Assembly: GCF_018304825.1 (NCBI RefSeq)
Contig: NZ_CP072649.1
Span: 1 to 64,000 of the forward strand
Reading direction: 5' to 3'
Origin: Chloracidobacterium validum
GTDB taxonomy: Bacteria; Acidobacteriota; Blastocatellia; Chloracidobacteriales; Chloracidobacteriaceae
DNA: 64,000 nucleotides
The position numbers were made by a program, and so were the translations under genes. Below are positions 1 to 64,000 of the stretch, one piece after another (the first letter of the stretch is position 1; every line of letters begins with the position of its first letter). Below the pieces are notes generated by a model, which had not been told where the DNA came from, ran no database searches, and worked only from the letters and a program-made list of their open reading frames with translations.

Positions 1-3000
1 ATGACGACACCTGAAAAGATATTGCAGCGTAGTTTGAAACAGTGGGCCGTCCGACTCTTGGCTTGTGCGTCGGTCGCCTTTGCCTTCCTGCTAGCCGTCC
101 GGCCTCCACTTTCGCGGCAGGCCGTCCACGCGGCCAAAACGCCCCTCAATGCTCAGATGATTACCGTGCGCGACAGTGGCGCCCCGATCGGCAACGGCGA
201 CTTTGTCGGTTGCTCAACTTCACCCGGACTCAACACCTACTACGCTGTATTTATTGAAGTTCCTGACGGAACTTCACGCCTGACCATTGATCTCTTTGAT
301 GCCGACTACGGCTTGGCCACCAATGCTTTCGACAATCGGGTTGGGGGAAGCTCGGACACCCAGTTTTCACTCCGCGACCCCGCCGGCACATCCATACCAC
401 TCAATACCGTCCTGTCCGGCACAGGTCTCAACTTTGACCGGGGGACCAATACAGGCACTGGAACCAACGGACCCGACACGCGGGTAGCGAACGATCAGTG
501 GAAAAACTTCTACACGGTTGCCAGCCCGGCGGCCGGACATTGGGAACTGCGGATCGTTCAGCCCGGTGGTGGCGACAGTGGCGTGAATCCATTTGGGGTG
601 GCGGCTCACACCCTCGATCCGGGGGCCAACCGCGACCAGAACCTTGGCGGCCCGACCACCGGGCGCGGACTGAACATGTATTTCGATCCCGGTATTCACC
701 TGGGACCACAAACCCCCGGCCGGACACCACCGATTACCTGGAATTACTATCCCTATATCACCAGTGGCTGTGATTGTCGGGCGAATGAGTTTGACTGGGA
801 TGCCACCGGAGGCACCGGCACGATTGCCTTCACCAGTCGCACCGGGGGCTACACCTTCAGCACGTCAACTGTTTCACCGAACAATGAGTGGCGGAGTAAC
901 CTCGTTGGTTCCTGGACGACAAGCACAAGCGCCATAGATTACGGCATTTGGCAGAACAACATTACCATCAACACAGGTAGCAACAATCATATTACTTACT
1001 ACATTGGTGACTACAGCGCAGTTGTCCCCAACACGTCGGGAAGTAATATCCTCCCCGCCGACTGGCGCCGCGGCGATAAGTTCCGGGTGTATTTCCCTGG
1101 TGACGCCGGCGCGACAACGGCGCCACTGAAGCCCTACATGACGCAGCGGTTGTTCTACATTGGAGCCACTGGCAACGGTCCCAATCCACCCTGCGCCCCA
1201 CAGACCTCGTTTTACCGCGTGCGGGTGGACATCGTGAATCCGACCGATTATGACATCGTTTTGGATGGCACAACCATCGGAACACGGGTCAGACGTGTTC
1301 AGGCTAACATTCCCAACGTGCCGGGCATTTCTTATGCCAACGAAACCACCTATGGCGGGGCACAAGTGACGCAGGGCACGTTTACCCAGCCGGCGGATGG
1401 GGCAACGTCAGGCAGTGTGCTCTGGACGCCGGGCACCATTGCGGCAAACGGTGGCGCGTCATTGTTCTACGTCATTCGGGTGGCACCGACGGTCAGCTCC
1501 CCCTGCAATATGGCTGTCACCGGCTCACCTGGCGGAGCTGTGGAAGGGACGACCGCGGTGTGGCTTGATGAAACCGGTAACACTTCCCAGGAACGCGCGA
1601 CCTACACGTTTGGGCCGCTGTGTGCCCTGAGCGTCAATCGGGCCGGCGCCTGCACCGGCTGCGGTGGCAGCGCACCGCCGACACCAACCAAGGTTGACCT
1701 GCGTGACGCTTCAGCCACTCGCTATCCAACGGGGACGAACATCATCACGTGGTCAACCGGGTACGAAACCAACCACCTCGGCTTCCACCTCTGGCGCGAC
1801 ACGGGCGGCAAGCGCGAACGGGTCACCCCAGAACTCATCGCTGGCAGCGCCCTCATCACCACCGACACATTGACGGCCGGACAGCACTACGTCTGGCGCG
1901 ATGACGACCGGCGACTGGCGCGCACACCGGTCAACTACTGGCTGGAAGCCTACGACCTCGACGGCTCGCGGCAGTGGTACGGTCCGCTTTCGCTGCGGGA
2001 GGTGCGTGAGCCGCTGCCGCTGCACCTGCGCAACTCACCGCTGCTCGGACACGGAACGGCATCTGCCGGACGACAGTTCGAGGCGTTGCCCACCACCCAA
2101 CCAGCACTAACCAATACGGTCTCCTCCAAACAGGCACTCAAGGCGAGTGCCTACCTGGCAACGCAGCAGTGGTTGGCCGGGCGTCCGGCGGCGAAGCTGC
2201 ACGTGGCGCAGACGGGCTGGCAGCGGGTGACGCGGGCCGCCCTACAGGCGGCCGGATTCTCACCGCTGGGCAATGAAGCCAACTGGCAGTTGTACGTTCA
2301 GGGGCAGGAAGTGCCACTGCGCGTTACGCCCGAAGGGATTGAGTTCTACGGCGTCGCGGCCGACACGCTCGACAGCGGTGAGCAGGCCTACTGGTTGACC
2401 GAAGGCGACCGGCCGGGCCGACGAGTCAGGACGGAGGCGGCGTCTCCAGCCCTGCGTCCGACGGTGTCCCATTTCACTTCGGCAGTAACGCGCGCTGACA
2501 AGAGCGTGTACTTTGCGGCGCTGCTCAACGGGGATGAAGATAACTTCTTCGGCAGCATTGTCACGACAACACCCGTCGCGCAAACGCTCCTGGTACGCGA
2601 TCCCCTGCCGACCAGCGGCGAACCGATCCAAGTCACGGTGGAGCTTCAGGGGGTGTCGCTGGATGCGCACGTCGTATCTGTGACGTGGAACGGGCAGCCC
2701 CTGGGGGTCATCAGCTACACGGGACGCACCGTCGGACGTGGCGTCTGGCAGCTTCCGGCCGACCAAGTGCTCGATGGGACGAATACGCTTACGCTTCAGG
2801 CCCAAACGTCCGGCGATGTCAATCTGGTCAAATCCATGACGGTGAGCTATGCGCGGCGGCTGCGGGCGGCGGATGACCGGCTGGCCATTCAGGTTCCGCA
2901 AGCGGGTGCTGGGCGCGGGTGGCATGTGCTTTCCGTCGAGGGCTTCACCACGGCCGCGCGGGCCTTTGATGTCACGGATGCCGGCGCGCCACTTGAACTG

Positions 3001-4164
3001 CCCGTGCGGATGTCCGGTGGCGTGGCGCAGTTGGCGGTGCGTCCTGGACGCCAAGTCATCGTCACGACGCCGGCTGCAATGTGGATGCCGCGCGTCGAGG
3101 TCAACCAGCCGTCGCACTGGTACCGGCGCGATCAAGGAGCCGAGTTTGTCATCCTCACCCACGCGACGTTCCGGCCGGCGGCGGAGCGATTGGCGGTGGC
3201 GCGGCGGGCCGAGGGTTTGGGGACAGTGGTGGTGGACATCACCGATGTGTATGACGAATGGAGCTACGGCGTGAAGTCGGCCGCGGCGGTGCGTGATTTT
3301 CTGCGCCATGCGGCAACGGACTGGGCGCGGCCGGTTCGGTATGCGCTGCTGGTGGGGAATGCGACGTTCGACCCGCGTGACTACCTGGGCTTTGGCGGGA
3401 ATGTCATTCCCACCAAGCTCATCGGCGTTGGTTCGTTGGAAACGGCCGTTGATGACTGGCTGGGGGATATGAATGACAGCGGCATCGCCCGTGTGTCCGT
3501 GGGGCGGCTGCCGGTCAAGACACCAGCCGAAGCTGAACTACTGGTGGCAAAGAGCTTGGCTTATGAGCAGGCCGGTCCGGCTGACTGGAAGCGGCGGGCG
3601 CTGGTGGTGGCCGATAACCCGGATGAGGGTGGCGATTTTGACGCGGCGGCAAGCGACGTGCTTGGACTGCTCCCCGATCCGACGCAGGTCACCCCGATTC
3701 GGGTGAGTACCCTGGGAGCTGGGGGCGCACGGGCGGCGTTGTTGGCCGGACTCAACACGGGTGCTGGCTTGGTCAACTACATCGGTCATGGTTCGACGCA
3801 GAACTGGGCGGCAGAAAACCTGCTGACCAGTGGGGATGCGGCGGGACTTGGGAATGTGGGACGCGCCGGGCTGGTGGTGAGCATGACCTGTTTGACGGGT
3901 TTTCATCACGATGTGTACACGACGGCGCTGGGCAAGGCTCTGGTGTTGGCGTCGGGCGGAGCGACGGCCGTCTGGTCATCGTCGGCGCTGACCCCGTCCG
4001 ACGGGCAACACTGGGCGAACGTGGCGCTCTTGGAAGCGATGTACGGTCCAGCGCCGACGCAACGGCTGGGGGATGCCATTCGGCAGGCGAAGCAGGCATC
4101 GGGGGATGTGGACGTACGGCGGTCGTGGACGCTGCTGGGCGACCCAACGCTGCGTCTGCGTTGA
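1..4164 (+). CDS. Secreted gingipain-like C25 family cysteine peptidase
   Basis: An exported protein of 1387 residues. Residues 1-45 form a signal peptide with a hydrophobic LLACASVAFAFLLAV core ending near VHAAKT. The middle is beta-rich, and residues about 560-665 look like the 'ITWSTGYETNHLGFHLWRD' sandwich domain that often precedes C25 or VCBS modules. Residues about 1050-1387 carry the peptidase C25 fold, with the expected His in NYIGHGS (H1263) and Cys in SMTCLTG (C1297). The protein ends in the usual LLGDPTLRLR of C25 domains, and no type IX secretion C-terminal domain follows. The window begins exactly at the ATG, so no ribosome site can be seen, but the signal peptide makes this start credible. 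Substrate unknown; probably a periplasmic or surface protease. A strong hairpin follows the gene. Confidence 0.85.
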   Translation: MTTPEKILQRSLKQWAVRLLACASVAFAFLLAVRPPLSRQAVHAAKTPLNAQMITVRDSGAPIGNGDFVGCSTSPGLNTYYAVFIEVPDGTSRLTIDLFDADYGLATNAFDNRVGGSSDTQFSLRDPAGTSIPLNTVLSGTGLNFDRGTNTGTGTNGPDTRVANDQWKNFYTVASPAAGHWELRIVQPGGGDSGVNPFGVAAHTLDPGANRDQNLGGPTTGRGLNMYFDPGIHLGPQTPGRTPPITWNYYPYITSGCDCRANEFDWDATGGTGTIAFTSRTGGYTFSTSTVSPNNEWRSNLVGSWTTSTSAIDYGIWQNNITINTGSNNHITYYIGDYSAVVPNTSGSNILPADWRRGDKFRVYFPGDAGATTAPLKPYMTQRLFYIGATGNGPNPPCAPQTSFYRVRVDIVNPTDYDIVLDGTTIGTRVRRVQANIPNVPGISYANETTYGGAQVTQGTFTQPADGATSGSVLWTPGTIAANGGASLFYVIRVAPTVSSPCNMAVTGSPGGAVEGTTAVWLDETGNTSQERATYTFGPLCALSVNRAGACTGCGGSAPPTPTKVDLRDASATRYPTGTNIITWSTGYETNHLGFHLWRDTGGKRERVTPELIAGSALITTDTLTAGQHYVWRDDDRRLARTPVNYWLEAYDLDGSRQWYGPLSLREVREPLPLHLRNSPLLGHGTASAGRQFEALPTTQPALTNTVSSKQALKASAYLATQQWLAGRPAAKLHVAQTGWQRVTRAALQAAGFSPLGNEANWQLYVQGQEVPLRVTPEGIEFYGVAADTLDSGEQAYWLTEGDRPGRRVRTEAASPALRPTVSHFTSAVTRADKSVYFAALLNGDEDNFFGSIVTTTPVAQTLLVRDPLPTSGEPIQVTVELQGVSLDAHVVSVTWNGQPLGVISYTGRTVGRGVWQLPADQVLDGTNTLTLQAQTSGDVNLVKSMTVSYARRLRAADDRLAIQVPQAGAGRGWHVLSVEGFTTAARAFDVTDAGAPLELPVRMSGGVAQLAVRPGRQVIVTTPAAMWMPRVEVNQPSHWYRRDQGAEFVILTHATFRPAAERLAVARRAEGLGTVVVDITDVYDEWSYGVKSAAAVRDFLRHAATDWARPVRYALLVGNATFDPRDYLGFGGNVIPTKLIGVGSLETAVDDWLGDMNDSGIARVSVGRLPVKTPAEAELLVAKSLAYEQAGPADWKRRALVVADNPDEGGDFDAAASDVLGLLPDPTQVTPIRVSTLGAGGARAALLAGLNTGAGLVNYIGHGSTQNWAAENLLTSGDAAGLGNVGRAGLVVSMTCLTGFHHDVYTTALGKALVLASGGATAVWSSSALTPSDGQHWANVALLEAMYGPAPTQRLGDAIRQAKQASGDVDVRRSWTLLGDPTLRLR

Positions 4165-4210
4165 GCGACAAGCGGATTGGCGTTGCTTGGCGGCTAGCCT
4201 TTGTGAAACA

Positions 4211-4238
4211 TGACACCGTGCGTTACCGCACGGTGTCA
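4211..4238. terminator. Perfect 12-bp stem hairpin after the C25 peptidase gene
   Basis: Arms TGACACCGTGCG (4211-4222) and CGCACGGTGTCA (4227-4238) pair perfectly around a TTAC loop. Only a short CTTCTT follows on the + strand. It lies 47 bp past the stop codon and probably separates the C25 gene from the next operon. Confidence 0.75.
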
Positions 4239-4278
4239 CTTCTTACGGCTTAGTCTTCGTTGATTGAGGGCAACACCT

Positions 4279-4677
4279 ATGGCTTCCCTTCCGCTTCCTC
4301 TGATTTCGATAGCCAATGGCCTGGCACTCATTGCCCTGAGCATCATTGGCTATGTGCTCAAAGACCCATCCAACAGTGGCATGACAGCCTTTATTCCGGG
4401 TGGGTTTGGACTGCTATTTTTGGTTTTTGGGGCGCTGGCGCTGAAAGAAAACCTCCGCAAGCACGCCATGCACGCGGTGTCGGCCGTCGCCTTGCTCGGT
4501 GTGCTGGGCGGACTCGTTCCGATTCTGATGAGCTTGGCCAAGGGGAACTTTGGCGCGCGCCCACTGGCGCTGGGGCTGCAAATTGGTATGGTGCTTCTGT
4601 GCGGTGAGATGCTGGCGTTGTGCGTCAACTCGTTCATTCAGGCGCGCCGGCGACGTGAACGAGAAGCGGCGGGATGA
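4279..4677 (+). CDS. Small four-helix membrane protein, unknown function
   Basis: A 132-residue protein with about four hydrophobic segments: residues 4-22, 31-50, 62-80 and 92-115. The tail is short and basic (ARRRREREAAG). I do not recognise a family. The ATG at 4279 is chosen over the upstream TTG at 4264 because GAGGG at 4266-4270 sits 8 bases before it. Its stop overlaps the start of the next gene (ATGA at 4674-4677), so the two are probably translationally coupled. It opens a forward gene run leading to heme A synthase. It is likely an inner-membrane protein. Confidence 0.7.
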   Translation: MASLPLPLISIANGLALIALSIIGYVLKDPSNSGMTAFIPGGFGLLFLVFGALALKENLRKHAMHAVSAVALLGVLGGLVPILMSLAKGNFGARPLALGLQIGMVLLCGEMLALCVNSFIQARRRREREAAG

Positions 4678-5468
4678 TGCGCGACACGACACTTGACGCC
4701 TGCCGCCACCTGTTTCTTGCCGGACTGGCCTCAGAGACGACCCGCCGTGTCTATCGCGCGGCACTCGATCAGTTTGAGCGTTGGCTGCGCCCGCAAGGCA
4801 AAAACTGGCTGGAGGTCACACCGGACGACATCCAAGCCTTCCGTGATCGGTTGCTGGCGCAGGTGGCGCCGCCGACCGTTGGCGTCCGGCTGGTGGCGCT
4901 CCGGCGCTTCTATGCGCAACTCGTCGCCGACCGACTGACGACAAGCAATCCGGCACGGATTGTTGGGCCTTCGACGAGCGGGCGTCGCCGGGCCGTGGAC
5001 GCCAAGCTGCCGCTGACGGTTCTGCTGACACTCCCGGATGTCCGCACGCTGGTCGGGGCGCGGGACGCACTGGTGCTGCGTCTGTTGGGCGAGGCCGGGC
5101 TGCGGGTGTCGGAAATCTGCGCCTTGCGGCAGCGCGACGTAACGCGCCGGCCGGACGTAGCGGCGACCGGGCTGGGACTCGTCGTGGGCCGTGGCACACG
5201 CCGGGCGCGGGTCGTTCCCCTCTCCCCGTCACTCAAGGCAGCGTTGGATGCGTACCTGCGACTCGATCTTCCGCTGCGTCAGATGGCCCAGGGCAGCGAA
5301 CCGGATGCGGCGCTGATTCAGGCAACGGCCGCCAACCGCCCCATCGGTGGACGGCCGCTGACGCCGCGCTGTATGTTCAACCTAGTCCGGCGGTATGGCA
5401 GCTTGCTTGATCGCCCGGACCTCAACCCACAAATGATGCGCCGTGCTGCGGCGCGAGCCTCTGTCTGA
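4674..5468 (+). CDS. Truncated tyrosine recombinase (XerC/D-like), probably catalytically dead
   Basis: A 264-residue protein with a core-binding SAM-like domain (about residues 5-90, including TTRRVYRAALDQFERWL) and the start of an integrase catalytic domain. The first catalytic Arg is present in GEAGLRVSEI. The usual Lys-containing hairpin reads GRGTRRARVVPL. The HxLRH box appears as QMMRRAAARASV, after which the protein stops. The following His/Trp and the nucleophilic Tyr, normally 30-40 residues on, are absent, and there is no room for them because ctaA starts 2 bp after the stop codon. It overlaps the membrane-protein gene before it by 4 bp. The reading frame is intact and embedded in an operon, so it may be a domesticated DNA-binding protein rather than random decay. 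Strand-exchange activity is unlikely. Confidence 0.75.
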   Translation: MMRDTTLDACRHLFLAGLASETTRRVYRAALDQFERWLRPQGKNWLEVTPDDIQAFRDRLLAQVAPPTVGVRLVALRRFYAQLVADRLTTSNPARIVGPSTSGRRRAVDAKLPLTVLLTLPDVRTLVGARDALVLRLLGEAGLRVSEICALRQRDVTRRPDVAATGLGLVVGRGTRRARVVPLSPSLKAALDAYLRLDLPLRQMAQGSEPDAALIQATAANRPIGGRPLTPRCMFNLVRRYGSLLDRPDLNPQMMRRAAARASV

Positions 5469-5470
5469 CC

Positions 5471-6451
5471 ATGAATGACCGAGCGCCGTTGACATCTTCT
5501 TTGGCTGCCGATGCACGCCTGCGCCGTTTTGCGTGGGGTGTGGTCGGGTGGAACGTCCTGGTGATTGTGTGGGGCGCGTATGTCCGCGCCTCCAAATCGG
5601 GCGATGGTTGTGGCAGCCACTGGCCGCTGTGCAACGGCGAGGTCGTCCCACCGGCTGGCCAGTTTGCTACCTTTGTCGAGTTTATGCACCGGGCAACGAG
5701 CGGGATTGCCCTGCTCGGCGTTCTGGGCTTGGTGGTCTGGTCGTTTCGGCGTTTTGCCCCTGGGCATATTGTCCGCAAGGCGGCCGTCTGGTCACTTGTA
5801 TTCATCCTCATCGAAGCGCTCATCGGCGCGTTGCTGGTCAAGTTGGAACTCGTTGCCGACAATCGCTCGGTGGCGCGGGCGGTGTACATGTCGGTGCATC
5901 TGGTCAACACCTTCCTGCTGCTCGGCGCATTGACGTTGACCGCCTACTGGATCAGTGGTTTCCGCCCGCCGCGGTTGATAGGATTAGGCAGGACGGGATG
6001 GTGGCTGCTGGCGGCCTTTGCCTCAGCCCTGGTGGTGGGCGTCACCGGCGCGATAGCTGCCCTGGGCGATACGCTGTTTCCGGCCAGCTCACTCGCCCAG
6101 GGGATAGCTGAGGAGTTTTCAGGGCTGGCTCACTTCACGGTCAAGTTGCGGTGGCTGCATCCCGTGGCAGCCATTCTGTCAAGCGCGGTGATTGTGAGCG
6201 TAGCCGCAAAGCTGCGGTCGTCGCCGGCGACGGCTCCGGCCGCCCTGGTTGTTATCGCCATTGTTGCCGTGCAATTCGTGCTTGGACTTATCAATGTTTG
6301 GCTGCTCGCGCCCATCTGGATGCAGCTCATTCACCTGTTTTTCGCCGATGCTCTCTGGGTGGCGCTCGTCCTGCTGGCCGCAAGCGCGCTTGGCAGTGAC
6401 GCTACCGCGTCGGACCCGCTGACGGCACCCACCGCTTATGCAACCACCTGA
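5471..6451 (+). CDS. ctaA: Heme A synthase (COX15/CtaA family)
   Basis: A 326-residue polytopic membrane protein that oxidises the C8 methyl of heme O to give heme A for aa3-type cytochrome oxidases. It shows the first-half signature GAYVRASKSGDGCGSHWPLC with its cysteine pair. The heme-ligand histidines lie in FMHRATSG, MSVHLVNTFLL, LRWLHPVAA and LIHLFFADALW, in the expected two-repeat arrangement of eight helices. The start lies 2 bp after the stop of the truncated recombinase gene and the VOC gene follows after 9 bp, so these are probably one transcript. No heme O synthase or oxidase subunit is visible in the window. Presence of heme A implies aerobic respiration, which fits an oxygen-tolerant phototroph. 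Confidence 0.92.
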   Translation: MNDRAPLTSSLAADARLRRFAWGVVGWNVLVIVWGAYVRASKSGDGCGSHWPLCNGEVVPPAGQFATFVEFMHRATSGIALLGVLGLVVWSFRRFAPGHIVRKAAVWSLVFILIEALIGALLVKLELVADNRSVARAVYMSVHLVNTFLLLGALTLTAYWISGFRPPRLIGLGRTGWWLLAAFASALVVGVTGAIAALGDTLFPASSLAQGIAEEFSGLAHFTVKLRWLHPVAAILSSAVIVSVAAKLRSSPATAPAALVVIAIVAVQFVLGLINVWLLAPIWMQLIHLFFADALWVALVLLAASALGSDATASDPLTAPTAYATT

Positions 6452-6460
6452 GGCTATCCT

Positions 6461-6877
6461 ATGCATCCATTTCACCTGGCTTTTCCCGTTACCGACCTGA
6501 CAACAACCCGGCGTTTTTACGTTGATTTATTAGGCTGCCGTGTTGGACGCGAAAGTGACACTTGGATTGATTTTGACTTCTGGGGACACCAAATCACGGC
6601 GCACCGGGTGAACGGTGCAGTTCACGTTGCCGGACACAATCCGGTAGATGGGAAAGCCATCCCGGTTCCGCACTTCGGGGTTGTGCTGCCGTGGGAGGAC
6701 TTTCACGCCCTGGCGGCGCGACTGACGCAAGCTCAGGTCACATTCATTGTGCCGCCCTACATTCGCTTTGCCGGGGAGGTCGGCGAGCAGGCAACTATGT
6801 TTCTTCAGGACCCGGCCGGCAATCACCTGGAGTTCAAGGCGTTTCGTAACCCAATGAATTTATTTGCCCGGTCATGA
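6461..6877 (+). CDS. VOC-family (glyoxalase/dioxygenase superfamily) protein
   Basis: A 138-residue single-module protein of the vicinal-oxygen-chelate fold. It begins [21 protein letters not shown], the typical first strand-helix of glyoxalase/dioxygenase modules, and ends [12 protein letters not shown], the usual metal-ligand Glu strand. The first metal-site His (FHLAFPV) and the final Glu are present. The substrate cannot be predicted; related short VOC proteins are often annotated as glyoxalase- or bleomycin-resistance-like. GAGG in the ctaA-VOC spacer supports the ATG at 6461. It is probably co-transcribed with ctaA. Confidence 0.85.
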
Positions 6878-6963
6878 CCGCGATGAAACTTTCGGGTTGG
6901 CGCGCGCGTACCGGACGACAAGCCAGTTTCGCAACGCTCACCAAACATTAAGGAGCACCTTGC

Positions 6964-7731
6964 ATGCTGCGTCGTTCCCCGTTGTTGGCCTATGGCCTTG
7001 CGGTAATCGTCTTGTCTTTTGCGTCCGTGTTGTCTTTTGCGTCCGTGGGCGCGCGCGCCGTGGACGAACCCACCGTAGAATCGGTAGTCGCGCAGATGAT
7101 CTCGGCACACGGCTGGGACAAACTCAAAAACACCAAATCCATCAAAACGACTGGCAAGTTTATCTTCGGTGGGGGTCAAGCTGAAGGATCGGTTGTCGCT
7201 CTAGTTGCTCGTCCAAGCCGGGCTTATCAGGAAGTCAACTTGGGCGGCACCAAGCTTGTGCAGTCATACGATGGAACGACCGCCTGGCAAATCAATCCCT
7301 TTGCCGGTTCCTCGACGCCGGAAAAAATGGCGGCGGATGAAGCGGATGACTTCATTGATTTCGCCGACCTCGATGGCCCGTTTGTGGACTCCGCCAAGAA
7401 AGGCTACAAGCTGGAACTGGCGGCGGATGAAGAACTGGATGGCACGCCGGTTCACGTCATCAAGGTGACGAACAAGCGGGGCAAGGTCAAAACCTACTAC
7501 GTGGATGCCGAAAGTGGTCTCATTCTCAAAGTGCGCGGCAAGGAAAAGATGCAGGGCAATGAAGTGGAAATTGAGACAGTGCTTTCCAACTACAAAGAAG
7601 TCAACGGGGTTAAGACGCCCTATGCGATTGATCGGCTCATCGGCGGCCGGCCCTTCATCCAGATTGTCTGGGAGCGCATCGAACACAACGTCGAAGTGGA
7701 CGACAGCATGTTCACGATGCCGGAAAAATAG
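6964..7731 (+). CDS. Exported LolA-like (outer-membrane lipoprotein-sorting type) protein
   Basis: A 255-residue secreted protein. Residues 1-36 form a signal peptide (LLAYGLAVIVLSFASVLSFASVGARA). The mature part begins VESVVAQMISAHGWDKLKNTKSIKTTGKF and contains DGTTAWQINPF and a TYYVDAESGLILKV strand, the pattern of half-barrel LolA/LolB-like periplasmic proteins. A strong TAAGGAG at 6949-6955 sets the ATG at 6964. It has 86 bp of spacer from the VOC gene and is followed by a hairpin. A second, larger protein with a similar opening is encoded at 23682-25271. The ligand is unknown; lipid or lipoprotein handling in the periplasm is the family-based guess. Confidence 0.7.
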   Translation: MLRRSPLLAYGLAVIVLSFASVLSFASVGARAVDEPTVESVVAQMISAHGWDKLKNTKSIKTTGKFIFGGGQAEGSVVALVARPSRAYQEVNLGGTKLVQSYDGTTAWQINPFAGSSTPEKMAADEADDFIDFADLDGPFVDSAKKGYKLELAADEELDGTPVHVIKVTNKRGKVKTYYVDAESGLILKVRGKEKMQGNEVEIETVLSNYKEVNGVKTPYAIDRLIGGRPFIQIVWERIEHNVEVDDSMFTMPEK

Positions 7732-7780
7732 ACGTCTCACCAACGTTGAGCTGTACGCCTGACGGCCGGTCCGGCCGAGT

Positions 7781-7804
7781 GGAGTGCCCTTGCTAGGGCA
7801 CTCC
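7781..7804. terminator. 10-bp stem hairpin between the LolA-like and BNR-protein genes
   Basis: GGAGTGCCCT (7781-7790) pairs with AGGGCACTCC (7795-7804) around TGCT. It is preceded by a compact palindromic GGCCGGTCCGGCC stretch at 7764-7776. There is no T-run, so it could be a factor-dependent end, a processing site or an attenuator. Confidence 0.55.
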
Positions 7805-7865
7805 GGCACAGCGACGACCGGTCGTCGTCCCCAAAAACCGCTACACCGTTTCTCCGAACGAGCCT

Positions 7866-10800
7866 ATGTCCAACTTGAAGCTGTTTCTAACGGCAGCCTT
7901 CGCCCTTGGCTGTCTTGCATCCACCTTCACCCTGGCGCAGGAGCGCCCGGCGCCGGCAACCCAATCGCGGCCCACCGCGCCACCCAAGCTCGATGCCTCC
8001 ATGCTGGGAGCGGTGACGGCCCGCTCGATTGGCCCGGCGACGATGAGCGGGCGCATTGCGGCACTGGATGTCGTCAATGCCAATCCCAAGGTCATCTACG
8101 TTGGCGCGGCGAGCGGCGGCATATGGAAATCAGTAGATGGGGGCCTCGTCTTTCGCCCGATATTTGACAAACACACCCAATCCATCGGGGCCATTGCGAT
8201 TGACCAAGCGCAGCCGGAAACGGTCTGGGTTGGCACGGGCGAGGGCTGGACACGCAACTCCGTTTCCATCGGCAACGGCGTCTATAAAACCACCGATGGC
8301 GGTGAAACCTGGACGCGCGTCGGGCTTGAAAAAACCGAGCGCATTGCCCGGATTGTGGTTGATCCCCGCAAATCTGACACGGTGTATGTCGCAGCGCTGG
8401 GTTCCCTGTGGTCAGCGGGCGAAGACCGTGGTCTGTATAAAACGACTGACGGAGGGAAAACCTGGACAAAGATTCTCTATGTCAACGCCGATACCGGCTG
8501 CGCGGATGTGGCACTCGACCCGCAGGAGCCGGACATCCTCTATGCGTCCACTTGGCAGTTTCGCCGCCAGCCCTGGACGTTCACGTCGGGCGGGCCGGGC
8601 AGCGGTTTGCATAAATCCACCGACGGGGGCAAGACCTGGAAAAAGCTGACGAACGGCTTGCCCGACGGCGAGCTAGGGCGCATCGCCGTGGCAGTTGCGC
8701 CGTCGCGCCCGAACGTGGTCTATGCCAACGTCGAAAGCCGCAAAACGGCGCTCTATGTGTCGCAGGACCTGGGCGAAAGCTGGACGAAGGTCAACGACAC
8801 GAACGCCAGTGTCAAATCGCGACCGTTTTATTTCAGCTTGGTCGTGGTGGACCCAAAAGATTACCGGCGCGTCTATAAGCCGGCGACAACCCTGGCCCGC
8901 AGCCAGGATGGCGGCAAAACCTTTGAAACCATCGCCGGCAGCACGCACAGCGATCATCACGCCCTCTGGATCAATCCCGCCAATCCCGACCACCTGCGGC
9001 TTGGAACGGATGGGGGCGTGTATGAATCCATGAACGGCGGCCGTACCTTTCGCCTGCTGCGTTCGCTGCCGGTATCGCAGTTCTACCACGTCACGGCGGA
9101 CAACGAGCGCCCCTACAACGTGTATGGTGGTCTCCAGGACAACGGCACATGGATGGCCCCGTCGCACAAGTCCGGCGGCATTGCCAATGCCGATTGGCGG
9201 GACATCGGCTTTGGCGACGGCTTCTGGGCAATTCCCGACCCCACGGACGCCAATCTGGTGTACCTCGAATCGCAGGGCGGCAACCTTGCGCGCTGGCATC
9301 GGCGCACGAACGAAACCAAGTTCATTGCCCCGCCGGAGCGTCCCGGTGAGAAGCTCCGCTTCAACTGGAATTCACCGATTGCCGTCGGGCGCAAAAATCC
9401 GGCGAACCTCTATTTCGGCGCGCAGTACTTGTTTTTGTCGCGGGACAAAGGCGAGTCGTGGACGCGCATTTCCCCTGATCTGACAACCAATGACCCGGCC
9501 AAGCAGAAGCAGGAAGAATCGGGCGGGCTGACGATTGACAACTCCACAGCCGAAAATCACTGCACGATCTTTACCATTAGTGAATCTCCGCTGGACGAAA
9601 AAATCATCTGGGTCGGCACAGACGACGGCAACCTGCAAGTGACGCGCGACGGCGGGAAAACCTGGACGAATGTTGCGCGCAACCTGCCGGGGCTGCCGGC
9701 CCAGACGTGGTGTAGCTGCGTCGAAGCCTCGCGTTTTGCGGTGGGAACGGCCTATGCCACGTTCGACGGCCACCGCACCGGCGACATGGCAACCTATGCC
9801 TATCGGACGGATGACTTCGGGCAGACGTGGCGGCGCATCACGGATGGGGATGCCACAGGCTACGCCCATGTCATCCGGGAAGACACCCTGGCGCGTGACC
9901 TGCTCTTTCTGGGGACAGAAATGGGCTTCTTTGTCTCGCTTGACCGGGGCGAACGGTGGGTGAAGTTCACCGGCGGGCTGCCCAGCGGACTGCCCATTTA
10001 CGATGTGTTTGTTCATCCCCGCGAAGGTGATGTGATATTGGCAACCCATGGGCGCGGCATCTACATTGTGGATGATATTTCGCCGCTGCGGCAGTTGACG
10101 CCGGAAGTCATCGCGCGCGAGGTTGCCTTTCTGGAAACCCGCCCGTCAGTGCTCAGAACACCAACGCTTGGCCAGAGTTTTCCAGGGGATGATGAGTTTC
10201 GTGGCGCGCCGCTCCCCGATGCCGCCATCATTACGTACTACTTGAAAGAACGGCACGTCATTGGTGATTTTCGCGTCGAGATTTACAATCCGGCTGGAGA
10301 CTTGATCTCAACCCTGCCGGGCGGCAAGCGAAAAGGCATCAATCGGGTGGAGTGGCCGACACGGCTCAAGCCGCCGCGGGTGCCGCGTTCGGAAGCCGCG
10401 CCATTTCCGTTGCCTGGGCCAACCGTGCTGGAGGGAACCTATACGGTCAAGCTCATCAAGGACAAACAGGTTTACACCGGGGCCGTAACGTTGGTTGCCG
10501 ACCCGACGTCGCCCCATCGTCCGGCCGACCGGCAGTTGCGGCAGCGGACGCAACTGGAACTCTATGCCTTGCTGGAACAGTTAGCCTATGTGGATGCGGC
10601 GTTGATTGACATGCGTGATACGGCGCGCGCCCGCCTCACGGGATTGCCGGCAGGAGATGCGCTGGCCAAGCAACTTACGGCGCTGGCCGAGCGGTGCCAG
10701 ACGCTGCGGGCGGCACTGGTCGCCACCCGCGAGGGCGGCATCACTGGCGAGGAACAGTTGCGCGAAAAGCTGGCCGACCTGTACGGCAAGATTAGTTACT

Positions 10801-10988
10801 ACGGCGGGCGGCCGTCGGCGTCGCAGTTGGCACTGGTTGGACCGTACCGCCAGGCGGTGGAGCAGGCCGAGGCGCAGCTCAAGGCGCTAGCGGCTGGAGA
10901 GCTGGCGGCGGTCAATGCCGCCTTGAAGGGACGCAACTTGGCGGCCATCGAGCTGCTGACGCGCGAAGCGTATGACCGCCGCCCGTGA
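7866..10988 (+). CDS. Exported BNR/sortilin-like beta-propeller protein
   Basis: A 1040-residue secreted protein with a signal peptide at residues 1-24 ([20 protein letters not shown]). Residues about 45-740 hold many Asp-box/BNR repeats of the form [27 protein letters not shown] and VTRDGGKTW, which build a VPS10/sortilin-like propeller. The C-terminal third (about 745-1040) has a beta-sandwich ([20 protein letters not shown]) and then a helical tail rich in Ala, Glu and Arg. The length and layout match the 'glycosyl hydrolase, BNR repeat' proteins common in Acidobacteriota and Bacteroidota, where function is mostly unproven. Whether it has any hydrolase activity cannot be told from sequence. 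Confidence 0.8.
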
Positions 10989-11215
10989 CCAGACGGCGCG
11001 TTCCCGGCCGGAAGTTCAACGCGGGGGCGCGGACGTGGACTGCCTCACGGGTCACGGCCGGCCTGGCGCGCCCCAGACGGAAACGAGGCTTGCCGCTCAT
11101 CGGCCTGCTTTCTACCATAGAATCGAAGACATCCGGCTTTCTGCCCCACGAAGCCGGAGTTAGCCCACGGCGGCGTGACCAAGGTGGGACAACAAATAGA
11201 AAGTGGAGACTTTAC

Positions 11216-11854
11216 ATGGAAGCCATATCTGGCAACGCGGCGCGTGACAACCTGCTGCCCTTGACGGTCGAGCGCGTCGCGGAAGCCAACCTCCCCACGG
11301 AATTCGGACTGTTTCGCATCATCGGATACCGCAGCCTGACCAGTGACGAAGAGTTTGTCGTGCTCCTCAAGGGCGTACCCAACCCACAGGTTCCAACGCT
11401 CGTCCGAATTCATTCCCAGTGCCTGACCGGAGACGTGTTTCACTCCATCAAGTGCGATTGCGGCCCACAGTTGCAACGCGCCATGGAAAAAATCGCGGCT
11501 ACCGGGCTGGGTGTCATCGTCTATCAGCATCAGGAAGGCCGCGGCATCGGCATTTTGAACAAGATTCGGGCGTATGCGCTCCAGGACCAAGGCGCGGACA
11601 CCATCGAGGCGAATGTTCGACTGGGCTTCGACGTGGACGCCCGCGACTATACGCAATGCGTCGAAATCCTGCAGGAACTGGGACTGAAGAAAATTCGCCT
11701 GATGTCCAACAACCCGCTCAAGCTGGAGGCGCTCCAGAACGCCGGACTGGAAGTTGTCGAGCGCGTGCCGATTGAACTCGCCCCACGGGCCCCGTCAGTC
11801 GGCTACCTCCGCACGAAAAAGGAAAAAATGGGACACCTACTGAGCGTCGTCTAG
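11216..11854 (+). CDS. ribA: GTP cyclohydrolase II, stand-alone
   Basis: A 212-residue enzyme that opens the imidazole ring of GTP to give 2,5-diamino-6-ribosylamino-pyrimidinone 5'-phosphate, the first step of riboflavin synthesis. The zinc-binding cysteines are in [18 protein letters not shown]. The active-site stretches [21 protein letters not shown] and the GTP-binding [12 protein letters not shown] are intact. It has no fused RibB domain. The ATG at 11216 is preferred over an upstream in-frame start at 10985 because GGAG at 11205-11208 is well placed and the extra N-terminus is low-complexity and basic. The 227-bp leader shows no FMN riboswitch that I can recognise. Confidence 0.93.
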
Positions 11855-12051
11855 CGACGCCGGTTGGTGTGGGCGGGACGGGCCGACCCCCGGCGGCCCT
11901 GTACCGTTTCCACCGCAACCACATCACGTTCTTCCGTGCCGCACCCAAGACCGCGATGAATGCTCGCGCGGCTCTAGGGTGTGGCTTTATTCCCGCCAGC
12001 TCAAGCGCGAGATACCACTCGAACGCCTGGCTTTGGAAAGTCGCGTTTTGC
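11855..12051. other. Intergenic spacer between ribA and the convergent hydrolase gene
   Basis: This 197-bp region lies between two convergent genes. I see no clear hairpin terminator, RNA gene or credible ORF; the ORFs crossing it run antisense into ribA and look accidental. Confidence 0.5.
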
Positions 12052-13011
12052 CTAGCTTGGCGGTGCCCAGCGCGGGTTGAAGTCTTTGTCCACCAGCCGC
12101 GCCCGTACGCCTTCGGCATAATCGGGATGCCGAATGGCCTGGCGAGCTAGCTCGCCTTCCCGAGCAAAGGCGGCTTCGAGCGACGCCGGCGGCGAGCTAC
12201 AGAGCAGTTCCCAGGTGAGCGCCACACTGAAGGGCGATGCCGCCCGCAAGCTCTGCGCCGCTTGCGTTGAGCGTTCGTCGGTGGCGGTCTCCAGCGAGGA
12301 CAGTATCTCGGCCGGCGAGCCGTGGGCAAAATGGGTTTCAATCCACTCGTCGCGCGCGATGCTCGGCGGTGGCACCTGCGCCAGGGCATCGAGCGCCACG
12401 GCAGCCGGTGCGGCTTGCAGGCGGTCAACCAAGTCGGCCACCGGCGGCGCGTCAAGGTAGTGGGTTGCCAATCCAAGCGCCCGCGCCGTCGCCCCGTCAA
12501 TGCTCGCGCCGGTCAGCGCCAGATACCGTCCCCATGCGCCCGGAAGCTGCCGCAAAAACCAACTTGCGCCGACATCTGGGAAAAAGCCGATGTGAACTTC
12601 CGGCATTGCCAAGCGGGTCGTTGGCGTGGCAACGCGATGGCGCGCACCAATCGCCAGCCCCAAGCCACCACCCATGGTGACGCCTTCCATCAGCGCGACA
12701 ATCGGCTTCGGAAAGGTGTGCAACCGCAAATCAAGCGCATACTCGACAGCAAAAAACTCGTCACCCAGTTCTGGTTGACCGTCGAGTACACACTGGCGCA
12801 GCCACTTCACATCCGCGCCGGCGCAGAAGCCACGCGCGCCGGCGCCGCGCAGGACGACCGACTGGATGGTTTCATCCGCGGCAATGTCGTCGAGCGCGCG
12901 GTCCAGCGCCCGGAGCATGGCCGTCGTCAAAACGTTGATGACCTGGGGGCGGTTGAGCGTGAGCAAGGCGACCTTGCCGGTTTTCTCGAAACGTAGGTGT
13001 TCTTCGTGCAT
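12052..13011 (-). CDS. 3-hydroxyisobutyryl-CoA hydrolase-like (crotonase superfamily)
   Basis: A 319-residue crotonase-fold protein. The oxyanion-hole segments are RGAGARGFCAGADVKWL and MEGVTMGGGLGLAIGARHRVAT. AMPEVHIGFFPDVGASWFL and the FFAVEYALDLRLHTFPKPIVAL helix are characteristic of the 3-hydroxyisobutyryl-CoA hydrolase branch rather than simple enoyl-CoA hydratases. The role would be valine catabolism. The ATG at 13011 (MHEEHLRFEK) is preferred to a TTG at 13026. No other valine-degradation genes are nearby. An enoyl-CoA hydratase/isomerase activity remains possible. Confidence 0.82.
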   Translation of the reverse strand: MHEEHLRFEKTGKVALLTLNRPQVINVLTTAMLRALDRALDDIAADETIQSVVLRGAGARGFCAGADVKWLRQCVLDGQPELGDEFFAVEYALDLRLHTFPKPIVALMEGVTMGGGLGLAIGARHRVATPTTRLAMPEVHIGFFPDVGASWFLRQLPGAWGRYLALTGASIDGATARALGLATHYLDAPPVADLVDRLQAAPAAVALDALAQVPPPSIARDEWIETHFAHGSPAEILSSLETATDERSTQAAQSLRAASPFSVALTWELLCSSPPASLEAAFAREGELARQAIRHPDYAEGVRARLVDKDFNPRWAPPS

Positions 13012-13229
13012 AGCGAATCGTGTCAAGGCAGCGACGCCGCGGATGGTGGCTCACAGCGCCTGGTTCGTCTAGTCCCGGTTCCACGAGGTGGCGCACGCTT
13101 GGCGCGCAAGCTACGTATGCCAACGCACAAAGCGCGTGAAACCACCGGCAAGTTGGGCTACGCTCGCCGCGCGGTGGGCACAACGCGCCTACCAACTTCA
13201 TCCGTGCAATGCACCGAGGAACATCATCT

Positions 13230-14153
13230 ATGGGACGCAAAAAAATTACGGTGGTCGGCGCTGGGAACGTCGGCGCGACCGTGGCTGAACTCCTTGTCCT
13301 CAAGGAACTGGGCGATGTCGTGCTAGTTGACATCGTCGAAGGTCTGCCCCAGGGCAAGGGACTCGATTTGAATGAAATGGCCCCGGTCGAAAGGTATGAT
13401 GCGCTCGTCACCGGGGTCAACGACTATGACGCCACGCAAGCTTCGGATGTCGTGGTGATTACGTCCGGTGCGCCCCGCAAGCCGGGCATGAGCCGCGACG
13501 ATTTGGTGGAAATCAACCAAAAGATCGTGTCGAGTGTGACCGAGCAGGTCGCGCCACGGTCACCCAACGCGATCCTGGTCATCGTCGCCAATCCGCTCGA
13601 TGCCATGTGTACCGTCGCGCACCGGGTGTCGGGTTTTCCACGTGAGCGGGTCGTCGGTATGGCGGGCGTGCTGGACTCGGCCCGGATGCGCTACTTTCTG
13701 GCCGACGCCCTCAAGGTGTCGGTGGAAAACATCACGGCGTTCGTTCTGGGCGGGCATGGCGATACCATGGTGCCGCTGCCGCGCTACTCGACCTGCGCCG
13801 GTATTCCCATTCCTGAGCTTCTGCCGGCCGAGACCATCGCGGCCATCGTCGAACGGACGCGCAATGGCGGGGCCGAGATAGTCAAGCTGCTCGGCACATC
13901 GGCCTGGTACGCGCCGGCCGCGGCAACCGTCGAAATGGTCGAGGCCATCCTCAAGGACAAGAAGAAGATTCTTCCGTGCGCGGCTTTGCTTCAGGGTGAG
14001 TATGGGCTGGAGGGCTTGTTTATCGGCGTGCCCGTCAAGCTGGGTGCGGGTGGCGTCGAGCAAATCATCGAAATCAAGCTCACCGAAGACGAGTCGGCGG
14101 CCCTGAAAAAGTCGGCGGCGGCCGTGCAGGAGCTCGTCAATCTGCTGAAGTGA
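13230..14153 (+). CDS. mdh: Malate dehydrogenase (NAD-dependent, LDH-like type)
   Basis: A 307-residue enzyme for reversible malate-oxaloacetate oxidation in the TCA cycle. It has the N-terminal Rossmann motif [13 protein letters not shown], the NAD-specifying Asp in [11 protein letters not shown], and the substrate-binding loop [14 protein letters not shown] with the two arginines expected of an MDH rather than a lactate dehydrogenase. The catalytic His is in [10 protein letters not shown] and the substrate Arg in [17 protein letters not shown] at 13216-13220 sets the ATG at 13230; the in-frame ATG at 13209 is too far upstream and has no ribosome site. It converges on the GT9 gene with a 35-bp gap. 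Confidence 0.95.
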
Positions 14154-14188
14154 GCGCACTTGATGTTGACGGGTCCGGGCCTTGGCGG

Positions 14189-15169
14189 TCAGTCATCGGA
14201 AGCCAGCAGCGCGCCCGTGCGACTGGCCGCCATCACCTGACATACGGCGCCAAAGACCTCGTCCACCGTCACCGGGCGCGACGGGAGCGCGTACAGCAGT
14301 CGGTCGCGCCTCCCACGCGGCGCGAGATAGCTTGAATCGAAGTCACCGTTCATGACGACGACGCTAGGGGTGCGCACCGCGACGGCCAGGTGAACCGGGG
14401 CGCAATTGCTGCCGACCACGACCGATGCCTGCGCCAGCGCAGCCGCCAGCGTGGCGACGCCAGGACGCCGGAGCACCACGGGCTTGAGGTTGTGGCGCTT
14501 CCACTCAGGCCGCAGCCGCTCGGTGAGGCCCGGTTCTTCTTCAGTCTCAATAACCAGCAACTGGACGCCATATTCCATTACCAGTCGTGTTCCTAGCTCG
14601 GCAAAATATTCGCTTGGCCAGACCTGGGGGGCAAAACCAACGGTCGGATGCAGGGCAATCGTCAGGCGGTCATCGCGCCAGCCAAGTTTGGCAAGCTTTT
14701 GGGTTTCGGCCAGCCGCGCGTCCGGCGGCAGCGTCAACTGCGGCGTTGGCAGCGGCGGCGGGACGCCAAGCTCGGCGATGAGCATCGCTACGGCGTCGGT
14801 GAGGTGTGGTCTGGTTCGGCCGGCCGCGGGACGGCGAACGAGACGCTTCCGCGCCCGGATGAGGAACGTTCCGGCTTGTTCGACAGCATCTTCGGTCAGC
14901 GTCACGACCGCGTCGAAGGACGTCTGCCGCAGTGCCGTCAGCGCGCGCAGGGCTTTGACGAGTGATGGATGCGAGACGGTCGAACGATGGGCACCCAGTG
15001 CCAACGTCGTATCCACGCAACCGGCCAGGCGCGCCACCTGGCAGGCAAAGTCCGGCGCGGCAAGCCAGATGCGCGTTTGCCCAAGGTGTTTGCGCGCGGC
15101 CTGGAGGGCAGGCAGGCTCAGGAGAAACTCGACCCGGCTGCCGCTATGGGTGAAAAGAAGCTGCTGCAC
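14189..15169 (-). CDS. Glycosyltransferase family 9 (heptosyltransferase-like)
   Basis: A 326-residue GT-B protein. The N-terminal half opens QQLLFTHSGSRVEFLLSLPALQAARKHLGQTRI, as in ADP-heptose:LPS heptosyltransferases. The C-terminal half has the nucleotide-sugar site IALHPTVGFAPQVWPSEYFAELG and the conserved SVVVGSNCAPVHLAVAVRTPSVVVM, where GxDxGxxHLA-type residues are partly changed (SNCAPVHLA). It is the last gene of a reverse operon after the VWFA protein (39-bp gap). It probably acts on the cytoplasmic face in LPS core or other surface glycan assembly. The acceptor is unknown. Confidence 0.85.
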   Translation of the reverse strand: MQQLLFTHSGSRVEFLLSLPALQAARKHLGQTRIWLAAPDFACQVARLAGCVDTTLALGAHRSTVSHPSLVKALRALTALRQTSFDAVVTLTEDAVEQAGTFLIRARKRLVRRPAAGRTRPHLTDAVAMLIAELGVPPPLPTPQLTLPPDARLAETQKLAKLGWRDDRLTIALHPTVGFAPQVWPSEYFAELGTRLVMEYGVQLLVIETEEEPGLTERLRPEWKRHNLKPVVLRRPGVATLAAALAQASVVVGSNCAPVHLAVAVRTPSVVVMNGDFDSSYLAPRGRRDRLLYALPSRPVTVDEVFGAVCQVMAASRTGALLASDD

Positions 15170-15208
15170 GTTCTGGAGGCGGCGCGGTTCGCGCTCAGTG
15201 GGGTCGGA

Positions 15209-16144
15209 CTAGGTGTAGCTCTTGCGCGCCCGCCACGTCACATTCGGGCGACGCACGAGAACGCGAATCTCATGCGTCAACCCATCGTACCCCTGCGGCG
15301 GGTAGAAGCCAATCGTATATTGGGCGCGTAATTCCTCGACGATTGCCCCAAAGTGGGTCTCCAAGTGCGTGCCGCCGGGCGAGCGGATGTAGCGTCCGCC
15401 GGTGGTCGTTGCCAGCTCGGCCAGCCAGGCAGCGTGGCGGACTTCAGCCGGGGAGCGACTTGGAAACTGCGGGTCATGCAAGTCAATGGCATAGACCAAA
15501 ACATCGGCCTGCGCTGCCTCGTGGATAACTGCTGGCGGGTGCGTATCGCTCGCTGTATCCGCTCCGTCGGAGATGAGCACGATGGCTCGGCGCTGTTCCG
15601 GGCGCGCATCGAGCGCCTCGATGACGACGCGCAGTCCATCATACAGGCGCGTTCTTCCACGCGCCCGCAGTTCCCACAACCGGGGGTTGACCATCCGAGC
15701 TGAGGAGAAGTCCTGAACTCGCTCAACCTCATTGCCAAACGTGTAAACCGCAACGGCATCGTCCGCACGAATCAACGACTGGAAGTGCGCGGCCGCGGCG
15801 CGCGCGGCGCGCAACTTGGTGCGCATGCTATCGCTCGCGTCAATCATGATTGCCGCACAGAATGGGGCGTTTTCGGCGCTGAAGTGTTCGATGCGCTGGG
15901 CCACGCCGTCCTGAAAGATTCTGAAGTCCTCCTGGCGCAACCCGCGCACGTAGTTGCCCTGCCCATCCATCACAGTCACGTTGACGAGCACCAACTCTGT
16001 CGTCAGCCGCAGCACGTCGTCTTCGCCGGACTTGGGATTCTGGGCCAACAGTCGTGGCGCGACCAGGCTACCCATGCATGCCCCTAACCAAGTCTGTAAC
16101 CAGCGCCGTCGCGCCGACGAGTACGGAGATGAATGTTTCGACAT
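15209..16144 (-). CDS. Exported VWFA-domain protein, acidobacterial type
   Basis: A 311-residue protein with a twin-arginine-like N-terminus (SARRRWLQTWLGACMGSLVAPRLLAQ). The mature region has VNVTVMDGQGNYVRGLRQEDF, the linker typical of the 'VWFA-related Acidobacterial domain' family. A von Willebrand A domain follows with the metal site DASDS and the later ISDGAD loop. The ATG at 16144 is chosen because AGGAAGG lies just upstream (16154-16160); the GTG at 16153 would overlap that site. It sits between a small exported protein and a glycosyltransferase in one reverse operon. Role unknown; a metal-dependent protein-interaction module in the periplasm is likely. Confidence 0.85.
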   Translation of the reverse strand: MSKHSSPYSSARRRWLQTWLGACMGSLVAPRLLAQNPKSGEDDVLRLTTELVLVNVTVMDGQGNYVRGLRQEDFRIFQDGVAQRIEHFSAENAPFCAAIMIDASDSMRTKLRAARAAAAHFQSLIRADDAVAVYTFGNEVERVQDFSSARMVNPRLWELRARGRTRLYDGLRVVIEALDARPEQRRAIVLISDGADTASDTHPPAVIHEAAQADVLVYAIDLHDPQFPSRSPAEVRHAAWLAELATTTGGRYIRSPGGTHLETHFGAIVEELRAQYTIGFYPPQGYDGLTHEIRVLVRRPNVTWRARKSYT

Positions 16145-16201
16145 TGGGAACACCCTTCCTCGTGGGTCGCCGGAGGTGGTTTGCTAGCGCCGAACCCAGG
16201 C

Positions 16202-16723
16202 TTAGTTACCCCGGAGACTACGGGACAAACGCAGGATGCGCGCCGTCCGCGACAGGATGCCAACGGACACCGTATGGCGAGAGACCCGCTCCGACTGCTG
16301 GCGCACTTCCACGCCCAACTGAACGAGCAAGCCAACCTGCGCGGCAAAGTCATCGGGCAAGGGGTGGGCATCCTCCCCGTCGCCCCGGCCACCCTGTAGC
16401 TCACGAATCCGCCGGGCAAGTTTTTCGACCTGCTTGAAGTCATCCAAGTCTTGATTTGATAGCTGCGGCCGCGTGCCCGCAGGGACGGCATCAAATCGCT
16501 TCGCAAGGCGGCGGGTCAGGGTTTCAAGCGCCTGACTGGCCTGGCGCAAATCCCGCAGGGTGCGTTCCTCGCGGTCACGTTGTCGGCTGGCTTCCAGGTT
16601 GCGCTCAAACTCGCTCGGTGATTGCGCCAGCGCGCGGCCACTTGGCATGCCAACTCCTGCCAACAAGGCCAGTAACAGCAGCCGTGTCGCCCACCCGCGA
16701 TTTGTTTCACCCGTACAGAACAC
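16202..16723 (-). CDS. Small exported helical protein, unknown function
   Basis: A 173-residue protein with a hydrophobic signal segment (RLLLLALLAGVGMPSGRALAQ) followed by a charged, probably coiled-coil region: FERNLEASRQRDREERTLRD and QALETLTRRLAKRFD. I do not recognise a family. A GTG at 16723 is preferred because GGAG at 16733-16736 lies 9 bases upstream; another GTG at 16738 has no ribosome site. It heads the reverse operon with the VWFA protein (57-bp gap) and GT9. Its upstream region is shared with the divergent H1-like gene. Confidence 0.65.
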   Translation of the reverse strand: MFCTGETNRGWATRLLLLALLAGVGMPSGRALAQSPSEFERNLEASRQRDREERTLRDLRQASQALETLTRRLAKRFDAVPAGTRPQLSNQDLDDFKQVEKLARRIRELQGGRGDGEDAHPLPDDFAAQVGLLVQLGVEVRQQSERVSRHTVSVGILSRTARILRLSRSLRGN

Positions 16724-16878
16724 GCACCCACACTCCACGCCCCAAGCTTGGCACTTGAGATACTACGGAGCAGATAAAAGTCCGCAAGTGAGTCACGGCA
16801 CGGTGTTGGTTTCCTTGCCTGTCAAGCTCCCGAATCAAAATAAAGCACATTTTGTCTTTGTGATTTTTGGAAAAACCA

Positions 16879-16907
16879 TTGACAAGCTCTCATGCCATCT
16901 TTATACA
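16879..16907 (+). promoter_or_regulatory. Near-consensus sigma-70 promoter of the H1-like gene
   Basis: TTGACA at 16879-16884, a 17-bp spacer and TATACA at 16902-16907, preceded by an A/T-rich stretch at 16835-16878 that could act as an UP element. The predicted start is near 16914, giving a leader of about 90 nt before the ATG at 17004. This is the best -35/-10 match I found in the window. Confidence 0.8.
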
Positions 16908-16910
16908 CCA

Positions 16911-16969
16911 AATGTTGTGGTGTAGGTTTTCTTGAACACAAGCAAATTCACACCACAGAATATTGTGGT
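16911..16969. promoter_or_regulatory. Repeated TGTGGT/ACCACA elements around the H1-like gene start site
   Basis: AATGTTGTGGT (16911-16921) recurs with one mismatch as AATATTGTGGT (16959-16969). Between them lies ACACCACA (16950-16957), an exact inverse of TGTGGTGT at 16916-16923. The inner pair ACCACA (16952-16957) and TGTGGT (16964-16969) can also form a small hairpin. The cluster covers the predicted start and leader, so it could be an operator or an RNA structure. Confidence 0.5.
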
Positions 16970-17003
16970 TCAGTCCATCCAAACACCGCAAAGGAGATTC
17001 CCC

Positions 17004-17507
17004 ATGGCGACCAAACGCAAAACGACGGCAAGTACCGACGAACCCAAAAACTCACCCAAGAAAGCGCCCGCCGCCAAGAAAACTGCCACGGTTGAGGCTG
17101 CCGTGACGGCAACGGCTAAAAAAGCGACTCCCAAAAAGGCGGCGGACCCGAAAGAACCCGCCAAGCCTGTAGCGGCAGCCACGAAGCCAGAAGCTGAAAA
17201 GCCACAGGCCAAAAAGTCAGCCGCCGCCAAGCCAGAACCTGCCAAGAAAGAACCCGCGCAGAAGGCAACGCCTCAGAAAGAAACCAAGTCGAAGGCGGCA
17301 GCCAAGGTGGCTCCAGCGGAGAAGCCAGATGTGAAAGCGGTCAAGTCAGCGACGAAACCCACAGCAGACAAGAAGGCTGAAAAGAAACCAGCCGCAAAAC
17401 CCGCTGAAGCCGCGCCGGAGCCGGTCAAGAAGTCAACGAAGAAAACGGCCAAAGCTGAAGCGCCAGCCGCGCCAACCAAGAAGCCAACGACGAAGAAAGC
17501 GAAGTAG
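17004..17507 (+). CDS. Histone H1-like Lys/Ala/Pro-rich DNA-binding protein
   Basis: A 167-residue protein made almost entirely of Lys, Ala, Pro, Thr and Glu, with repeated AKK, PKK, KPA and KKA motifs and no hydrophobic core, like bacterial histone H1-like tails (HctA/AlgP type). The protein is strongly basic overall but contains many Glu. It probably binds DNA or RNA without a folded domain. A perfect AAGGAG at 16991-16996 sets the ATG at 17004, and a near-consensus promoter lies 100 bp upstream, so high expression is expected. It is transcribed divergently from the small exported protein. The family assignment rests on composition only; a ribosome- or envelope-associated role cannot be excluded. 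Confidence 0.7.
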   Translation: MATKRKTTASTDEPKNSPKKAPAAKKTATVEAAVTATAKKATPKKAADPKEPAKPVAAATKPEAEKPQAKKSAAAKPEPAKKEPAQKATPQKETKSKAAAKVAPAEKPDVKAVKSATKPTADKKAEKKPAAKPAEAAPEPVKKSTKKTAKAEAPAAPTKKPTTKKAK

Positions 17508-17690
17508 CCGGCTTTTCCAACAGTTCAGAAGCATGTCCGGACGCTGGCTGGCGACTGGTCGGGTCTGAGTGTCGGTTTGGATCTAGGTTTTCTTTGAGCC
17601 GACATGATAGGCCGCAATGGCGAATGAGAAGCTGTGTCGGTTGGCACATCTGTCAAACCCACTCGCCAAAGCGAGCCATAAGAGACTGCC

Positions 17691-19073
17691 ATGAAGTTAT
17701 GTCCGGTTTGCCACGCCTGCTATGAGGATGTCGCGCGCTTCTGCGTTCGGGACGGGTCTCCGTTATTGGACTCGCTCCCCGTTTCAACGACCTTGCAGGG
17801 GCGTTTTCGCTTTCTGCGCCTGTTGACGACCGGGCGCATGGGTGATGCCTATCTCGCGTCGGACGCGGTAGCGAATCACCAAGTGCTCATCAAAGCGCTG
17901 CCGGCTTACTTGTTTATCGATCCGGAGATTCGCCAGCGGTTCATGTCAAACTTGGCGCGGCTGACCACGGTTCGGTCGCCGAGCCTGGTGGATTACCATG
18001 CGCTCATTGAAATGGACCGGGGGTATGTGGCGCTCGTGACCGAGTATGTCGTCGGTCATGACCTGCGGGAGGAACTTCGCTCCCATCAGCCATTATCGCC
18101 ACGGCGTGCCGCCACCATCGCGCGTGAAGCCGCACAAGGGTTGGCAGCCGCCCATGCCGTGGGCATCCCGCACTTCGATCTCAAACCCGAAAACATCCTA
18201 CTGTTTGCCGATGCCGAGACCCAAGCGCTCAGGGTGAAGGTGGCAGACGTCGGATTATCCTGCCTCAAGGAAAGCATGACCGGGTCGGTGACAGACGACA
18301 CCGGGTCAGAAATCGCTCGCCTGCCATATTACACATCGCCGGAAACGTGTTTGGGGGAGGCACTTGACGCGCGAACCGACATTTACGGTCTGGGGATTAT
18401 CCTCTACGAAATGTTGGCAGGTGTGCCGCCATTCCAAGCCAAATCACCGGGCAGGATTTTGAGCATGCAGGCTACGGAGACTCCCAAGCAGCTTTCAGCG
18501 TCGCTTCCAGAGCCACTCGTCGCGTTGACGATGCGGATGCTGGCCAAGCAGCCCGGCAACCGTCCGCAAACGATGACCGAAGTCTGGACTGCGTGCCACG
18601 ACTGGTTGCAGTCCGTGGGCGATACAGAACGCTTCACGGTGAATCAGAACATGCCGCCGGCGAGCAAGATCGAGTCACCAAACGGAGCTGAATCACCATC
18701 TGCCCAGGCGACGCTCGCGCCATCCCACGATCTCCCGCTGCGGTTGACCATCATTGACGCCGATGACGAAGGCAATCGTTCCCGAACGATTCCGGGACGG
18801 GTTCAGGAAGCTTCGCCCCAGGGCATGCGCATTCTGACCGGCACGATTGAAACCGGTCAGCTCAACATCATCCGCGACCACACAGTGGCTTTCAAAAACC
18901 GGCTGGACATTGAAGTTGACCTGCCCGATGGGACGGTCCACATGAGTGGCTTTGCCGTGCGCTACAACCGCGCGCCGGACGGCCGCAACTGGGTCGTGTA
19001 TATCTACATCAAGGAAATGCCCCGCGGCGACCGCCGCCGCTACGAAGCCTTTCTCAGACAATCAGCAGACTGA
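17691..19073 (+). CDS. Zinc-ribbon Ser/Thr protein kinase fused to a PilZ-like domain
   Basis: A 460-residue protein. Residues 4-25 form a zinc ribbon (CPVCHACYEDVARFCVRDG). Residues about 35-310 are a Hanks-type kinase: ATP-site Lys K68 in VLIKALP, catalytic loop HFDLKPEN (H161-N168, a non-RD type), and DVG (186-188) in place of DFG. The activation segment ends PYYTSPETCLGEALDARTDIYGLG. After a linker, residues about 345-455 resemble a PilZ domain, with GRVQEASPQGMRI and a following barrel, but a clear RxxxR motif is hard to assign, so c-di-GMP binding is uncertain. No membrane segment is seen. The phosphorylation target is not evident from neighbours. It converges with the IPT/TIG gene. Confidence 0.8.
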   Translation: MKLCPVCHACYEDVARFCVRDGSPLLDSLPVSTTLQGRFRFLRLLTTGRMGDAYLASDAVANHQVLIKALPAYLFIDPEIRQRFMSNLARLTTVRSPSLVDYHALIEMDRGYVALVTEYVVGHDLREELRSHQPLSPRRAATIAREAAQGLAAAHAVGIPHFDLKPENILLFADAETQALRVKVADVGLSCLKESMTGSVTDDTGSEIARLPYYTSPETCLGEALDARTDIYGLGIILYEMLAGVPPFQAKSPGRILSMQATETPKQLSASLPEPLVALTMRMLAKQPGNRPQTMTEVWTACHDWLQSVGDTERFTVNQNMPPASKIESPNGAESPSAQATLAPSHDLPLRLTIIDADDEGNRSRTIPGRVQEASPQGMRILTGTIETGQLNIIRDHTVAFKNRLDIEVDLPDGTVHMSGFAVRYNRAPDGRNWVVYIYIKEMPRGDRRRYEAFLRQSAD

Positions 19074-19091
19074 GCTGAGCGCAAAGGGACA

Positions 19092-19113
19092 GGGCCGCGC
19101 ACTAACGCGGCCC
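19092..19113. terminator. Bidirectional hairpin between convergent kinase and IPT/TIG genes
   Basis: GGGCCGCG (19092-19099) pairs with CGCGGCCC (19106-19113) around CACTAA. It lies 18 bp past the kinase stop and overlaps the last codons of the opposing gene, so it could end both transcripts. Confidence 0.6.
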
Positions 19114-22100
19114 AACAATTTGCCAGCGCGGATCGGGGACGGTAGGGAGTGCCACGCTTTGCACCAGCGCCAGATCGCGCAGGAGCCAGATAACGTTTTG
19201 TCCCGTGGTCAGGTTGCGCCACACGAGATCAGTGCTTCCATCCTGGTTGTAATCGCCAAGCGCTGCCAGTTGCCAAGCCGGCCCGGGCGACGGGAGCGGA
19301 CGACTATCCACTGCCGTATCTTCAATCACCGTGACAACCCGCGCCGCCCCGGTAGCTCGGTCATACAGGAAGAGTTCAGGGGTCTGACTGCTTTCAACCT
19401 GTCCACTCCCGCCAGGTGGGATTTCCACATTACCAACCTCGCCACTTCCGACAATCGTTTCGGTCGGCAGTAGGCCGGGAATGGACAAGGGGACGACTTG
19501 CGCACGTGTCACGCGGTTCATCAGCCAAAGCTCAACGGCATTCGTCACCGTGTTGCGGCGGATGATGTCCGGCCGGCCGTCCAGATTGAAATCACCCGTC
19601 CCTGAAAGCGTCCAGTTGAGATCGGTTTGCTCCGGCGTTATTGGCAGCGACGCCGTTGGGATCACCCCCGCAAAGGCCCACAAGGCATCAAAACCCGTAA
19701 TGGTTTGGTTACGCCACAGAAGGTCGGTGTTCCCATCACCGGTGAAGTCCGCTGTGCCACCAATGACCCAGCAATCTTCAGCAAAGGGCAGGAACTCGCT
19801 CCGCACGAAGCTCGTCCCGTCCATGACCCAGATGGCGCTCTGCCCGGTCGTCTGGTTACGCCAGACCACCGTGGAGTTGCCGGTGCCAAAATCACCCGGA
19901 GGAATGAGTGGCGCGTCTCTCCATCGTCCGGCCAGTGGAATGTCGCCAGCTTGCCCAAAGCTTACGACGAAGTCGGCAAAACCAGTCGTATTGGTGTTTC
20001 GGAAGAAGAAGACTCCAGACCGGAAAACCCCAAGGGTCGTGACGCCATCTCCATCCCAGTCTCCCGCCACAGGGAAGTCGGTTGCTATCCCATAAAAGAA
20101 GCTTATGTCAGCGTCGCCAGAAATATTCTCATTGCGCAGGAAAACGAGACCAGCCGAGGCACGGTACACACCAACCGTTGTCCGACCATCACCATCCCAG
20201 TCACCCACAATGGGAAGATCGGTTGGCAGTCCATAGTTGACGATAATGTCTGGACTCCCGGCGGTGTTGGCGTTACGGAGCAGAAACAGGCCCCGTCGAA
20301 AGACACCGATACTGTCGAAGCCCTTTCCAGTCCAGTCGCCAGCCAGAGGAGCATCACCGGTCTGACCAAACGGCACCGTTATGACCGGTGCTGCCACGGC
20401 ATTTGCATTCCGAATGAGAAACTGTCCGTTACGGAAAAGCGCCACGGTGGATTTTCCGTCACCGTCCCAATCACCGACGACCGGCCGATCGCCCGGTTCT
20501 CCCAGGGGTACAGCAATGTCCGGTGGGCCAGGCGTATTGGATTGCCGGAGCAGGAAAGTCGAGTTAGGTCGAAACACGCCAATGGTCTGCGGGGGAACAC
20601 GCGGTATGACGGTAAAACTGGCGCTGCTCGTCGCCGTTCCGGCGGGCGTCGTGACGCTAATCGGCCCGGTCGTTGCCCCAACTGGAACGGTCGCTGTGAT
20701 TTGGGTTGGACTAACGATACTGAATGACGCAAGCAAATCACCAAACGTGACGGTCACGGCTTCCTCGAAGTTCATCCCTATTATGGTAACGGACGTGCCG
20801 ACCGTCCCTGAATTCGGTGAAAAACTCAGAATGCTCGGCGGTTGGAGAACGACAAATGGCGTGCTGCCGGCCGCTGTCCCAGCAAGCGTTGTCACGCTAA
20901 TCGGCCCGGTCGTTGCCCCAACCGGAACGGTCGCCGTGATCTGAGTCGGGCTGACAACGGTGAAGCTCGCCGCAACCCCGTTGAAGCGCACATTGGCTAC
21001 ATCCACAAAGTTTGCACCGACAATGGTGACGACCGTCCCCACCAGACCCGACAGCGGCGTGAAGCTGCTGATGACCGGTGGCGGTATGACAATGAAGTTG
21101 GGCGTGCCCGTCGCCGTGCCGCCGGCCGTCGTCACGGTAATCGGCCCGGTCGTTGCCCCAACCGGAACGGTCGCCGTGATCTGAGTCGGGCTGACAACGG
21201 TGAAGCTCGCCGCAACCCCGTTGAAGCGCACGTCGATCACACCCACAAAGTTTGAACCGAAAATGGTGACGACCGTCCCCACCGGACCCGACGGCGGCGT
21301 GAAGCTGCTGATAACCGGTGGTGATGCTATGACGATGAAGTTGGGCGTGGCCGTCGCCGCCCCAGCAGTCGTCGTGACGCTAATCGGCCCGGTCGTTGCC
21401 CCAACCGGAACGGTCGCCGTGATCTGAGTCGGGCTGACAACGGTGAAGCTCGCCGCAACCCCATTGAAGCGCACGTCGATCACACCCACAAAGTTTGAAC
21501 CGAAAATGGTGACGACCGTCCCCACCGGACCCGACGGCGGCGTGAAGCTGCTAATGACCGGCGGTAGTATAACGACGAAGTCTGTCGCACTCGTCGCTAC
21601 ATCTCCATCTCGTTCCACGGTAATGCGTCCAGTTGTAGCACCGGGAGGAACGGTTGCGTCGATCTGCGAGTCACTCACGACCGTGAAGGTCGCAGCCACG
21701 CCGTTGAAAAAGACGGCTAGCCCACTGCTCTCCTTGCTGCGTCCATACCCACCTGTAATAGGATGGTCGAAGCCCGTACCGGTGATAGTGACCAGTGTGC
21801 CGACCGGGCCGGAAGTCGGCGTGAAACCTGTGATAGTCAGTGATGAAAATGTAACCGCGCGTGAGGCCAGGCTCGACGTGGGATCAATTCCGTTTATGGC
21901 CCAACTGGATCCGCTTGTTGCGTCGAGCGGCACGGGGTCTGATAGGTACGCATAGTTGTTCACCGCGAAGGATGCTGGTGTGTTGTTGGAGGTGACGAAC
22001 GCCGTCCCGGCAAAACCAATCCGTGTCGTGTTGTCCACCCCTTCCCCTGGGACAGAGAAGCTAGAAATCGCAGGCAGTGAAGCTGCCATTACTTGGTGAC

Positions 22101-22344
22101 CAGAGCCAGGCTCCGATACGACGGATTGGTTGAACCGAACGCGGGCCGCCCGGACTGTTCCACCAGTGTGACGCTTGTGCCAAGCAGCGTCATGGCGCTG
22201 TCCATCTTCCATCCTCATTGGCTGCCCGGGCCAAGACATGGCAGAAACGGCGTGAGTCGCAAGGGGAGGCATGGGACAACACACCAGGCATACCACTCCA
22301 CACACCAGCAGAAAGATGGCGTTTTTGAACGAAGCAGTGCCCAT
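19102..22344 (-). CDS. Exported IPT/TIG-repeat and FG-GAP/VCBS-repeat protein
   Basis: A 1080-residue secreted protein. Residues 1-35 are a signal peptide (AIFLLVCGVVCLVCCPMPPLATHA). Residues about 165-585 hold five IPT/TIG immunoglobulin-like modules, each of the form ISSFTPPSGPVGTVVTIFGSNF, then VRFNGVAASFTVVSPTQITA and VPVGATTGPISVTT. Residues about 590-1080 hold FG-GAP/VCBS-like propeller repeats built on GDWDGDGxxTxGVFR and GDFNLDGRPDIIRRN. The ATG at 22344 has GGAG 8 bases upstream; a TTG six bases further up is not preferred. The TIG modules are nearly identical at DNA level, indicating recent duplication or gene conversion. It is probably a surface or secreted adhesin-like protein; no enzyme domain is seen. 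Confidence 0.85.
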   Translation of the reverse strand: MGTASFKNAIFLLVCGVVCLVCCPMPPLATHAVSAMSWPGQPMRMEDGQRHDAAWHKRHTGGTVRAARVRFNQSVVSEPGSGHQVMAASLPAISSFSVPGEGVDNTTRIGFAGTAFVTSNNTPASFAVNNYAYLSDPVPLDATSGSSWAINGIDPTSSLASRAVTFSSLTITGFTPTSGPVGTLVTITGTGFDHPITGGYGRSKESSGLAVFFNGVAATFTVVSDSQIDATVPPGATTGRITVERDGDVATSATDFVVILPPVISSFTPPSGPVGTVVTIFGSNFVGVIDVRFNGVAASFTVVSPTQITATVPVGATTGPISVTTTAGAATATPNFIVIASPPVISSFTPPSGPVGTVVTIFGSNFVGVIDVRFNGVAASFTVVSPTQITATVPVGATTGPITVTTAGGTATGTPNFIVIPPPVISSFTPLSGLVGTVVTIVGANFVDVANVRFNGVAASFTVVSPTQITATVPVGATTGPISVTTLAGTAAGSTPFVVLQPPSILSFSPNSGTVGTSVTIIGMNFEEAVTVTFGDLLASFSIVSPTQITATVPVGATTGPISVTTPAGTATSSASFTVIPRVPPQTIGVFRPNSTFLLRQSNTPGPPDIAVPLGEPGDRPVVGDWDGDGKSTVALFRNGQFLIRNANAVAAPVITVPFGQTGDAPLAGDWTGKGFDSIGVFRRGLFLLRNANTAGSPDIIVNYGLPTDLPIVGDWDGDGRTTVGVYRASAGLVFLRNENISGDADISFFYGIATDFPVAGDWDGDGVTTLGVFRSGVFFFRNTNTTGFADFVVSFGQAGDIPLAGRWRDAPLIPPGDFGTGNSTVVWRNQTTGQSAIWVMDGTSFVRSEFLPFAEDCWVIGGTADFTGDGNTDLLWRNQTITGFDALWAFAGVIPTASLPITPEQTDLNWTLSGTGDFNLDGRPDIIRRNTVTNAVELWLMNRVTRAQVVPLSIPGLLPTETIVGSGEVGNVEIPPGGSGQVESSQTPELFLYDRATGAARVVTVIEDTAVDSRPLPSPGPAWQLAALGDYNQDGSTDLVWRNLTTGQNVIWLLRDLALVQSVALPTVPDPRWQIVGPR
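20611..21560 (-). repeat. Tandem repeats of about 240 bp encoding IPT/TIG modules
   Basis: The landmark TAATCGGCCCGGTCGTTGCC recurs at 20658, 20898, 21138 and 21381, giving periods of 240, 240 and 243 bp. A degenerate fifth unit is at about 21621. Copies two to four share long identical blocks, while flanking units have diverged. Confidence 0.9.
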
Positions 22345-22709
22345 GGTCAAATCTCCGCTACGTTATCTGGGCAATGTGGCCGGCGTGCTTCGTTGGTCAA
22401 CCGGTCGCTTGGTGCTGAAGACAGGTCGGGAAAGCACGCGCGGTTTTGGCAGAAGTCTGTTAGACAGCGAACATACCAACTAAAAAAACGGGTAAAACGT
22501 ACCGGGAGTGTAGCCAAGCCAAGGTACGTTTGCCAACCAAAGCGCTTGAGCGCGAGGGAAGCCAGCCCAAGTTTGTTTGGATGTAGGTTCAATGCTGACC
22601 CCGAACCTCAAGCAGCCTGTCGCCTAGGCTCGGTCACGGCATTCCGGTTCGACTGAGGGGGCCGGTCGGCGTACATTCCAGTCGCACTCGATACTTTTGG
22701 AGGCAGACC
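22345..22709. promoter_or_regulatory. Divergent intergenic region (IPT/TIG protein and cobalamin-binding protein)
   Basis: This 365-bp region lies between two divergent starts. On the minus strand a T-rich stretch followed by TATGTT (complement of 22470-22490) could be a weak promoter for the IPT/TIG gene. I looked for a cobalamin riboswitch ahead of the 22710 gene and did not find a convincing B12 box. No credible ORF or RNA gene is seen. Confidence 0.35.
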
Positions 22710-23657
22710 ATGCCCGACGTACGCATCGTTTCGCTGCTGCCCAGCGCGACCGAAATCATCTGCGCCCTCGGACTCGAGCCACAGCTCGTGGGCGTCACGC
22801 ACGAATGCGACTACCCACCCGTTGTCCGCGACTTGCCCAAAGTCACGCATACGCTCATCCCAACCGACGCCTCCAGCCTCGACATCGACCGGCTGGTCCG
22901 TGAACGGCTCCAGTCGGCGCGAGCGCTCTACACGCTTGACCTACCGACCCTCGAAGCGCTCCGACCGGACGTCATCGTGACGCAGGCGCTGTGTGATGTC
23001 TGCGCCGTCGCCGAAGAAGAAGTCAAAGCCGCAGCTTGTGTCCTCCCGGGAACGCCGCGGGTCGTCAACCTCGAACCCCAGTCACTTGCCGAAGTGTTCG
23101 CCAGTCTGCATCAGGTGGCCGAGGCCGTTGGCTGCCAAAGCGTTGCCAGCCAGGTGGTCGCCAGGCTCGAAGCGCGGGTGGCCGCCGTCGCCGAACGCGC
23201 GGCCGGCGTCCCGTACCGGCCGCGGGTCGCCCTGCTGGAGTGGCTGCACCCACCGTTTTCATGTGGACACTGGAGCCCCGAACTGGTTGCCCTCGCCGGC
23301 GGAGAAGAGGTTCTGGGACGCGCCGGCGTTCCGTCACGGACGCTTTCTTGGGAAGAGGTCGTGGCTGCCCAGCCGGAAGTGGTCTTCGTCGCGTGCTGTG
23401 GCTTTTCAGTTGAGCGCACACTTGCAGACCTGGACCAGCTTGCCGACCACCCCGCCTGGCAGGCGTTGCCGGCCGTCCGGCAGGGACGGGTCTATGTCAC
23501 GGACGGTTCGCATTACTTCAGCCGGCCTGGCCCGCGCCTCGTCGAAAGCCTCGAGATTCTGGCTCATGCGCTGCAGCCAGCCAGCCAGCCACAGCCGGTT
23601 GTTGGCCCGGCAGTGGTTTATGTTCCGCAGCAACAGCGCACGGCCGCCAACGCCTGA
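22710..23657 (+). CDS. Cobalamin-binding/BtuF-like periplasmic-binding-fold protein without signal peptide
   Basis: A 315-residue protein of the helical-backbone metal/cobalamin receptor superfamily (BtuF/FepB type). It opens directly with RIVSLLPSATEIICALGLEPQLVGVTHECDYP. It also has TLDLPTLEALRPDVIVTQALCDVCAV, and a second lobe with VALLEWLHPPFSCGHWSPELVALAGG and GRVYVTDGSHYFSRPGPRLVESLEIL. No signal peptide or lipobox precedes the first strand, so it may be cytoplasmic. GGAGG at 22699-22703 firmly fixes the ATG at 22710. No ABC permease or ATPase gene adjoins it. The ligand is inferred from family resemblance only. Confidence 0.78.
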   Translation: MPDVRIVSLLPSATEIICALGLEPQLVGVTHECDYPPVVRDLPKVTHTLIPTDASSLDIDRLVRERLQSARALYTLDLPTLEALRPDVIVTQALCDVCAVAEEEVKAAACVLPGTPRVVNLEPQSLAEVFASLHQVAEAVGCQSVASQVVARLEARVAAVAERAAGVPYRPRVALLEWLHPPFSCGHWSPELVALAGGEEVLGRAGVPSRTLSWEEVVAAQPEVVFVACCGFSVERTLADLDQLADHPAWQALPAVRQGRVYVTDGSHYFSRPGPRLVESLEILAHALQPASQPQPVVGPAVVYVPQQQRTAANA

Positions 23658-23669
23658 CCGCCACGCCAG

Positions 23670-23700
23670 CCCCCCGGCCGCTTACGGTTCGGCCGGGGGG
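23670..23700. terminator. Strong GC-rich hairpin between convergent genes
   Basis: CCCCCCGGCCG (23670-23680) pairs perfectly with CGGCCGGGGGG (23690-23700) around a 9-nt loop. It begins 13 bp after the stop at 23657 and runs into the 3' end of the opposing gene, which ends at 23682, so it probably serves both directions. Confidence 0.75.
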
Positions 23701-25271
23701 TCATCGGTGGCTTCTTCGCTCTCGGTAGAAAACTTCCGGTAGTCACCATAGCGGTTCTCGACGCTGATATTGAGACCGGCGAGCAGTAAGACCTTGATGC
23801 CGGCGTTGAACTCTTCGCGCAGTGGCAGCCAGACGCCTTCCGCGTTGCGCGTCTGCTCAAACACAAACGCGGCCCCGCGCTTGAGCGAGGCCAGCAGGCC
23901 GCCGCCGACCTTGAAATCGCTGGCAAACCGTCCTTCGAGCCGCGCCACTTCTTCATCTTCAGCATCCAGCCAAACGGTTCCGACAAGTTTTTGGATGATT
24001 TTTTCCGCGTCGTTGGTCGGTTTGTAGTCGGCGCGTGGGCGGAAGTCACACACGATGACCGGCCGCTCGCGCAACGTCTCGCGCCGCGGATTGTAGAACT
24101 CGCAGACCCGCAAAAACTGCGCGATGGTCAGCCGCCGGCGCTGGGCTTCATCGTCGTCATCCGCTTTGCTGGCCTTGCGTTTTTCCTGGCGCGCCTCGTT
24201 TTCTTCAATGAACTTGGCCACCCGGCGCTGCTCCTTTTCGGCTTCCGATGCCGAAAGCGGTTTCCCATCCACGGCCACCAGTTTTCGGGCGCGCACGCCG
24301 CCCTTGAGTGGATAGACCTCATAGGTCTTGACTTCCGTTTCCTTCACCCGCCCATCGCCATCGAGGCGGCGGATGGTTTCCAGTAAGGTGTAGGTGTACT
24401 GCGTCACCCGCTCGTCCAGGGCGCGCTGGTTGCTCACAATCCGCGTCAGTAAGGCGGAAACATCCAGCGCCGGCTCGCGGCTGGGTATCCCAAAGTGATT
24501 CGTGGCAAAAGCGCCAACGCGGATGACCTCCGTCACTGTCAGCGTCAGGGCCGGCTCGTCCGGTGCTTCGAGCGTGATTTGAAAGGGTTCGCGGATGCCA
24601 TTGACCAGGCGGTAATCCGCAAACTGAAACGTCCGGCGGTTGGCTCCTTCCCCGCTTTCCAAGCGTGTCAGCAAGCCGGTGTCGGCAGCAAAATAGCCGG
24701 TCGCCTCGGCGCGTTCCCGTGATGTAAAGACCACCCGGTAGTAGGGCTTCCCATCGCGTTCAACCACCGGCAGCGAGCGCGTCGCAAGCCCCTGCCCTTT
24801 GGCGTCAATCAGTCGCCCGGCCAGAATCCATCCCTCTAGCGCACGCTGCCGTCCGGCTTCGTCCACCAGCGTCCGCGCGCCCTCGCGGGTGGTCTGCGCC
24901 CAAGCCGAAGTACCGCTGACGCCAAGACACCAGCGGTCGGCGTCAAACGCCAGTTCGAGCCGCAACTGATCGGGAACACTTCGGTCGAGCGTAAAACTCC
25001 CGGCCTCACCGGCGTCCGTTTGGACAACACCGCGCGTGGTTGTGCTGCCGGCTGCCCGCAGGGCTTTTTCTCCACCAACCGCCGTGAGGTGGCGACTCAA
25101 GATTTTGGGCGCGGCCAGCGGCTTGACCGCGCGGGACGACTGGGCCGCGGCCGGAGCGCCGAGGCTCAACCAGCCACCCGCCACGCCGACCAACCACAGC
25201 AACCAAGCCTGGCGCGCGCGCGCCGGAACTGAAAACGCCGGAGCAAAAGGTAGAGTAGAAGGTAAAGACAT
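23682..25271 (-). CDS. Exported protein with LolA-like N-terminal domain, unknown function
   Basis: A 529-residue protein with a signal peptide (RQAWLLWLVGVAGGWLSLGAPAAAQ). Residues about 45-290 resemble LolA/LppX-type half-barrel proteins: ILSRHLTAVGGEKALRAAGS, then FAADTGLLTRLES and FQFADYRLVNGIREPFQI. The C-terminal half has a highly charged segment (EKEQRRVAKFIEENEARQEK) and a domain ending ISVENRYGDYRKF. I know no function for this combination. The ATG at 25271 is chosen because it gives a normal signal peptide; an ATG at 25340 is also possible and neither has a clear ribosome site. It is transcribed divergently from bchG and overlaps the terminator at its 3' end. Confidence 0.65.
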   Translation of the reverse strand: MSLPSTLPFAPAFSVPARARQAWLLWLVGVAGGWLSLGAPAAAQSSRAVKPLAAPKILSRHLTAVGGEKALRAAGSTTTRGVVQTDAGEAGSFTLDRSVPDQLRLELAFDADRWCLGVSGTSAWAQTTREGARTLVDEAGRQRALEGWILAGRLIDAKGQGLATRSLPVVERDGKPYYRVVFTSRERAEATGYFAADTGLLTRLESGEGANRRTFQFADYRLVNGIREPFQITLEAPDEPALTLTVTEVIRVGAFATNHFGIPSREPALDVSALLTRIVSNQRALDERVTQYTYTLLETIRRLDGDGRVKETEVKTYEVYPLKGGVRARKLVAVDGKPLSASEAEKEQRRVAKFIEENEARQEKRKASKADDDDEAQRRRLTIAQFLRVCEFYNPRRETLRERPVIVCDFRPRADYKPTNDAEKIIQKLVGTVWLDAEDEEVARLEGRFASDFKVGGGLLASLKRGAAFVFEQTRNAEGVWLPLREEFNAGIKVLLLAGLNISVENRYGDYRKFSTESEEATDDPPAEP

Positions 25272-25324
25272 CGGGCATTGGTTGACGAAGACCAAGGTTG
25301 CCAACCACTTCCAACCGGTTGGCG

Positions 25325-25336
25325 AAAATGCATTTT
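25325..25336. promoter_or_regulatory. Perfect 12-bp palindrome upstream of bchG
   Basis: AAAATGCATTTT lies between the divergent bchG and LolA-like genes, with an overlapping ATGCA/TGCAT inverted pair at 25328-25340. It stands out in GC-rich DNA and could be an operator. It does not match the TGT-N12-ACA pattern of CrtJ/PpsR sites. Confidence 0.35.
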
Positions 25337-25401
25337 GCATCAGCCGGGTGATTTCATAAGTTGGAAATAGCCCAATTGGGCGCGGAGGAGGCGTGTGGCT
25401 T

Positions 25402-26337
25402 GTGAAAGAGGGCGTCGTACCGTCATCGTCGTTTCGGCTGTCCAAAACGGCGTCTCCGGCCTCCACGCCGATGCGCCGCAAGGTTTCAGCCTGGATCGAA
25501 CTCCTCAAGCCAGTCACCTGGATTCCCATCATGTGCGCTTACGTGGCCGGGGCGCTGTGTAGCGCCAAGTTCACGACGGCCAGTCTCGCCGACTGGCGGC
25601 TGTGGCTCGGCCTGGTCATGAGCGGTCCACTCATTTCGGGAACCTGCCAGGCAATGAACGACTACTTCGACCGCGACGTGGACGCCATCAATGAACCCTA
25701 CCGCCCTATTCCTTCCGGGCGCATCAGCCTGCGCGAAGCCACGCTCGGCATCAGTCTGCTCTGTGGCTTGACACTCGTCGCGGCCTATCTCATTCACCCG
25801 TGGATCGTGGCCCTGGCCGTGATCGGGATTGTCAACGCGCATCTCTACAGCGCCAAACCCATCAAGCTGAAACGAATTGTCTGGGTAGGCAATGCCACCG
25901 TTGCGGCATCCTACATCTTGCTTCCATGGATGTCGGGCGAGTTGGCCTTCAAGGGCCAGATCAGTTGGACGGCAACCGCCGTTGCCGTCTGCTACGTCAT
26001 CGCCAGCATCGGCAGCATGACGACCAATGATTTCAAGTCGCTCGAAGGCGACGCGCGCATGGCAATTCACACCTTGCCCCAGGTCTTCGGGGTCCGACGG
26101 GGAGCCTGGCTCGGCGTGTTCGTGCTCAATGCCGGACAACTCGCGGCAGCCGGCTTACTGGCCACGCTCGGCGAGTGGGGCTGGGCCGGTCTCGTCGGCG
26201 CGACGGTGCTGCCGCAAATGTGGTTTCAGCGAACGTTTCTGGCTGACCCGATCGGTAAGGCAGTTTGGTACAACGCCCATGCCCAGGGCTTCCTGGTGCT
26301 GGGCATGTTTTTGGCTGCCTGGGCCGTCCGCGCTTGA
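25402..26337 (+). CDS. bchG: Bacteriochlorophyll/chlorophyll synthase (UbiA prenyltransferase family)
   Basis: A polytopic inner-membrane prenyltransferase of about 311 residues that esterifies (bacterio)chlorophyllide with a geranylgeranyl or phytyl tail, the last step of pigment synthesis. It has LKPVTWIP at the first helix, the Asp-rich allylic diphosphate site NDYFDRDVDAINEPYRPIPSGR, and the second Asp-rich site TNDFKSLEGDARMAIHTLP. Both motifs distinguish BchG/ChlG from UbiA, CyoE and MenA. The sequence looks more BchG-like than ChlG-like, but BchK (BChl c synthase) is not excluded. A GGAGGAGG at 25384-25391 points to GTG 25402; the ATG at 25471 starts the conserved part but has no ribosome site. 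No other bch genes are in the window. Confidence 0.88.
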   Translation: MKEGVVPSSSFRLSKTASPASTPMRRKVSAWIELLKPVTWIPIMCAYVAGALCSAKFTTASLADWRLWLGLVMSGPLISGTCQAMNDYFDRDVDAINEPYRPIPSGRISLREATLGISLLCGLTLVAAYLIHPWIVALAVIGIVNAHLYSAKPIKLKRIVWVGNATVAASYILLPWMSGELAFKGQISWTATAVAVCYVIASIGSMTTNDFKSLEGDARMAIHTLPQVFGVRRGAWLGVFVLNAGQLAAAGLLATLGEWGWAGLVGATVLPQMWFQRTFLADPIGKAVWYNAHAQGFLVLGMFLAAWAVRA

Positions 26338-26345
26338 CTCTGGCC

Positions 26346-27860
26346 TCACTTGGACCAGAACGGCTCGATCCGATGGAACTCCCGCCAGAGCCGCTCCAGC
26401 TCGGCCAGCCGGTGGGCCTGTTCACCGGCCAGAAAGCCACTTACCAGGCCCAGGGCTTCCCCAACCGTCACGTCACTCACCTGCCTGATGTCATCAAGCA
26501 GACGAGCCGTCACGGCAGCGTCGTTCAGCCCGCCCAGCACATCCTGCAACGCTGCCAGGTGCCGAATGAAGCGGTTGGACGCCTTTAGACGCTGTCCGGC
26601 AAAGAACTCCGCTCCGTAACGCAACTTCTTGGCGGCAATCCGCAAGGCGTGTCGCCCGGCCGCGTCGAGTTCCTGTAACCGTTGTCCGAGGCGCGTCAGC
26701 CGACGGTGGCGACGGTGCAGGGCCGTCCGCAGCCAGGCGGTGGTCGTTAGGGATGTCAGGGGCAGTGTCATGAGCGTGCGCTCTATCCGCAGCCAGAGCT
26801 GAACCGGCCGGGGTGAGTCGAGGGCCCTGCGCGCACGGTCATGAGCAACCCGGCGCAACTGCTGGGCAAGGGGCTGCAGGACAGCAAGGCGTTCTGGTTG
26901 CGCTAGATGACGTTGGATGCGCGGCAGTGTTTCAGTGACGAACACATCCCAATCCCGCGCCTGGGACAACTCGCCCATCAACCACTTCAGGTCCGGCACC
27001 CAGTCCGGCGGGGCATAGTCCGTGAAGCGCAACAGTCCGACGGCTGCCCGCAGGCGGCGCAGGGCGACCCGCATCTGATGGATGTACTCAGGATCGGGGT
27101 CGGCCGCCAGCCGGAATCCCGGCAGGTTCGCCTCAAACTGGCGCAGGCAGTTCCGCGCAATGTCGGCAAAAGACTTCAGCGCCGGAGCGCCGCCGTCCAG
27201 CTCCGGCAACATCGCTTTGGTCGGCGTCAGTGGCAGCGCGCCGATGAGTTGGTAGCCCCGCTGCGCCTTGCTGCGTGGCTCCAGACCCAACGGAAGGGCG
27301 GTTACCAAGGCTTCGGCCACGTCAAACAGCGCCTCGGCAGAGCCGTGTTTCAGTTCGAGTTCGAGTTCCGAAATCGGCCAAGCAAGGTCACCGGCCCGCA
27401 CTTCCCCCCGGTCAAGCGCGATCTCGACGCGCGCGGCCTCCTGAACCATGTCCCAGGTCTCGCGCCGGATGACGGTCTCAAAGCAGGGGGACAGCGCTGC
27501 GCCGGTGTCCGGCGGCAGGCAAGCCTGGGCTTCCGGCGGTAGCCGGTCGAGCTGAAGACGGGCGGCGGTCACCGGGGTTTCCCACTCGGCGCGCTGCGCC
27601 AGTACCCCGCTTGCGCCTGGGCAGGCCTTGAGTGTCTGTAACCAGCGCCGCCGGGCGTGGCGCAAACGGAGGGTAACCCCATGCCGCAGGAGCACCGCGT
27701 CAGGCGTGTCAAAGTAAACGGTGTGCAGTTTGGCGCGCGTCGGACAGATGGCGTGCAGCAGCGGGTGGCGCCGGAGCCGTCGGACGTGCTCCGGGGACAG
27801 AGCCAGCTTGATCTCGGTTTCAACCGGCAACGCCGGCGTGTTTACGGCTAGCCTACCCAT
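26346..27860 (-). CDS. CYTH-CHAD protein (probable inorganic triphosphatase-like)
   Basis: A 504-residue two-domain protein. Residues about 12-210 are a CYTH domain (ETEIKLALSP with the ExExK signature, then VYFDTPDAVLLRHGVTLRLR and ELELELKHG). Residues about 230-495 are a CHAD helical domain (IHQMRVALRRLRAAVGLLRF, RDWDVFVTETLP, ALRIAAKKLRYGAEFF) rich in conserved His and Arg for polyphosphate binding. The same architecture occurs in E. coli YgiF, a triphosphatase. A strong AGGAGGG 7 bases upstream sets the ATG at 27860. It converges with bchG with 8 bp between stops. The role is probably polyphosphate or triphosphate metabolism, by family knowledge. Confidence 0.9.
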   Translation of the reverse strand: MGRLAVNTPALPVETEIKLALSPEHVRRLRRHPLLHAICPTRAKLHTVYFDTPDAVLLRHGVTLRLRHARRRWLQTLKACPGASGVLAQRAEWETPVTAARLQLDRLPPEAQACLPPDTGAALSPCFETVIRRETWDMVQEAARVEIALDRGEVRAGDLAWPISELELELKHGSAEALFDVAEALVTALPLGLEPRSKAQRGYQLIGALPLTPTKAMLPELDGGAPALKSFADIARNCLRQFEANLPGFRLAADPDPEYIHQMRVALRRLRAAVGLLRFTDYAPPDWVPDLKWLMGELSQARDWDVFVTETLPRIQRHLAQPERLAVLQPLAQQLRRVAHDRARRALDSPRPVQLWLRIERTLMTLPLTSLTTTAWLRTALHRRHRRLTRLGQRLQELDAAGRHALRIAAKKLRYGAEFFAGQRLKASNRFIRHLAALQDVLGGLNDAAVTARLLDDIRQVSDVTVGEALGLVSGFLAGEQAHRLAELERLWREFHRIEPFWSK

Positions 27861-28163
27861 GCCAAGACCCTCCTCACTTCATCATTCGACCAATGACCGG
27901 CCGGTGGCAACGTACTTCGGCGGTCGGACATACACACGATTTCGCCGCCCTGGTACTCATGTGACGTTGGCTAAAAGCCAGCTCCAGAGAAAACGCGCCT
28001 TGGTGTCGTCGGGCGATCAGGGCGCAGGCAGCGCGCAGAGGGTATGGGGAACGCCAACCTGGGCGCTTGGGTCTGCGGCGCGGCACGCCCGACGGCCCGG
28101 CCGACGCTTCTGCCGGTCGGTTGGTAGTCGGCGTGCTGCCCGGTCCTGGCGCACGGGGCCGGC
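27861..28163. other. Intergenic region between desaturase and CYTH-CHAD genes
   Basis: This 303-bp region holds only a small TGGCT-AAA-AGCCA hairpin around 27967 and the ribosome site of the CYTH-CHAD gene. The ORFs across it on either strand are extensions of shadow frames. I see no RNA gene or clear promoter. Confidence 0.45.
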
Positions 28164-29171
28164 TTACATCGCCGTTGGCGCGGCCGGCGCGAAGAACTTC
28201 CGCCAGGTTGCGCGCAGCGACGGTGAAACTTCGGCTTCCGCCAGCGCCCCGGCGGCGCGCAGCGCGGCATGACAGGCCGGCAGCCGGTAATGCGGCACGC
28301 TGGGGTAAAGATGGTGTTCGATGTGGTAGTGCATCTGATGGGGAAAGAGCCACCAGCGGACGTACCACGGCACCAGATTTGTCCGCGCCGCGCGCAACGG
28401 CGTCGAGGTGTCCGGCACAGCCCCATGCTCGCAGAGCGCCCGAAGCCGCAGCACGAACTGAAGCAACGTGACCAGCGGAAGCAGCCACAGGACAACGTAC
28501 GAGCGCCACCATCCGGTTGCAATGGCCAAGCCAAGCCACAGCACATGGCAGGCGATCACCAAGCGCTGGTCCAGCCGGGCGGCACGGCGCAGCGCAGGCG
28601 AAGTGTCGTCAATGATGGACATGTGCGCGGCCGGCTTTTCGGGCGCGGCTCTGCGGAGCGGCCTGCCGAAGAAATACAGGTAATTTTTGACCGCCGTCAC
28701 GCCGAGCAAGTCCTTGATGAATTTCTTGAGCAGATGCCAGCGCCCTCGCGGATAACCCGCCATGAGCGCCATGTCGGGGTCAACCGGCGTGTAGAGATGG
28801 TTGTGATGAATGCGGTGAATGATGCGGTAGGTGTGCATCGAGACGCCCAGCGGCGCGGCGCAGAGGACGCCGACGGCATCGTTGAGCCACCGGGTTTCAT
28901 ACATCCGGTAGTGCGCCGCCTGGTGGGCGAGAATGGCCAGGCCATGCTGGGCAGCGGCAATGCCTAACGGGGCAAGGCACCACAGAACCGGATGATCAAG
29001 CCAGATGGTCGCGGCGACTAGCCCGCCAATCATGCCCCAATCGAATACCAGCGACGCCGTCGCCCGCCACGGCGACAGCGCCGAAAGCTGCTTGACGACC
29101 GCCGGCGCCAGCAGTGGCCGTTTGGTCGTCTGCCGAAACTCTTCTCCGCGTTGCCCAACATCGGTCAGCAT
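28164..29171 (-). CDS. Membrane fatty acid desaturase
   Basis: A 335-residue di-iron membrane enzyme of the fatty acid desaturase/hydroxylase superfamily. The three histidine boxes are present and in order: HQAAH near residue 84, HRIHHNH near residue 118 and HIEHH near residue 281. Two hydrophobic pairs lie between them. It starts 27 bp after ispH on the same strand, so the two are probably co-transcribed. The substrate could be an acyl lipid, a sphingolipid-type base or a carotenoid; the sequence alone does not decide. GAGGC in the spacer supports the ATG at 29171. Confidence 0.88.
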   Translation of the reverse strand: MLTDVGQRGEEFRQTTKRPLLAPAVVKQLSALSPWRATASLVFDWGMIGGLVAATIWLDHPVLWCLAPLGIAAAQHGLAILAHQAAHYRMYETRWLNDAVGVLCAAPLGVSMHTYRIIHRIHHNHLYTPVDPDMALMAGYPRGRWHLLKKFIKDLLGVTAVKNYLYFFGRPLRRAAPEKPAAHMSIIDDTSPALRRAARLDQRLVIACHVLWLGLAIATGWWRSYVVLWLLPLVTLLQFVLRLRALCEHGAVPDTSTPLRAARTNLVPWYVRWWLFPHQMHYHIEHHLYPSVPHYRLPACHAALRAAGALAEAEVSPSLRATWRKFFAPAAPTAM

Positions 29172-29198
29172 GGCGGCGCCTCACTGAATAGTCCAAAC

Positions 29199-30395
29199 TC
29201 AGGCCGCGCCGGCCAGCGCCGCAATGCGCTCGATACAGTCGCCGACGACCTTGTTGGGCGTCGAAGCTCCCGCCGTGATGCCAATCGTGATGTTACCCGC
29301 CGGAAGCCAGTTCTGGGTGGTGGCTTCCTCTTTGCTGAATGCCGGCTTGTGGCGAATTTCCGTCGCCGACACCAGGCACTCCGGCGCGTTGATGTGATAG
29401 GTTGGCAGGCGCTCCGAGGCAATCTCGCACAGGTGCTCGGTGTTGCTGCTATTGTAGCCACCCACCACGATGACCAGATCGAGCGGCTCCTCGATCAGTT
29501 GCAGAATGGCGTCCTGGCGCTCCTGCGTCGCGCTGCAAATTGTGTCGAATGACCGGAAGCGCGCCTTGAGTTCATCCGGGCCGTACCGCCGCTCCATCGC
29601 GCGCCGCACCATGTCGGCAATTTCCAAGGACTCGCTGGAAAGCATGGTCGTCTGGTTGGCCAGCCCGACGCGCTCCAGATCGCGGTCTGGGTCAAAACCC
29701 GGCGTGGCCACGGCGGCGTACTTGGCCAGAAACCGCTCCCGGTCGCCACGCCCCTCGATGTAATCGCAGACGTCCTGTGCCTGGGCGCGATCACGCACGA
29801 CCAGGAACTTTCCCCCCTCGTACAGCGTCGTCCGCGAGCGGGTGGCCTCGGTTTCCTCGTGGTCGTACTTGCCATGAATGATGGCCGTAAAACCTTCGCG
29901 GGCATACTTCTCAACCCGCTTCCACACGTGGACGACCGATCCGCAAGTGGTATCCACCAGCAGGCAGCCAACGTTTTTGAGGCGCTCCAGCTCATGGGTC
30001 GGTGCGCCAAAGGCTGGGATGAGCACGATGTCATCGGCGGTCACGTCATCCCCCGGACGCAGGAAGGAGTAGCCCATTTTCGCCAACTGTTCGTTGACCG
30101 TTGGGTTGTGAATGATTTCACCAGTGAGATAGACCCGCCGATCAGGAAACCGGACGTGGGTTTCATAAGCCAAGTCGAGCGCATGATCGACGCCATAGCA
30201 AAACCCAAACTCCTGGGCGAGCCGAAAGGTCAGCCGTCCGACCTGATGCGTCCCGCCGGCGGCCTTGATGAGTTGAACCAAGACACTGTCAAAGTCATTC
30301 TTGATTTCGTCGTGAACTTCAGCGCGCAGTCCAAAGCCGCTGCGGGAAGGATGGTGGCGGACGGCAGGCGCGGCCGCTTCATTCACAATTGCCAT
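29199..30395 (-). CDS. ispH: 4-hydroxy-3-methylbut-2-enyl diphosphate reductase, long cyanobacterial/plant type
   Basis: A 398-residue iron-sulfur enzyme that makes IPP and DMAPP in the last step of the MEP pathway. The three cluster cysteines are in EFGFCYGVDHAL, VDTTCGSVVHVW and FDTICSATQERQ. HGKYDHEETEATRS and the GGYNSSNTEHLCEIA substrate-loop match the longer (about 400 aa) form found in cyanobacteria and plastids rather than the 315-aa proteobacterial form. It is divergent from squalene-hopene cyclase and upstream of the desaturase. Its products feed hopanoids, carotenoids and chlorophyll tails. No other MEP gene is in the window. Confidence 0.94.
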   Translation of the reverse strand: MAIVNEAAAPAVRHHPSRSGFGLRAEVHDEIKNDFDSVLVQLIKAAGGTHQVGRLTFRLAQEFGFCYGVDHALDLAYETHVRFPDRRVYLTGEIIHNPTVNEQLAKMGYSFLRPGDDVTADDIVLIPAFGAPTHELERLKNVGCLLVDTTCGSVVHVWKRVEKYAREGFTAIIHGKYDHEETEATRSRTTLYEGGKFLVVRDRAQAQDVCDYIEGRGDRERFLAKYAAVATPGFDPDRDLERVGLANQTTMLSSESLEIADMVRRAMERRYGPDELKARFRSFDTICSATQERQDAILQLIEEPLDLVIVVGGYNSSNTEHLCEIASERLPTYHINAPECLVSATEIRHKPAFSKEEATTQNWLPAGNITIGITAGASTPNKVVGDCIERIAALAGAA

Positions 30396-30438
30396 GAGGA
30401 AATACCTAAGCTCCGGGAAGAGTAAAAAAGCTGACTAA

Positions 30439-30468
30439 AGTTTACACCGCGCCGTTCTTCCGCGCCAA
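30439..30468 (-). promoter_or_regulatory. Possible ispH promoter
   Basis: On the minus strand TTGGCG (complement of 30463-30468), 18 bp and TAAACT (complement of 30439-30444) match 4 of 6 bases at each box. This would start transcription about 35-40 bp upstream of the ispH ATG. The match is modest. Confidence 0.35.
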
Positions 30469-30603
30469 GCCATGCCGTCGCGGCCGGGCGCTCCGCAGTA
30501 GGCACAAGCCCCACTTTTGATATAGATTTGCCGACTTTGCGCTGCCGCCGCGCGCGGATAGCGGAGACTATCTGACCTGTTTGACGGGAGGAAACGTTTG
30601 CCT

Positions 30604-32580
30604 ATGACCGGATTTGCGCCCCGTGTCGTGCAGCCTGTTGTGGAATCACCTCTTGCGCTCGCCACGCGGACGGTTCGCCCGGCGCCGGCATCGGCCGCGT
30701 CTGTCCAGGCGGCGATTGGTCGCGCCCAGGACTACTTGCTGGCAAAGCAGTATCCCGAAGGCTACTGGTGGGCCGAACTCGAAGCGAATGTGACCCTGAC
30801 GGCTGAATACGTGTTTCTTCACAAAGTCCTCGGCACGGACGGCGCGCGCGCGCGGCAGTTCGAGAAGATTCGCACCTACCTCCGCCGCCAACAGCGGGCG
30901 CATGGCGGGTGGGAGTTGTATTACGGTGATGGCGGCGAACTGTCCACGACCATTGAAGCCTACTTTGCGCTCAAGTTGCTGGGCGACGCGCCTGAGGCGC
31001 CCCACATGGCGCAGGCGCGTGACTTCATCCTGGCGCGCGGCGGCGTCACCAAGGCGCGGGTCTTCACCAAGATTCACCTGGCGTTGTTCGGCGCGTTCCC
31101 CTGGGAAGGCTGCCCGACGCTGCCGGCCTGGATCATGCTTCTGCCCGACTGGTTTCCCTTCACCATTTACGAACTCGCCAGTTGGGCGCGCAGCTCGACC
31201 GTGCCACTCCTGCTGGTCAGCGACAAGAAGCCGGTCGTCAAAGTGCCGGGCGGGAACGTGGACGAGTTGTACGCCGAAGGCCGCGCCAACGCCAACCTTG
31301 CCCTCCCGAATCCCGACGGCCTGTTTTCACTGGGTGGCGCATTTATCGGTCTGGACAACCTGCTCAAGCTCATGGAGCGGTTGAACGTCTCGCCCCGCAA
31401 GGCCGAAGCTCTCGCCCGCGCCGAACGCTGGACACTCGAACACCAGGATGACAGCGGCGACTGGGGCGGCATCATTCCGGCGATGCTCAACTCGCTGCTG
31501 GGCCTGCACTGCCGCGGCTATGCGCCCGACCACCCGGTGATGCAGAAGGGCATTGAAGCGGTTGAGCGGTTTTGCATCGAAACCGACGACGAGTTTCATA
31601 CCCAACCCTGCGTGTCGCCGGTCTGGGATACCGGCCTGACCATCCTGGCGCTGCTTGATTCGGGACTCCCGCCCGACCATCCGGCGCTGGTCAAAGCCGG
31701 TGAGTGGCTTCTGTCAAAGCAAATCCGGCGGGATGGTGACTGGCGGTTCAAAAACAAAACCGGACCGGCCGGCGGCTGGGCATTTGAGTTCTGGAATGAC
31801 TTCTTCCCCGATGTGGACGACACGGCCGTCGTCATCATGGCGCTCCACCGCTTGAAGCTGACAGACGAAGCCGAAAAGCAGCGCCGGTTGAAGCTGGCGA
31901 CCGAATGGACGCTGTCCATGCAGAGCAAAAACGGAGGCTGGGGCGCGTTCGACGTAGATAACGACTTTGAAATCCTCAATGAGATTCCCTATGGCGACCT
32001 CAAAGCCATGATTGACCCGCCAACGGCCGACCTCACCGGTCACATTCTGGAGATGTTGGGCGTGACCGGCTATCCGGCTTCACCTGAAAAGGTCGAACGC
32101 GCCATCGCTTTCATCAAGAGCAAGCAGGAACCGGAGGGCTGCTGGTGGGGACGGTGGGGTGTCAACTACATCTACGGCACGCACATGGTGATCTGCGGGC
32201 TGGTGGCGCTCGGCCTCGACCCGCGCGAGGCTTTTATCATGCGCGGCACGCAGTGGCTCAACTCCTGCCAAAATGAAGACGGTGGCTGGGGCGAAACCTG
32301 CGCCAGTTATGGCGACCGGAAGCTGATGGGGGTTGGGAAAAGCACGCCGTCGCAAACGGCCTGGGCGGTCCTGGGCTTGATGGCCGGGGGTGAAGGCAAA
32401 TCTGATTGTGCGCGGCGCGGCGTCGAGTACCTCGTGACCCACCAGAACGACGACGGCAGTTGGACGGAAGCCGAATTTACCGGCACCGGCTTTCCCAACC
32501 ATTTCTACATGAACTATCACTTTTACCGGAACTATTTCCCGCTCATGGCGCTTGGGCGCTACCGGGCGGTTGCCAAATAA
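30604..32580 (+). CDS. shc: Squalene-hopene cyclase
   Basis: A 658-residue class II triterpene cyclase that converts squalene to hopene for membrane hopanoids. The catalytic acid motif DVDD is at residues 403-406 (FFPDVDDTAVV). Multiple QW repeats are visible, such as KQYPEGYWW, QSKNGGWGAF, KQEPEGCWWGRWG, CQNEDGGWGE and HQNDDGSWTE. The length is typical. A GGGAGG at 30586-30591 is 12 bases before the ATG at 30604 and 6 before an in-frame TTG at 30598, so a start two codons earlier is possible. It is divergent from ispH. No squalene-synthesis (hpnCDE) genes are adjacent. Confidence 0.95.
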   Translation: MTGFAPRVVQPVVESPLALATRTVRPAPASAASVQAAIGRAQDYLLAKQYPEGYWWAELEANVTLTAEYVFLHKVLGTDGARARQFEKIRTYLRRQQRAHGGWELYYGDGGELSTTIEAYFALKLLGDAPEAPHMAQARDFILARGGVTKARVFTKIHLALFGAFPWEGCPTLPAWIMLLPDWFPFTIYELASWARSSTVPLLLVSDKKPVVKVPGGNVDELYAEGRANANLALPNPDGLFSLGGAFIGLDNLLKLMERLNVSPRKAEALARAERWTLEHQDDSGDWGGIIPAMLNSLLGLHCRGYAPDHPVMQKGIEAVERFCIETDDEFHTQPCVSPVWDTGLTILALLDSGLPPDHPALVKAGEWLLSKQIRRDGDWRFKNKTGPAGGWAFEFWNDFFPDVDDTAVVIMALHRLKLTDEAEKQRRLKLATEWTLSMQSKNGGWGAFDVDNDFEILNEIPYGDLKAMIDPPTADLTGHILEMLGVTGYPASPEKVERAIAFIKSKQEPEGCWWGRWGVNYIYGTHMVICGLVALGLDPREAFIMRGTQWLNSCQNEDGGWGETCASYGDRKLMGVGKSTPSQTAWAVLGLMAGGEGKSDCARRGVEYLVTHQNDDGSWTEAEFTGTGFPNHFYMNYHFYRNYFPLMALGRYRAVAK

Positions 32581-32815
32581 TGCGCCAACGCCCACACCCA
32601 CGGCCAACGCGCAATCAGCAAACCAGAAAATTCACCTGGATTCTTTGACGCAGAAAAATCTTGCCCCGCTAGCTGGAATAGAGTAACGTCCCTCCCGTCA
32701 TTAGATTTTTCCAGCCTAGTGATAACCAGGCGGCGCTATTCAAAAACGCTAGCCTTGAAACGGTTTGCGAAGCCTGTTGCAGCGCTTGTCGCGCGCGCGT
32801 CACAAGGAGGATGTG

Positions 32816-33571
32816 ATGGGTAACTACACGAACGGTCACGTTCCGGCTTACCAAGTGGCTGTGATTGACGAGCTGGACCATGCCGCCAAAGCAGTTGAGA
32901 AGTTTGGGCTTCCGGTGACGGCCACGTACACCTTGGCAGAAGCTGGAACGCGGCTCTCCGAACTCAGCAAGTATCAAATCATTATTGTTGGCGTTTCACT
33001 GTTTCCGATTCGGCGCCGGATCGTCAACGAGCTGCGCCGGGTCGCGCCGGATGCCTGTCTGGTCTTCTTGCGGCGGTCACATGAGTTTTCAAATGGGCAA
33101 GCGCCGCTGGAAGTCAAGAATACGGTTTCGGCCGACTTCATGCTGAGCGCCTCATCATCGGACGAAGTGTGGTTGGCGGCGCAGTCGCTCAAGAGCATGT
33201 TTCCGCTGCCCACGACTGCCGATTTGGAGCCACCGGCCGAAGCCTTCCTGATGGACCGGGTGATGAAAGTCGTGGCGGCGCACTATCAAGACCCAAGCCT
33301 CAACCTGCGGGCGGTCGCCACACGGCTCAACCTGTCGTCGGGGCAACTGTCCCGGCTGCTCAATCGGCATGCTGGCATGCGCTTCCGGCAACTGCTGCAA
33401 CAGACGCGCCTCGAAGCCGCCAAGCAGTTGCTGATGACGGCCAACTGCACCACCATCAAGGAAGTGGCTTTCAAGGTTGGGTTTGCCGATAGCGACTACT
33501 TTTCGCGGGCTTTCAAGCGCTACACAGGCTGCTGCGCCACCGATTACCGCGAAAACAGCGCCCTTCAGTAG
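32816..33571 (+). CDS. AraC-family regulator with degenerate receiver domain
   Basis: A 251-residue transcription factor. Residues about 8-125 fold-match a response-regulator receiver (YQVAVIDELDHAAKAVEKFG, then YQIIIVGVSLFPIRRR). The phosphoacceptor Asp position, normally IIVD, is Gly, so it should not be phosphorylated in the usual way. Residues about 150-245 are an AraC-type double helix-turn-helix: LNLRAVATRLNLSSGQLSRLL and TTIKEVAFKVGFADSDYFSRAF. AAGGAGG at 32804-32810 sets the ATG at 32816. It sits at the edge of, and converges on, the GH15-GH13-TonB gene set, which it may control; that link is inference. Confidence 0.82.
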   Translation: MGNYTNGHVPAYQVAVIDELDHAAKAVEKFGLPVTATYTLAEAGTRLSELSKYQIIIVGVSLFPIRRRIVNELRRVAPDACLVFLRRSHEFSNGQAPLEVKNTVSADFMLSASSSDEVWLAAQSLKSMFPLPTTADLEPPAEAFLMDRVMKVVAAHYQDPSLNLRAVATRLNLSSGQLSRLLNRHAGMRFRQLLQQTRLEAAKQLLMTANCTTIKEVAFKVGFADSDYFSRAFKRYTGCCATDYRENSALQ

Positions 33572-33586
33572 GCGGTGGAAACGACG

Positions 33587-33608
33587 CCGGCGCGAATACC
33601 AGCGCCGG
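33587..33608. terminator. Short hairpin between AraC and GH15 genes
   Basis: CCGGCGC (33587-33593) pairs with GCGCCGG (33602-33608) around an 8-nt loop, between two convergent genes. There is no T-run on either side. Confidence 0.4.
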
Positions 33609-33639
33609 GTCGAGGTCTTCAGGCAAGGCCTGGAGCAAG

Positions 33640-35781
33640 TTAGCGGGTCCGCGCGCCGGCATAGCGGTTGAACACGACCTGGGGACACTCCACGACGCGC
33701 CGCTGCTCAAGGCACATTACCAGCCGCACAAACTGCGCCATGCTCCAGGCCAGGGGCGTGGCGCTTCCGGTGCCCTGCCCGATGCGATAACGAGCGTCGG
33801 CCGGATAGGTCCGATCCCAGACCTGCTCCGGCAGCATGCCCGCCGGACCGGCAAAGGCCAGCATGGTTCTGGCATAGGGGGTCGCATCCTCGCCGAGCGC
33901 AACGGCATACTCGCCACGCTCACCAGTCAGCAGCGGCCACAACCGCCCGATGCCTTTGTCCTGCCAACCGCTGCCGTCGGGGCGTTCGCCGTAGCCATCG
34001 TGGTTATACCGATACCAGCCCGGCCCGAGCGGTGTCTCGACCCGGATGACCCGGTCAACGATGCGCAGTGAGCGCATGATTTTGGGATCACTGGCCGGAA
34101 CAATGCCCAACCGAACGAGTTCGAGGAAGCCAGCATCCACGATGTGGCGTTCGTCATGCAGTCCGCCGCCGTTGTTGATGTCGAGCTTGAAGCCGTCATT
34201 CGGATCGCGGTTGTTGTTGATTCGGAAGTAGTAACCGCGCTCGGCTTCGCCTTCGTCCCACGGCCCCGTCGTCGTGTAGCACCACTGCTGGACGCCTTCC
34301 GCCCACCGGTCGGCGGTCTGCTCGTAACGGTCGGCATCTTCCATCCGTCCCAGGCGTCGGGCAACGTCGGCAGCGCAAACCAGACCGGCTATTTCGGCGG
34401 CAATGGTGGCGGGGGAGTAACCTTCTTCTTCCTCCCAGCGCTCCTGTGGTGTAGCGGGGCCGTGGCGCAACAGGTACTCGGCCGCCGGACGGATGTGCCG
34501 GGCGTAGGTGCGTGGGTCGAACCGTCCAAGCTGCCAGGCGAGGATGAGCGGGTACGCCACTTCATCCAACTGGACACTCGGCCAGTAGGGACGCCCATCC
34601 AGCCAGCTATTTTGGGGAAAGCTGCCGTCGGCGGATTGCTGCACGAGGAACAGGTAATCAAGCGCGCGCGCGGCGGCTTCCTTGTCGCCGATGGCCAGCC
34701 ACGCGGTTGCGACATGGTAGAGGTCGCGTGACCAGACGAGATGGTAGCCCCCGGATGTCGGGCGGTCGGCGTCGGCCGCTTCGCCCCACGGAATGCTGAG
34801 GCTGGCCACGCCTGCGCCGGGGTAGGTCTTGTCTTCATGCGCCAACAAGGTCATGGCGGCCACGGCAAACTGGGCGCGAAATTCCGGCGCCACGGTGGGC
34901 AACCGCGCGGTGAAGCGCTGCCATTCGGCTTCGTAGCGGTCCGTGACGGCGGCAAAGCCGTCCGCCAGCGCGGCCGCGGCGACCTGCGCGGCCGTTTCCG
35001 AACGTTCGGCAAAGGCCAGCGCCAGCGTGGTCTGCGGGGCGGCGAGTTGTCCGATCTGGACGACGTTGCCGTTCGCGGCCCGTTGTTCACGGTTATCGAG
35101 GCGACCGTCGAGCATGAGGTCGGTCCACCCGTCACTGACGCCGGCGAAGCCGCTGGACACGGCGCTGAACGCGGGTTGCGCCGCCAACGCGACGGCAATG
35201 GTTCGGTTGGTCGCGGCATCCCGGTCAAAGGCCACGAGCGTTTTCTCCAGATGCTCCCCGGTGTCACCCAGCCCGCTATTGGCCACGGCCGGGTCGAACA
35301 GGGCGAACACGTCATAGGTTCCGCCGTCGAGCGCGATGACCTTGACCTCAATGAGCAAGGCGTCGCGGGTCGGGTCGCAGGCGTAGCGTTTTTCGATGCG
35401 CCAGCGCCGGCCGTCACTCGTCGTCTGGGCAAAGGCCAGGGCGTCGTCACGGGTCCGCACGGTGCGGCGCTCGACGGCATCCCGCGATTCACACCCGACA
35501 TAGCCCGGCCCAACCACGATGAAGTCCAGGGACCGCACGTTGGGCATATCCACCGTTGGGTAATAGACTTCGGTGAGGCCCGTATCCCCTAACGTGAACC
35601 AGACGCGCGACCGGCGGCTGACGGCCGTGCCAACGCCGAGTTTGCCGCCGGAAGTCCAGGTGGCTTTCACGCCGGGACGGCCGGGCGCGTCGCCGGGCGC
35701 GGCCGCCGGGGGCATCGCCCCAATCGGCGGCATCAGGGAAGCCAGCAGCCATACCACGAGCGCCAAGCTTGCGGCCTTCAT
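33640..35781 (-). CDS. Secreted GH15 glucoamylase (glucan 1,4-alpha-glucosidase)
   Basis: A 713-residue exported enzyme with a signal peptide (SLALVVWLLASLMPPIGAMPPAAA). The N-terminal beta-sandwich (about 30-290: RVWFTLGDTGLTEVYYPTVDMPNVRSLDF) is the glucodextranase-type N domain. The alpha/alpha-barrel follows, with GGYHLVWSRDLYHVATAWLA and the general-acid region PQERWEEEEGYSPATIAAEIAGL. GSATPLAWSMAQFVRL near the C-terminus is the second catalytic region. It should release glucose from non-reducing ends of alpha-glucans in the periplasm or outside. AAGGAG in the 13-bp gap after the amylase gene sets the ATG at 35781, so the two genes form an operon. Confidence 0.9.
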   Translation of the reverse strand: MKAASLALVVWLLASLMPPIGAMPPAAAPGDAPGRPGVKATWTSGGKLGVGTAVSRRSRVWFTLGDTGLTEVYYPTVDMPNVRSLDFIVVGPGYVGCESRDAVERRTVRTRDDALAFAQTTSDGRRWRIEKRYACDPTRDALLIEVKVIALDGGTYDVFALFDPAVANSGLGDTGEHLEKTLVAFDRDAATNRTIAVALAAQPAFSAVSSGFAGVSDGWTDLMLDGRLDNREQRAANGNVVQIGQLAAPQTTLALAFAERSETAAQVAAAALADGFAAVTDRYEAEWQRFTARLPTVAPEFRAQFAVAAMTLLAHEDKTYPGAGVASLSIPWGEAADADRPTSGGYHLVWSRDLYHVATAWLAIGDKEAAARALDYLFLVQQSADGSFPQNSWLDGRPYWPSVQLDEVAYPLILAWQLGRFDPRTYARHIRPAAEYLLRHGPATPQERWEEEEGYSPATIAAEIAGLVCAADVARRLGRMEDADRYEQTADRWAEGVQQWCYTTTGPWDEGEAERGYYFRINNNRDPNDGFKLDINNGGGLHDERHIVDAGFLELVRLGIVPASDPKIMRSLRIVDRVIRVETPLGPGWYRYNHDGYGERPDGSGWQDKGIGRLWPLLTGERGEYAVALGEDATPYARTMLAFAGPAGMLPEQVWDRTYPADARYRIGQGTGSATPLAWSMAQFVRLVMCLEQRRVVECPQVVFNRYAGARTR

Positions 35782-35794
35782 TCGTTGTGCTCCT

Positions 35795-37660
35795 TCATTG
35801 GACGTGGTACACGCGATAGCCAAAGGGTTCGACCCGAACCGAAATCGTTTGCGGCTCCAGTTGCCACTCGGTCATCGGCGAGGAACCATGCAGCGCCTTC
35901 AAAACCACCGGCCGCCGGATGCGGGCCGGACGAACCAGCGCCAACGGGATGCGCACCTCGGCGGCTTCCCCATCCGCTCCGTTGACGACGACCAAGAGTT
36001 TTTCCCGTCCATCGTCACGCAGAAACGCCCACTGTTTGCCCGTCGCAACCAAGTCGGTGTGCTTGCCTTGGCGGAGGGCCCGATGCGCCCGGCGGAGCGC
36101 AATCAGGCGTTGCGTTTCCGACCAGATGCGCTGTTCATCGGGCGCGCGCCCGCTCGCAGTAAAAGCATTCGGCGCGGCGTCAAAGCCGCCGGGAAAATCA
36201 CGCCGGTTGTCTGGGTCTTCGCCGCCATCCATGCCGATTTCATCGCCGGCATAAAGCTGCGGAATGCCCCGCAGCGTCATCAGGAGCGCCGTTGCCAACT
36301 GGGCGCGGCGGAGGTCGCCGCCCATGGCGCGCATCAGGCGCGGCACATCGTGATTGCCGACGAAGGTCACATTCATCCGGGCATCGCCGTACAGGGCGTC
36401 CTGCCGCAGCACATCGATCAGCGCCGTCACCGGTGCGTCTCCGCCGGCGAAGTTCCGAATGGCGTAAAACAGCGGGAAGTCGAACTGCGACCGGAGTCCG
36501 GTATCAATCCCGTCCCAGCCGGTCCTGCCGCCCCGAAAGAAGCTGATGACCTTTGGATCGCCGTGCCAGATTTCGCCGACGGCCGTCAACTTTGGAAAGG
36601 CTTCATCAATGGCGCGCTGCCAGTCGCGCCAGAACGACCGGACAACGTAGGGATAGGTATCCACCCGCATCCCGTCGAGGCCGACCTTTTCCGCCCACCA
36701 GAGCGCGTTTTGGATGGCATAGCGTTTGTATCGCTCATCTGCGCCGTTGAGGTCAGGCAGGATGCCGGCAAACCAGCCTTCCAGCACGAGGGCGCGCGCT
36801 GCCGGGGTGGCTTCCGGGCGAGTCAGCGTCGGGATGTCGAAGTTGCACGTCAGGTGCTGCTCCGGCGTGCCGTTGAACCAAGTCGGCGTCGGCGGTTGGC
36901 GTACCCACGGGTGACGCGGCCCGGTGTGGTTTGGGATGACATCCTGAAGCAGCTTCATGCCGCGTCGCCGAACTTCCGCCGCCAGCGTTTGGTAATCTTC
37001 GAGTGTCCCAAACCGTTGCTCGATGGCGTAAAAATCCGTCGCGCCGTAGCCGTGGTAATCCTCGCTGGCATCGTCGTTGTCATAGACCGGCGTGAGCCAG
37101 ATGGCCGTGACACCAAGCTGCTGCAAGTAGTCGAGTTTTTCGATGACGCCGCGCAGATCGCCGCCGTGGTAGGCCCTGGGATTGGCGCGGTCGGCAGCGG
37201 GCATGCCTGGCGGCGAGTCATTGCCCGCATCGCCATTGGCGAAGCGGTCAATCATGGCCAAGTAGAGCACGTCATCCGGCGACAATCCGCGAAACGCTGT
37301 TGTCCGGGGCAGAGGCGCAAACACCGCCCACGGCACGCCGACTTGTCCATTTGGCGTTGCCAAGCTGAGGCTGACCGGGCCGGGTCGGGCTGCTGGCGTC
37401 ACGGTCAGTTCGCAGAAGGCGTACCGTCCATCCGGCGATACGTCCACCTTGCCGGGCGTGACGCCAGGCGTGGCGCTGCGCAACCGCGCCTGGGCCAGGC
37501 CGTCGCCGGTGATGAGCAACTGGAGGGTCGTCGGGCGGCGCACCGTCGGCCAGTCCGGCGGCTCGACCTTGGTGATGGACTGTCCCCAGATCGGCACGGT
37601 CCAGGCTAGCCAAAGGCCCCAGAAGACGGGCAGACGACCCAACCATCCTGTTTGTTTCAT
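35795..37660 (-). CDS. Exported GH13 neopullulanase/cyclomaltodextrinase-like (SusA-like) amylase
   Basis: A 621-residue enzyme with a signal peptide (LPVFWGLWLAWTVPIWGQ), then an Ig-like N-terminal domain (SITKVEPPDWPTVRRPTTLQ). The (beta/alpha)8 barrel begins DVLYLAMIDRFANGD and holds HGGDLRGVIEKLDYL and GVTAIWLTPVYDND. The catalytic residues are Asp in GLDGMRVDTYP, Glu in TAVGEIWHGD and Asp in FVGNHDVPR. The combination is closest to SusA/neopullulanases that act on maltodextrins, pullulan or cyclodextrins in the periplasm. The start at 37660 is chosen for the signal peptide; the ribosome site is poor. It lies between the TonB receptor and GH15 genes, all on one strand. Confidence 0.9.
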   Translation of the reverse strand: MKQTGWLGRLPVFWGLWLAWTVPIWGQSITKVEPPDWPTVRRPTTLQLLITGDGLAQARLRSATPGVTPGKVDVSPDGRYAFCELTVTPAARPGPVSLSLATPNGQVGVPWAVFAPLPRTTAFRGLSPDDVLYLAMIDRFANGDAGNDSPPGMPAADRANPRAYHGGDLRGVIEKLDYLQQLGVTAIWLTPVYDNDDASEDYHGYGATDFYAIEQRFGTLEDYQTLAAEVRRRGMKLLQDVIPNHTGPRHPWVRQPPTPTWFNGTPEQHLTCNFDIPTLTRPEATPAARALVLEGWFAGILPDLNGADERYKRYAIQNALWWAEKVGLDGMRVDTYPYVVRSFWRDWQRAIDEAFPKLTAVGEIWHGDPKVISFFRGGRTGWDGIDTGLRSQFDFPLFYAIRNFAGGDAPVTALIDVLRQDALYGDARMNVTFVGNHDVPRLMRAMGGDLRRAQLATALLMTLRGIPQLYAGDEIGMDGGEDPDNRRDFPGGFDAAPNAFTASGRAPDEQRIWSETQRLIALRRAHRALRQGKHTDLVATGKQWAFLRDDGREKLLVVVNGADGEAAEVRIPLALVRPARIRRPVVLKALHGSSPMTEWQLEPQTISVRVEPFGYRVYHVQ

Positions 37661-37676
37661 GTGCGGTAGAGGCAGC

Positions 37677-37707
37677 GGCGCGTGGGCGCTCGAGCCACCC
37701 ACGCGCC
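37677..37707. terminator. Hairpin between the TonB receptor and GH13 genes
   Basis: GGCGCGTGGG (37677-37686) pairs perfectly with CCCACGCGCC (37698-37707) around an 11-nt loop. With no T-run downstream it may attenuate rather than stop transcription, or stabilise the receptor mRNA end. Confidence 0.5.
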
Positions 37708-37722
37708 TGAAAAGGCTTGCGA

Positions 37723-40700
37723 TTAGAAGGACAGTCGCAAGCCGAGTTGCACCGAGCGGTTCGAGCGGTTGCGCACCGAAAAGATGCGCCCAAAATCACC
37801 GCCGAGAAACAAGTTTGGAATACCAAGCTGCGGCTTGTTGAACAGGTTGAAGGCCTCAGCCCGAAACTCCAGATTGACGCGCTCGGTGATAGCGAAACGC
37901 CGGAAGATCGAGCCGTCCACGGTTGAGATACCCGGCGACCGCAGAAAAGCGTTGCGTGGGTACTGCTGGGAGGGATTATCCGATGGGGCAAAGGCCGCCG
38001 TGTTGAACCACCGGGCCGCGCTGCGCGGTCCGGCGGTCGGGTCTTGCCCTGGCACCAGGCGCGCGCGTCCACCATCCCCACCAAAGACCGAGAAAGGCGT
38101 CCCACCTTGCAGGGTCAGGATACCGTTGAACTGGTAGCCATACAGCAGGGCCCGAACTACCCGATTGCTGGCATCCTTGAAAAAGGGAAGGTCATAGTTG
38201 AAAGCCAGGGTGAACCGATGGCGCACATCGTAGTCGGCCAGCCCCGGCGCCAGCCCATCCGGGTCCGACGGGGTCGAGCGTCCAGCCCCGCCCGTTCCGG
38301 GGAACGGACCCGGCGAGTTGTTGGTGGCTTTCCCAAACGTGTAGGCCGCCAAGTAGCTCAACCCCTTCCACGCCCGCTGATTGACCTTGATCTGGAGCGA
38401 GTCGTAGCGCGACTCACCGACATTGGCAATGGTCGTCAGCCGCCGCGTGATTTCGGCATCACCAAAGCCACCGACGGTCGTGACGGCTGTCACGTTGTCG
38501 CCGCGCGTGCCGACGTAGGCGACGTGAGCCGCCAGAAAATTCGTCAACTGATACTCAAACGTCACATTGAACTGCTGCACCCGCGTGTTGCGCGTATTGC
38601 GCGGCGTGAAGCGAATCTGCGTACCGGGTGGCAAGTTTGGCGAGGCCACATTGATCGGATCAGGCGGCGGGATTGGCTCGCTCAGGCGAACATTCGACCC
38701 AGGGCCGTCGAAGCGGAACTGCGTCACGATGAACGGGGGGTTTTGCGTCAACTGGTTGGCGATCCCGCCTCGGTCGAGTGAATAGAAGATACCCCATCCA
38801 CCGCGCAGCACTGCCCGCCCACTGCCGAACAAATCAAAAGCCGCGCCGATGCGCGGGGCAAAGTTGTTGCGGTCGGTATCCACCAGCGACCGGGAATTCC
38901 CATCGCGTCCGGCAAGCAAAATCCGCCCGCTGAACGGGTCGAAGTTCGCCATCCGGTTCCGCAGTTCATAGTACGGCGTAAACAGCTCGTAACGCAGCCC
39001 GGCGTTGAGCGTCAGCCGCCGGGTAACGCGCCAGTCGTCCTGGGCAAAGAAACCCATCTCGTAACTGCGCGTGGTCGCGGCGGGAATTTCCGGGTTGGCC
39101 GTCGTGGTAAAAGCCGTGCGTCCAAGCAGCATTTGCGCAACTTGATAGCCGGTTTGGCCAAGGCCTGGACTGGCCGGTGGCGGTCCGCCCGGCTGGAACG
39201 TGACCACCTGGTCAGAGAAGAAGTAAAAGCCTTTGCTGAAATCGGCCTGCACCGAGCGGATGTTGCGCTGGATGATCGATGCGCCAAACTTGGCCGAGTG
39301 ATTACCGGCCACCCAAGTTACGGCGTCGGTGAACTGGATCGTTCGCTGGTTCAGGATGAACTCGCCAAAGTCCCCCAGGTATTCCAGAAAGTCGCCATTG
39401 CCCCCGCCGATGAGGGAAATGCCGTTGGCGCGCGTCACGCCGTTGATACCGGGGATGCCGAGCTGGCGGTTGAGGTCGGTGCCGAAACCGAGTGGCAGAA
39501 ACTCGATGTTTTGCTTGACGTAGCCGAAGCGCAGTTCGTTGACGACGTTTGGCGTGAACACGCGCGTATAGTTGCCCATGACGCTGTGGTTGAACTGCCG
39601 GTTCGTGCCCGAACCAAAGCCGGTTTGGGCGTTGATGCCGAGGCGGCCCGGGTCGAACTGCGGGTCGTCGGCAATACTGAAGCGCACGAAGACGCTATCG
39701 CGCTCGGTGAAGCGATGGTCCAGCCGCGCATCACCACTCTTGAAGTTTTGCCGCTGGAGTTGCCGGTTGAAAAAGTTGAAGCGCGCGCGGTCGGTCAGAT
39801 CAGGCAGCGGGAAAAAGTTCAGGTATCGCACGGCGGCCGGGTCGAGCCGATTTTGAGGAATGATGTTTCCGGCGAACGGCAACCCGGTCACAGGGTCAAA
39901 AATTTGCACGGCCGCGCCAAGACCGGTGAAGTTTGGATTCAACAACTCGCTGAAATCACCCTGGCGCATCCGCGCCGTCGGCACAGTAAAGGTGCGCCCT
40001 TCTTCACGTGGCAACCGCTGCCGCAACTGCTGGTAATCCACAAAGAAAAACGTCTTGTCGCGGCGAATGGGGCCGCCAAACGTGCCGCCAAACTGATTCC
40101 GAATGAACACCGGCTTGGGCGGGACGAACCCAACGAGGTCGGTCGCGCGCGCGTCCATGGCCGAGTTGCGGAAGAACTCAAAGGCCGACCCGTGAAAGTC
40201 GTTTGAGCCAGAACGAATCGTGGCGCTGACGATGGCGCCGCCACCGCGTCCGAACTCGGCCGGGGCGACGCTGGTGATGACGCGAAACTCCTCGATAGCC
40301 TCGATGGGTGGGAAAAAGACGATGCTGTTGACAATGGATTCGTTGTTATCAATGCCGTCCAACGTGAAGTTGTTGTTTTGTTCCCGCAAACCGTTAGCCG
40401 AAAGCGCGGCGGAGCCAGTGTCACCCTGCCGGAACGTCTCGGCGTTGCCGCCAGAGCCGTCCGCGTTGCTGCCGGGTGTGCCGCGCGTCACGCCGGGAAC
40501 GAGCGTGGCAAGCTGCGTGAAGTTGCGTCCGTTGATGGGAAGGTCAACAATTTGGCGACCCGTGATCGTTTGTCCGACGGACGAACTCGCCGTTTCAATG
40601 AGTGGCGCGCCGGCTGTGACTTCGACCACATCGGTGATGTTGCCGGGTTCGACTTCAACGTTGAGGCTCACCACTTGATTGACGCGCAACACGACATCCG

Positions 40701-41055
40701 GGCGCGCAAGCTTCTTGAAGTTAGGGGCTGAAAACTCGACGAGGTACGTTCCCGCTTTGAGCACTGGGAACACATAGACGCCATCGGCATTGGTGGTCGT
40801 TTCAAGTTTGGCGTTCGTGGCGGTGTCGGTCGCCGTGACGGTTGCGCCGGCGATGACGCCGCCGCTGTTGTCGGTGACGACGCCGGTCAAACGTGCCGTG
40901 TCACTCTGCGCCCAGACCGGGCTGGTGAGCGCCACAAGCAGGGACAGAAAAGCGATGCGCCGGCAGGCACGACAGGACATTGCCAGCCAGCCGTTGTCAA
41001 GCAACCGGCCGCGGCGCGTGCGTCGTCCGACCCGCGCCAAGTGAGCGGTGGACAT
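37723..41055 (-). CDS. Oar-like TonB-dependent outer-membrane receptor, linked to amylase genes
   Basis: An 1110-residue receptor. It has a signal segment (RRIAFLSLLVALTSPVWAQ at about 34-52) and a carboxypeptidase-regulatory-like domain (ARLTGVVTDNSGGVIAGATV ... AGTYLVEFSAPNFKKL, about 55-140). A plug domain follows with DLPINGRNFTQLATLVPGV and NNFTLDGIDNNESIVNSI. A long beta-barrel ends in the aromatic C-terminus SVQLGLRLSF. GGAGGAAG sets the ATG at 41055. The position next to GH13 and GH15 enzymes suggests alpha-glucan or maltodextrin uptake, the role SusC plays in Bacteroides, but no SusD-like lipoprotein accompanies it. The substrate is inferred from context only. Confidence 0.88.
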   Translation of the reverse strand: MSTAHLARVGRRTRRGRLLDNGWLAMSCRACRRIAFLSLLVALTSPVWAQSDTARLTGVVTDNSGGVIAGATVTATDTATNAKLETTTNADGVYVFPVLKAGTYLVEFSAPNFKKLARPDVVLRVNQVVSLNVEVEPGNITDVVEVTAGAPLIETASSSVGQTITGRQIVDLPINGRNFTQLATLVPGVTRGTPGSNADGSGGNAETFRQGDTGSAALSANGLREQNNNFTLDGIDNNESIVNSIVFFPPIEAIEEFRVITSVAPAEFGRGGGAIVSATIRSGSNDFHGSAFEFFRNSAMDARATDLVGFVPPKPVFIRNQFGGTFGGPIRRDKTFFFVDYQQLRQRLPREEGRTFTVPTARMRQGDFSELLNPNFTGLGAAVQIFDPVTGLPFAGNIIPQNRLDPAAVRYLNFFPLPDLTDRARFNFFNRQLQRQNFKSGDARLDHRFTERDSVFVRFSIADDPQFDPGRLGINAQTGFGSGTNRQFNHSVMGNYTRVFTPNVVNELRFGYVKQNIEFLPLGFGTDLNRQLGIPGINGVTRANGISLIGGGNGDFLEYLGDFGEFILNQRTIQFTDAVTWVAGNHSAKFGASIIQRNIRSVQADFSKGFYFFSDQVVTFQPGGPPPASPGLGQTGYQVAQMLLGRTAFTTTANPEIPAATTRSYEMGFFAQDDWRVTRRLTLNAGLRYELFTPYYELRNRMANFDPFSGRILLAGRDGNSRSLVDTDRNNFAPRIGAAFDLFGSGRAVLRGGWGIFYSLDRGGIANQLTQNPPFIVTQFRFDGPGSNVRLSEPIPPPDPINVASPNLPPGTQIRFTPRNTRNTRVQQFNVTFEYQLTNFLAAHVAYVGTRGDNVTAVTTVGGFGDAEITRRLTTIANVGESRYDSLQIKVNQRAWKGLSYLAAYTFGKATNNSPGPFPGTGGAGRSTPSDPDGLAPGLADYDVRHRFTLAFNYDLPFFKDASNRVVRALLYGYQFNGILTLQGGTPFSVFGGDGGRARLVPGQDPTAGPRSAARWFNTAAFAPSDNPSQQYPRNAFLRSPGISTVDGSIFRRFAITERVNLEFRAEAFNLFNKPQLGIPNLFLGGDFGRIFSVRNRSNRSVQLGLRLSF

Positions 41056-41388
41056 AGTGAGACTTCCTCCAAGGAAACAAAGCTCTTGTAACCCGGACAA
41101 TCCATCCGGTTCAGGGACTAGACATGACCATCCTTTTTCTTACGTATCTTTGTAGAGCGGCCATATCACGCACATCTCTTGGGGCTTGGGGAACCCAGAG
41201 CGCGCGTCATAACCATTGACGCTGCGTTACAAGAATGTTAGAGCGTGTGAAAACTTACGAACTATCATGCGCCGTGTCAACCCACCCCCTTGGTTGTTCA
41301 CAGGAAAAATTTTTATTGTGGACGCTGAGATGCCACTTGGCTTACCGCACCAATGTGCCAACTCAGTTGCGTCCCGACCCGGAGCGTC
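41056..41388. other. Divergent intergenic region of the TonB receptor and MFS transporter
   Basis: This 333-bp region is more A/T-rich than its surroundings from about 41230 to 41330. It contains a candidate minus-strand promoter (41252-41280) and, on the + strand, an A/T block at 41299-41320 (ggaaaaatttttatt) that may belong to a weak promoter for the transporter gene. No ORF or RNA gene is convincing. Confidence 0.4.
41252..41280 (-). promoter_or_regulatory. Candidate promoter of the TonB receptor gene
   Basis: On the minus strand a perfect TTGACA (complement of 41275-41280), a 17-bp spacer and TAAGTT (complement of 41252-41257). The -10 match is weak. It would give a leader of about 190 nt before the ATG at 41055. 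Confidence 0.4.
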
Positions 41389-42720
41389 ATGGCATTGTCT
41401 AGTGTCCCTTCGCGCCGCCGCTCACTGAGCGACATCTTCACCATGAACTTTGGCTTTCTGGGCATCCAGTTTGGTTGGGGGCTTCAGATGGCCAATATGA
41501 GCGCCATTTACGAAAAGCTCGGCGCGCAGCCTGACGAGATCCCACTGCTGTGGCTTGCCGCGCCCATGACCGGTCTTATCGTGCAACCCATCATCGGGGC
41601 GCTCAGTGACCGTACCTGGACGCGCCTGGGTCGCCGCCGCCCCTACTTTTTGACTGGGGCCATTCTGGCCAGCCTGGCGCTCTTGGCCATGCCACACTCC
41701 CCGGCGCTCTGGGCGGCGGCAACCCTGCTGTGGATACTCGATAGCAGCATCAACATCAGCATGGAACCGTTTCGGGCCTTTGTCGCCGACCGCCTCGATG
41801 ACGAACAGCGCCCGCTCGGATTCGTCATGCAGAGTTTCTTCATCGGCGTGGGCGCGACCCTGGCCAACGTCCTGCCCTATGTGTTGCGGGAGTGGCTGGC
41901 CGTTACCGGGCGCGCGGCCAATGGCGTCCCACTGGCTACGCTCTACGCCTTTCAGCTTGGCGCGGCCGTCTTTCTTGGCGCGGTGCTCGTCACGGTGCTG
42001 ACCACCCCCGAAGACCCTCCGGCCGACCTGGAAGCCTTCCGGCGCGAGCAGGCCAAAGCCGGATTTTTCGACTGGATAAAAGACATCGGCACCGCGCTAA
42101 CCAGTATGCCTACCGTCATGACGCGCCTGGCCGTCGTGCAGGTTTTGACTTGGCTAGGGCTGTTTTGCATGTGGCTCTTTTTTGGCCCGGCCATTGCGCG
42201 GTCGGTCTTCGGCGCAACCGACCCTGCCGCTCCGGCTTACGACGAAGGCATCAACTGGGGTGGCATCTGCTTTGCAACCTATTCCGTGGTCTGTTTCATT
42301 GTCGCCTTTGCGCTGCCACGGCTGGCAGCGCGGTATGGTTGCGGCATGGTTCATGCCGCGTCCCTGACGTGTGGCGGATTGGGATTGCTCTCGACCGGAC
42401 TCGCCACCAATCGCTACTGGCTATTGGTCGCCATGGTGGGGGTCGGGATTGCCTGGGCCTCGATTCTGGCGATGCCCTACGCCATGCTGGCGCGGGCGCT
42501 CCCCGCCCATCGGATGGGCGTCTTCATGGGCGTGTTCAACTTCTTCATCGTGCTGCCTGAAATTGCCGCGGCGCTGACCTTCCAACCCCTGGTCAAGTAT
42601 GTGTTGGGTGGCAATCCGCTCTACGTCGTGCTGCTCGGTGGGACGAGCTTGTTGGCCGCTGCCGCCGCGACACTGTTGGTCGAACGCCCAACCGTCGCGG
42701 CCTCCTACCACCCGGCCTGA
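41389..42720 (+). CDS. MFS sugar transporter of the GPH/SucP (SLC45-like) type
   Basis: A 443-residue inner-membrane transporter with about 12 helices. It opens [33 protein letters not shown] and has the loop-2 motif [17 protein letters not shown], both typical of glycoside-pentoside-hexuronide and sucrose/maltose MFS carriers rather than PucC-type pigment proteins. Long loops and [18 protein letters not shown] follow the same pattern. The ATG at 41389 gives a compact N-terminus; GGAG lies 4 bases upstream, and an ATG at 41353 is possible. The divergent neighbour is the TonB receptor, so it probably imports the maltose or maltodextrins released by the amylases. Confidence 0.85.
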
Positions 42721-42744
42721 CCGATGATGGCGGCAAGTTCCGGC

Positions 42745-43644
42745 TCACACCTGGCCAACCCAGGACGCATCGGCGACCGCTTGCCAGCGGTCACGAATCG
42801 CGGCAATGTCGGCGTCCGGCAGCGCCCCGGCCAGGACGTGGCGCGCGTTGGCTTCCCAGCGACCGGGTTGGGTCGTTCCCACGATGGCCGTATGCACGCC
42901 CGGCTGCGACAACGTGAAGCGCAGCGCGTGTCCAACCGCCGCGTCCAGGTCCCAGGTGAGAAACGGGTAGTCGAGCTTTTGCAGCCGCTCCCAGTAGGCG
43001 TGGTGATAAGGGTCTTTTGGTTTCTGGCCGGTTCGCCAGGCAGCATTCGCCACCGGACGCTTGGCAATGACACCCAGGTGGCGTTCACGGGCCAGCGGCA
43101 GCGTCAAGTCGAGAGCTTCCTGGTCGGCAATGCTGATGGAAGTTTGCAGCGTGTCAAAGACGTCCAGCTCAATGGCGAATCTCGCCGCCGCGCCATCTCC
43201 GCTGTAGCCGATGTAGCGCGTCCAGCCTTTCTCTTGCGCGCGCTGCAATCCCACGATGGCGTCCCCCTGACGCAGGGTTTCGACGTCGCAGGAATGCAAC
43301 TGCACGAGATCGAGGTAATCCGTCCGCAGCCGCCGGAGACTTTCGGCAATGTGGCTCAGAACGCCTTCGGTGGACCAGTCATAGTGGGTAAAACCGTCCA
43401 CGGCGCCGCACTTCGTCAACAAAAAAACATTCTGCCGGCGTCCCTCCAGCGCGATGCCGAGCATGGCTTCGCTTGATTGGTAAGCGGCGGCCGTATCAAC
43501 CACGTTGAGGCCGGCATCTATGGCGGCCGCCAGTAACGTGGTTACTTGACCCTGCGTCACGCCCGGCGTGAAGCCGATTTCCGCGCCACCAAAGCCCAGG
43601 ACACTGACGCGCATGTCCGTCCGGCCCAGTTGTCGGTATTCCAT
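42745..43644 (-). CDS. Aldo/keto reductase
   Basis: A 299-residue NADPH-dependent oxidoreductase of the AKR barrel fold. It starts MEYRQLGRTDMRVSVLGFGG and carries the catalytic residues Asp and Tyr (NVVDTAAAYQSSE), Lys (FLLTKCGA) and His (LVQLHSCDVE). The cofactor end reads HTAIVGTTQPGRWEAN. A strong GGAGGTGG in the 24-bp gap after the ABM gene sets the ATG at 43644. It is the last gene of the kinase-ABM-AKR operon and converges with the MFS gene. A sugar or aldehyde substrate is possible but not shown. Confidence 0.9.
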   Translation of the reverse strand: MEYRQLGRTDMRVSVLGFGGAEIGFTPGVTQGQVTTLLAAAIDAGLNVVDTAAAYQSSEAMLGIALEGRRQNVFLLTKCGAVDGFTHYDWSTEGVLSHIAESLRRLRTDYLDLVQLHSCDVETLRQGDAIVGLQRAQEKGWTRYIGYSGDGAAARFAIELDVFDTLQTSISIADQEALDLTLPLARERHLGVIAKRPVANAAWRTGQKPKDPYHHAYWERLQKLDYPFLTWDLDAAVGHALRFTLSQPGVHTAIVGTTQPGRWEANARHVLAGALPDADIAAIRDRWQAVADASWVGQV

Positions 43645-43668
43645 CGTTCGTCCACCTCCAATGCGGTT

Positions 43669-43986
43669 CTACACGGGCTCCGGTCTGGTGAGTTCGACTT
43701 CCGTCCATCGTGAAATGCGCACGTCCTCGGCCAACCAGGGCGGGATACGCGCCAGGGCCGCTTGGGTATGCGGCTGCGCAAAGTGGGCTTTGAGGGCCTC
43801 GGGGCTGGCCCACCGCTCGATCATCACAAAGGCGGTCGGGTCGTCTTGGGCAACATGCAACACATACGATAGACAGCCCGCCTCCTGCCGGGTTGCGGCA
43901 ATTAACTCGGCCAGCGCCGTTTGAACGTCCGCGAGGTGCTCTGGTTTGGCGCGGAAGTGCGCCAGCACGGTAACGGGAACTGACAT
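43669..43986 (-). CDS. ABM-domain protein (putative quinol/antibiotic-biosynthesis monooxygenase family)
   Basis: A 105-residue single-domain protein of the dimeric alpha/beta-barrel ABM family (VTVLAHFRAKPEHLADVQTALAELIAATRQEAGCLSYVLH ... FVMIERWASPEALKAHFAQP, split here only for reading). The length and both half-motifs are typical of YgiN-like quinol monooxygenases. AGGAAGGA lies upstream of the ATG at 43986. It is 26 bp after the sensor kinase gene and 24 bp before the aldo/keto reductase. The substrate is unknown; redox detoxification is a reasonable guess. Confidence 0.85.
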   Translation of the reverse strand: MSVPVTVLAHFRAKPEHLADVQTALAELIAATRQEAGCLSYVLHVAQDDPTAFVMIERWASPEALKAHFAQPHTQAALARIPPWLAEDVRISRWTEVELTRPEPV

Positions 43987-44012
43987 TGCGGGTGGATTCC
44001 TTCCTGAAAAAG

Positions 44013-47000
44013 CTACGACGTGATGTTCGCCGGCTCGTCAGAGCGGTCATCGGCTGCGTTTGGGGTCGCCGGCTGCGGCAGTGGCAGCAAGATGGTAAAC
44101 GTCGTGCCAACGCCAACTTGGCTCCGCACGGTGACGTTTCCGCCATGCGCGGCAATAATACTCCGCACAATCGAAAGTCCAAGGCCAACCCCTGCCGAGC
44201 GATGCTGGAGGGCCTGGCGATAGGGATCGAAAATATAAGGCAACTCGGTTTCGGGAATGCCAACGCCGGTATCGCTGACCTGAATGAGGGCAAACTTGCG
44301 CCCCTGCTCGACGCCGCTTCCATGAATGACTTTCGCCGCAAGCACGATACTTCCGCCCTCAGGGGTGTACTTGACCGCATTGGACAGGAGGTTTGTCACG
44401 GCCCTCTCAAGCTTTTGACCGTCCACGCGCACGATTGGCAGGTCAGGGGGCAATTCGCTCGTCAGCGTTTGGCGCTTGGCCAGCGCCAGCGGCCTGGCCG
44501 TCTGAAGTGCCGTTTCCAGCAGGGTGTGGAGGCTCATTTCAGCAAGTTGCAACTTGAGTTCGTTCGACTCAGCCCGCATCACCTCCAGCATTTCATTGAT
44601 CATGTGGAGCGTCCGCTCGGCGCTCAGGGATGTGTTGTCCATGATCCCACGGACTTCCTGATCTATCTTGTCTTCCAGCAGCGTCTTGAGCAGCTCCAGC
44701 AGCATGGAGATCGAAGCCAGCGGCGCTTTGAGGTCATGCACCAGCATGGCGGTGAAGCGCTGCTTGATTTCGTCCAACTGGCGCAATCGGTCGTTTGCCC
44801 CGGCCAGTTCGCGGTTCTTGTGCGCCAGCAGCCTGGAAACTTTCGCCCGCTGGCGGCTCGTGCGCGTCTCGGCTGCCAGTCGGGCCTGCGCGATGCGCGC
44901 GCGCATCATCAGCCGCGCGCGGTACGTCCAAGCGCGATAGCCACCCCACAGAAGCAATGTCACGCTCAGGGCGTACCCGGTGTAAGCCCAGGTCGTGCGC
45001 CACCACGGCGGCTGAATGTAGAGGTTCACCCGAAGGCCGGCTTCATTCCACACTCCGTCGTTGTTAGACGCTTTGACGTGAATCACCCAGTTGCCCGACG
45101 CGAGATCGGCCAGCGTCAGCTCTGGTTGGCCGCCGAGCAGGCGCCATTCCCCATCACGGACTCCAATTCGGTAGGCGTACTGGTTGGCCTCCGGCGCATT
45201 GAAATCCAGCGCCGCAAACCGGAGCGTCACGGTGCGTTCGTCTGGCGCCAGTTGCAGCGGCGGACCATCGGGCAGGACGAACCGCGTGCCACGCGCGGTT
45301 TGGACGAAAGTGACCACTGGTGGCGGGTAGGGATTATCTTCCAGTTCGTCCGGGGGGAAGGCCGTCACGCCCTGCGTACCGCCAAAAAAGATGATGCCGT
45401 CGCGCGTTTTGAGGTAAGCGTAGCGGTTGAATTCTTGGCCTTGCAAACCCTCTTCGGTGCGGTAATGGCGAATGTTGCCGGTTGCCGGATCATACCGGGC
45501 CAGGCCGTTGTCGGTGCTCATCCACAAGCGCCCGCGTCGGTCTTCCAAGACGGCATACACGTTGTGATGCGGCAGACCCTGCCGCTCGGTCAGGGCATGA
45601 AACCGATCCTGGGCAGCGTCGTACCGAAGCAAGCCCATCCCCTTCGTGGCCAGCCAGAGTTGACCGGCGTGATCGGTGAGAAACGCACAGACCGTCGGGA
45701 TGCCTGACAGCGGCTTGCCGAGTTCATCTTTCCAGTACCGAAGTTGTCCGTCCGGGCCGAGACGCAACCCCCCCTTGGTCAACCCGATCCACATCGCTCC
45801 GTGGGCATCCCGATGGATGGCTTGGATTTCGCCCAGGCCGGTGCGCAAGGGTTCGGGGAGGTCACGCCCGGCGAGCGGCTCGGAAACGGCGCGCCGGTCG
45901 GGTGAGATGGTAAACAAGTGGCCACCGGAGCCGACCCAAAGGGAGTGGTCTGTGTCCTCGAAGAGCACAGACACCATCGCCGGCCTGCCATCGCCACCGG
46001 GTGGCAGCGGAAAGGAGGTGAATCGTCCGCTGTTCCGATCGAGGCTTTGTAAGCCACCCTGTGATCCCACCCAGAGCTGTCCGCGCCAATCTTCCAGGAC
46101 GGCCCGAGTGTTGTCGCTCGCCAGCGCGGTTGGATCGCCCGGACGATGTCGGAAATGGCGGATGGTACGGCTTTGACGGTCAAGAACGTTGAGGCCGCCG
46201 TACTGGGTACAAACCCACACATTGCCCGCGCGGTCCTCGCACATCCCCCGAATATAGTCGTCGCTGAGGCTCAGTGCCTCCTGGCGGTTGGGATCACTGC
46301 GGTATGTTTTGAAGTACCCCGCATAGGGCGTGAGCTTTGAAAGTCCGCGGCGATTGTCGCCCACCCAGAGCACGCCGGAGCGATCGCGCAGCGCCACCTG
46401 CGGATCATCGCCCACGAGACTGCGCGGGTTGGCCCGGTTGTAACGGGCGTAATCTATGCTCTTTGATTTGACGTGAAACCGCCCAATCCCCAGGCCAGCA
46501 AGACTCATCCATAAAAAGTCTCCGTCTGAGGCGAAATGCACTAGCGCAGAACGTATGGCGTCGTTAGCGCTGCCCTCCACCCGGTACTGCCCGACCAGCC
46601 GTCCGGATTGGGCGTCAAACTCGAGCAAGTGCGGTTTTCCTTCCAGAGGAGCCGCGGCGTACACATAACCGCTGGGATGTGCCATCACCGGTAGATCGAT
46701 CGGGCTAGGAGCATCCGGCACGACGCCAAACACTTCCGTTGCCAGATCAAAAAGCAACAGCCGCCGGCCGGCAGACAGCCAGACCCGCCCGCGCGGATCA
46801 ACGGTCAGATCGTTGATGAAGGGATTGTTTTCCGTGAACTGGGTGAGGTTCTGCGGCAGGTTGAAGGACTGCGCCGTTTTGGTCCGGGGATCGTATCGCA
46901 CCAGTGTCGTCCAGCCACCCAACCACAGCCGACCTTGCCGGTCTTCCTCCAGCGTTTCGGGACGCCAGGCGGGTTGGCCGGACAGGATGATTGGCTCTGG

Positions 47001-47375
47001 AGTGAAGCAATCAGTGGCGTGGTCGTAGCGGCACAGGTGTCCGTCAGTCAACAGTATCCACAGGTCGCCGCCGCTTGCCGCCAGAAGGCGCCGGACAGAA
47101 TTTGATGGCAGACTGTTCGGGTCGGCTGGGTCATGGCGGTACACCTTGACTTGGCGTCCGTCATAGCGGTTGAGTCCGTCATCCGTGCCGACCCAGAGTA
47201 GCCCAAACCGATCCTGGGCCAACGTCCGTATGGCCAGATTCGAGAGCGACGGATTTTGCGCAAAGTGCTGAAAGCGGAGCGCATGCGACCAAGTCGTTGC
47301 CTGGCCGGGGGCCAGCCCGCCGGACATCAACCACCAGGCAAGAACAACCAGCCAGAATCCACACTGCCGCCACAT
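44013..47375 (-). CDS. Two-component propeller sensor histidine kinase (HTCS-like, no receiver or HTH)
   Basis: An 1120-residue membrane kinase. Residues 1-25 are a signal peptide. Residues about 40-710 form two seven-bladed Reg_prop propellers, with blades such as GLLWVGTDDGLNRYDGRQ, GQLWVGSQGGLQSLDRNSG and GRLWMSTDNGLARYDPATG. A Y_Y_Y sandwich follows (about 715-785: FAALDFNAPEANQYAYRI). One helix (about 790-812) crosses the membrane, and then a coiled coil leads to HisKA with H880 in MLVHDLKAPLASI. The HATPase domain has NLLSNAVKYTPEGG, DTGVGIPETELPYIFD and GVGLGLSIVRSI. Unlike Bacteroides HTCS proteins it lacks a receiver and AraC output. The location beside the glucan genes suggests sensing of their products. 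Confidence 0.9.
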   Translation of the reverse strand: MWRQCGFWLVVLAWWLMSGGLAPGQATTWSHALRFQHFAQNPSLSNLAIRTLAQDRFGLLWVGTDDGLNRYDGRQVKVYRHDPADPNSLPSNSVRRLLAASGGDLWILLTDGHLCRYDHATDCFTPEPIILSGQPAWRPETLEEDRQGRLWLGGWTTLVRYDPRTKTAQSFNLPQNLTQFTENNPFINDLTVDPRGRVWLSAGRRLLLFDLATEVFGVVPDAPSPIDLPVMAHPSGYVYAAAPLEGKPHLLEFDAQSGRLVGQYRVEGSANDAIRSALVHFASDGDFLWMSLAGLGIGRFHVKSKSIDYARYNRANPRSLVGDDPQVALRDRSGVLWVGDNRRGLSKLTPYAGYFKTYRSDPNRQEALSLSDDYIRGMCEDRAGNVWVCTQYGGLNVLDRQSRTIRHFRHRPGDPTALASDNTRAVLEDWRGQLWVGSQGGLQSLDRNSGRFTSFPLPPGGDGRPAMVSVLFEDTDHSLWVGSGGHLFTISPDRRAVSEPLAGRDLPEPLRTGLGEIQAIHRDAHGAMWIGLTKGGLRLGPDGQLRYWKDELGKPLSGIPTVCAFLTDHAGQLWLATKGMGLLRYDAAQDRFHALTERQGLPHHNVYAVLEDRRGRLWMSTDNGLARYDPATGNIRHYRTEEGLQGQEFNRYAYLKTRDGIIFFGGTQGVTAFPPDELEDNPYPPPVVTFVQTARGTRFVLPDGPPLQLAPDERTVTLRFAALDFNAPEANQYAYRIGVRDGEWRLLGGQPELTLADLASGNWVIHVKASNNDGVWNEAGLRVNLYIQPPWWRTTWAYTGYALSVTLLLWGGYRAWTYRARLMMRARIAQARLAAETRTSRQRAKVSRLLAHKNRELAGANDRLRQLDEIKQRFTAMLVHDLKAPLASISMLLELLKTLLEDKIDQEVRGIMDNTSLSAERTLHMINEMLEVMRAESNELKLQLAEMSLHTLLETALQTARPLALAKRQTLTSELPPDLPIVRVDGQKLERAVTNLLSNAVKYTPEGGSIVLAAKVIHGSGVEQGRKFALIQVSDTGVGIPETELPYIFDPYRQALQHRSAGVGLGLSIVRSIIAAHGGNVTVRSQVGVGTTFTILLPLPQPATPNAADDRSDEPANITS

Positions 47376-47615
47376 AAGGGATAAGCCTGAGACTTCAGAT
47401 CAATGCCTGACACGAGCCGTCTGGGGGTTGAAACGCAGCCCGATGGTAGCGAGAAAAGCGCTCATCTGTCTATTGACGGATGTCGGCCGGCATTCCAAAG
47501 TCTAGCATCCGGTGGTTCCAAGCGCGGGCGCGGCGGACGTGCCGAACGAGCTATGCCAGACCGAGACCACGCGCCGGATAGCACCCGATAGTTCATCGTC
47601 CGCGGAACAACTGCC
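47376..47615. other. Divergent intergenic region, kinase and hydrolase genes
   Basis: This 240-bp region includes TTGACG at 47473 with no good -10 at the right distance. I see no other clear signal, RNA gene or ORF. Confidence 0.35.
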
Positions 47616-48653
47616 ATGCCCACCACGTCTCCTCTCCCGTTGCCTGCGCACTACCACCCATCCCAGACCTTGGATGTGACGTACGCAGGTCAATCGCCGG
47701 AGGCGCTCTTCCGCGCGGCAACGGACTGGCGGCAGGCCCACGACCTGTCACCGGCCAGCGCGGATGCCCGCCGCGCTCACCTGCTTGTGATCGACATGCA
47801 GGTGGACTTTTGCTTTCCGTCGGGCGCGCTCTATGTCGCGGGACGGTCGGGCACCGGCGGCATGGATGCCCTGCGGCAGACGGTAGCGTTCATCTACCGC
47901 CGTTTGGGCGTGCTCTCAGACATTACGTGCACGCTCGATAGCCATCTGCCGTATCAGGTCTTTTTCCCCGGCGCACACCTCACCGAAGACGGCGCGCCGG
48001 TCGCGGCGCACACCGTCATCACGGCCGCGGACTACCGCGCCGGTCGCTACCGCCCCAACCCGGCCCTGGCAGCGCAGTTGGGGGTCAGCCTGGAGTGGCT
48101 TGCGCGGCAGTTTACGGACTACTGTACCCGGCTGGAAGCGACCGGCAAGCATGCGCTCTACATCTGGCCTTATCACTGCTTGACGGGCACCGCCGGGCAC
48201 CGCCTGGCCGGGGCCTTGGATGACGCGCGTCTTTTTCACGCCTTCGCCCGCGGCGCGGCCAATGCGCCGGTTCTGAAGGGTGACAGCCCGTTGACCGAAC
48301 ACTACTCGGTGTTTGCCCCGGAAGTGACGACCTGCTGGGATGGGACGCCAATGCCGCGCGCAGAGCGCAACACCGCGCTGCTGGAACGGCTGCTCACGGC
48401 CGATGTCATCCTGGTGGCCGGGCTGGCTTCGAGCCACTGCGTGGCAGCCAGCGTCGCGGATTTGTTGGCCGCGATTCGACAGCGCAACCCCTACTTGGCG
48501 CACCGGGTGGTGCTGCTGCGGGACGCCATGGCGCCGGTGGTCGCGCCGGGAGCGGATTTTACCGCGGCCGCCGAGCAAGCCCTGGCCGACTTTCAGGCGG
48601 CCGGCGCCCGTCTCCTCACCACAACCGATCCCGTGGAGGCATGGTGGAGCTGA
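47616..48653 (+). CDS. Isochorismatase-fold cysteine hydrolase (nicotinamidase-like), first gene of a parAB operon
   Basis: A 345-residue protein of the cysteine hydrolase superfamily. The catalytic Asp is D60 in LLVIDMQVDFCFPSG and the nucleophile Cys is C275 in VAGLASSHCVAASV. An extended middle (TCTLDSHLPYQVFFPGAHL, then YIWPYHCLTGTAGHRLAGAL) fits nicotinamidase-like members, and the protein is longer than the usual 180-220 residues. The substrate is unknown; nicotinamide or another amide is a family-based possibility. The stop codon overlaps the parA start (TGATG at 48651-48655), so translation is coupled. A hydrolase fused in operon with ParA/ParB is unusual. Confidence 0.8.
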   Translation: MPTTSPLPLPAHYHPSQTLDVTYAGQSPEALFRAATDWRQAHDLSPASADARRAHLLVIDMQVDFCFPSGALYVAGRSGTGGMDALRQTVAFIYRRLGVLSDITCTLDSHLPYQVFFPGAHLTEDGAPVAAHTVITAADYRAGRYRPNPALAAQLGVSLEWLARQFTDYCTRLEATGKHALYIWPYHCLTGTAGHRLAGALDDARLFHAFARGAANAPVLKGDSPLTEHYSVFAPEVTTCWDGTPMPRAERNTALLERLLTADVILVAGLASSHCVAASVADLLAAIRQRNPYLAHRVVLLRDAMAPVVAPGADFTAAAEQALADFQAAGARLLTTTDPVEAWWS

Positions 48654-49441
48654 TGCGGGTTGCCATTTTCAACCAATCCGGTGGTGTTGGAAAAACCTCG
48701 CTCACGCGCGACCTAGGCTATGAGCTGGCGACGCGCGGGCAGCGCGTCCTGGTGGTGGACGCCGACCCGCAGGGGACGCTGGGCAGCTTTCTCGGTCTGG
48801 AGCCGGCTACCCGGCCGCGCGCCGAGACGTTCTGGGCAACCGTCTGCGACGGCGCGGATGCGCCCCCAGTCGTCCAGCCAACAGCATTTGCGTTGATGCT
48901 GGGGCTGGCCAATCGCTTTCTGATCGGGGACGAACTGGCGCTCATGCAGCAAAGCGATCCGGCCCGGCTGCTGGCTGTGAGTGAGGCGCATATCACCGAT
49001 TATGACTGGGTGCTCTTTGACTGCCCGCCCAAGATTTCTGAAATCACGCTCCAGATTCTGCTGGCGGCGGATGCCCTCCTGGCCCCGGTCCAGACCGAGG
49101 CCAAATCGGTTGAAAGCTTTGCCGAGGTCCAGTTGGAAATCGTCAAGGCGCAGCGCCGGCGCAAAAACATGCGCCTCGCGCCGCTGCGCGTGCTGGGGGT
49201 CGTGCCAACGCTTTACAACCCACGGTTGGTGCTGCACCGTCACCACTACGCCGAACTGACCGAGCGCATTTGCCCGTCGTTTGGCTACCATGTCTTCGAT
49301 CCGGTTCGAGACTATGTGGCGGTGTCGGAAGCCGGCACCCGCCGCCAGCCACTGAAGCAATACGCGCCCAAGTGCCCGGCCACGGCCGACGTCGCGGCCT
49401 TGGCGACAGCCATACTTTCCACCCTTTCCGAAGGCAGGTGA
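48653..49441 (+). CDS. parA: ParA/MinD-family ATPase with altered deviant Walker A motif
   Basis: A 262-residue P-loop ATPase of the ParA partition family. The Walker A reads NQSGGVGKTSL: the catalytic Lys K14 is kept, but the signature Lys at position 9 of the usual KGGVGKT is Ser. Walker A' is VLVVDADPQGTLGSF and Walker B is YDWVLFDCPPKISEI. There is no N-terminal helix-turn-helix, so it is the small type. The ATG at 48653 gives the normal N-terminus (MRVAIFNQSGG); an ATG at 48641 lies too close to GGAGG. It is followed by parB after 4 bp. It probably helps segregate DNA or another cargo. Confidence 0.87.
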   Translation: MRVAIFNQSGGVGKTSLTRDLGYELATRGQRVLVVDADPQGTLGSFLGLEPATRPRAETFWATVCDGADAPPVVQPTAFALMLGLANRFLIGDELALMQQSDPARLLAVSEAHITDYDWVLFDCPPKISEITLQILLAADALLAPVQTEAKSVESFAEVQLEIVKAQRRRKNMRLAPLRVLGVVPTLYNPRLVLHRHHYAELTERICPSFGYHVFDPVRDYVAVSEAGTRRQPLKQYAPKCPATADVAALATAILSTLSEGR

Positions 49442-49445
49442 AGGG

Positions 49446-50306
49446 ATGTCCAAGACCAAGCAATTTGCCACGAGTTCCACGCTGTCGCCGGCGCGGTTAT
49501 CGGCGCTGGCCGATCACGTTGCGGCCGAACTGGGGACGGAAGGAACAGCCGGCAGCGTCGAGCTGCCCCTGACGCTGCTCCGGGAAAACCCCTACCAACC
49601 CCGCCGGACGTTTGACGCCGAGGCGCTGCGCGACCTGACCGCCTCGGTGCGACAACATGGTGTCTTGCAGCCGCTGGTCGGGCGGCGCGAAGCGGACGGG
49701 CGCGTGACGGTGATTGCCGGGCATCGCCGGTGGCGCGCGGCCGAGGCGGCCGGACTGGCGACCGTGCCGGTTGTTCTGCGCCGGGGAGTGACGGACACCG
49801 AGCTGCGGCTGCTGGCGCTGGTTGAAAATCTCCAGCGGGAAGACCTCCAGGCGGTGGAAAAAGCCCGTGCGCTGGGCGAGGCGGCGCGGCATTTCTCAAC
49901 CCAGACGCAAGCGGCGCAGGCGCTGGGGATGAAGCGGTCAGCGCTGGCGATGTGGCTGCGCGCGCTGGAGCTGGAGGACGAAGTCCTGGATGTCTGCGCC
50001 GGGCTGCCGACCTGCTCGCTGCGGATGCTGCTGGACTTGCTGGCGCTGGCGCCGGCGCGCCGCTTGGCGGCGGCCAAGCGGCTAGCGGCGGCGGTTGCCG
50101 ATGACCCCGCCCGGCCAGGCGGGTCGGCGGCCGGGGAGCGGACGGCGTCACCGACCGGGCGCGTTTTTCAGTTTACCTACCGCCTGCCAGGAAAATCGGC
50201 GACGCTGCGGGTGACGGTGACGAGCACGGCCCGCCGCGCCGCCACCTCGAACGCTGACCTTCGAGCCGCGCTTCAGGCGGCGCTCGAACGCCTGGCAGCC
50301 GACTAG
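49446..50306 (+). CDS. parB: ParB-family DNA-binding partition protein
   Basis: A 286-residue protein. The N-terminal domain has PLTLLRENPYQPRRTFDAEAL and the CTPase/nuclease-like VIAGHRRWRAAEAAGL (usually GERRWRAA, here GHRR). A helix-turn-helix region follows with RLLALVENLQREDLQAVEKA and TQAAQALGMKRSALAMWLRAL. The C-terminal part is Ala-rich and less conserved. It is 4 bp after parA. Two palindromes lie directly downstream and could be its binding site. The absence of gidAB, dnaA or rnpA neighbours makes it unlike a standard chromosomal parAB near oriC; it could belong to a second replicon. Confidence 0.88.
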   Translation: MSKTKQFATSSTLSPARLSALADHVAAELGTEGTAGSVELPLTLLRENPYQPRRTFDAEALRDLTASVRQHGVLQPLVGRREADGRVTVIAGHRRWRAAEAAGLATVPVVLRRGVTDTELRLLALVENLQREDLQAVEKARALGEAARHFSTQTQAAQALGMKRSALAMWLRALELEDEVLDVCAGLPTCSLRMLLDLLALAPARRLAAAKRLAAAVADDPARPGGSAAGERTASPTGRVFQFTYRLPGKSATLRVTVTSTARRAATSNADLRAALQAALERLAAD

Positions 50307-50307
50307 T

Positions 50308-50317
50308 CCCGTACGGG
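50308..50317. repeat. 10-bp perfect palindrome after parB
   Basis: CCCGTACGGG begins 2 bp after the parB stop codon and lies just before the larger palindrome. It may be part of a ParB site or a terminator stem. Confidence 0.5.
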
Positions 50318-50322
50318 CCGGC

Positions 50323-50350
50323 CCGGATTGTCAACACGTTGACAATCCGG
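50323..50350. repeat. 28-bp near-perfect palindrome downstream of parB, candidate ParB-binding site
   Basis: CCGGATTGTCAAC (50323-50335) is followed by AC and then the exact inverse GTTGACAATCCGG (50338-50350). A two-base spacer is too short for a relaxed hairpin loop, so a protein-binding site is at least as likely as a terminator. It does not match the canonical parS consensus TGTTTCACGTGAAACA, though it shares a CACGT-like centre. No second copy was seen in the window. Confidence 0.6.
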
Positions 50351-50485
50351 CAAACGATTGTAAGTAAAGCAGTTGAGATATGTTAGGTAGCGTCGGCGAA
50401 AGCCGGTCGGGCCTTTGGCAGGGGATGTTCCGATAATGCCCGACCAGCCGGCGTCGCCAGGTTGAACCGCACGCCCTCAAGCGCG

Positions 50486-53400
50486 CTAGAAGTTGAACCG
50501 CACGCTGAGAATCAGGCGCCGGTTGCCCGCGTCCACGGCTTCCCCGCCGCCGAAACGGCCGCCAAAGAACCCGGCCGTGTTGGTGGATTGCCCGAAGAAC
50601 GGCGAGGCCAGATTGCCGACTGGCGGACCCGGATTGACCCGATTGAGGATGTTTTGCGCCTGGATGCTGAAGGTCAGGCTGAAGCGTTGGTCAGAACCGC
50701 CGCCACCGAACCCACCAAAGCCGCCAAACCCACCAAAACCGCCGCCGCGTCCACCGCCACCACGTCCACCGCGGCGGCCGCCCGCGCCGCCACCCTCCGG
50801 GGCGCCACCCTCGCGCTTGGGCCCAAACCCGAAGGTTTTGGCCATCCGCAGGTTGATGGTGAAAAAGGCTGGACCCTGGGCAAAGTTGCGCGGAATGATG
50901 CGCTGGCCCGGGAGCGGATCGGTGTCAAACGCGCCAAACTGCGTCACGACGACGCTAGGGCGCGTCAAATCGGTGGCAAAGGCCGGACGGTCGTTGAAGA
51001 CCGTATCGCCGTTGAGATCGCGTCCGACGGTGATGTTGAACGGCGCGCCACTGCGCGCAATGACAAAGGGTGAGAGCGAGATGCCAAACGGCAGGTTGAA
51101 GTTGGTAAACATAAACAGGTTGTGCCGAATGTCGAGGGACGACCGTCCAAACTCGGCGCGGAGGTCATAGGGGTCGGCCGGCTGATTGAAGACCCCGTCG
51201 GTGTCACTCTCCGCTTTCGACAGCCGGTAGAACGCGCCCAGCGAAAACCGACTGCCAAAACCGGTCCGCACGCCGACCACGAGCTGGTGCTGGGTGAACT
51301 GGCCCGTGGACTCCGCCTCGAACACATTGCCAATCGGCCCCAGCGGAAAGACGCCGCTGCCGGGAAGGCGCGGATCGGCCGTGCCGGGCAGCGGCGCGTT
51401 GACGTTGCGCGTCCGCAGGGCGTGCAGCGTCCGGTTGAACACATAGTTGACCGAAGCCGTTATCCCCTTCGGCAACTGCCGCTCGATGCCGATGTTGGCT
51501 TGAATCGAATAGGGCGCGCGGATGTCCCCATTCAGGCGCCGGATGTTTTGCGCCCGGCGAAATGGGGCGAGCAGCGCGGGCGACGGAATCGCCGGGAACA
51601 CATCCAGAATCGTCGGGTCGGTCACGATGAACTGCTGCTGCGTCTGGCCGTCGAAGCGCCGCGCCTGCAAGGTCAGTGACTCATCAATCCGGTTGTAGAA
51701 CAACCCGGCCCCGAAGCGCAGGACGGTTTTGGTCTGCCCGCCGTTGCGTCCATCAATGCCCCAGGCCAGCCCGACGCGCGGCGCGAAATTGGCATTGCTC
51801 GAAATGTTGGTCTGGTTTTCGTAGCGCAGCCCATAGCTCAGGGTGAGGTTCGGACGCACCTTCCAATCATCCTGGGCGAACAGGCCGACGTCGTGCTGCC
51901 CGACGGTGGCGCGTGGATTACCCGCCGCCAGCGTCAACTGGTTGGCGCCGCCGCCGATGGCGCGAATCTGGGCCGGCGTCAGCCCAAGTCGCTGGCCGAG
52001 CAACGTCCGACGGTAGCGCTCAAGGCTGGTGATTTGCGTGAATGAGCCGGGGATCGGCTGGTTGTTGGCATCGAGTTCCGGCGCCACCCCACCGGCAAAA
52101 ATGTACGTGCCGCCGAAGTTGTTGGGCGAAATGTCTTCCGTGCTGATGTAACGATACCGTCCACCAAACTTGACGCTGTGATCGCCGACCGTCCAGGTCG
52201 TGAAGTTGTTCAGCTCAAAGCGGTTTGAACTGGAGCGGGCGTTGCCGGTCTGCGCGCCACCGCCGGTGAACGCGCCCTGCACGTTGAGGGCCGGCGCGTC
52301 GAGGTCAGGGGTCGTGGCAACCGTCGTCCTGACAAACTGGAAGCGCGTCTCATTGACGATGGAGGGCGAGAGGATGGCCGTTTCGGTGAGCTGGAGGCGA
52401 TGGTCGCGCAGCTCGTTGGCCAGGGCTTGTTCGGGCAAGGTGAAGGACGACAACCCCCCGTTGCTGATCCGGCTCTGGTTGAAGCTGTAGCGCCCAACCA
52501 GGGTGTGCTTTTCACTCAACTGCACGTCAAAGCGCGGGGTAATATCCCATTGGCGGCGGGGCACCACGACCGCGCGCGCAAAGCTCGTCGGGTTGAGGTT
52601 AGCATCGAGAATGGTCGCGTTGAGGTTGGCGTTGTCGTCGGTTTCACGGCGCTCGAAATCCAGGGCAAATGAAGCCTTGCCCTTCTTGATTGGACCGCTG
52701 AGGTTGAAGCCGTACTGCCGCTGCTGAAACGAAGCGCGGCGCGGCGTGAAGGGGTTGCGGCTGTTGAAAATTGCGTCCCCAGCATTGAGAAACGCCGAAC
52801 CCCGGAAGGTATCGCTGCCCGGCTTGGTCAGAATTTCGATCCGCCCGAAGCCGATTTGGTCGAACTCAGCGGCAAAGGGGTTCGAGTTGATCCGAATTTC
52901 GCGGATGGCATTTTTGGAGGGCAGTCGCCCGCCGGAAAAACCATCCACGAAAATTTGCCCACCGTTTGGCCCGGCCGAGGGACCGGCCAGTGCCTGAAGC
53001 GCACTCTGGAGGTCGTCGGGGTCGTCCGGGAGGGCCTCGAGGTCCTTGCCGCGGAGCACAATCGCACCGGCGTTGTTGTCCGGCGCGGTTGAGACCGGGG
53101 CCTCGGAATTCACCTGGACCTGTTCAGCAACTTCGATGGCCAGTTTGACGGCAACGGTTTCACGGCGACCGGGGGCGATGGTTACCGTGATGTCTTCATA
53201 GGCCTTGAAGCCTTCCATCTCGACGTGCAGGGTGTAGATTCCCGGCGGCAAGTTGGGCAGATTGAAGTTTCCCAGATCATCGCTACTGGTGGTGAAGGTC
53301 TTGCCGGCGGCGTCGGTGAGCGTGATGCTCGCGCCCCCGATCACGGCGCCGGTCTCATCGGCAACTTGCCCGCGCAGCGAGCCGTTGGCTTGCGCCATGC

Positions 53401-53512
53401 CAGGCGTGACGTAGGTATCCTGGGCGCGGCCGGTCATATTGGTCGCCGCTACCCATCCGGCGCCGAGCGCCAGGAAACATCCTATGGTTGGCCAGGTCTT
53501 TCGCATGTTCAT
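50486..53512 (-). CDS. TonB-dependent receptor with glycine-rich tract
   Basis: A 1008-residue outer-membrane protein. It has a signal peptide (IGCFLALGAGWVAATNMTGRAQ), a carboxypeptidase-regulatory-like domain (SLRGQVADETGAVIGGASIT ... GIYTLHVEMEGFKAYEDI, about 44-125), a plug (ALPDDPDDLQSALQALAGPS) and a beta-barrel ending in RLILSVRFNF. Near residues 900-950 lies a low-complexity insert rich in Gly, Arg and Phe, including GGFGGFGGFGGFGGGG, between barrel strands. It is the second gene after a lipoprotein with an 85-bp spacer. The substrate is unknown. The start at 53512 has no strong ribosome site; an ATG at 53506 is equally possible. Confidence 0.85.
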   Translation of the reverse strand: MNMRKTWPTIGCFLALGAGWVAATNMTGRAQDTYVTPGMAQANGSLRGQVADETGAVIGGASITLTDAAGKTFTTSSDDLGNFNLPNLPPGIYTLHVEMEGFKAYEDITVTIAPGRRETVAVKLAIEVAEQVQVNSEAPVSTAPDNNAGAIVLRGKDLEALPDDPDDLQSALQALAGPSAGPNGGQIFVDGFSGGRLPSKNAIREIRINSNPFAAEFDQIGFGRIEILTKPGSDTFRGSAFLNAGDAIFNSRNPFTPRRASFQQRQYGFNLSGPIKKGKASFALDFERRETDDNANLNATILDANLNPTSFARAVVVPRRQWDITPRFDVQLSEKHTLVGRYSFNQSRISNGGLSSFTLPEQALANELRDHRLQLTETAILSPSIVNETRFQFVRTTVATTPDLDAPALNVQGAFTGGGAQTGNARSSSNRFELNNFTTWTVGDHSVKFGGRYRYISTEDISPNNFGGTYIFAGGVAPELDANNQPIPGSFTQITSLERYRRTLLGQRLGLTPAQIRAIGGGANQLTLAAGNPRATVGQHDVGLFAQDDWKVRPNLTLSYGLRYENQTNISSNANFAPRVGLAWGIDGRNGGQTKTVLRFGAGLFYNRIDESLTLQARRFDGQTQQQFIVTDPTILDVFPAIPSPALLAPFRRAQNIRRLNGDIRAPYSIQANIGIERQLPKGITASVNYVFNRTLHALRTRNVNAPLPGTADPRLPGSGVFPLGPIGNVFEAESTGQFTQHQLVVGVRTGFGSRFSLGAFYRLSKAESDTDGVFNQPADPYDLRAEFGRSSLDIRHNLFMFTNFNLPFGISLSPFVIARSGAPFNITVGRDLNGDTVFNDRPAFATDLTRPSVVVTQFGAFDTDPLPGQRIIPRNFAQGPAFFTINLRMAKTFGFGPKREGGAPEGGGAGGRRGGRGGGGRGGGFGGFGGFGGFGGGGSDQRFSLTFSIQAQNILNRVNPGPPVGNLASPFFGQSTNTAGFFGGRFGGGEAVDAGNRRLILSVRFNF

Positions 53513-53597
53513 CGTAAGGTACTTTCTTGGTTGTTCATCGTCTTGGGTTCGGGATTCTTGCGTTCGGGATCGTCACCGATCCGGTTGAGGGGCAGAC

Positions 53598-54806
53598 CTA
53601 GGGCAGGCCAATGCCAAGTTCCAGTCCGCCAAAACCGCCGCCGGCCGCCGCCCCGGCACCGGTGGCTTGCCGGGCAAAGCGGGCAAAGATGGTATCCAGG
53701 CCCTTGACGACCGTAATGGCGGTCATCCGATTCGGCGTCGCGCCCTCGGTGGTGAGCACTAGGAGTTTGGTGTCGGGCTTGAGCTCGGCGAGGGGGAGCG
53801 GCGGCAAAAACTCGATGAGCGCGGCCGGGTCGAAGCCACCGCCCATGAAACGCCCCGGCCCGCCGCCGCCTGGCCCGCCACCACTTGGCGGCCCACCGGC
53901 CGGCGGTCCACCGGGCCGCGGACCATCACCCGGCGGAGGGCCACCCGGACGCGGCCCCCCACCGGGACCACCGAACATCGTGCCTTGCTCTGGAACTTGC
54001 TTGAGATTGGAATCCGGGGTAACGAGCAGGGTCAGCGTCGTGCCGCCGTCATCCTTGGCGACGATTTCCTTTTTGTCAGCGTCAACGGCGACGACCGTCA
54101 CCGCCATGGTTTTGAACGTGCCGAATACAACCTGTTCTGCTTCGTACGTCGTGCCGTCTTCGCTCCGTTTGCCGAGCGCGCGCACTTGGTCGCCCACCCG
54201 CACGGCGCCAAAGTCGCTCGGCTTGGCGTCGCTGAACTTGACGGAATCCGGCGCGTAGCGGCGGAAGGTGGTTTTGTCGCCGGTGACGATGGCCAGCTCC
54301 CTGAGACCTTCGCGGGTGCGCTGGCTGACCGTGATGGTGCGTTTTTCCGCATCCACGGCCGTGACCTTGCCAAACGTGCCACGTTCGCGCCACGCGGCCC
54401 GCTCGATTTCCTGCTTTTTGGCGACATCGCCCTTGCTCATCACAATCATGAGCGTGATGGGCGATACCTTGCCGTCTGCCGTCAGCCGTTTCTTGGCCGT
54501 GACGCGGTCGCCGATTTCAATCTCGACGAGCGTGACCGGCACGGCATCGGCCAGGGCCGTTTTGCCGAGCGGCAGCCGCTTGAACTGCGATTTGTCGTCG
54601 TACGGAAAGACAACGGTTTCGCCCGTGTCACTTTTGACCGTGATGGTCGAGGTTTCGATGTCGAGGTCGGTCACCACCCCGACAATGGTCACGCTGGTCG
54701 GCGCTTGCGGCGCGCTTTCCTGTCCGAGCGTGACAACCCCAGATGCGCCGAGGCATCCGACGAGCAATTCTGAAATGATCAATCCTGAAATGATGAGTGA
54801 TCGCAT
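53598..54806 (-). CDS. Lipoprotein with repeated DUF5666-like domains and Gly/Pro-rich linker
   Basis: A 402-residue protein with a lipobox LLVGC (Cys at residue 18) after a short hydrophobic leader (SLIISGLIISELLVGC), so it should be a lipid-anchored envelope protein. The mature part has three small OB-like beta modules: VTIVGVVTDLDIETSTITVKS, GKVTAVDAEKRTITVSQRT and VTVVAVDADKKEIVAKDDGG, each like DUF5666. A Gly/Pro-rich linker (about residues 270-320: GGGPRPGGPPPGDGPRPGG) leads to a C-terminal domain. AAGGAC supports the ATG at 54806. It is upstream of the TonB receptor on the same strand. Function unknown; the repeated modules and location suggest a partner of the receptor. Confidence 0.75.
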   Translation of the reverse strand: MRSLIISGLIISELLVGCLGASGVVTLGQESAPQAPTSVTIVGVVTDLDIETSTITVKSDTGETVVFPYDDKSQFKRLPLGKTALADAVPVTLVEIEIGDRVTAKKRLTADGKVSPITLMIVMSKGDVAKKQEIERAAWRERGTFGKVTAVDAEKRTITVSQRTREGLRELAIVTGDKTTFRRYAPDSVKFSDAKPSDFGAVRVGDQVRALGKRSEDGTTYEAEQVVFGTFKTMAVTVVAVDADKKEIVAKDDGGTTLTLLVTPDSNLKQVPEQGTMFGGPGGGPRPGGPPPGDGPRPGGPPAGGPPSGGGPGGGGPGRFMGGGFDPAALIEFLPPLPLAELKPDTKLLVLTTEGATPNRMTAITVVKGLDTIFARFARQATGAGAAAGGGFGGLELGIGLP

Positions 54807-56004
<1,198 letters not shown>

Positions 56005-56013
56005 GGCCGGGGA

Positions 56014-57717
<1,704 letters not shown>

Positions 57718-60700
57718 TTATTCCTCACCCGTGCGTTCAGCCGTTTCGGGCGCACCGGCCGCGACGACGACGCGCGTTTCTGTGCCGTTGGCACGTATTT
57801 CCGGGACGTACATGGCATGGCCGAGCGTAGGCAGCGCGGAAAACCGCCCCGGCGTTTCGGCCCGCAGCTCATATTCCACCTGCCAGACCCCCTGTGGCAA
57901 CCGATCCACGAACAGCGCCAGGTGCCGGTCACGCAGTTCCTGGTAGGCCGCGCAGGCGCGCCCGGTACGGCCGTCCGTCCCAGGGCGCACTTCGACCAGG
58001 CTCGGCCCGATGCCCGACCGCACCTGAACGGCTTCAAAACCCGCCGGCTTGAGGTCTTCAAACACAAGGTACTCGTAGTCGTTTTTGGCTTCAACCGTCA
58101 TCACGCACAGCAGGCGGTCACCAGGGTTGACGGCATCGCCGTCGCGCAGCGCCACCCGCTCATAGACCACGCCCCGCAGCAGCGTCGGCCGCGGGATAAG
58201 CCGCCAGTATTGACGTTTGACATAAATCTCGTTGCCGGCCGCCGGAATCGGCGACTCGCGGCTGAAGAAGGTGGCCTCGGCGCTGACGTAGAGCGCTGCT
58301 CCCTGCCGCTTGCGAACCTGGATGTCATTGACGCCATCGCGCAACAGGTTCTCCGGCACGACAATCTGGGCCGGCGCCGTCAGCAACTCGCGTGGCGTGA
58401 GGGTCGTTTTGGCCACGACCGTGCCGTTGACCACGACCTCATACTCGACCGGCCCGGCGGTTTCACCGCTCGCCCGGAGGTAGTCATTGAGCGCCAGCAC
58501 GCTGATGGCCGTATCCCGGGTGTTGCTCCACTGCGCCCCGCGCCGATTCTTGACCAGCCAGTTCATGGCTGGCGTGACCAGTTCATTGGCCGGGTCAATG
58601 GTCACCAGGGCGCGGAGGACAAACGCCGTCGTTTCGACCGGGCTATCCGTCCAGCGGTACCAGAAGCCGCCCGCGCCCCACCGCGCCGTCGGCAGGTTGC
58701 TGTTGGGCGCAGTGTCGCGGACAACACCGTTGGCCAGGTTTCGGACGAGAACCCTGGCCCGGTCGTCCGCGCCGTAGTGGTGCGCGGCCAGCGCGTAGAG
58801 GGCGCGGCCGTAGGCGCTCAGTCGGTCGCGCTGCTTCCAGAGGTTCTCCAGAGCGGCCTGCTCCGGTGGCCCGACGGGGCCGGCGCCCATGGCGTGGTGC
58901 GCTTCGGCCAGCGCGTGGAGCAGCCAGGCCTGGCGGTCGGGCGCGTTTTCTTCGGCAACGAGCTGGCCTTCAAGGAAGGCAACGCCGCGGGCCAGCGCGT
59001 CCGGTCTGACCTCCAGGCCGGCCTGCTTGGCCAGCGCCAGGCCCCAGACGACATAGGCCGTCATGAAGCGATCCGACTCGGTTTCTTTCCACCAGCCCCA
59101 ACTGCCGTCAGATTTCTGGAAGTCATAGAGGCGCGTCAGTCCCTGCCGGGCGATACGGTCCAGTTCCGCCAGATTGCGCTGGCCGCCGGGGTGGGTTTTG
59201 GCGGCGGAGGCCGCTTCGATGCCGCCGAACAGGCGGCCGGCAATGGCTTCGGGTGGCAGGCCCTGTTCGCGGAGCGTCTTCGCCACGATGACGGCCGGCA
59301 GGAAGCGGCTCATGGTTTGCTCGGTGCAGCCGTAGGGATAATCGAGCAGGTAGGGCAGGGCATCCAGCATGGTCACGGCCAGGCTGGGCGCCAGGCGCGC
59401 GACGACGCGCGTGTTGTCACGTTCCCGTGGCAGGTTGAGTTGAAACGTGGCCTCTGGCGCACGGACCTGCCCAGATTGAGCCACAAACTTCTCGATACCG
59501 CGCCGGTAAGCGGGCAGGGTGCGCGTCATGGCGTCGCGGTGCGTGTCGCCAACGGCCGTGACGGTGAAGGTGGCGTTTCCGGCGTCCGCCGTGGTCACGG
59601 ACCAGTCGGCGCGCGCTTCACCCTGGGGTGGCACGGTGATCCGGCGCGTGGCGTCCGGATCGAGCGCGACACCCTGCGCCGCCAGCGTAACGGTAACAGT
59701 GGCCGGTTGGTTGGTTCGGTTGTTGACCACGGCGGAGACGGTTGCCCGGTCATCCGTCACCAAAAAGCGTGGCGTTTGCAGGCGAACGATGAGCGGCTGA
59801 TTGGTCTGGGTCTGCGCTGTCGCTTGCCCAACCTCTCCGGTGGCAGAAGCCGCGCGCGCCATGGCTTTCCAGGTGGTCAGTGAATCGGGAAACGTCACCG
59901 TGACGGTGGCCCGCCCGTCAGGACCGGTCACGACATTGGGTTGCCAGAAGGCGGTGGCGCGAAAGTCGCTGCGCACGATGACGTTGCTGCCGCCATCCTC
60001 TGCGGCGGCATCGGCCGCAAGCTCACTTCGCGCCGCTTCCTTGCGCCGCATCCCGGCAACCTCGCTGGTTTGAGCACGGGCACCTGGCGCCGGACGCGGA
60101 ACGGACTCAGTAGCCATGTCGCGCCCACCCTCTGCTTCGACAGCCAACTCGTTGGCGGGCCGGTCGGCGGCCGGGTCAGCCGGCTGCGGCTTCAGCCGCG
60201 CGTAGGGGCGGTATTGCAGCGAAGTCGTCGTGACAATCGCGGCCTGGCGTTTCGTTCCATGGAAAAACCGCCGTGGGTCTGGGGCGTAATCCGACTGAAT
60301 GGCGCTGACGGCGTCATCGGTGACGGCAAAGGCGACTTCCGCCGGGCGCGGCGCTCCGGTAGCATCGCGCGTCACAATCGTGAAGGTTGCCGACTCGCGC
60401 GGCTGCACCTCGGCGCGGTCGGCCGTCACCTGCACGTCGAGGATCTGCCCCGTGGGCGGAACGGTGAAATCCCGCCGGGCTTGGGATAGGCGCAGATCCA
60501 GCAGCGAGTCAGCTTCCAGTTGGAAGTTGGGCGTGTCGCGGTCGGTAATCTCCAGTTCGACGAGTTTGGCCGTGCCGGTCATCCGAATGACGCGCGTTTC
60601 ACCGAGGCCATCACGCACGGTGGAAAGCAGCACCGTTCGACCACTCGTCGGGGCCACAAGCAGGATGGGGACGGTTCGCCCGACGGCCAACGTGTCGCGG

Positions 60701-63444
60701 TCGGCAATGATGTCCAGGTCGGCGGCAACGTAGCCGGTGTCGGTCGTCGCTGTCGTTGACACCCACACGGTCGTATCCGTCGTGATCGGATTGCGGTTGG
60801 GTTCTGGCGTCACCCACATCACCCGGTAGAAACCTTCCTTGGGGGCCGTGAACGCCAGTGCGCCCATGCCACGTTCCGGGTCGGTTTTCACCGTCTGCTT
60901 GAGGAGTTCCTCGCGTTCATAGCCGCGCTGCTTGATCCGGTAGGGTCCAGCTTCCGGGCGCGCGGCGGCTTCGGCCGCGGTGCGTTCCCGGCCGCGCGCG
61001 TCGAGCCAAATTTCTTTCCAGATTTCGCGGGTGACGGTGACCAGACCTTCGGCGGCGACGGGTTGATCGTTGATGTCGCGGGCGTAGAAGGTCACGGCGA
61101 TGTTCTCACCGGGGCGATGCAACCGATGTTCGGGACGCGCCTCGACGGCAAAGCGTTGCCGTCCGACGCGCAGGGTCGCCTGCCCGGTGACTTCGCGGCG
61201 TGACGCATCCATGACGCGGGCCTCGATCCGGTACTCCAGGTCGGACGAAGCAAATCGCGGCGTTGGAATGACGACTTGCGCCCGCCCATTCGCATCGAGC
61301 GTGAGGGTTTCGCGGCGGATGATCCGCCCGCGGCTGCCGCGGTCATAATCGGCAAAGCGAGCAGCTTCCTCATCAAACCAGGCAACCTCCGGCCGCCGAA
61401 ACACCGGCCGGTAAAGCGGCTGCTCGCTGATGATGATTTCGGCGCGTCCGCCGGCCACCGCGCCGCCAAAGTAATAGTCAGCCGCCACGGCGACTTCGAC
61501 GCGGTCGCCGGCGCGAAAAGTCTTCCGGCGGCCGTTTTCTTCCGGGGTCGTCACGGTCACGCGAAATTCCGGCAGCTTGTACTCTTCCAGTCGGAACAGC
61601 GTGGCCTCTCCATAGACGGTTTGCCACGCGCCGTCTGGCTGGCGCTTACCAAAACGAATGAGGTATTCGCCGAGCGGCCAGGTGGCATCGGGTTGGAAGA
61701 CGCCCCACGCGCCGCCAAATTGGCTCAGGGTGGCAGTGCCTTCGGCCACCTTCTCACCGCGTGGGTTGAGCAGTTCGTAACCGATGGCTTCGCCGACCGG
61801 TGTGCGGTAGCGCTTGCCATCCAATTGGCGGGCGACGATTTTCCACTGCGCCGGATCGCCGGGCCGATAGGCGGCGCGGTCGGTGAAAGCATAGATTTTC
61901 CAGCCGGTCGGGTCCGGCGCCAGGCTTCCTCCGGTGTTGAGACAGAGCGCCGGCCGCGCGCCGGCCATGGCAAAGATGAGGCAGGTATGGCCTTGGTCGG
62001 CCGGTTTTTCAAAGGTCACCAGGCCGTCACGGTCGGTCGTGCCGGTCTGTGCCGTCCAGATGGACCGACTGCGCTGCCGGTCATAACCGTTGAACCAGAC
62101 CCGGAGGCGCGCGTTGGGAAGGGGCGTGCCGTCCAGTGCCGAGCTGGCGAAGACGACCAGCCGGCGGCCGTCGGCTTTGGCAATCAGCGCGGCATCCGTG
62201 ACCAGCACCAACTCCCGTGCCGTTTGCCGTCCGGCGCGGGCTTCGAGCAGGTACGCCCCCACGGGCAGCGGGCCGTCAAGGGTGATGAGCGCCTGCCGGG
62301 GACGGTAATCGCCTTGGTCATCGCCGTCGCGGCTGAGTGTTTTGACCGGTTGGCGTCCGGTGAGGTTGACGCCCTGCGCGCCGCTGGCATCGGTATCGGT
62401 CGGTTGCAGGTCCTGGGTCACATCAACGGCGTAAAGCGCCAGCTCGATGCGCTTGACGTTGCGCCAGTTCAGCCCGAAGCGAATTTCGGAGTCCGGGAGA
62501 AACACATTGCCTACGCCCAAGGTCAGGGAAGGCTGGGTCAGTTCGGTGATGCGGTTTCGCGCGTCCTCGACGTAACGCGATTCCCCGGGCCGATAGGCCG
62601 CGATGAGTTGTCGGTAGCGGGCCAGCGCCGTAGCGTAATCGGGACGCATCTGGAAGCTTCCATCGGGCTGTTGGAAGGGGCGTCCGGCCGATTCAAGCCA
62701 CTGGGCGCTGTGAAAGAGGGCATCATCGTACCAGGGCGTCCGTTTGCCGATGGCGAGGGCGGCCGTGAATTCCTCGTCAACGCGCGCGCGGGATTCATAG
62801 TCCCCGCCCTGTTGGCGCAAGCTCATCGCCGTCAGGTAATGCAGGTGCGCGCGTTCGTCATCGCTTTGGACCAGGCGCATGGCTTCATCGAGTGTGGCGA
62901 TGGGAATGGGCTGGACGCGCTCGCCATACCAACCATCATCCGCCGCGTAGGCGGCTCTGAAGAGGAGCGTCAGATAGCGGTCGCGCGCCGTCGTCAGGTC
63001 TTTCGAGTGCGCCCACCAGTCGAGCGCCGCCGAGTAGTGCGGCCAGGCCTGGTACCAGTTGCGGCTGGCGCGGCGCAGCCACCAGAAGTCACCCAACGAC
63101 GCCTGGGCCTCAGCCCAAGTCAGGTCGCGGTCTTCCGGTTTGGGGGTTTCGCCAATCAGCTTGTCGAGCGCCGCGCGCGCCGGCTCAAAGTCGGACTGGG
63201 TCGTTGCGGCCCGCGCCCGCCAATCGGTATCCGCCAGGCGGAAACGCACCCACCGGGCTTCGCCGGCCGGCAGGGTGGACGGATCGAGCTGCGCGTAGCG
63301 TTGGCGCGCCAGCTCGTAAGACCCCTCGGCGTAAAGCCGTTCGGCTTCGGTCTTGAGCGTTTGGTAATCCATGACTTGGGCTTGCGTGAAGTTGCAGAAG
63401 AAACACAGCAGGGCGCAGTCGAGTAGGCAACGGAGTGTCCACAT
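57718..63444 (-). CDS. Bacterial alpha-2-macroglobulin with intact thioester motif
   Basis: A 1908-residue exported protein with a signal peptide (LLDCALLCFFCNFTQAQ). The N-terminal part (about 25-330) is a TPR-like helical region (AEGSYELARQRYAQLDP, YATALARYRQLIAAYRP). MG-type macroglobulin domains follow, with RAAYRPGDPAQWKIVARQ and a bait/linker region around residues 1100-1160 that is rich in Ala, Asp and Arg. The thioester motif is YPYGCTEQTMSRF near residue 1370, so covalent trapping of proteases is possible. A receptor-like C-terminal domain closes it. The ATG at 63444 has GAAGG upstream; ATGs further up (63489, 63507) are less likely. No PBP1C gene adjoins it, unlike the enterobacterial pairing. 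Confidence 0.88.
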   Translation of the reverse strand: MWTLRCLLDCALLCFFCNFTQAQVMDYQTLKTEAERLYAEGSYELARQRYAQLDPSTLPAGEARWVRFRLADTDWRARAATTQSDFEPARAALDKLIGETPKPEDRDLTWAEAQASLGDFWWLRRASRNWYQAWPHYSAALDWWAHSKDLTTARDRYLTLLFRAAYAADDGWYGERVQPIPIATLDEAMRLVQSDDERAHLHYLTAMSLRQQGGDYESRARVDEEFTAALAIGKRTPWYDDALFHSAQWLESAGRPFQQPDGSFQMRPDYATALARYRQLIAAYRPGESRYVEDARNRITELTQPSLTLGVGNVFLPDSEIRFGLNWRNVKRIELALYAVDVTQDLQPTDTDASGAQGVNLTGRQPVKTLSRDGDDQGDYRPRQALITLDGPLPVGAYLLEARAGRQTARELVLVTDAALIAKADGRRLVVFASSALDGTPLPNARLRVWFNGYDRQRSRSIWTAQTGTTDRDGLVTFEKPADQGHTCLIFAMAGARPALCLNTGGSLAPDPTGWKIYAFTDRAAYRPGDPAQWKIVARQLDGKRYRTPVGEAIGYELLNPRGEKVAEGTATLSQFGGAWGVFQPDATWPLGEYLIRFGKRQPDGAWQTVYGEATLFRLEEYKLPEFRVTVTTPEENGRRKTFRAGDRVEVAVAADYYFGGAVAGGRAEIIISEQPLYRPVFRRPEVAWFDEEAARFADYDRGSRGRIIRRETLTLDANGRAQVVIPTPRFASSDLEYRIEARVMDASRREVTGQATLRVGRQRFAVEARPEHRLHRPGENIAVTFYARDINDQPVAAEGLVTVTREIWKEIWLDARGRERTAAEAAARPEAGPYRIKQRGYEREELLKQTVKTDPERGMGALAFTAPKEGFYRVMWVTPEPNRNPITTDTTVWVSTTATTDTGYVAADLDIIADRDTLAVGRTVPILLVAPTSGRTVLLSTVRDGLGETRVIRMTGTAKLVELEITDRDTPNFQLEADSLLDLRLSQARRDFTVPPTGQILDVQVTADRAEVQPRESATFTIVTRDATGAPRPAEVAFAVTDDAVSAIQSDYAPDPRRFFHGTKRQAAIVTTTSLQYRPYARLKPQPADPAADRPANELAVEAEGGRDMATESVPRPAPGARAQTSEVAGMRRKEAARSELAADAAAEDGGSNVIVRSDFRATAFWQPNVVTGPDGRATVTVTFPDSLTTWKAMARAASATGEVGQATAQTQTNQPLIVRLQTPRFLVTDDRATVSAVVNNRTNQPATVTVTLAAQGVALDPDATRRITVPPQGEARADWSVTTADAGNATFTVTAVGDTHRDAMTRTLPAYRRGIEKFVAQSGQVRAPEATFQLNLPRERDNTRVVARLAPSLAVTMLDALPYLLDYPYGCTEQTMSRFLPAVIVAKTLREQGLPPEAIAGRLFGGIEAASAAKTHPGGQRNLAELDRIARQGLTRLYDFQKSDGSWGWWKETESDRFMTAYVVWGLALAKQAGLEVRPDALARGVAFLEGQLVAEENAPDRQAWLLHALAEAHHAMGAGPVGPPEQAALENLWKQRDRLSAYGRALYALAAHHYGADDRARVLVRNLANGVVRDTAPNSNLPTARWGAGGFWYRWTDSPVETTAFVLRALVTIDPANELVTPAMNWLVKNRRGAQWSNTRDTAISVLALNDYLRASGETAGPVEYEVVVNGTVVAKTTLTPRELLTAPAQIVVPENLLRDGVNDIQVRKRQGAALYVSAEATFFSRESPIPAAGNEIYVKRQYWRLIPRPTLLRGVVYERVALRDGDAVNPGDRLLCVMTVEAKNDYEYLVFEDLKPAGFEAVQVRSGIGPSLVEVRPGTDGRTGRACAAYQELRDRHLALFVDRLPQGVWQVEYELRAETPGRFSALPTLGHAMYVPEIRANGTETRVVVAAGAPETAERTGEE

Positions 63445-63601
63445 GGTTGCGCCTTCGAGCTTGGTGATGAGAACGGAATGATTGACCATGACGATGTTTC
63501 CATCCAAACCGGTGCAGACAAACTATGGATGACGACCGTGACCATGGACGTGGCGCGGGAGGTTTGGTTCCCGGCTCGTAGCGCTGTTTTCACAAAGCAA
63601 A

Positions 63602-63630
63602 ACGGCAGACGCGCGTTAGGCGTCTGCCGT
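63602..63630 (-). terminator. Intrinsic terminator of the truncated right-edge gene
   Basis: ACGGCAGACGC (63602-63612) pairs perfectly with GCGTCTGCCGT (63620-63630) around a 7-nt loop. On the minus strand the stem is followed by TTTTGCTTTG. It lies 24 bp past the stop of the gene ending at 63654. Confidence 0.8.
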
Positions 63631-63653
63631 CAGGTTGCTCGGTGGCGAAGGGG

Positions 63654-64000
63654 CTAGCGCCTGGCCGCGGCGGTGCTGCCTGGCGTGGGGGCCGCCGGCG
63701 TGGCCCGCCGGGGGGCTTCCGGCAAAAGCCGGTCAATGTCAACGACAATGGGCGCGGCAGCATCCGGTGTCCAGGCGCGCGTAGCCTGTCCCCGGCTGGG
63801 CGCCATCGGATTGGCATCTTCCGCGCCAAAGACATTGACATAAAACCGTAGGCTCCGGTTCACCGGACGCGCAATGCGGAAGGTAATGGGCTGTGTTGCG
63901 CCGGGCTGAATAAAGCCTTCGGCCGGCTGGCTACCAAGGTCAACGCTCTGCCGTGAGCCGACCAGTCCACCGGTCGTGCAGCTCGCGCCGTCCGCGGTGC
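63654..64000 (-). CDS. C-terminal part of an unidentified, probably exported protein (cut by window edge)
   Basis: The minus-strand frame is open from the right edge (64000) to a stop at 63654, giving about 114 C-terminal residues. The visible part has VDLGSQPAEGFIQPGATQPI, then ITFRIARPVNRSLRFYVNVF, a pattern like a C-terminal beta-sandwich, and a Pro/Ala/Thr-rich tail (RRATPAAPTPGSTAAARR). The GTG at 63863 is internal, because the frame continues upstream without interruption. I do not recognise the family. A clear terminator follows. It is upstream of the alpha-2-macroglobulin gene on the same strand but separated from it by that terminator. Confidence 0.6.
   Translation of the reverse strand, partial: TADGASCTTGGLVGSRQSVDLGSQPAEGFIQPGATQPITFRIARPVNRSLRFYVNVFGAEDANPMAPSRGQATRAWTPDAAAPIVVDIDRLLPEAPRRATPAAPTPGSTAAARR

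Follow-up and report, generated by a model that had tools for sequence, protein, structure and literature searches.

A conserved fusion of a zinc-ribbon-like motif, a Ser/Thr kinase and a divergent PilZ-like domain in Chloracidobacterium validum and its family

A single intact open reading frame of Chloracidobacterium validum encodes a 460-amino-acid protein in which a zinc-ribbon-like N-terminus and a Ser/Thr protein kinase domain with altered motifs are joined, through a variable linker, to a PilZ-like domain. The fusion is genuine and conserved, and of a general kind that is already known, with a PilZ-fold domain that is divergent. The gene, which begins with ATG, lies in the analyzed window, the first 64,000 nucleotides of contig 2, which measures 1,000,103 bases; the genome comprises two contigs and 3.66 Mb. 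The closest named relatives of its product come from Chloracidobacterium (78% identity). The three-part architecture proposed in the initial annotation is borne out by a Pfam Pkinase match, a CCCD motif and a predicted PilZ fold. The features of the gene, with the evidence for each, are the following:

17691..19073, forward strand: whole gene, zinc ribbon - kinase - linker - PilZ-like, 460 amino acids (open reading frame; full-length orthologues)
17691..17780, forward strand: zinc-ribbon-like N-terminus, residues 1-30, with Cys4, Cys7, Cys18 and Asp21 (invariant in 10/10 family fusions)
17799..18590, forward strand: protein kinase domain, about residues 37-300 (Pfam Pkinase)
17892..17894, forward strand: Lys68, the beta3 ATP-binding lysine (invariant in 10/10; aligns with the VAIK Lys of other kinases)
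17949..17951, forward strand: Asn87 at the alphaC Glu position (alphaC Glu in 40/42 kinases of the genome)
18171..18179, forward strand: HFD catalytic loop, non-RD, His161-Phe162-Asp163 (sequence, kinase alignment)
18246..18254, forward strand: DVG metal motif, Asp186-Val187-Gly188 (kinase alignment)
18612..18728, forward strand: variable linker, residues 308-346 (low identity; pLDDT <50 from residue 317 onward)
18729..19067, forward strand: PilZ-like domain, about residues 347-459, six predicted strands and a C-terminal helix (model, profile, identity)
18807..18824, forward strand: E-A-S-P-Q-G, residues 373-378, counterpart of the PilZ (D/N)xSxxG motif (motif alignment)

Below, f1 denotes the family to which the gene belongs, and f2, f3, f4, f6 and f7 denote other families of the same class. 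The PilZ-like domain was found in 13 of the 14 genomes of the order, and all 10 f1 genomes carry it in frames of 450-524 amino acids; in genome G011, the close homolog is a fragment at a contig end. A search of the class (162 genomes) gave 21 matching genomes at E<=1e-15: 11 with three-domain fusions (10 in f1 and one in f6), five with a zinc ribbon and a PilZ-like domain but without a kinase (f3), and five with nothing but short stand-alone frames of 150-181 amino acids. Across the phylum (396 genomes), 44 match at E<=0.001, with weak matches outside the class (best E-value 1.5e-5), a few of them in long frames. Because the fusion is conserved across genera, it is not a chance join. For the initial annotation, loss of the fusion in relatives would have counted against its idea, and the outcome is mixed: each of the 10 f1 genomes searched retains the fusion, but the kinase is absent from the syntenic gene of one related family, f3.

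The N-terminal Cys4, Cys7, Cys18 and Asp21 form a CCCD zinc-ribbon-like motif (CPVC...FCVRDG) that, besides the f1 fusions, is present in the f6 fusion and in all five kinase-less f3 proteins; this region of the 460-residue protein yields no Pfam or NCBIfam match. The f6 gene and four of the five f3 genes (those with surroundings examined) occupy the same locus, with the kinase missing in f3. All of these loci have a gene for a 178-amino-acid protein directly downstream and a gene for an SPFH protein beyond it, with one extra gene between in f3, and a carboxyltransferase gene is located upstream in f6 and in three of the four f3 loci. The 178-amino-acid neighbor (L178 9940-10476 and relatives), which is the adjoining gene in the four f3 loci and in f6, itself gives a sub-threshold match to NCBIfam LIMLP_15305.

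In a tree of 72 kinases, the f6 kinase groups with the f1 fusion kinases, of which seven out of 10 were included (support 0.998). Since that tree covered only 15 of the 70 further kinase matches in the f6 genome, a closer f6 paralog of the fusion kinases may exist. In the tree of PilZ-like domains, f3 is placed next to f6 (support 94/84), in an analysis for which the tool warned of long-branch joins. Parsimony and synteny favor loss of the kinase over its gain, and an ancestral fusion followed by in-frame kinase loss in f3 is the favored, simplest history; transfer of the fusion between f1 and f6 may also have occurred.

None of the seven genomes of the genus Chloracidobacterium has a match to the 178-amino-acid or SPFH neighbors of the f3 and f6 genes. 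In the window, the gene is surrounded by those for a glycosyltransferase 9 protein, a VWA protein, a protein of no assigned family and a TIG/FG-GAP protein, and the neighbors were discarded as a functional clue since those in Chloracidobacterium are unlike those in f3 and f6. Just upstream, at 16932-17507 of the window, is encoded a Lys/Ala/Pro-rich protein that looks histone H1-like to the eye and whose last 172 amino acids have no Pfam match at E<=0.001. The convergent gene at 19102-22350, on the reverse strand, encodes a protein of 1082 amino acids with five TIG stretches and FG-GAP repeats; some of the TIG repeats are nearly identical by eye.

Conservation is highest in the PilZ-like domain; the kinase is constrained too, although less so in most pairs. 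Within the genus, mean identity is 94% for the PilZ-like domain, 80% for the kinase C-lobe, 79% for the zinc ribbon, 67% for the N-lobe and 28% for the linker; against other genera, the respective values are 79%, 53%, 60%, 37% and 24%. The dN/dS ratios for six gene pairs, to be read with the caveat that several dS values are near or beyond saturation, are in the range of 0.010 to 0.050 for the PilZ-like domain and 0.03 to 0.16 for the kinase lobes, compared to 0.27 to 0.59 for the linker (four computable pairs). In the closest pair, G001-G006, the kinase C-lobe and the PilZ-like domain have similar ratios. The low dN/dS of the kinase thus indicates that this domain is under selection.

The kinase domain matches Pfam Pkinase over residues 42-297 (E-value 1.2e-32), and its best relative of solved structure is PknB (E-value 1.2e-35). 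Lys68, Asp163, Asn168 and Asp186 are invariant in all 10 family fusions, so that the Pkinase profile is accompanied by the Lys, HxD Asp, Asn and DxG Asp that define Hanks-type Ser/Thr kinases. The beta3 Lys, HxD Asp and DxG Asp, loss of any of which would mark a pseudokinase, are all kept. The alphaC Glu, HRD Arg and DFG Phe that characterize canonical RD-type kinases are, however, replaced, with N87, HFD and DVG at the respective positions. The non-RD catalytic loop and the DVG in place of DFG that the initial annotation had pointed out can indeed be read directly in the sequence.

These changes are unevenly distributed in the family. The HRD Arg is missing in all 10 fusions (Phe, Cys or Leu is found there). 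In genera 1 and 2 (eight of the 10 fusions), the metal motif is DVG, DTG or DIG, two relatives of the DVG protein having DTG or DIG, the alphaC Glu is replaced by Asn or Cys, and the first P-loop Gly is gone; the genus-2 fusion has a Glu one residue before the alphaC position. Genera 3 and 4 (two of the 10) have both DFG and the alphaC Glu, and their glycine loop is normal. The f6 fusion kinase has HRD, but its metal motif is DFE and an Asp occupies the alphaC position. Among the 42 kinase matches of the C. validum genome (E<=1e-8, all of them aligned), xRD is present in 39, DFG in 39 and the alphaC Glu in 40; absence of this Glu with all four catalytic residues retained is seen in the 460-residue protein alone.

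Substitution of Val for Phe in the DFG motif would alter the regulatory spine. Since DVG keeps both the Gly and the Asp that binds the metal, this change alone does not abolish metal binding. If the kinase is active, its activity is probably weak in the genus Chloracidobacterium. An alternative is an active non-RD Ser/Thr kinase whose PilZ-like domain chooses substrates or partners, with the DVG, alphaC and glycine-loop changes tolerated. The invariant Lys, Asn and both Asp residues and the low dN/dS are compatible with such an enzyme, as are kinases L006, L007, L008 and L010 of other phyla, in which HFD coexists with a normal DFG (a set chosen in part for HFD). Against it speak the f3 orthologs, which have no kinase, and the fact that the genus has lost three features together (alphaC Glu, DFG Phe and the first glycine of the P-loop), and we regard it as plausible but on balance unlikely.

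Several other kinases came to light in these comparisons. In the same genome, L173 (G000:C2:698952-699866) has a kinase-like domain that, in the alignment of the 42 kinases, lacks the Lys, both Asp residues and the alphaC Glu and is a pseudokinase candidate. The kinase domains of L160 and L161 (G000:C1:960436-961467 and 956763-957794), about 3.7 kb apart, have identical motifs and are separated by almost zero branch length; they are probably products of a recent tandem duplication. The Myxococcales kinase L005 (7920-10823) combines a similar zinc-ribbon start with an HFD loop and VDGIG at the DFG position, a comparable set of changes in another phylum.

The C-terminal 120 amino acids have no Pfam or NCBIfam match, and the 460-residue protein does not reach the gathering score of PF07238. 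Thus, the search against PilZ suggested in the initial annotation gives no direct match, but a PilZ-like fold over about residues 347-459 is supported by a structural model, by hhalign and by matches of homologs. The AlphaFold model of the C-terminus, which was built on five close sequences, consists of six strands and a C-terminal helix, with a mean pLDDT of 72.9 (52.3-72.9 over its five runs). In a Foldseek search with this model, the first match, and the only one at E<=0.001, is the PilZ domain of YcgR (E-value 8.6e-4), and unrelated barrels begin at rank 20. When the Foldseek candidates were aligned with VIA-align, the MapZ complex gave a Z-score of 13.3 (rmsd 2.1 A, 96 residues aligned), and the highest-placed fold that is clearly unrelated was that of a pyridoxine oxidase-like protein, at rank 32 with a Z-score of 7.2. 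The predicted model therefore has the PilZ barrel fold. The full-length AlphaFold model (mean pLDDT 53.8) was too weak and was set aside for domain contacts.

Profile comparison points in the same direction. With hhalign, a profile of 17 subfamily sequences was set against one built from 25 of the order's 42 PilZ matches. The comparison gave an E-value of 2.4e-4, a probability of 43 and a score of 26.6, with 43 of 115 columns covered and the xSxxG motif in register; none of 30 column shuffles scored above 16.5, and the reversed profile scored 11.1. In a 12-row alignment of the subfamily, six members match PilZ at E<=1 (best E-value 4.2e-8), the 460-residue protein being among those that do not. 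The f6 fusion matches both Pkinase (E-value 2.3e-29) and PilZ (E-value 3e-4, with 21.5 bits where the cut-off is 22.5) in one chain. Among four close homologs scanned for PF07238 with the same cut-off of 22.5, three score 18.7-21.8 bits, including the f2 homolog (21.8) and one f3 protein (18.7), and one, the other f3 protein (L069), has no match. Given the model with its Foldseek and VIA-align results, the profile comparison and the homolog matches both below and above threshold, the C-terminal domain most likely adopts a PilZ fold and belongs to a divergent subfamily.

The RxxxR motif, sought over the 30 residues that precede the domain, before strand 1, is absent from all 10 f1 proteins, all five f3 proteins and the f2 homolog G010a. 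In the f6 fusion, RERAR, an RxxxR, lies close to the expected place, in uncertain register. RxxxR stands directly before strand 1 in six of the 20 f4 stand-alone loci and in the single f7 locus, by a by-eye reading; the RxxxR counts do not include occurrences within the domain itself (such as those in L067, L074, L077, L081 and L082). A strong contrast with the relatives in this respect was considered and dropped, given that a first set of 26 sequences contained five f4 proteins, four of them chosen for their RxxxR, and that the recount gave six of 20; the contrast is only moderate because most f4 stand-alone homologs also lack the motif, and control by c-di-GMP was rated slightly higher on this account. 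The counterpart of (D/N)xSxxG is EASPQG in all seven members of the genus and takes the DxSxxG form in the three other genera of the family.

Seven GGDEF matches in the genome and a PilZ match elsewhere than in the 460-residue gene indicate that c-di-GMP signaling is present. This PilZ match (the only one at E<=0.1), with RRDPRR and DVSPSG, is located at the end of L042 (G000:C2:102548-105796), by Pfam a fusion of GAF, class III nucleotide cyclase and PilZ domains; a fusion of the same kind is L048 in G008, and L050, L051, L053 and L054 resemble L042 by eye. With its RxxxR and DxSxxG, the PilZ domain of L042 would be a likelier c-di-GMP receptor than the kinase-fused domain and could couple c-di-GMP to cAMP or cGMP.

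The link between c-di-GMP and Ser/Thr phosphorylation that the initial annotation had proposed finds no support, RxxxR being absent from all 10 family fusions. Even so, a domain without RxxxR may bind c-di-GMP through other residues, and the protein could then be an active Ser/Thr kinase controlled by c-di-GMP via the PilZ domain. Such control would be in keeping with the predicted PilZ fold, the retained E/DxSxxG counterpart and catalytic residues, the conserved Arg351, Arg365 and Arg380 of the domain, the GGDEF proteins of the genome and the possible RxxxR of the f6 fusion; against the uniform lack of RxxxR in the family, we consider it quite improbable. Finally, a decaying gene, with the kinase as a remnant and the protein devoid of any kinase-related function, would agree with motifs that vary by lineage (DVG/DTG/DIG in f1 genera 1 and 2, DFE in f6, domain absent in f3) but is highly improbable in view of the open frame in 10 of 10 genomes and the kinase dN/dS of 0.03-0.16.

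Fusions of a kinase with PilZ are already known from Myxococcus xanthus Pkn1, a Ser/Thr kinase with a PilZ domain that, from its sequence, is predicted not to bind c-di-GMP (PMC8316039). According to the part of that source drawn on here, deletion of Pkn1 reduces sporulation, and c-di-GMP binding by Pkn1 had not been studied (PMC8316039). By description, the two proteins are alike: each combines a kinase with a PilZ domain in one chain, and in each this domain is not expected to bind c-di-GMP. The f6 relative has both Pfam families in a single chain, with PilZ just below the cut-off. They differ in that the same part of the Pkn1 account mentions no zinc ribbon (PMC8316039), whereas the protein described here has a zinc-ribbon-like motif and altered kinase motifs, and a kinase-less version exists. 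PknB-type Hanks kinases share the Lys, HxD Asp, Asn and DxG Asp with the 460-residue protein, which, unlike them, lacks the alphaC Glu and the HRD Arg, has Val for the DFG Phe and a replaced first P-loop Gly, and contains no PASTA domain by Pfam.

The PilZ domains of PF07238 (YcgR, MapZ, MrkH) resemble the C-terminal domain in the predicted six-strand barrel with a C-terminal helix and in ExSxxG/DxSxxG as the putative motif counterpart, whereas the latter has no RxxxR, no Pfam match and a nearly invariant loop, GQLNIIRDHTVAFKNRL, that by eye seems longer than its equivalent in the PilZ sequences used for the profile comparison. The stand-alone PilZ-like proteins of the class (f2, f4, f7) contain a homologous domain but are encoded in frames of about 142-193 amino acids without a kinase and, in those inspected, without a zinc-ribbon motif. 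In the open-licence literature, we found no acidobacterial kinase-PilZ fusion and no description of the zinc-ribbon form in the class, the altered kinase or the kinase-less syntenic form.

Our leading reading, which we hold with about even confidence, is a regulator like Pkn1 in which the PilZ-like domain docks a partner and the kinase is weak or ATP-sensing. The protein, in which no membrane segment was seen, would be a regulator of three parts that acts in the manner of M. xanthus Pkn1. Because the PilZ-fold domain lacks the RxxxR clamp, it most likely recognizes a protein partner or another ligand rather than c-di-GMP; docking of a protein is what we infer. A flexible linker would connect this domain to the divergent non-RD kinase module, which probably still binds ATP and Mg and in the genus would be a weak or purely regulatory enzyme, even though an active one fits too, with its four catalytic residues kept and its low kinase dN/dS. 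The zinc ribbon and the PilZ-like domain would form the constant core, and the kinase the variable part, absent from some relatives.

More speculatively, and with confidence well short of even, the zinc ribbon and the PilZ-like domain could be the true signaling core of a lineage-specific family whose partner or ligand is something other than c-di-GMP, the kinase becoming an ATP-sensing switch that was cleanly removed from mid-gene in one lineage. The orthologs constitute a natural series, from near-normal kinase motifs through altered motifs to no kinase, with the PilZ-like domain kept throughout, and this series is suited to asking what a PilZ domain without the usual c-di-GMP clamp contributes.
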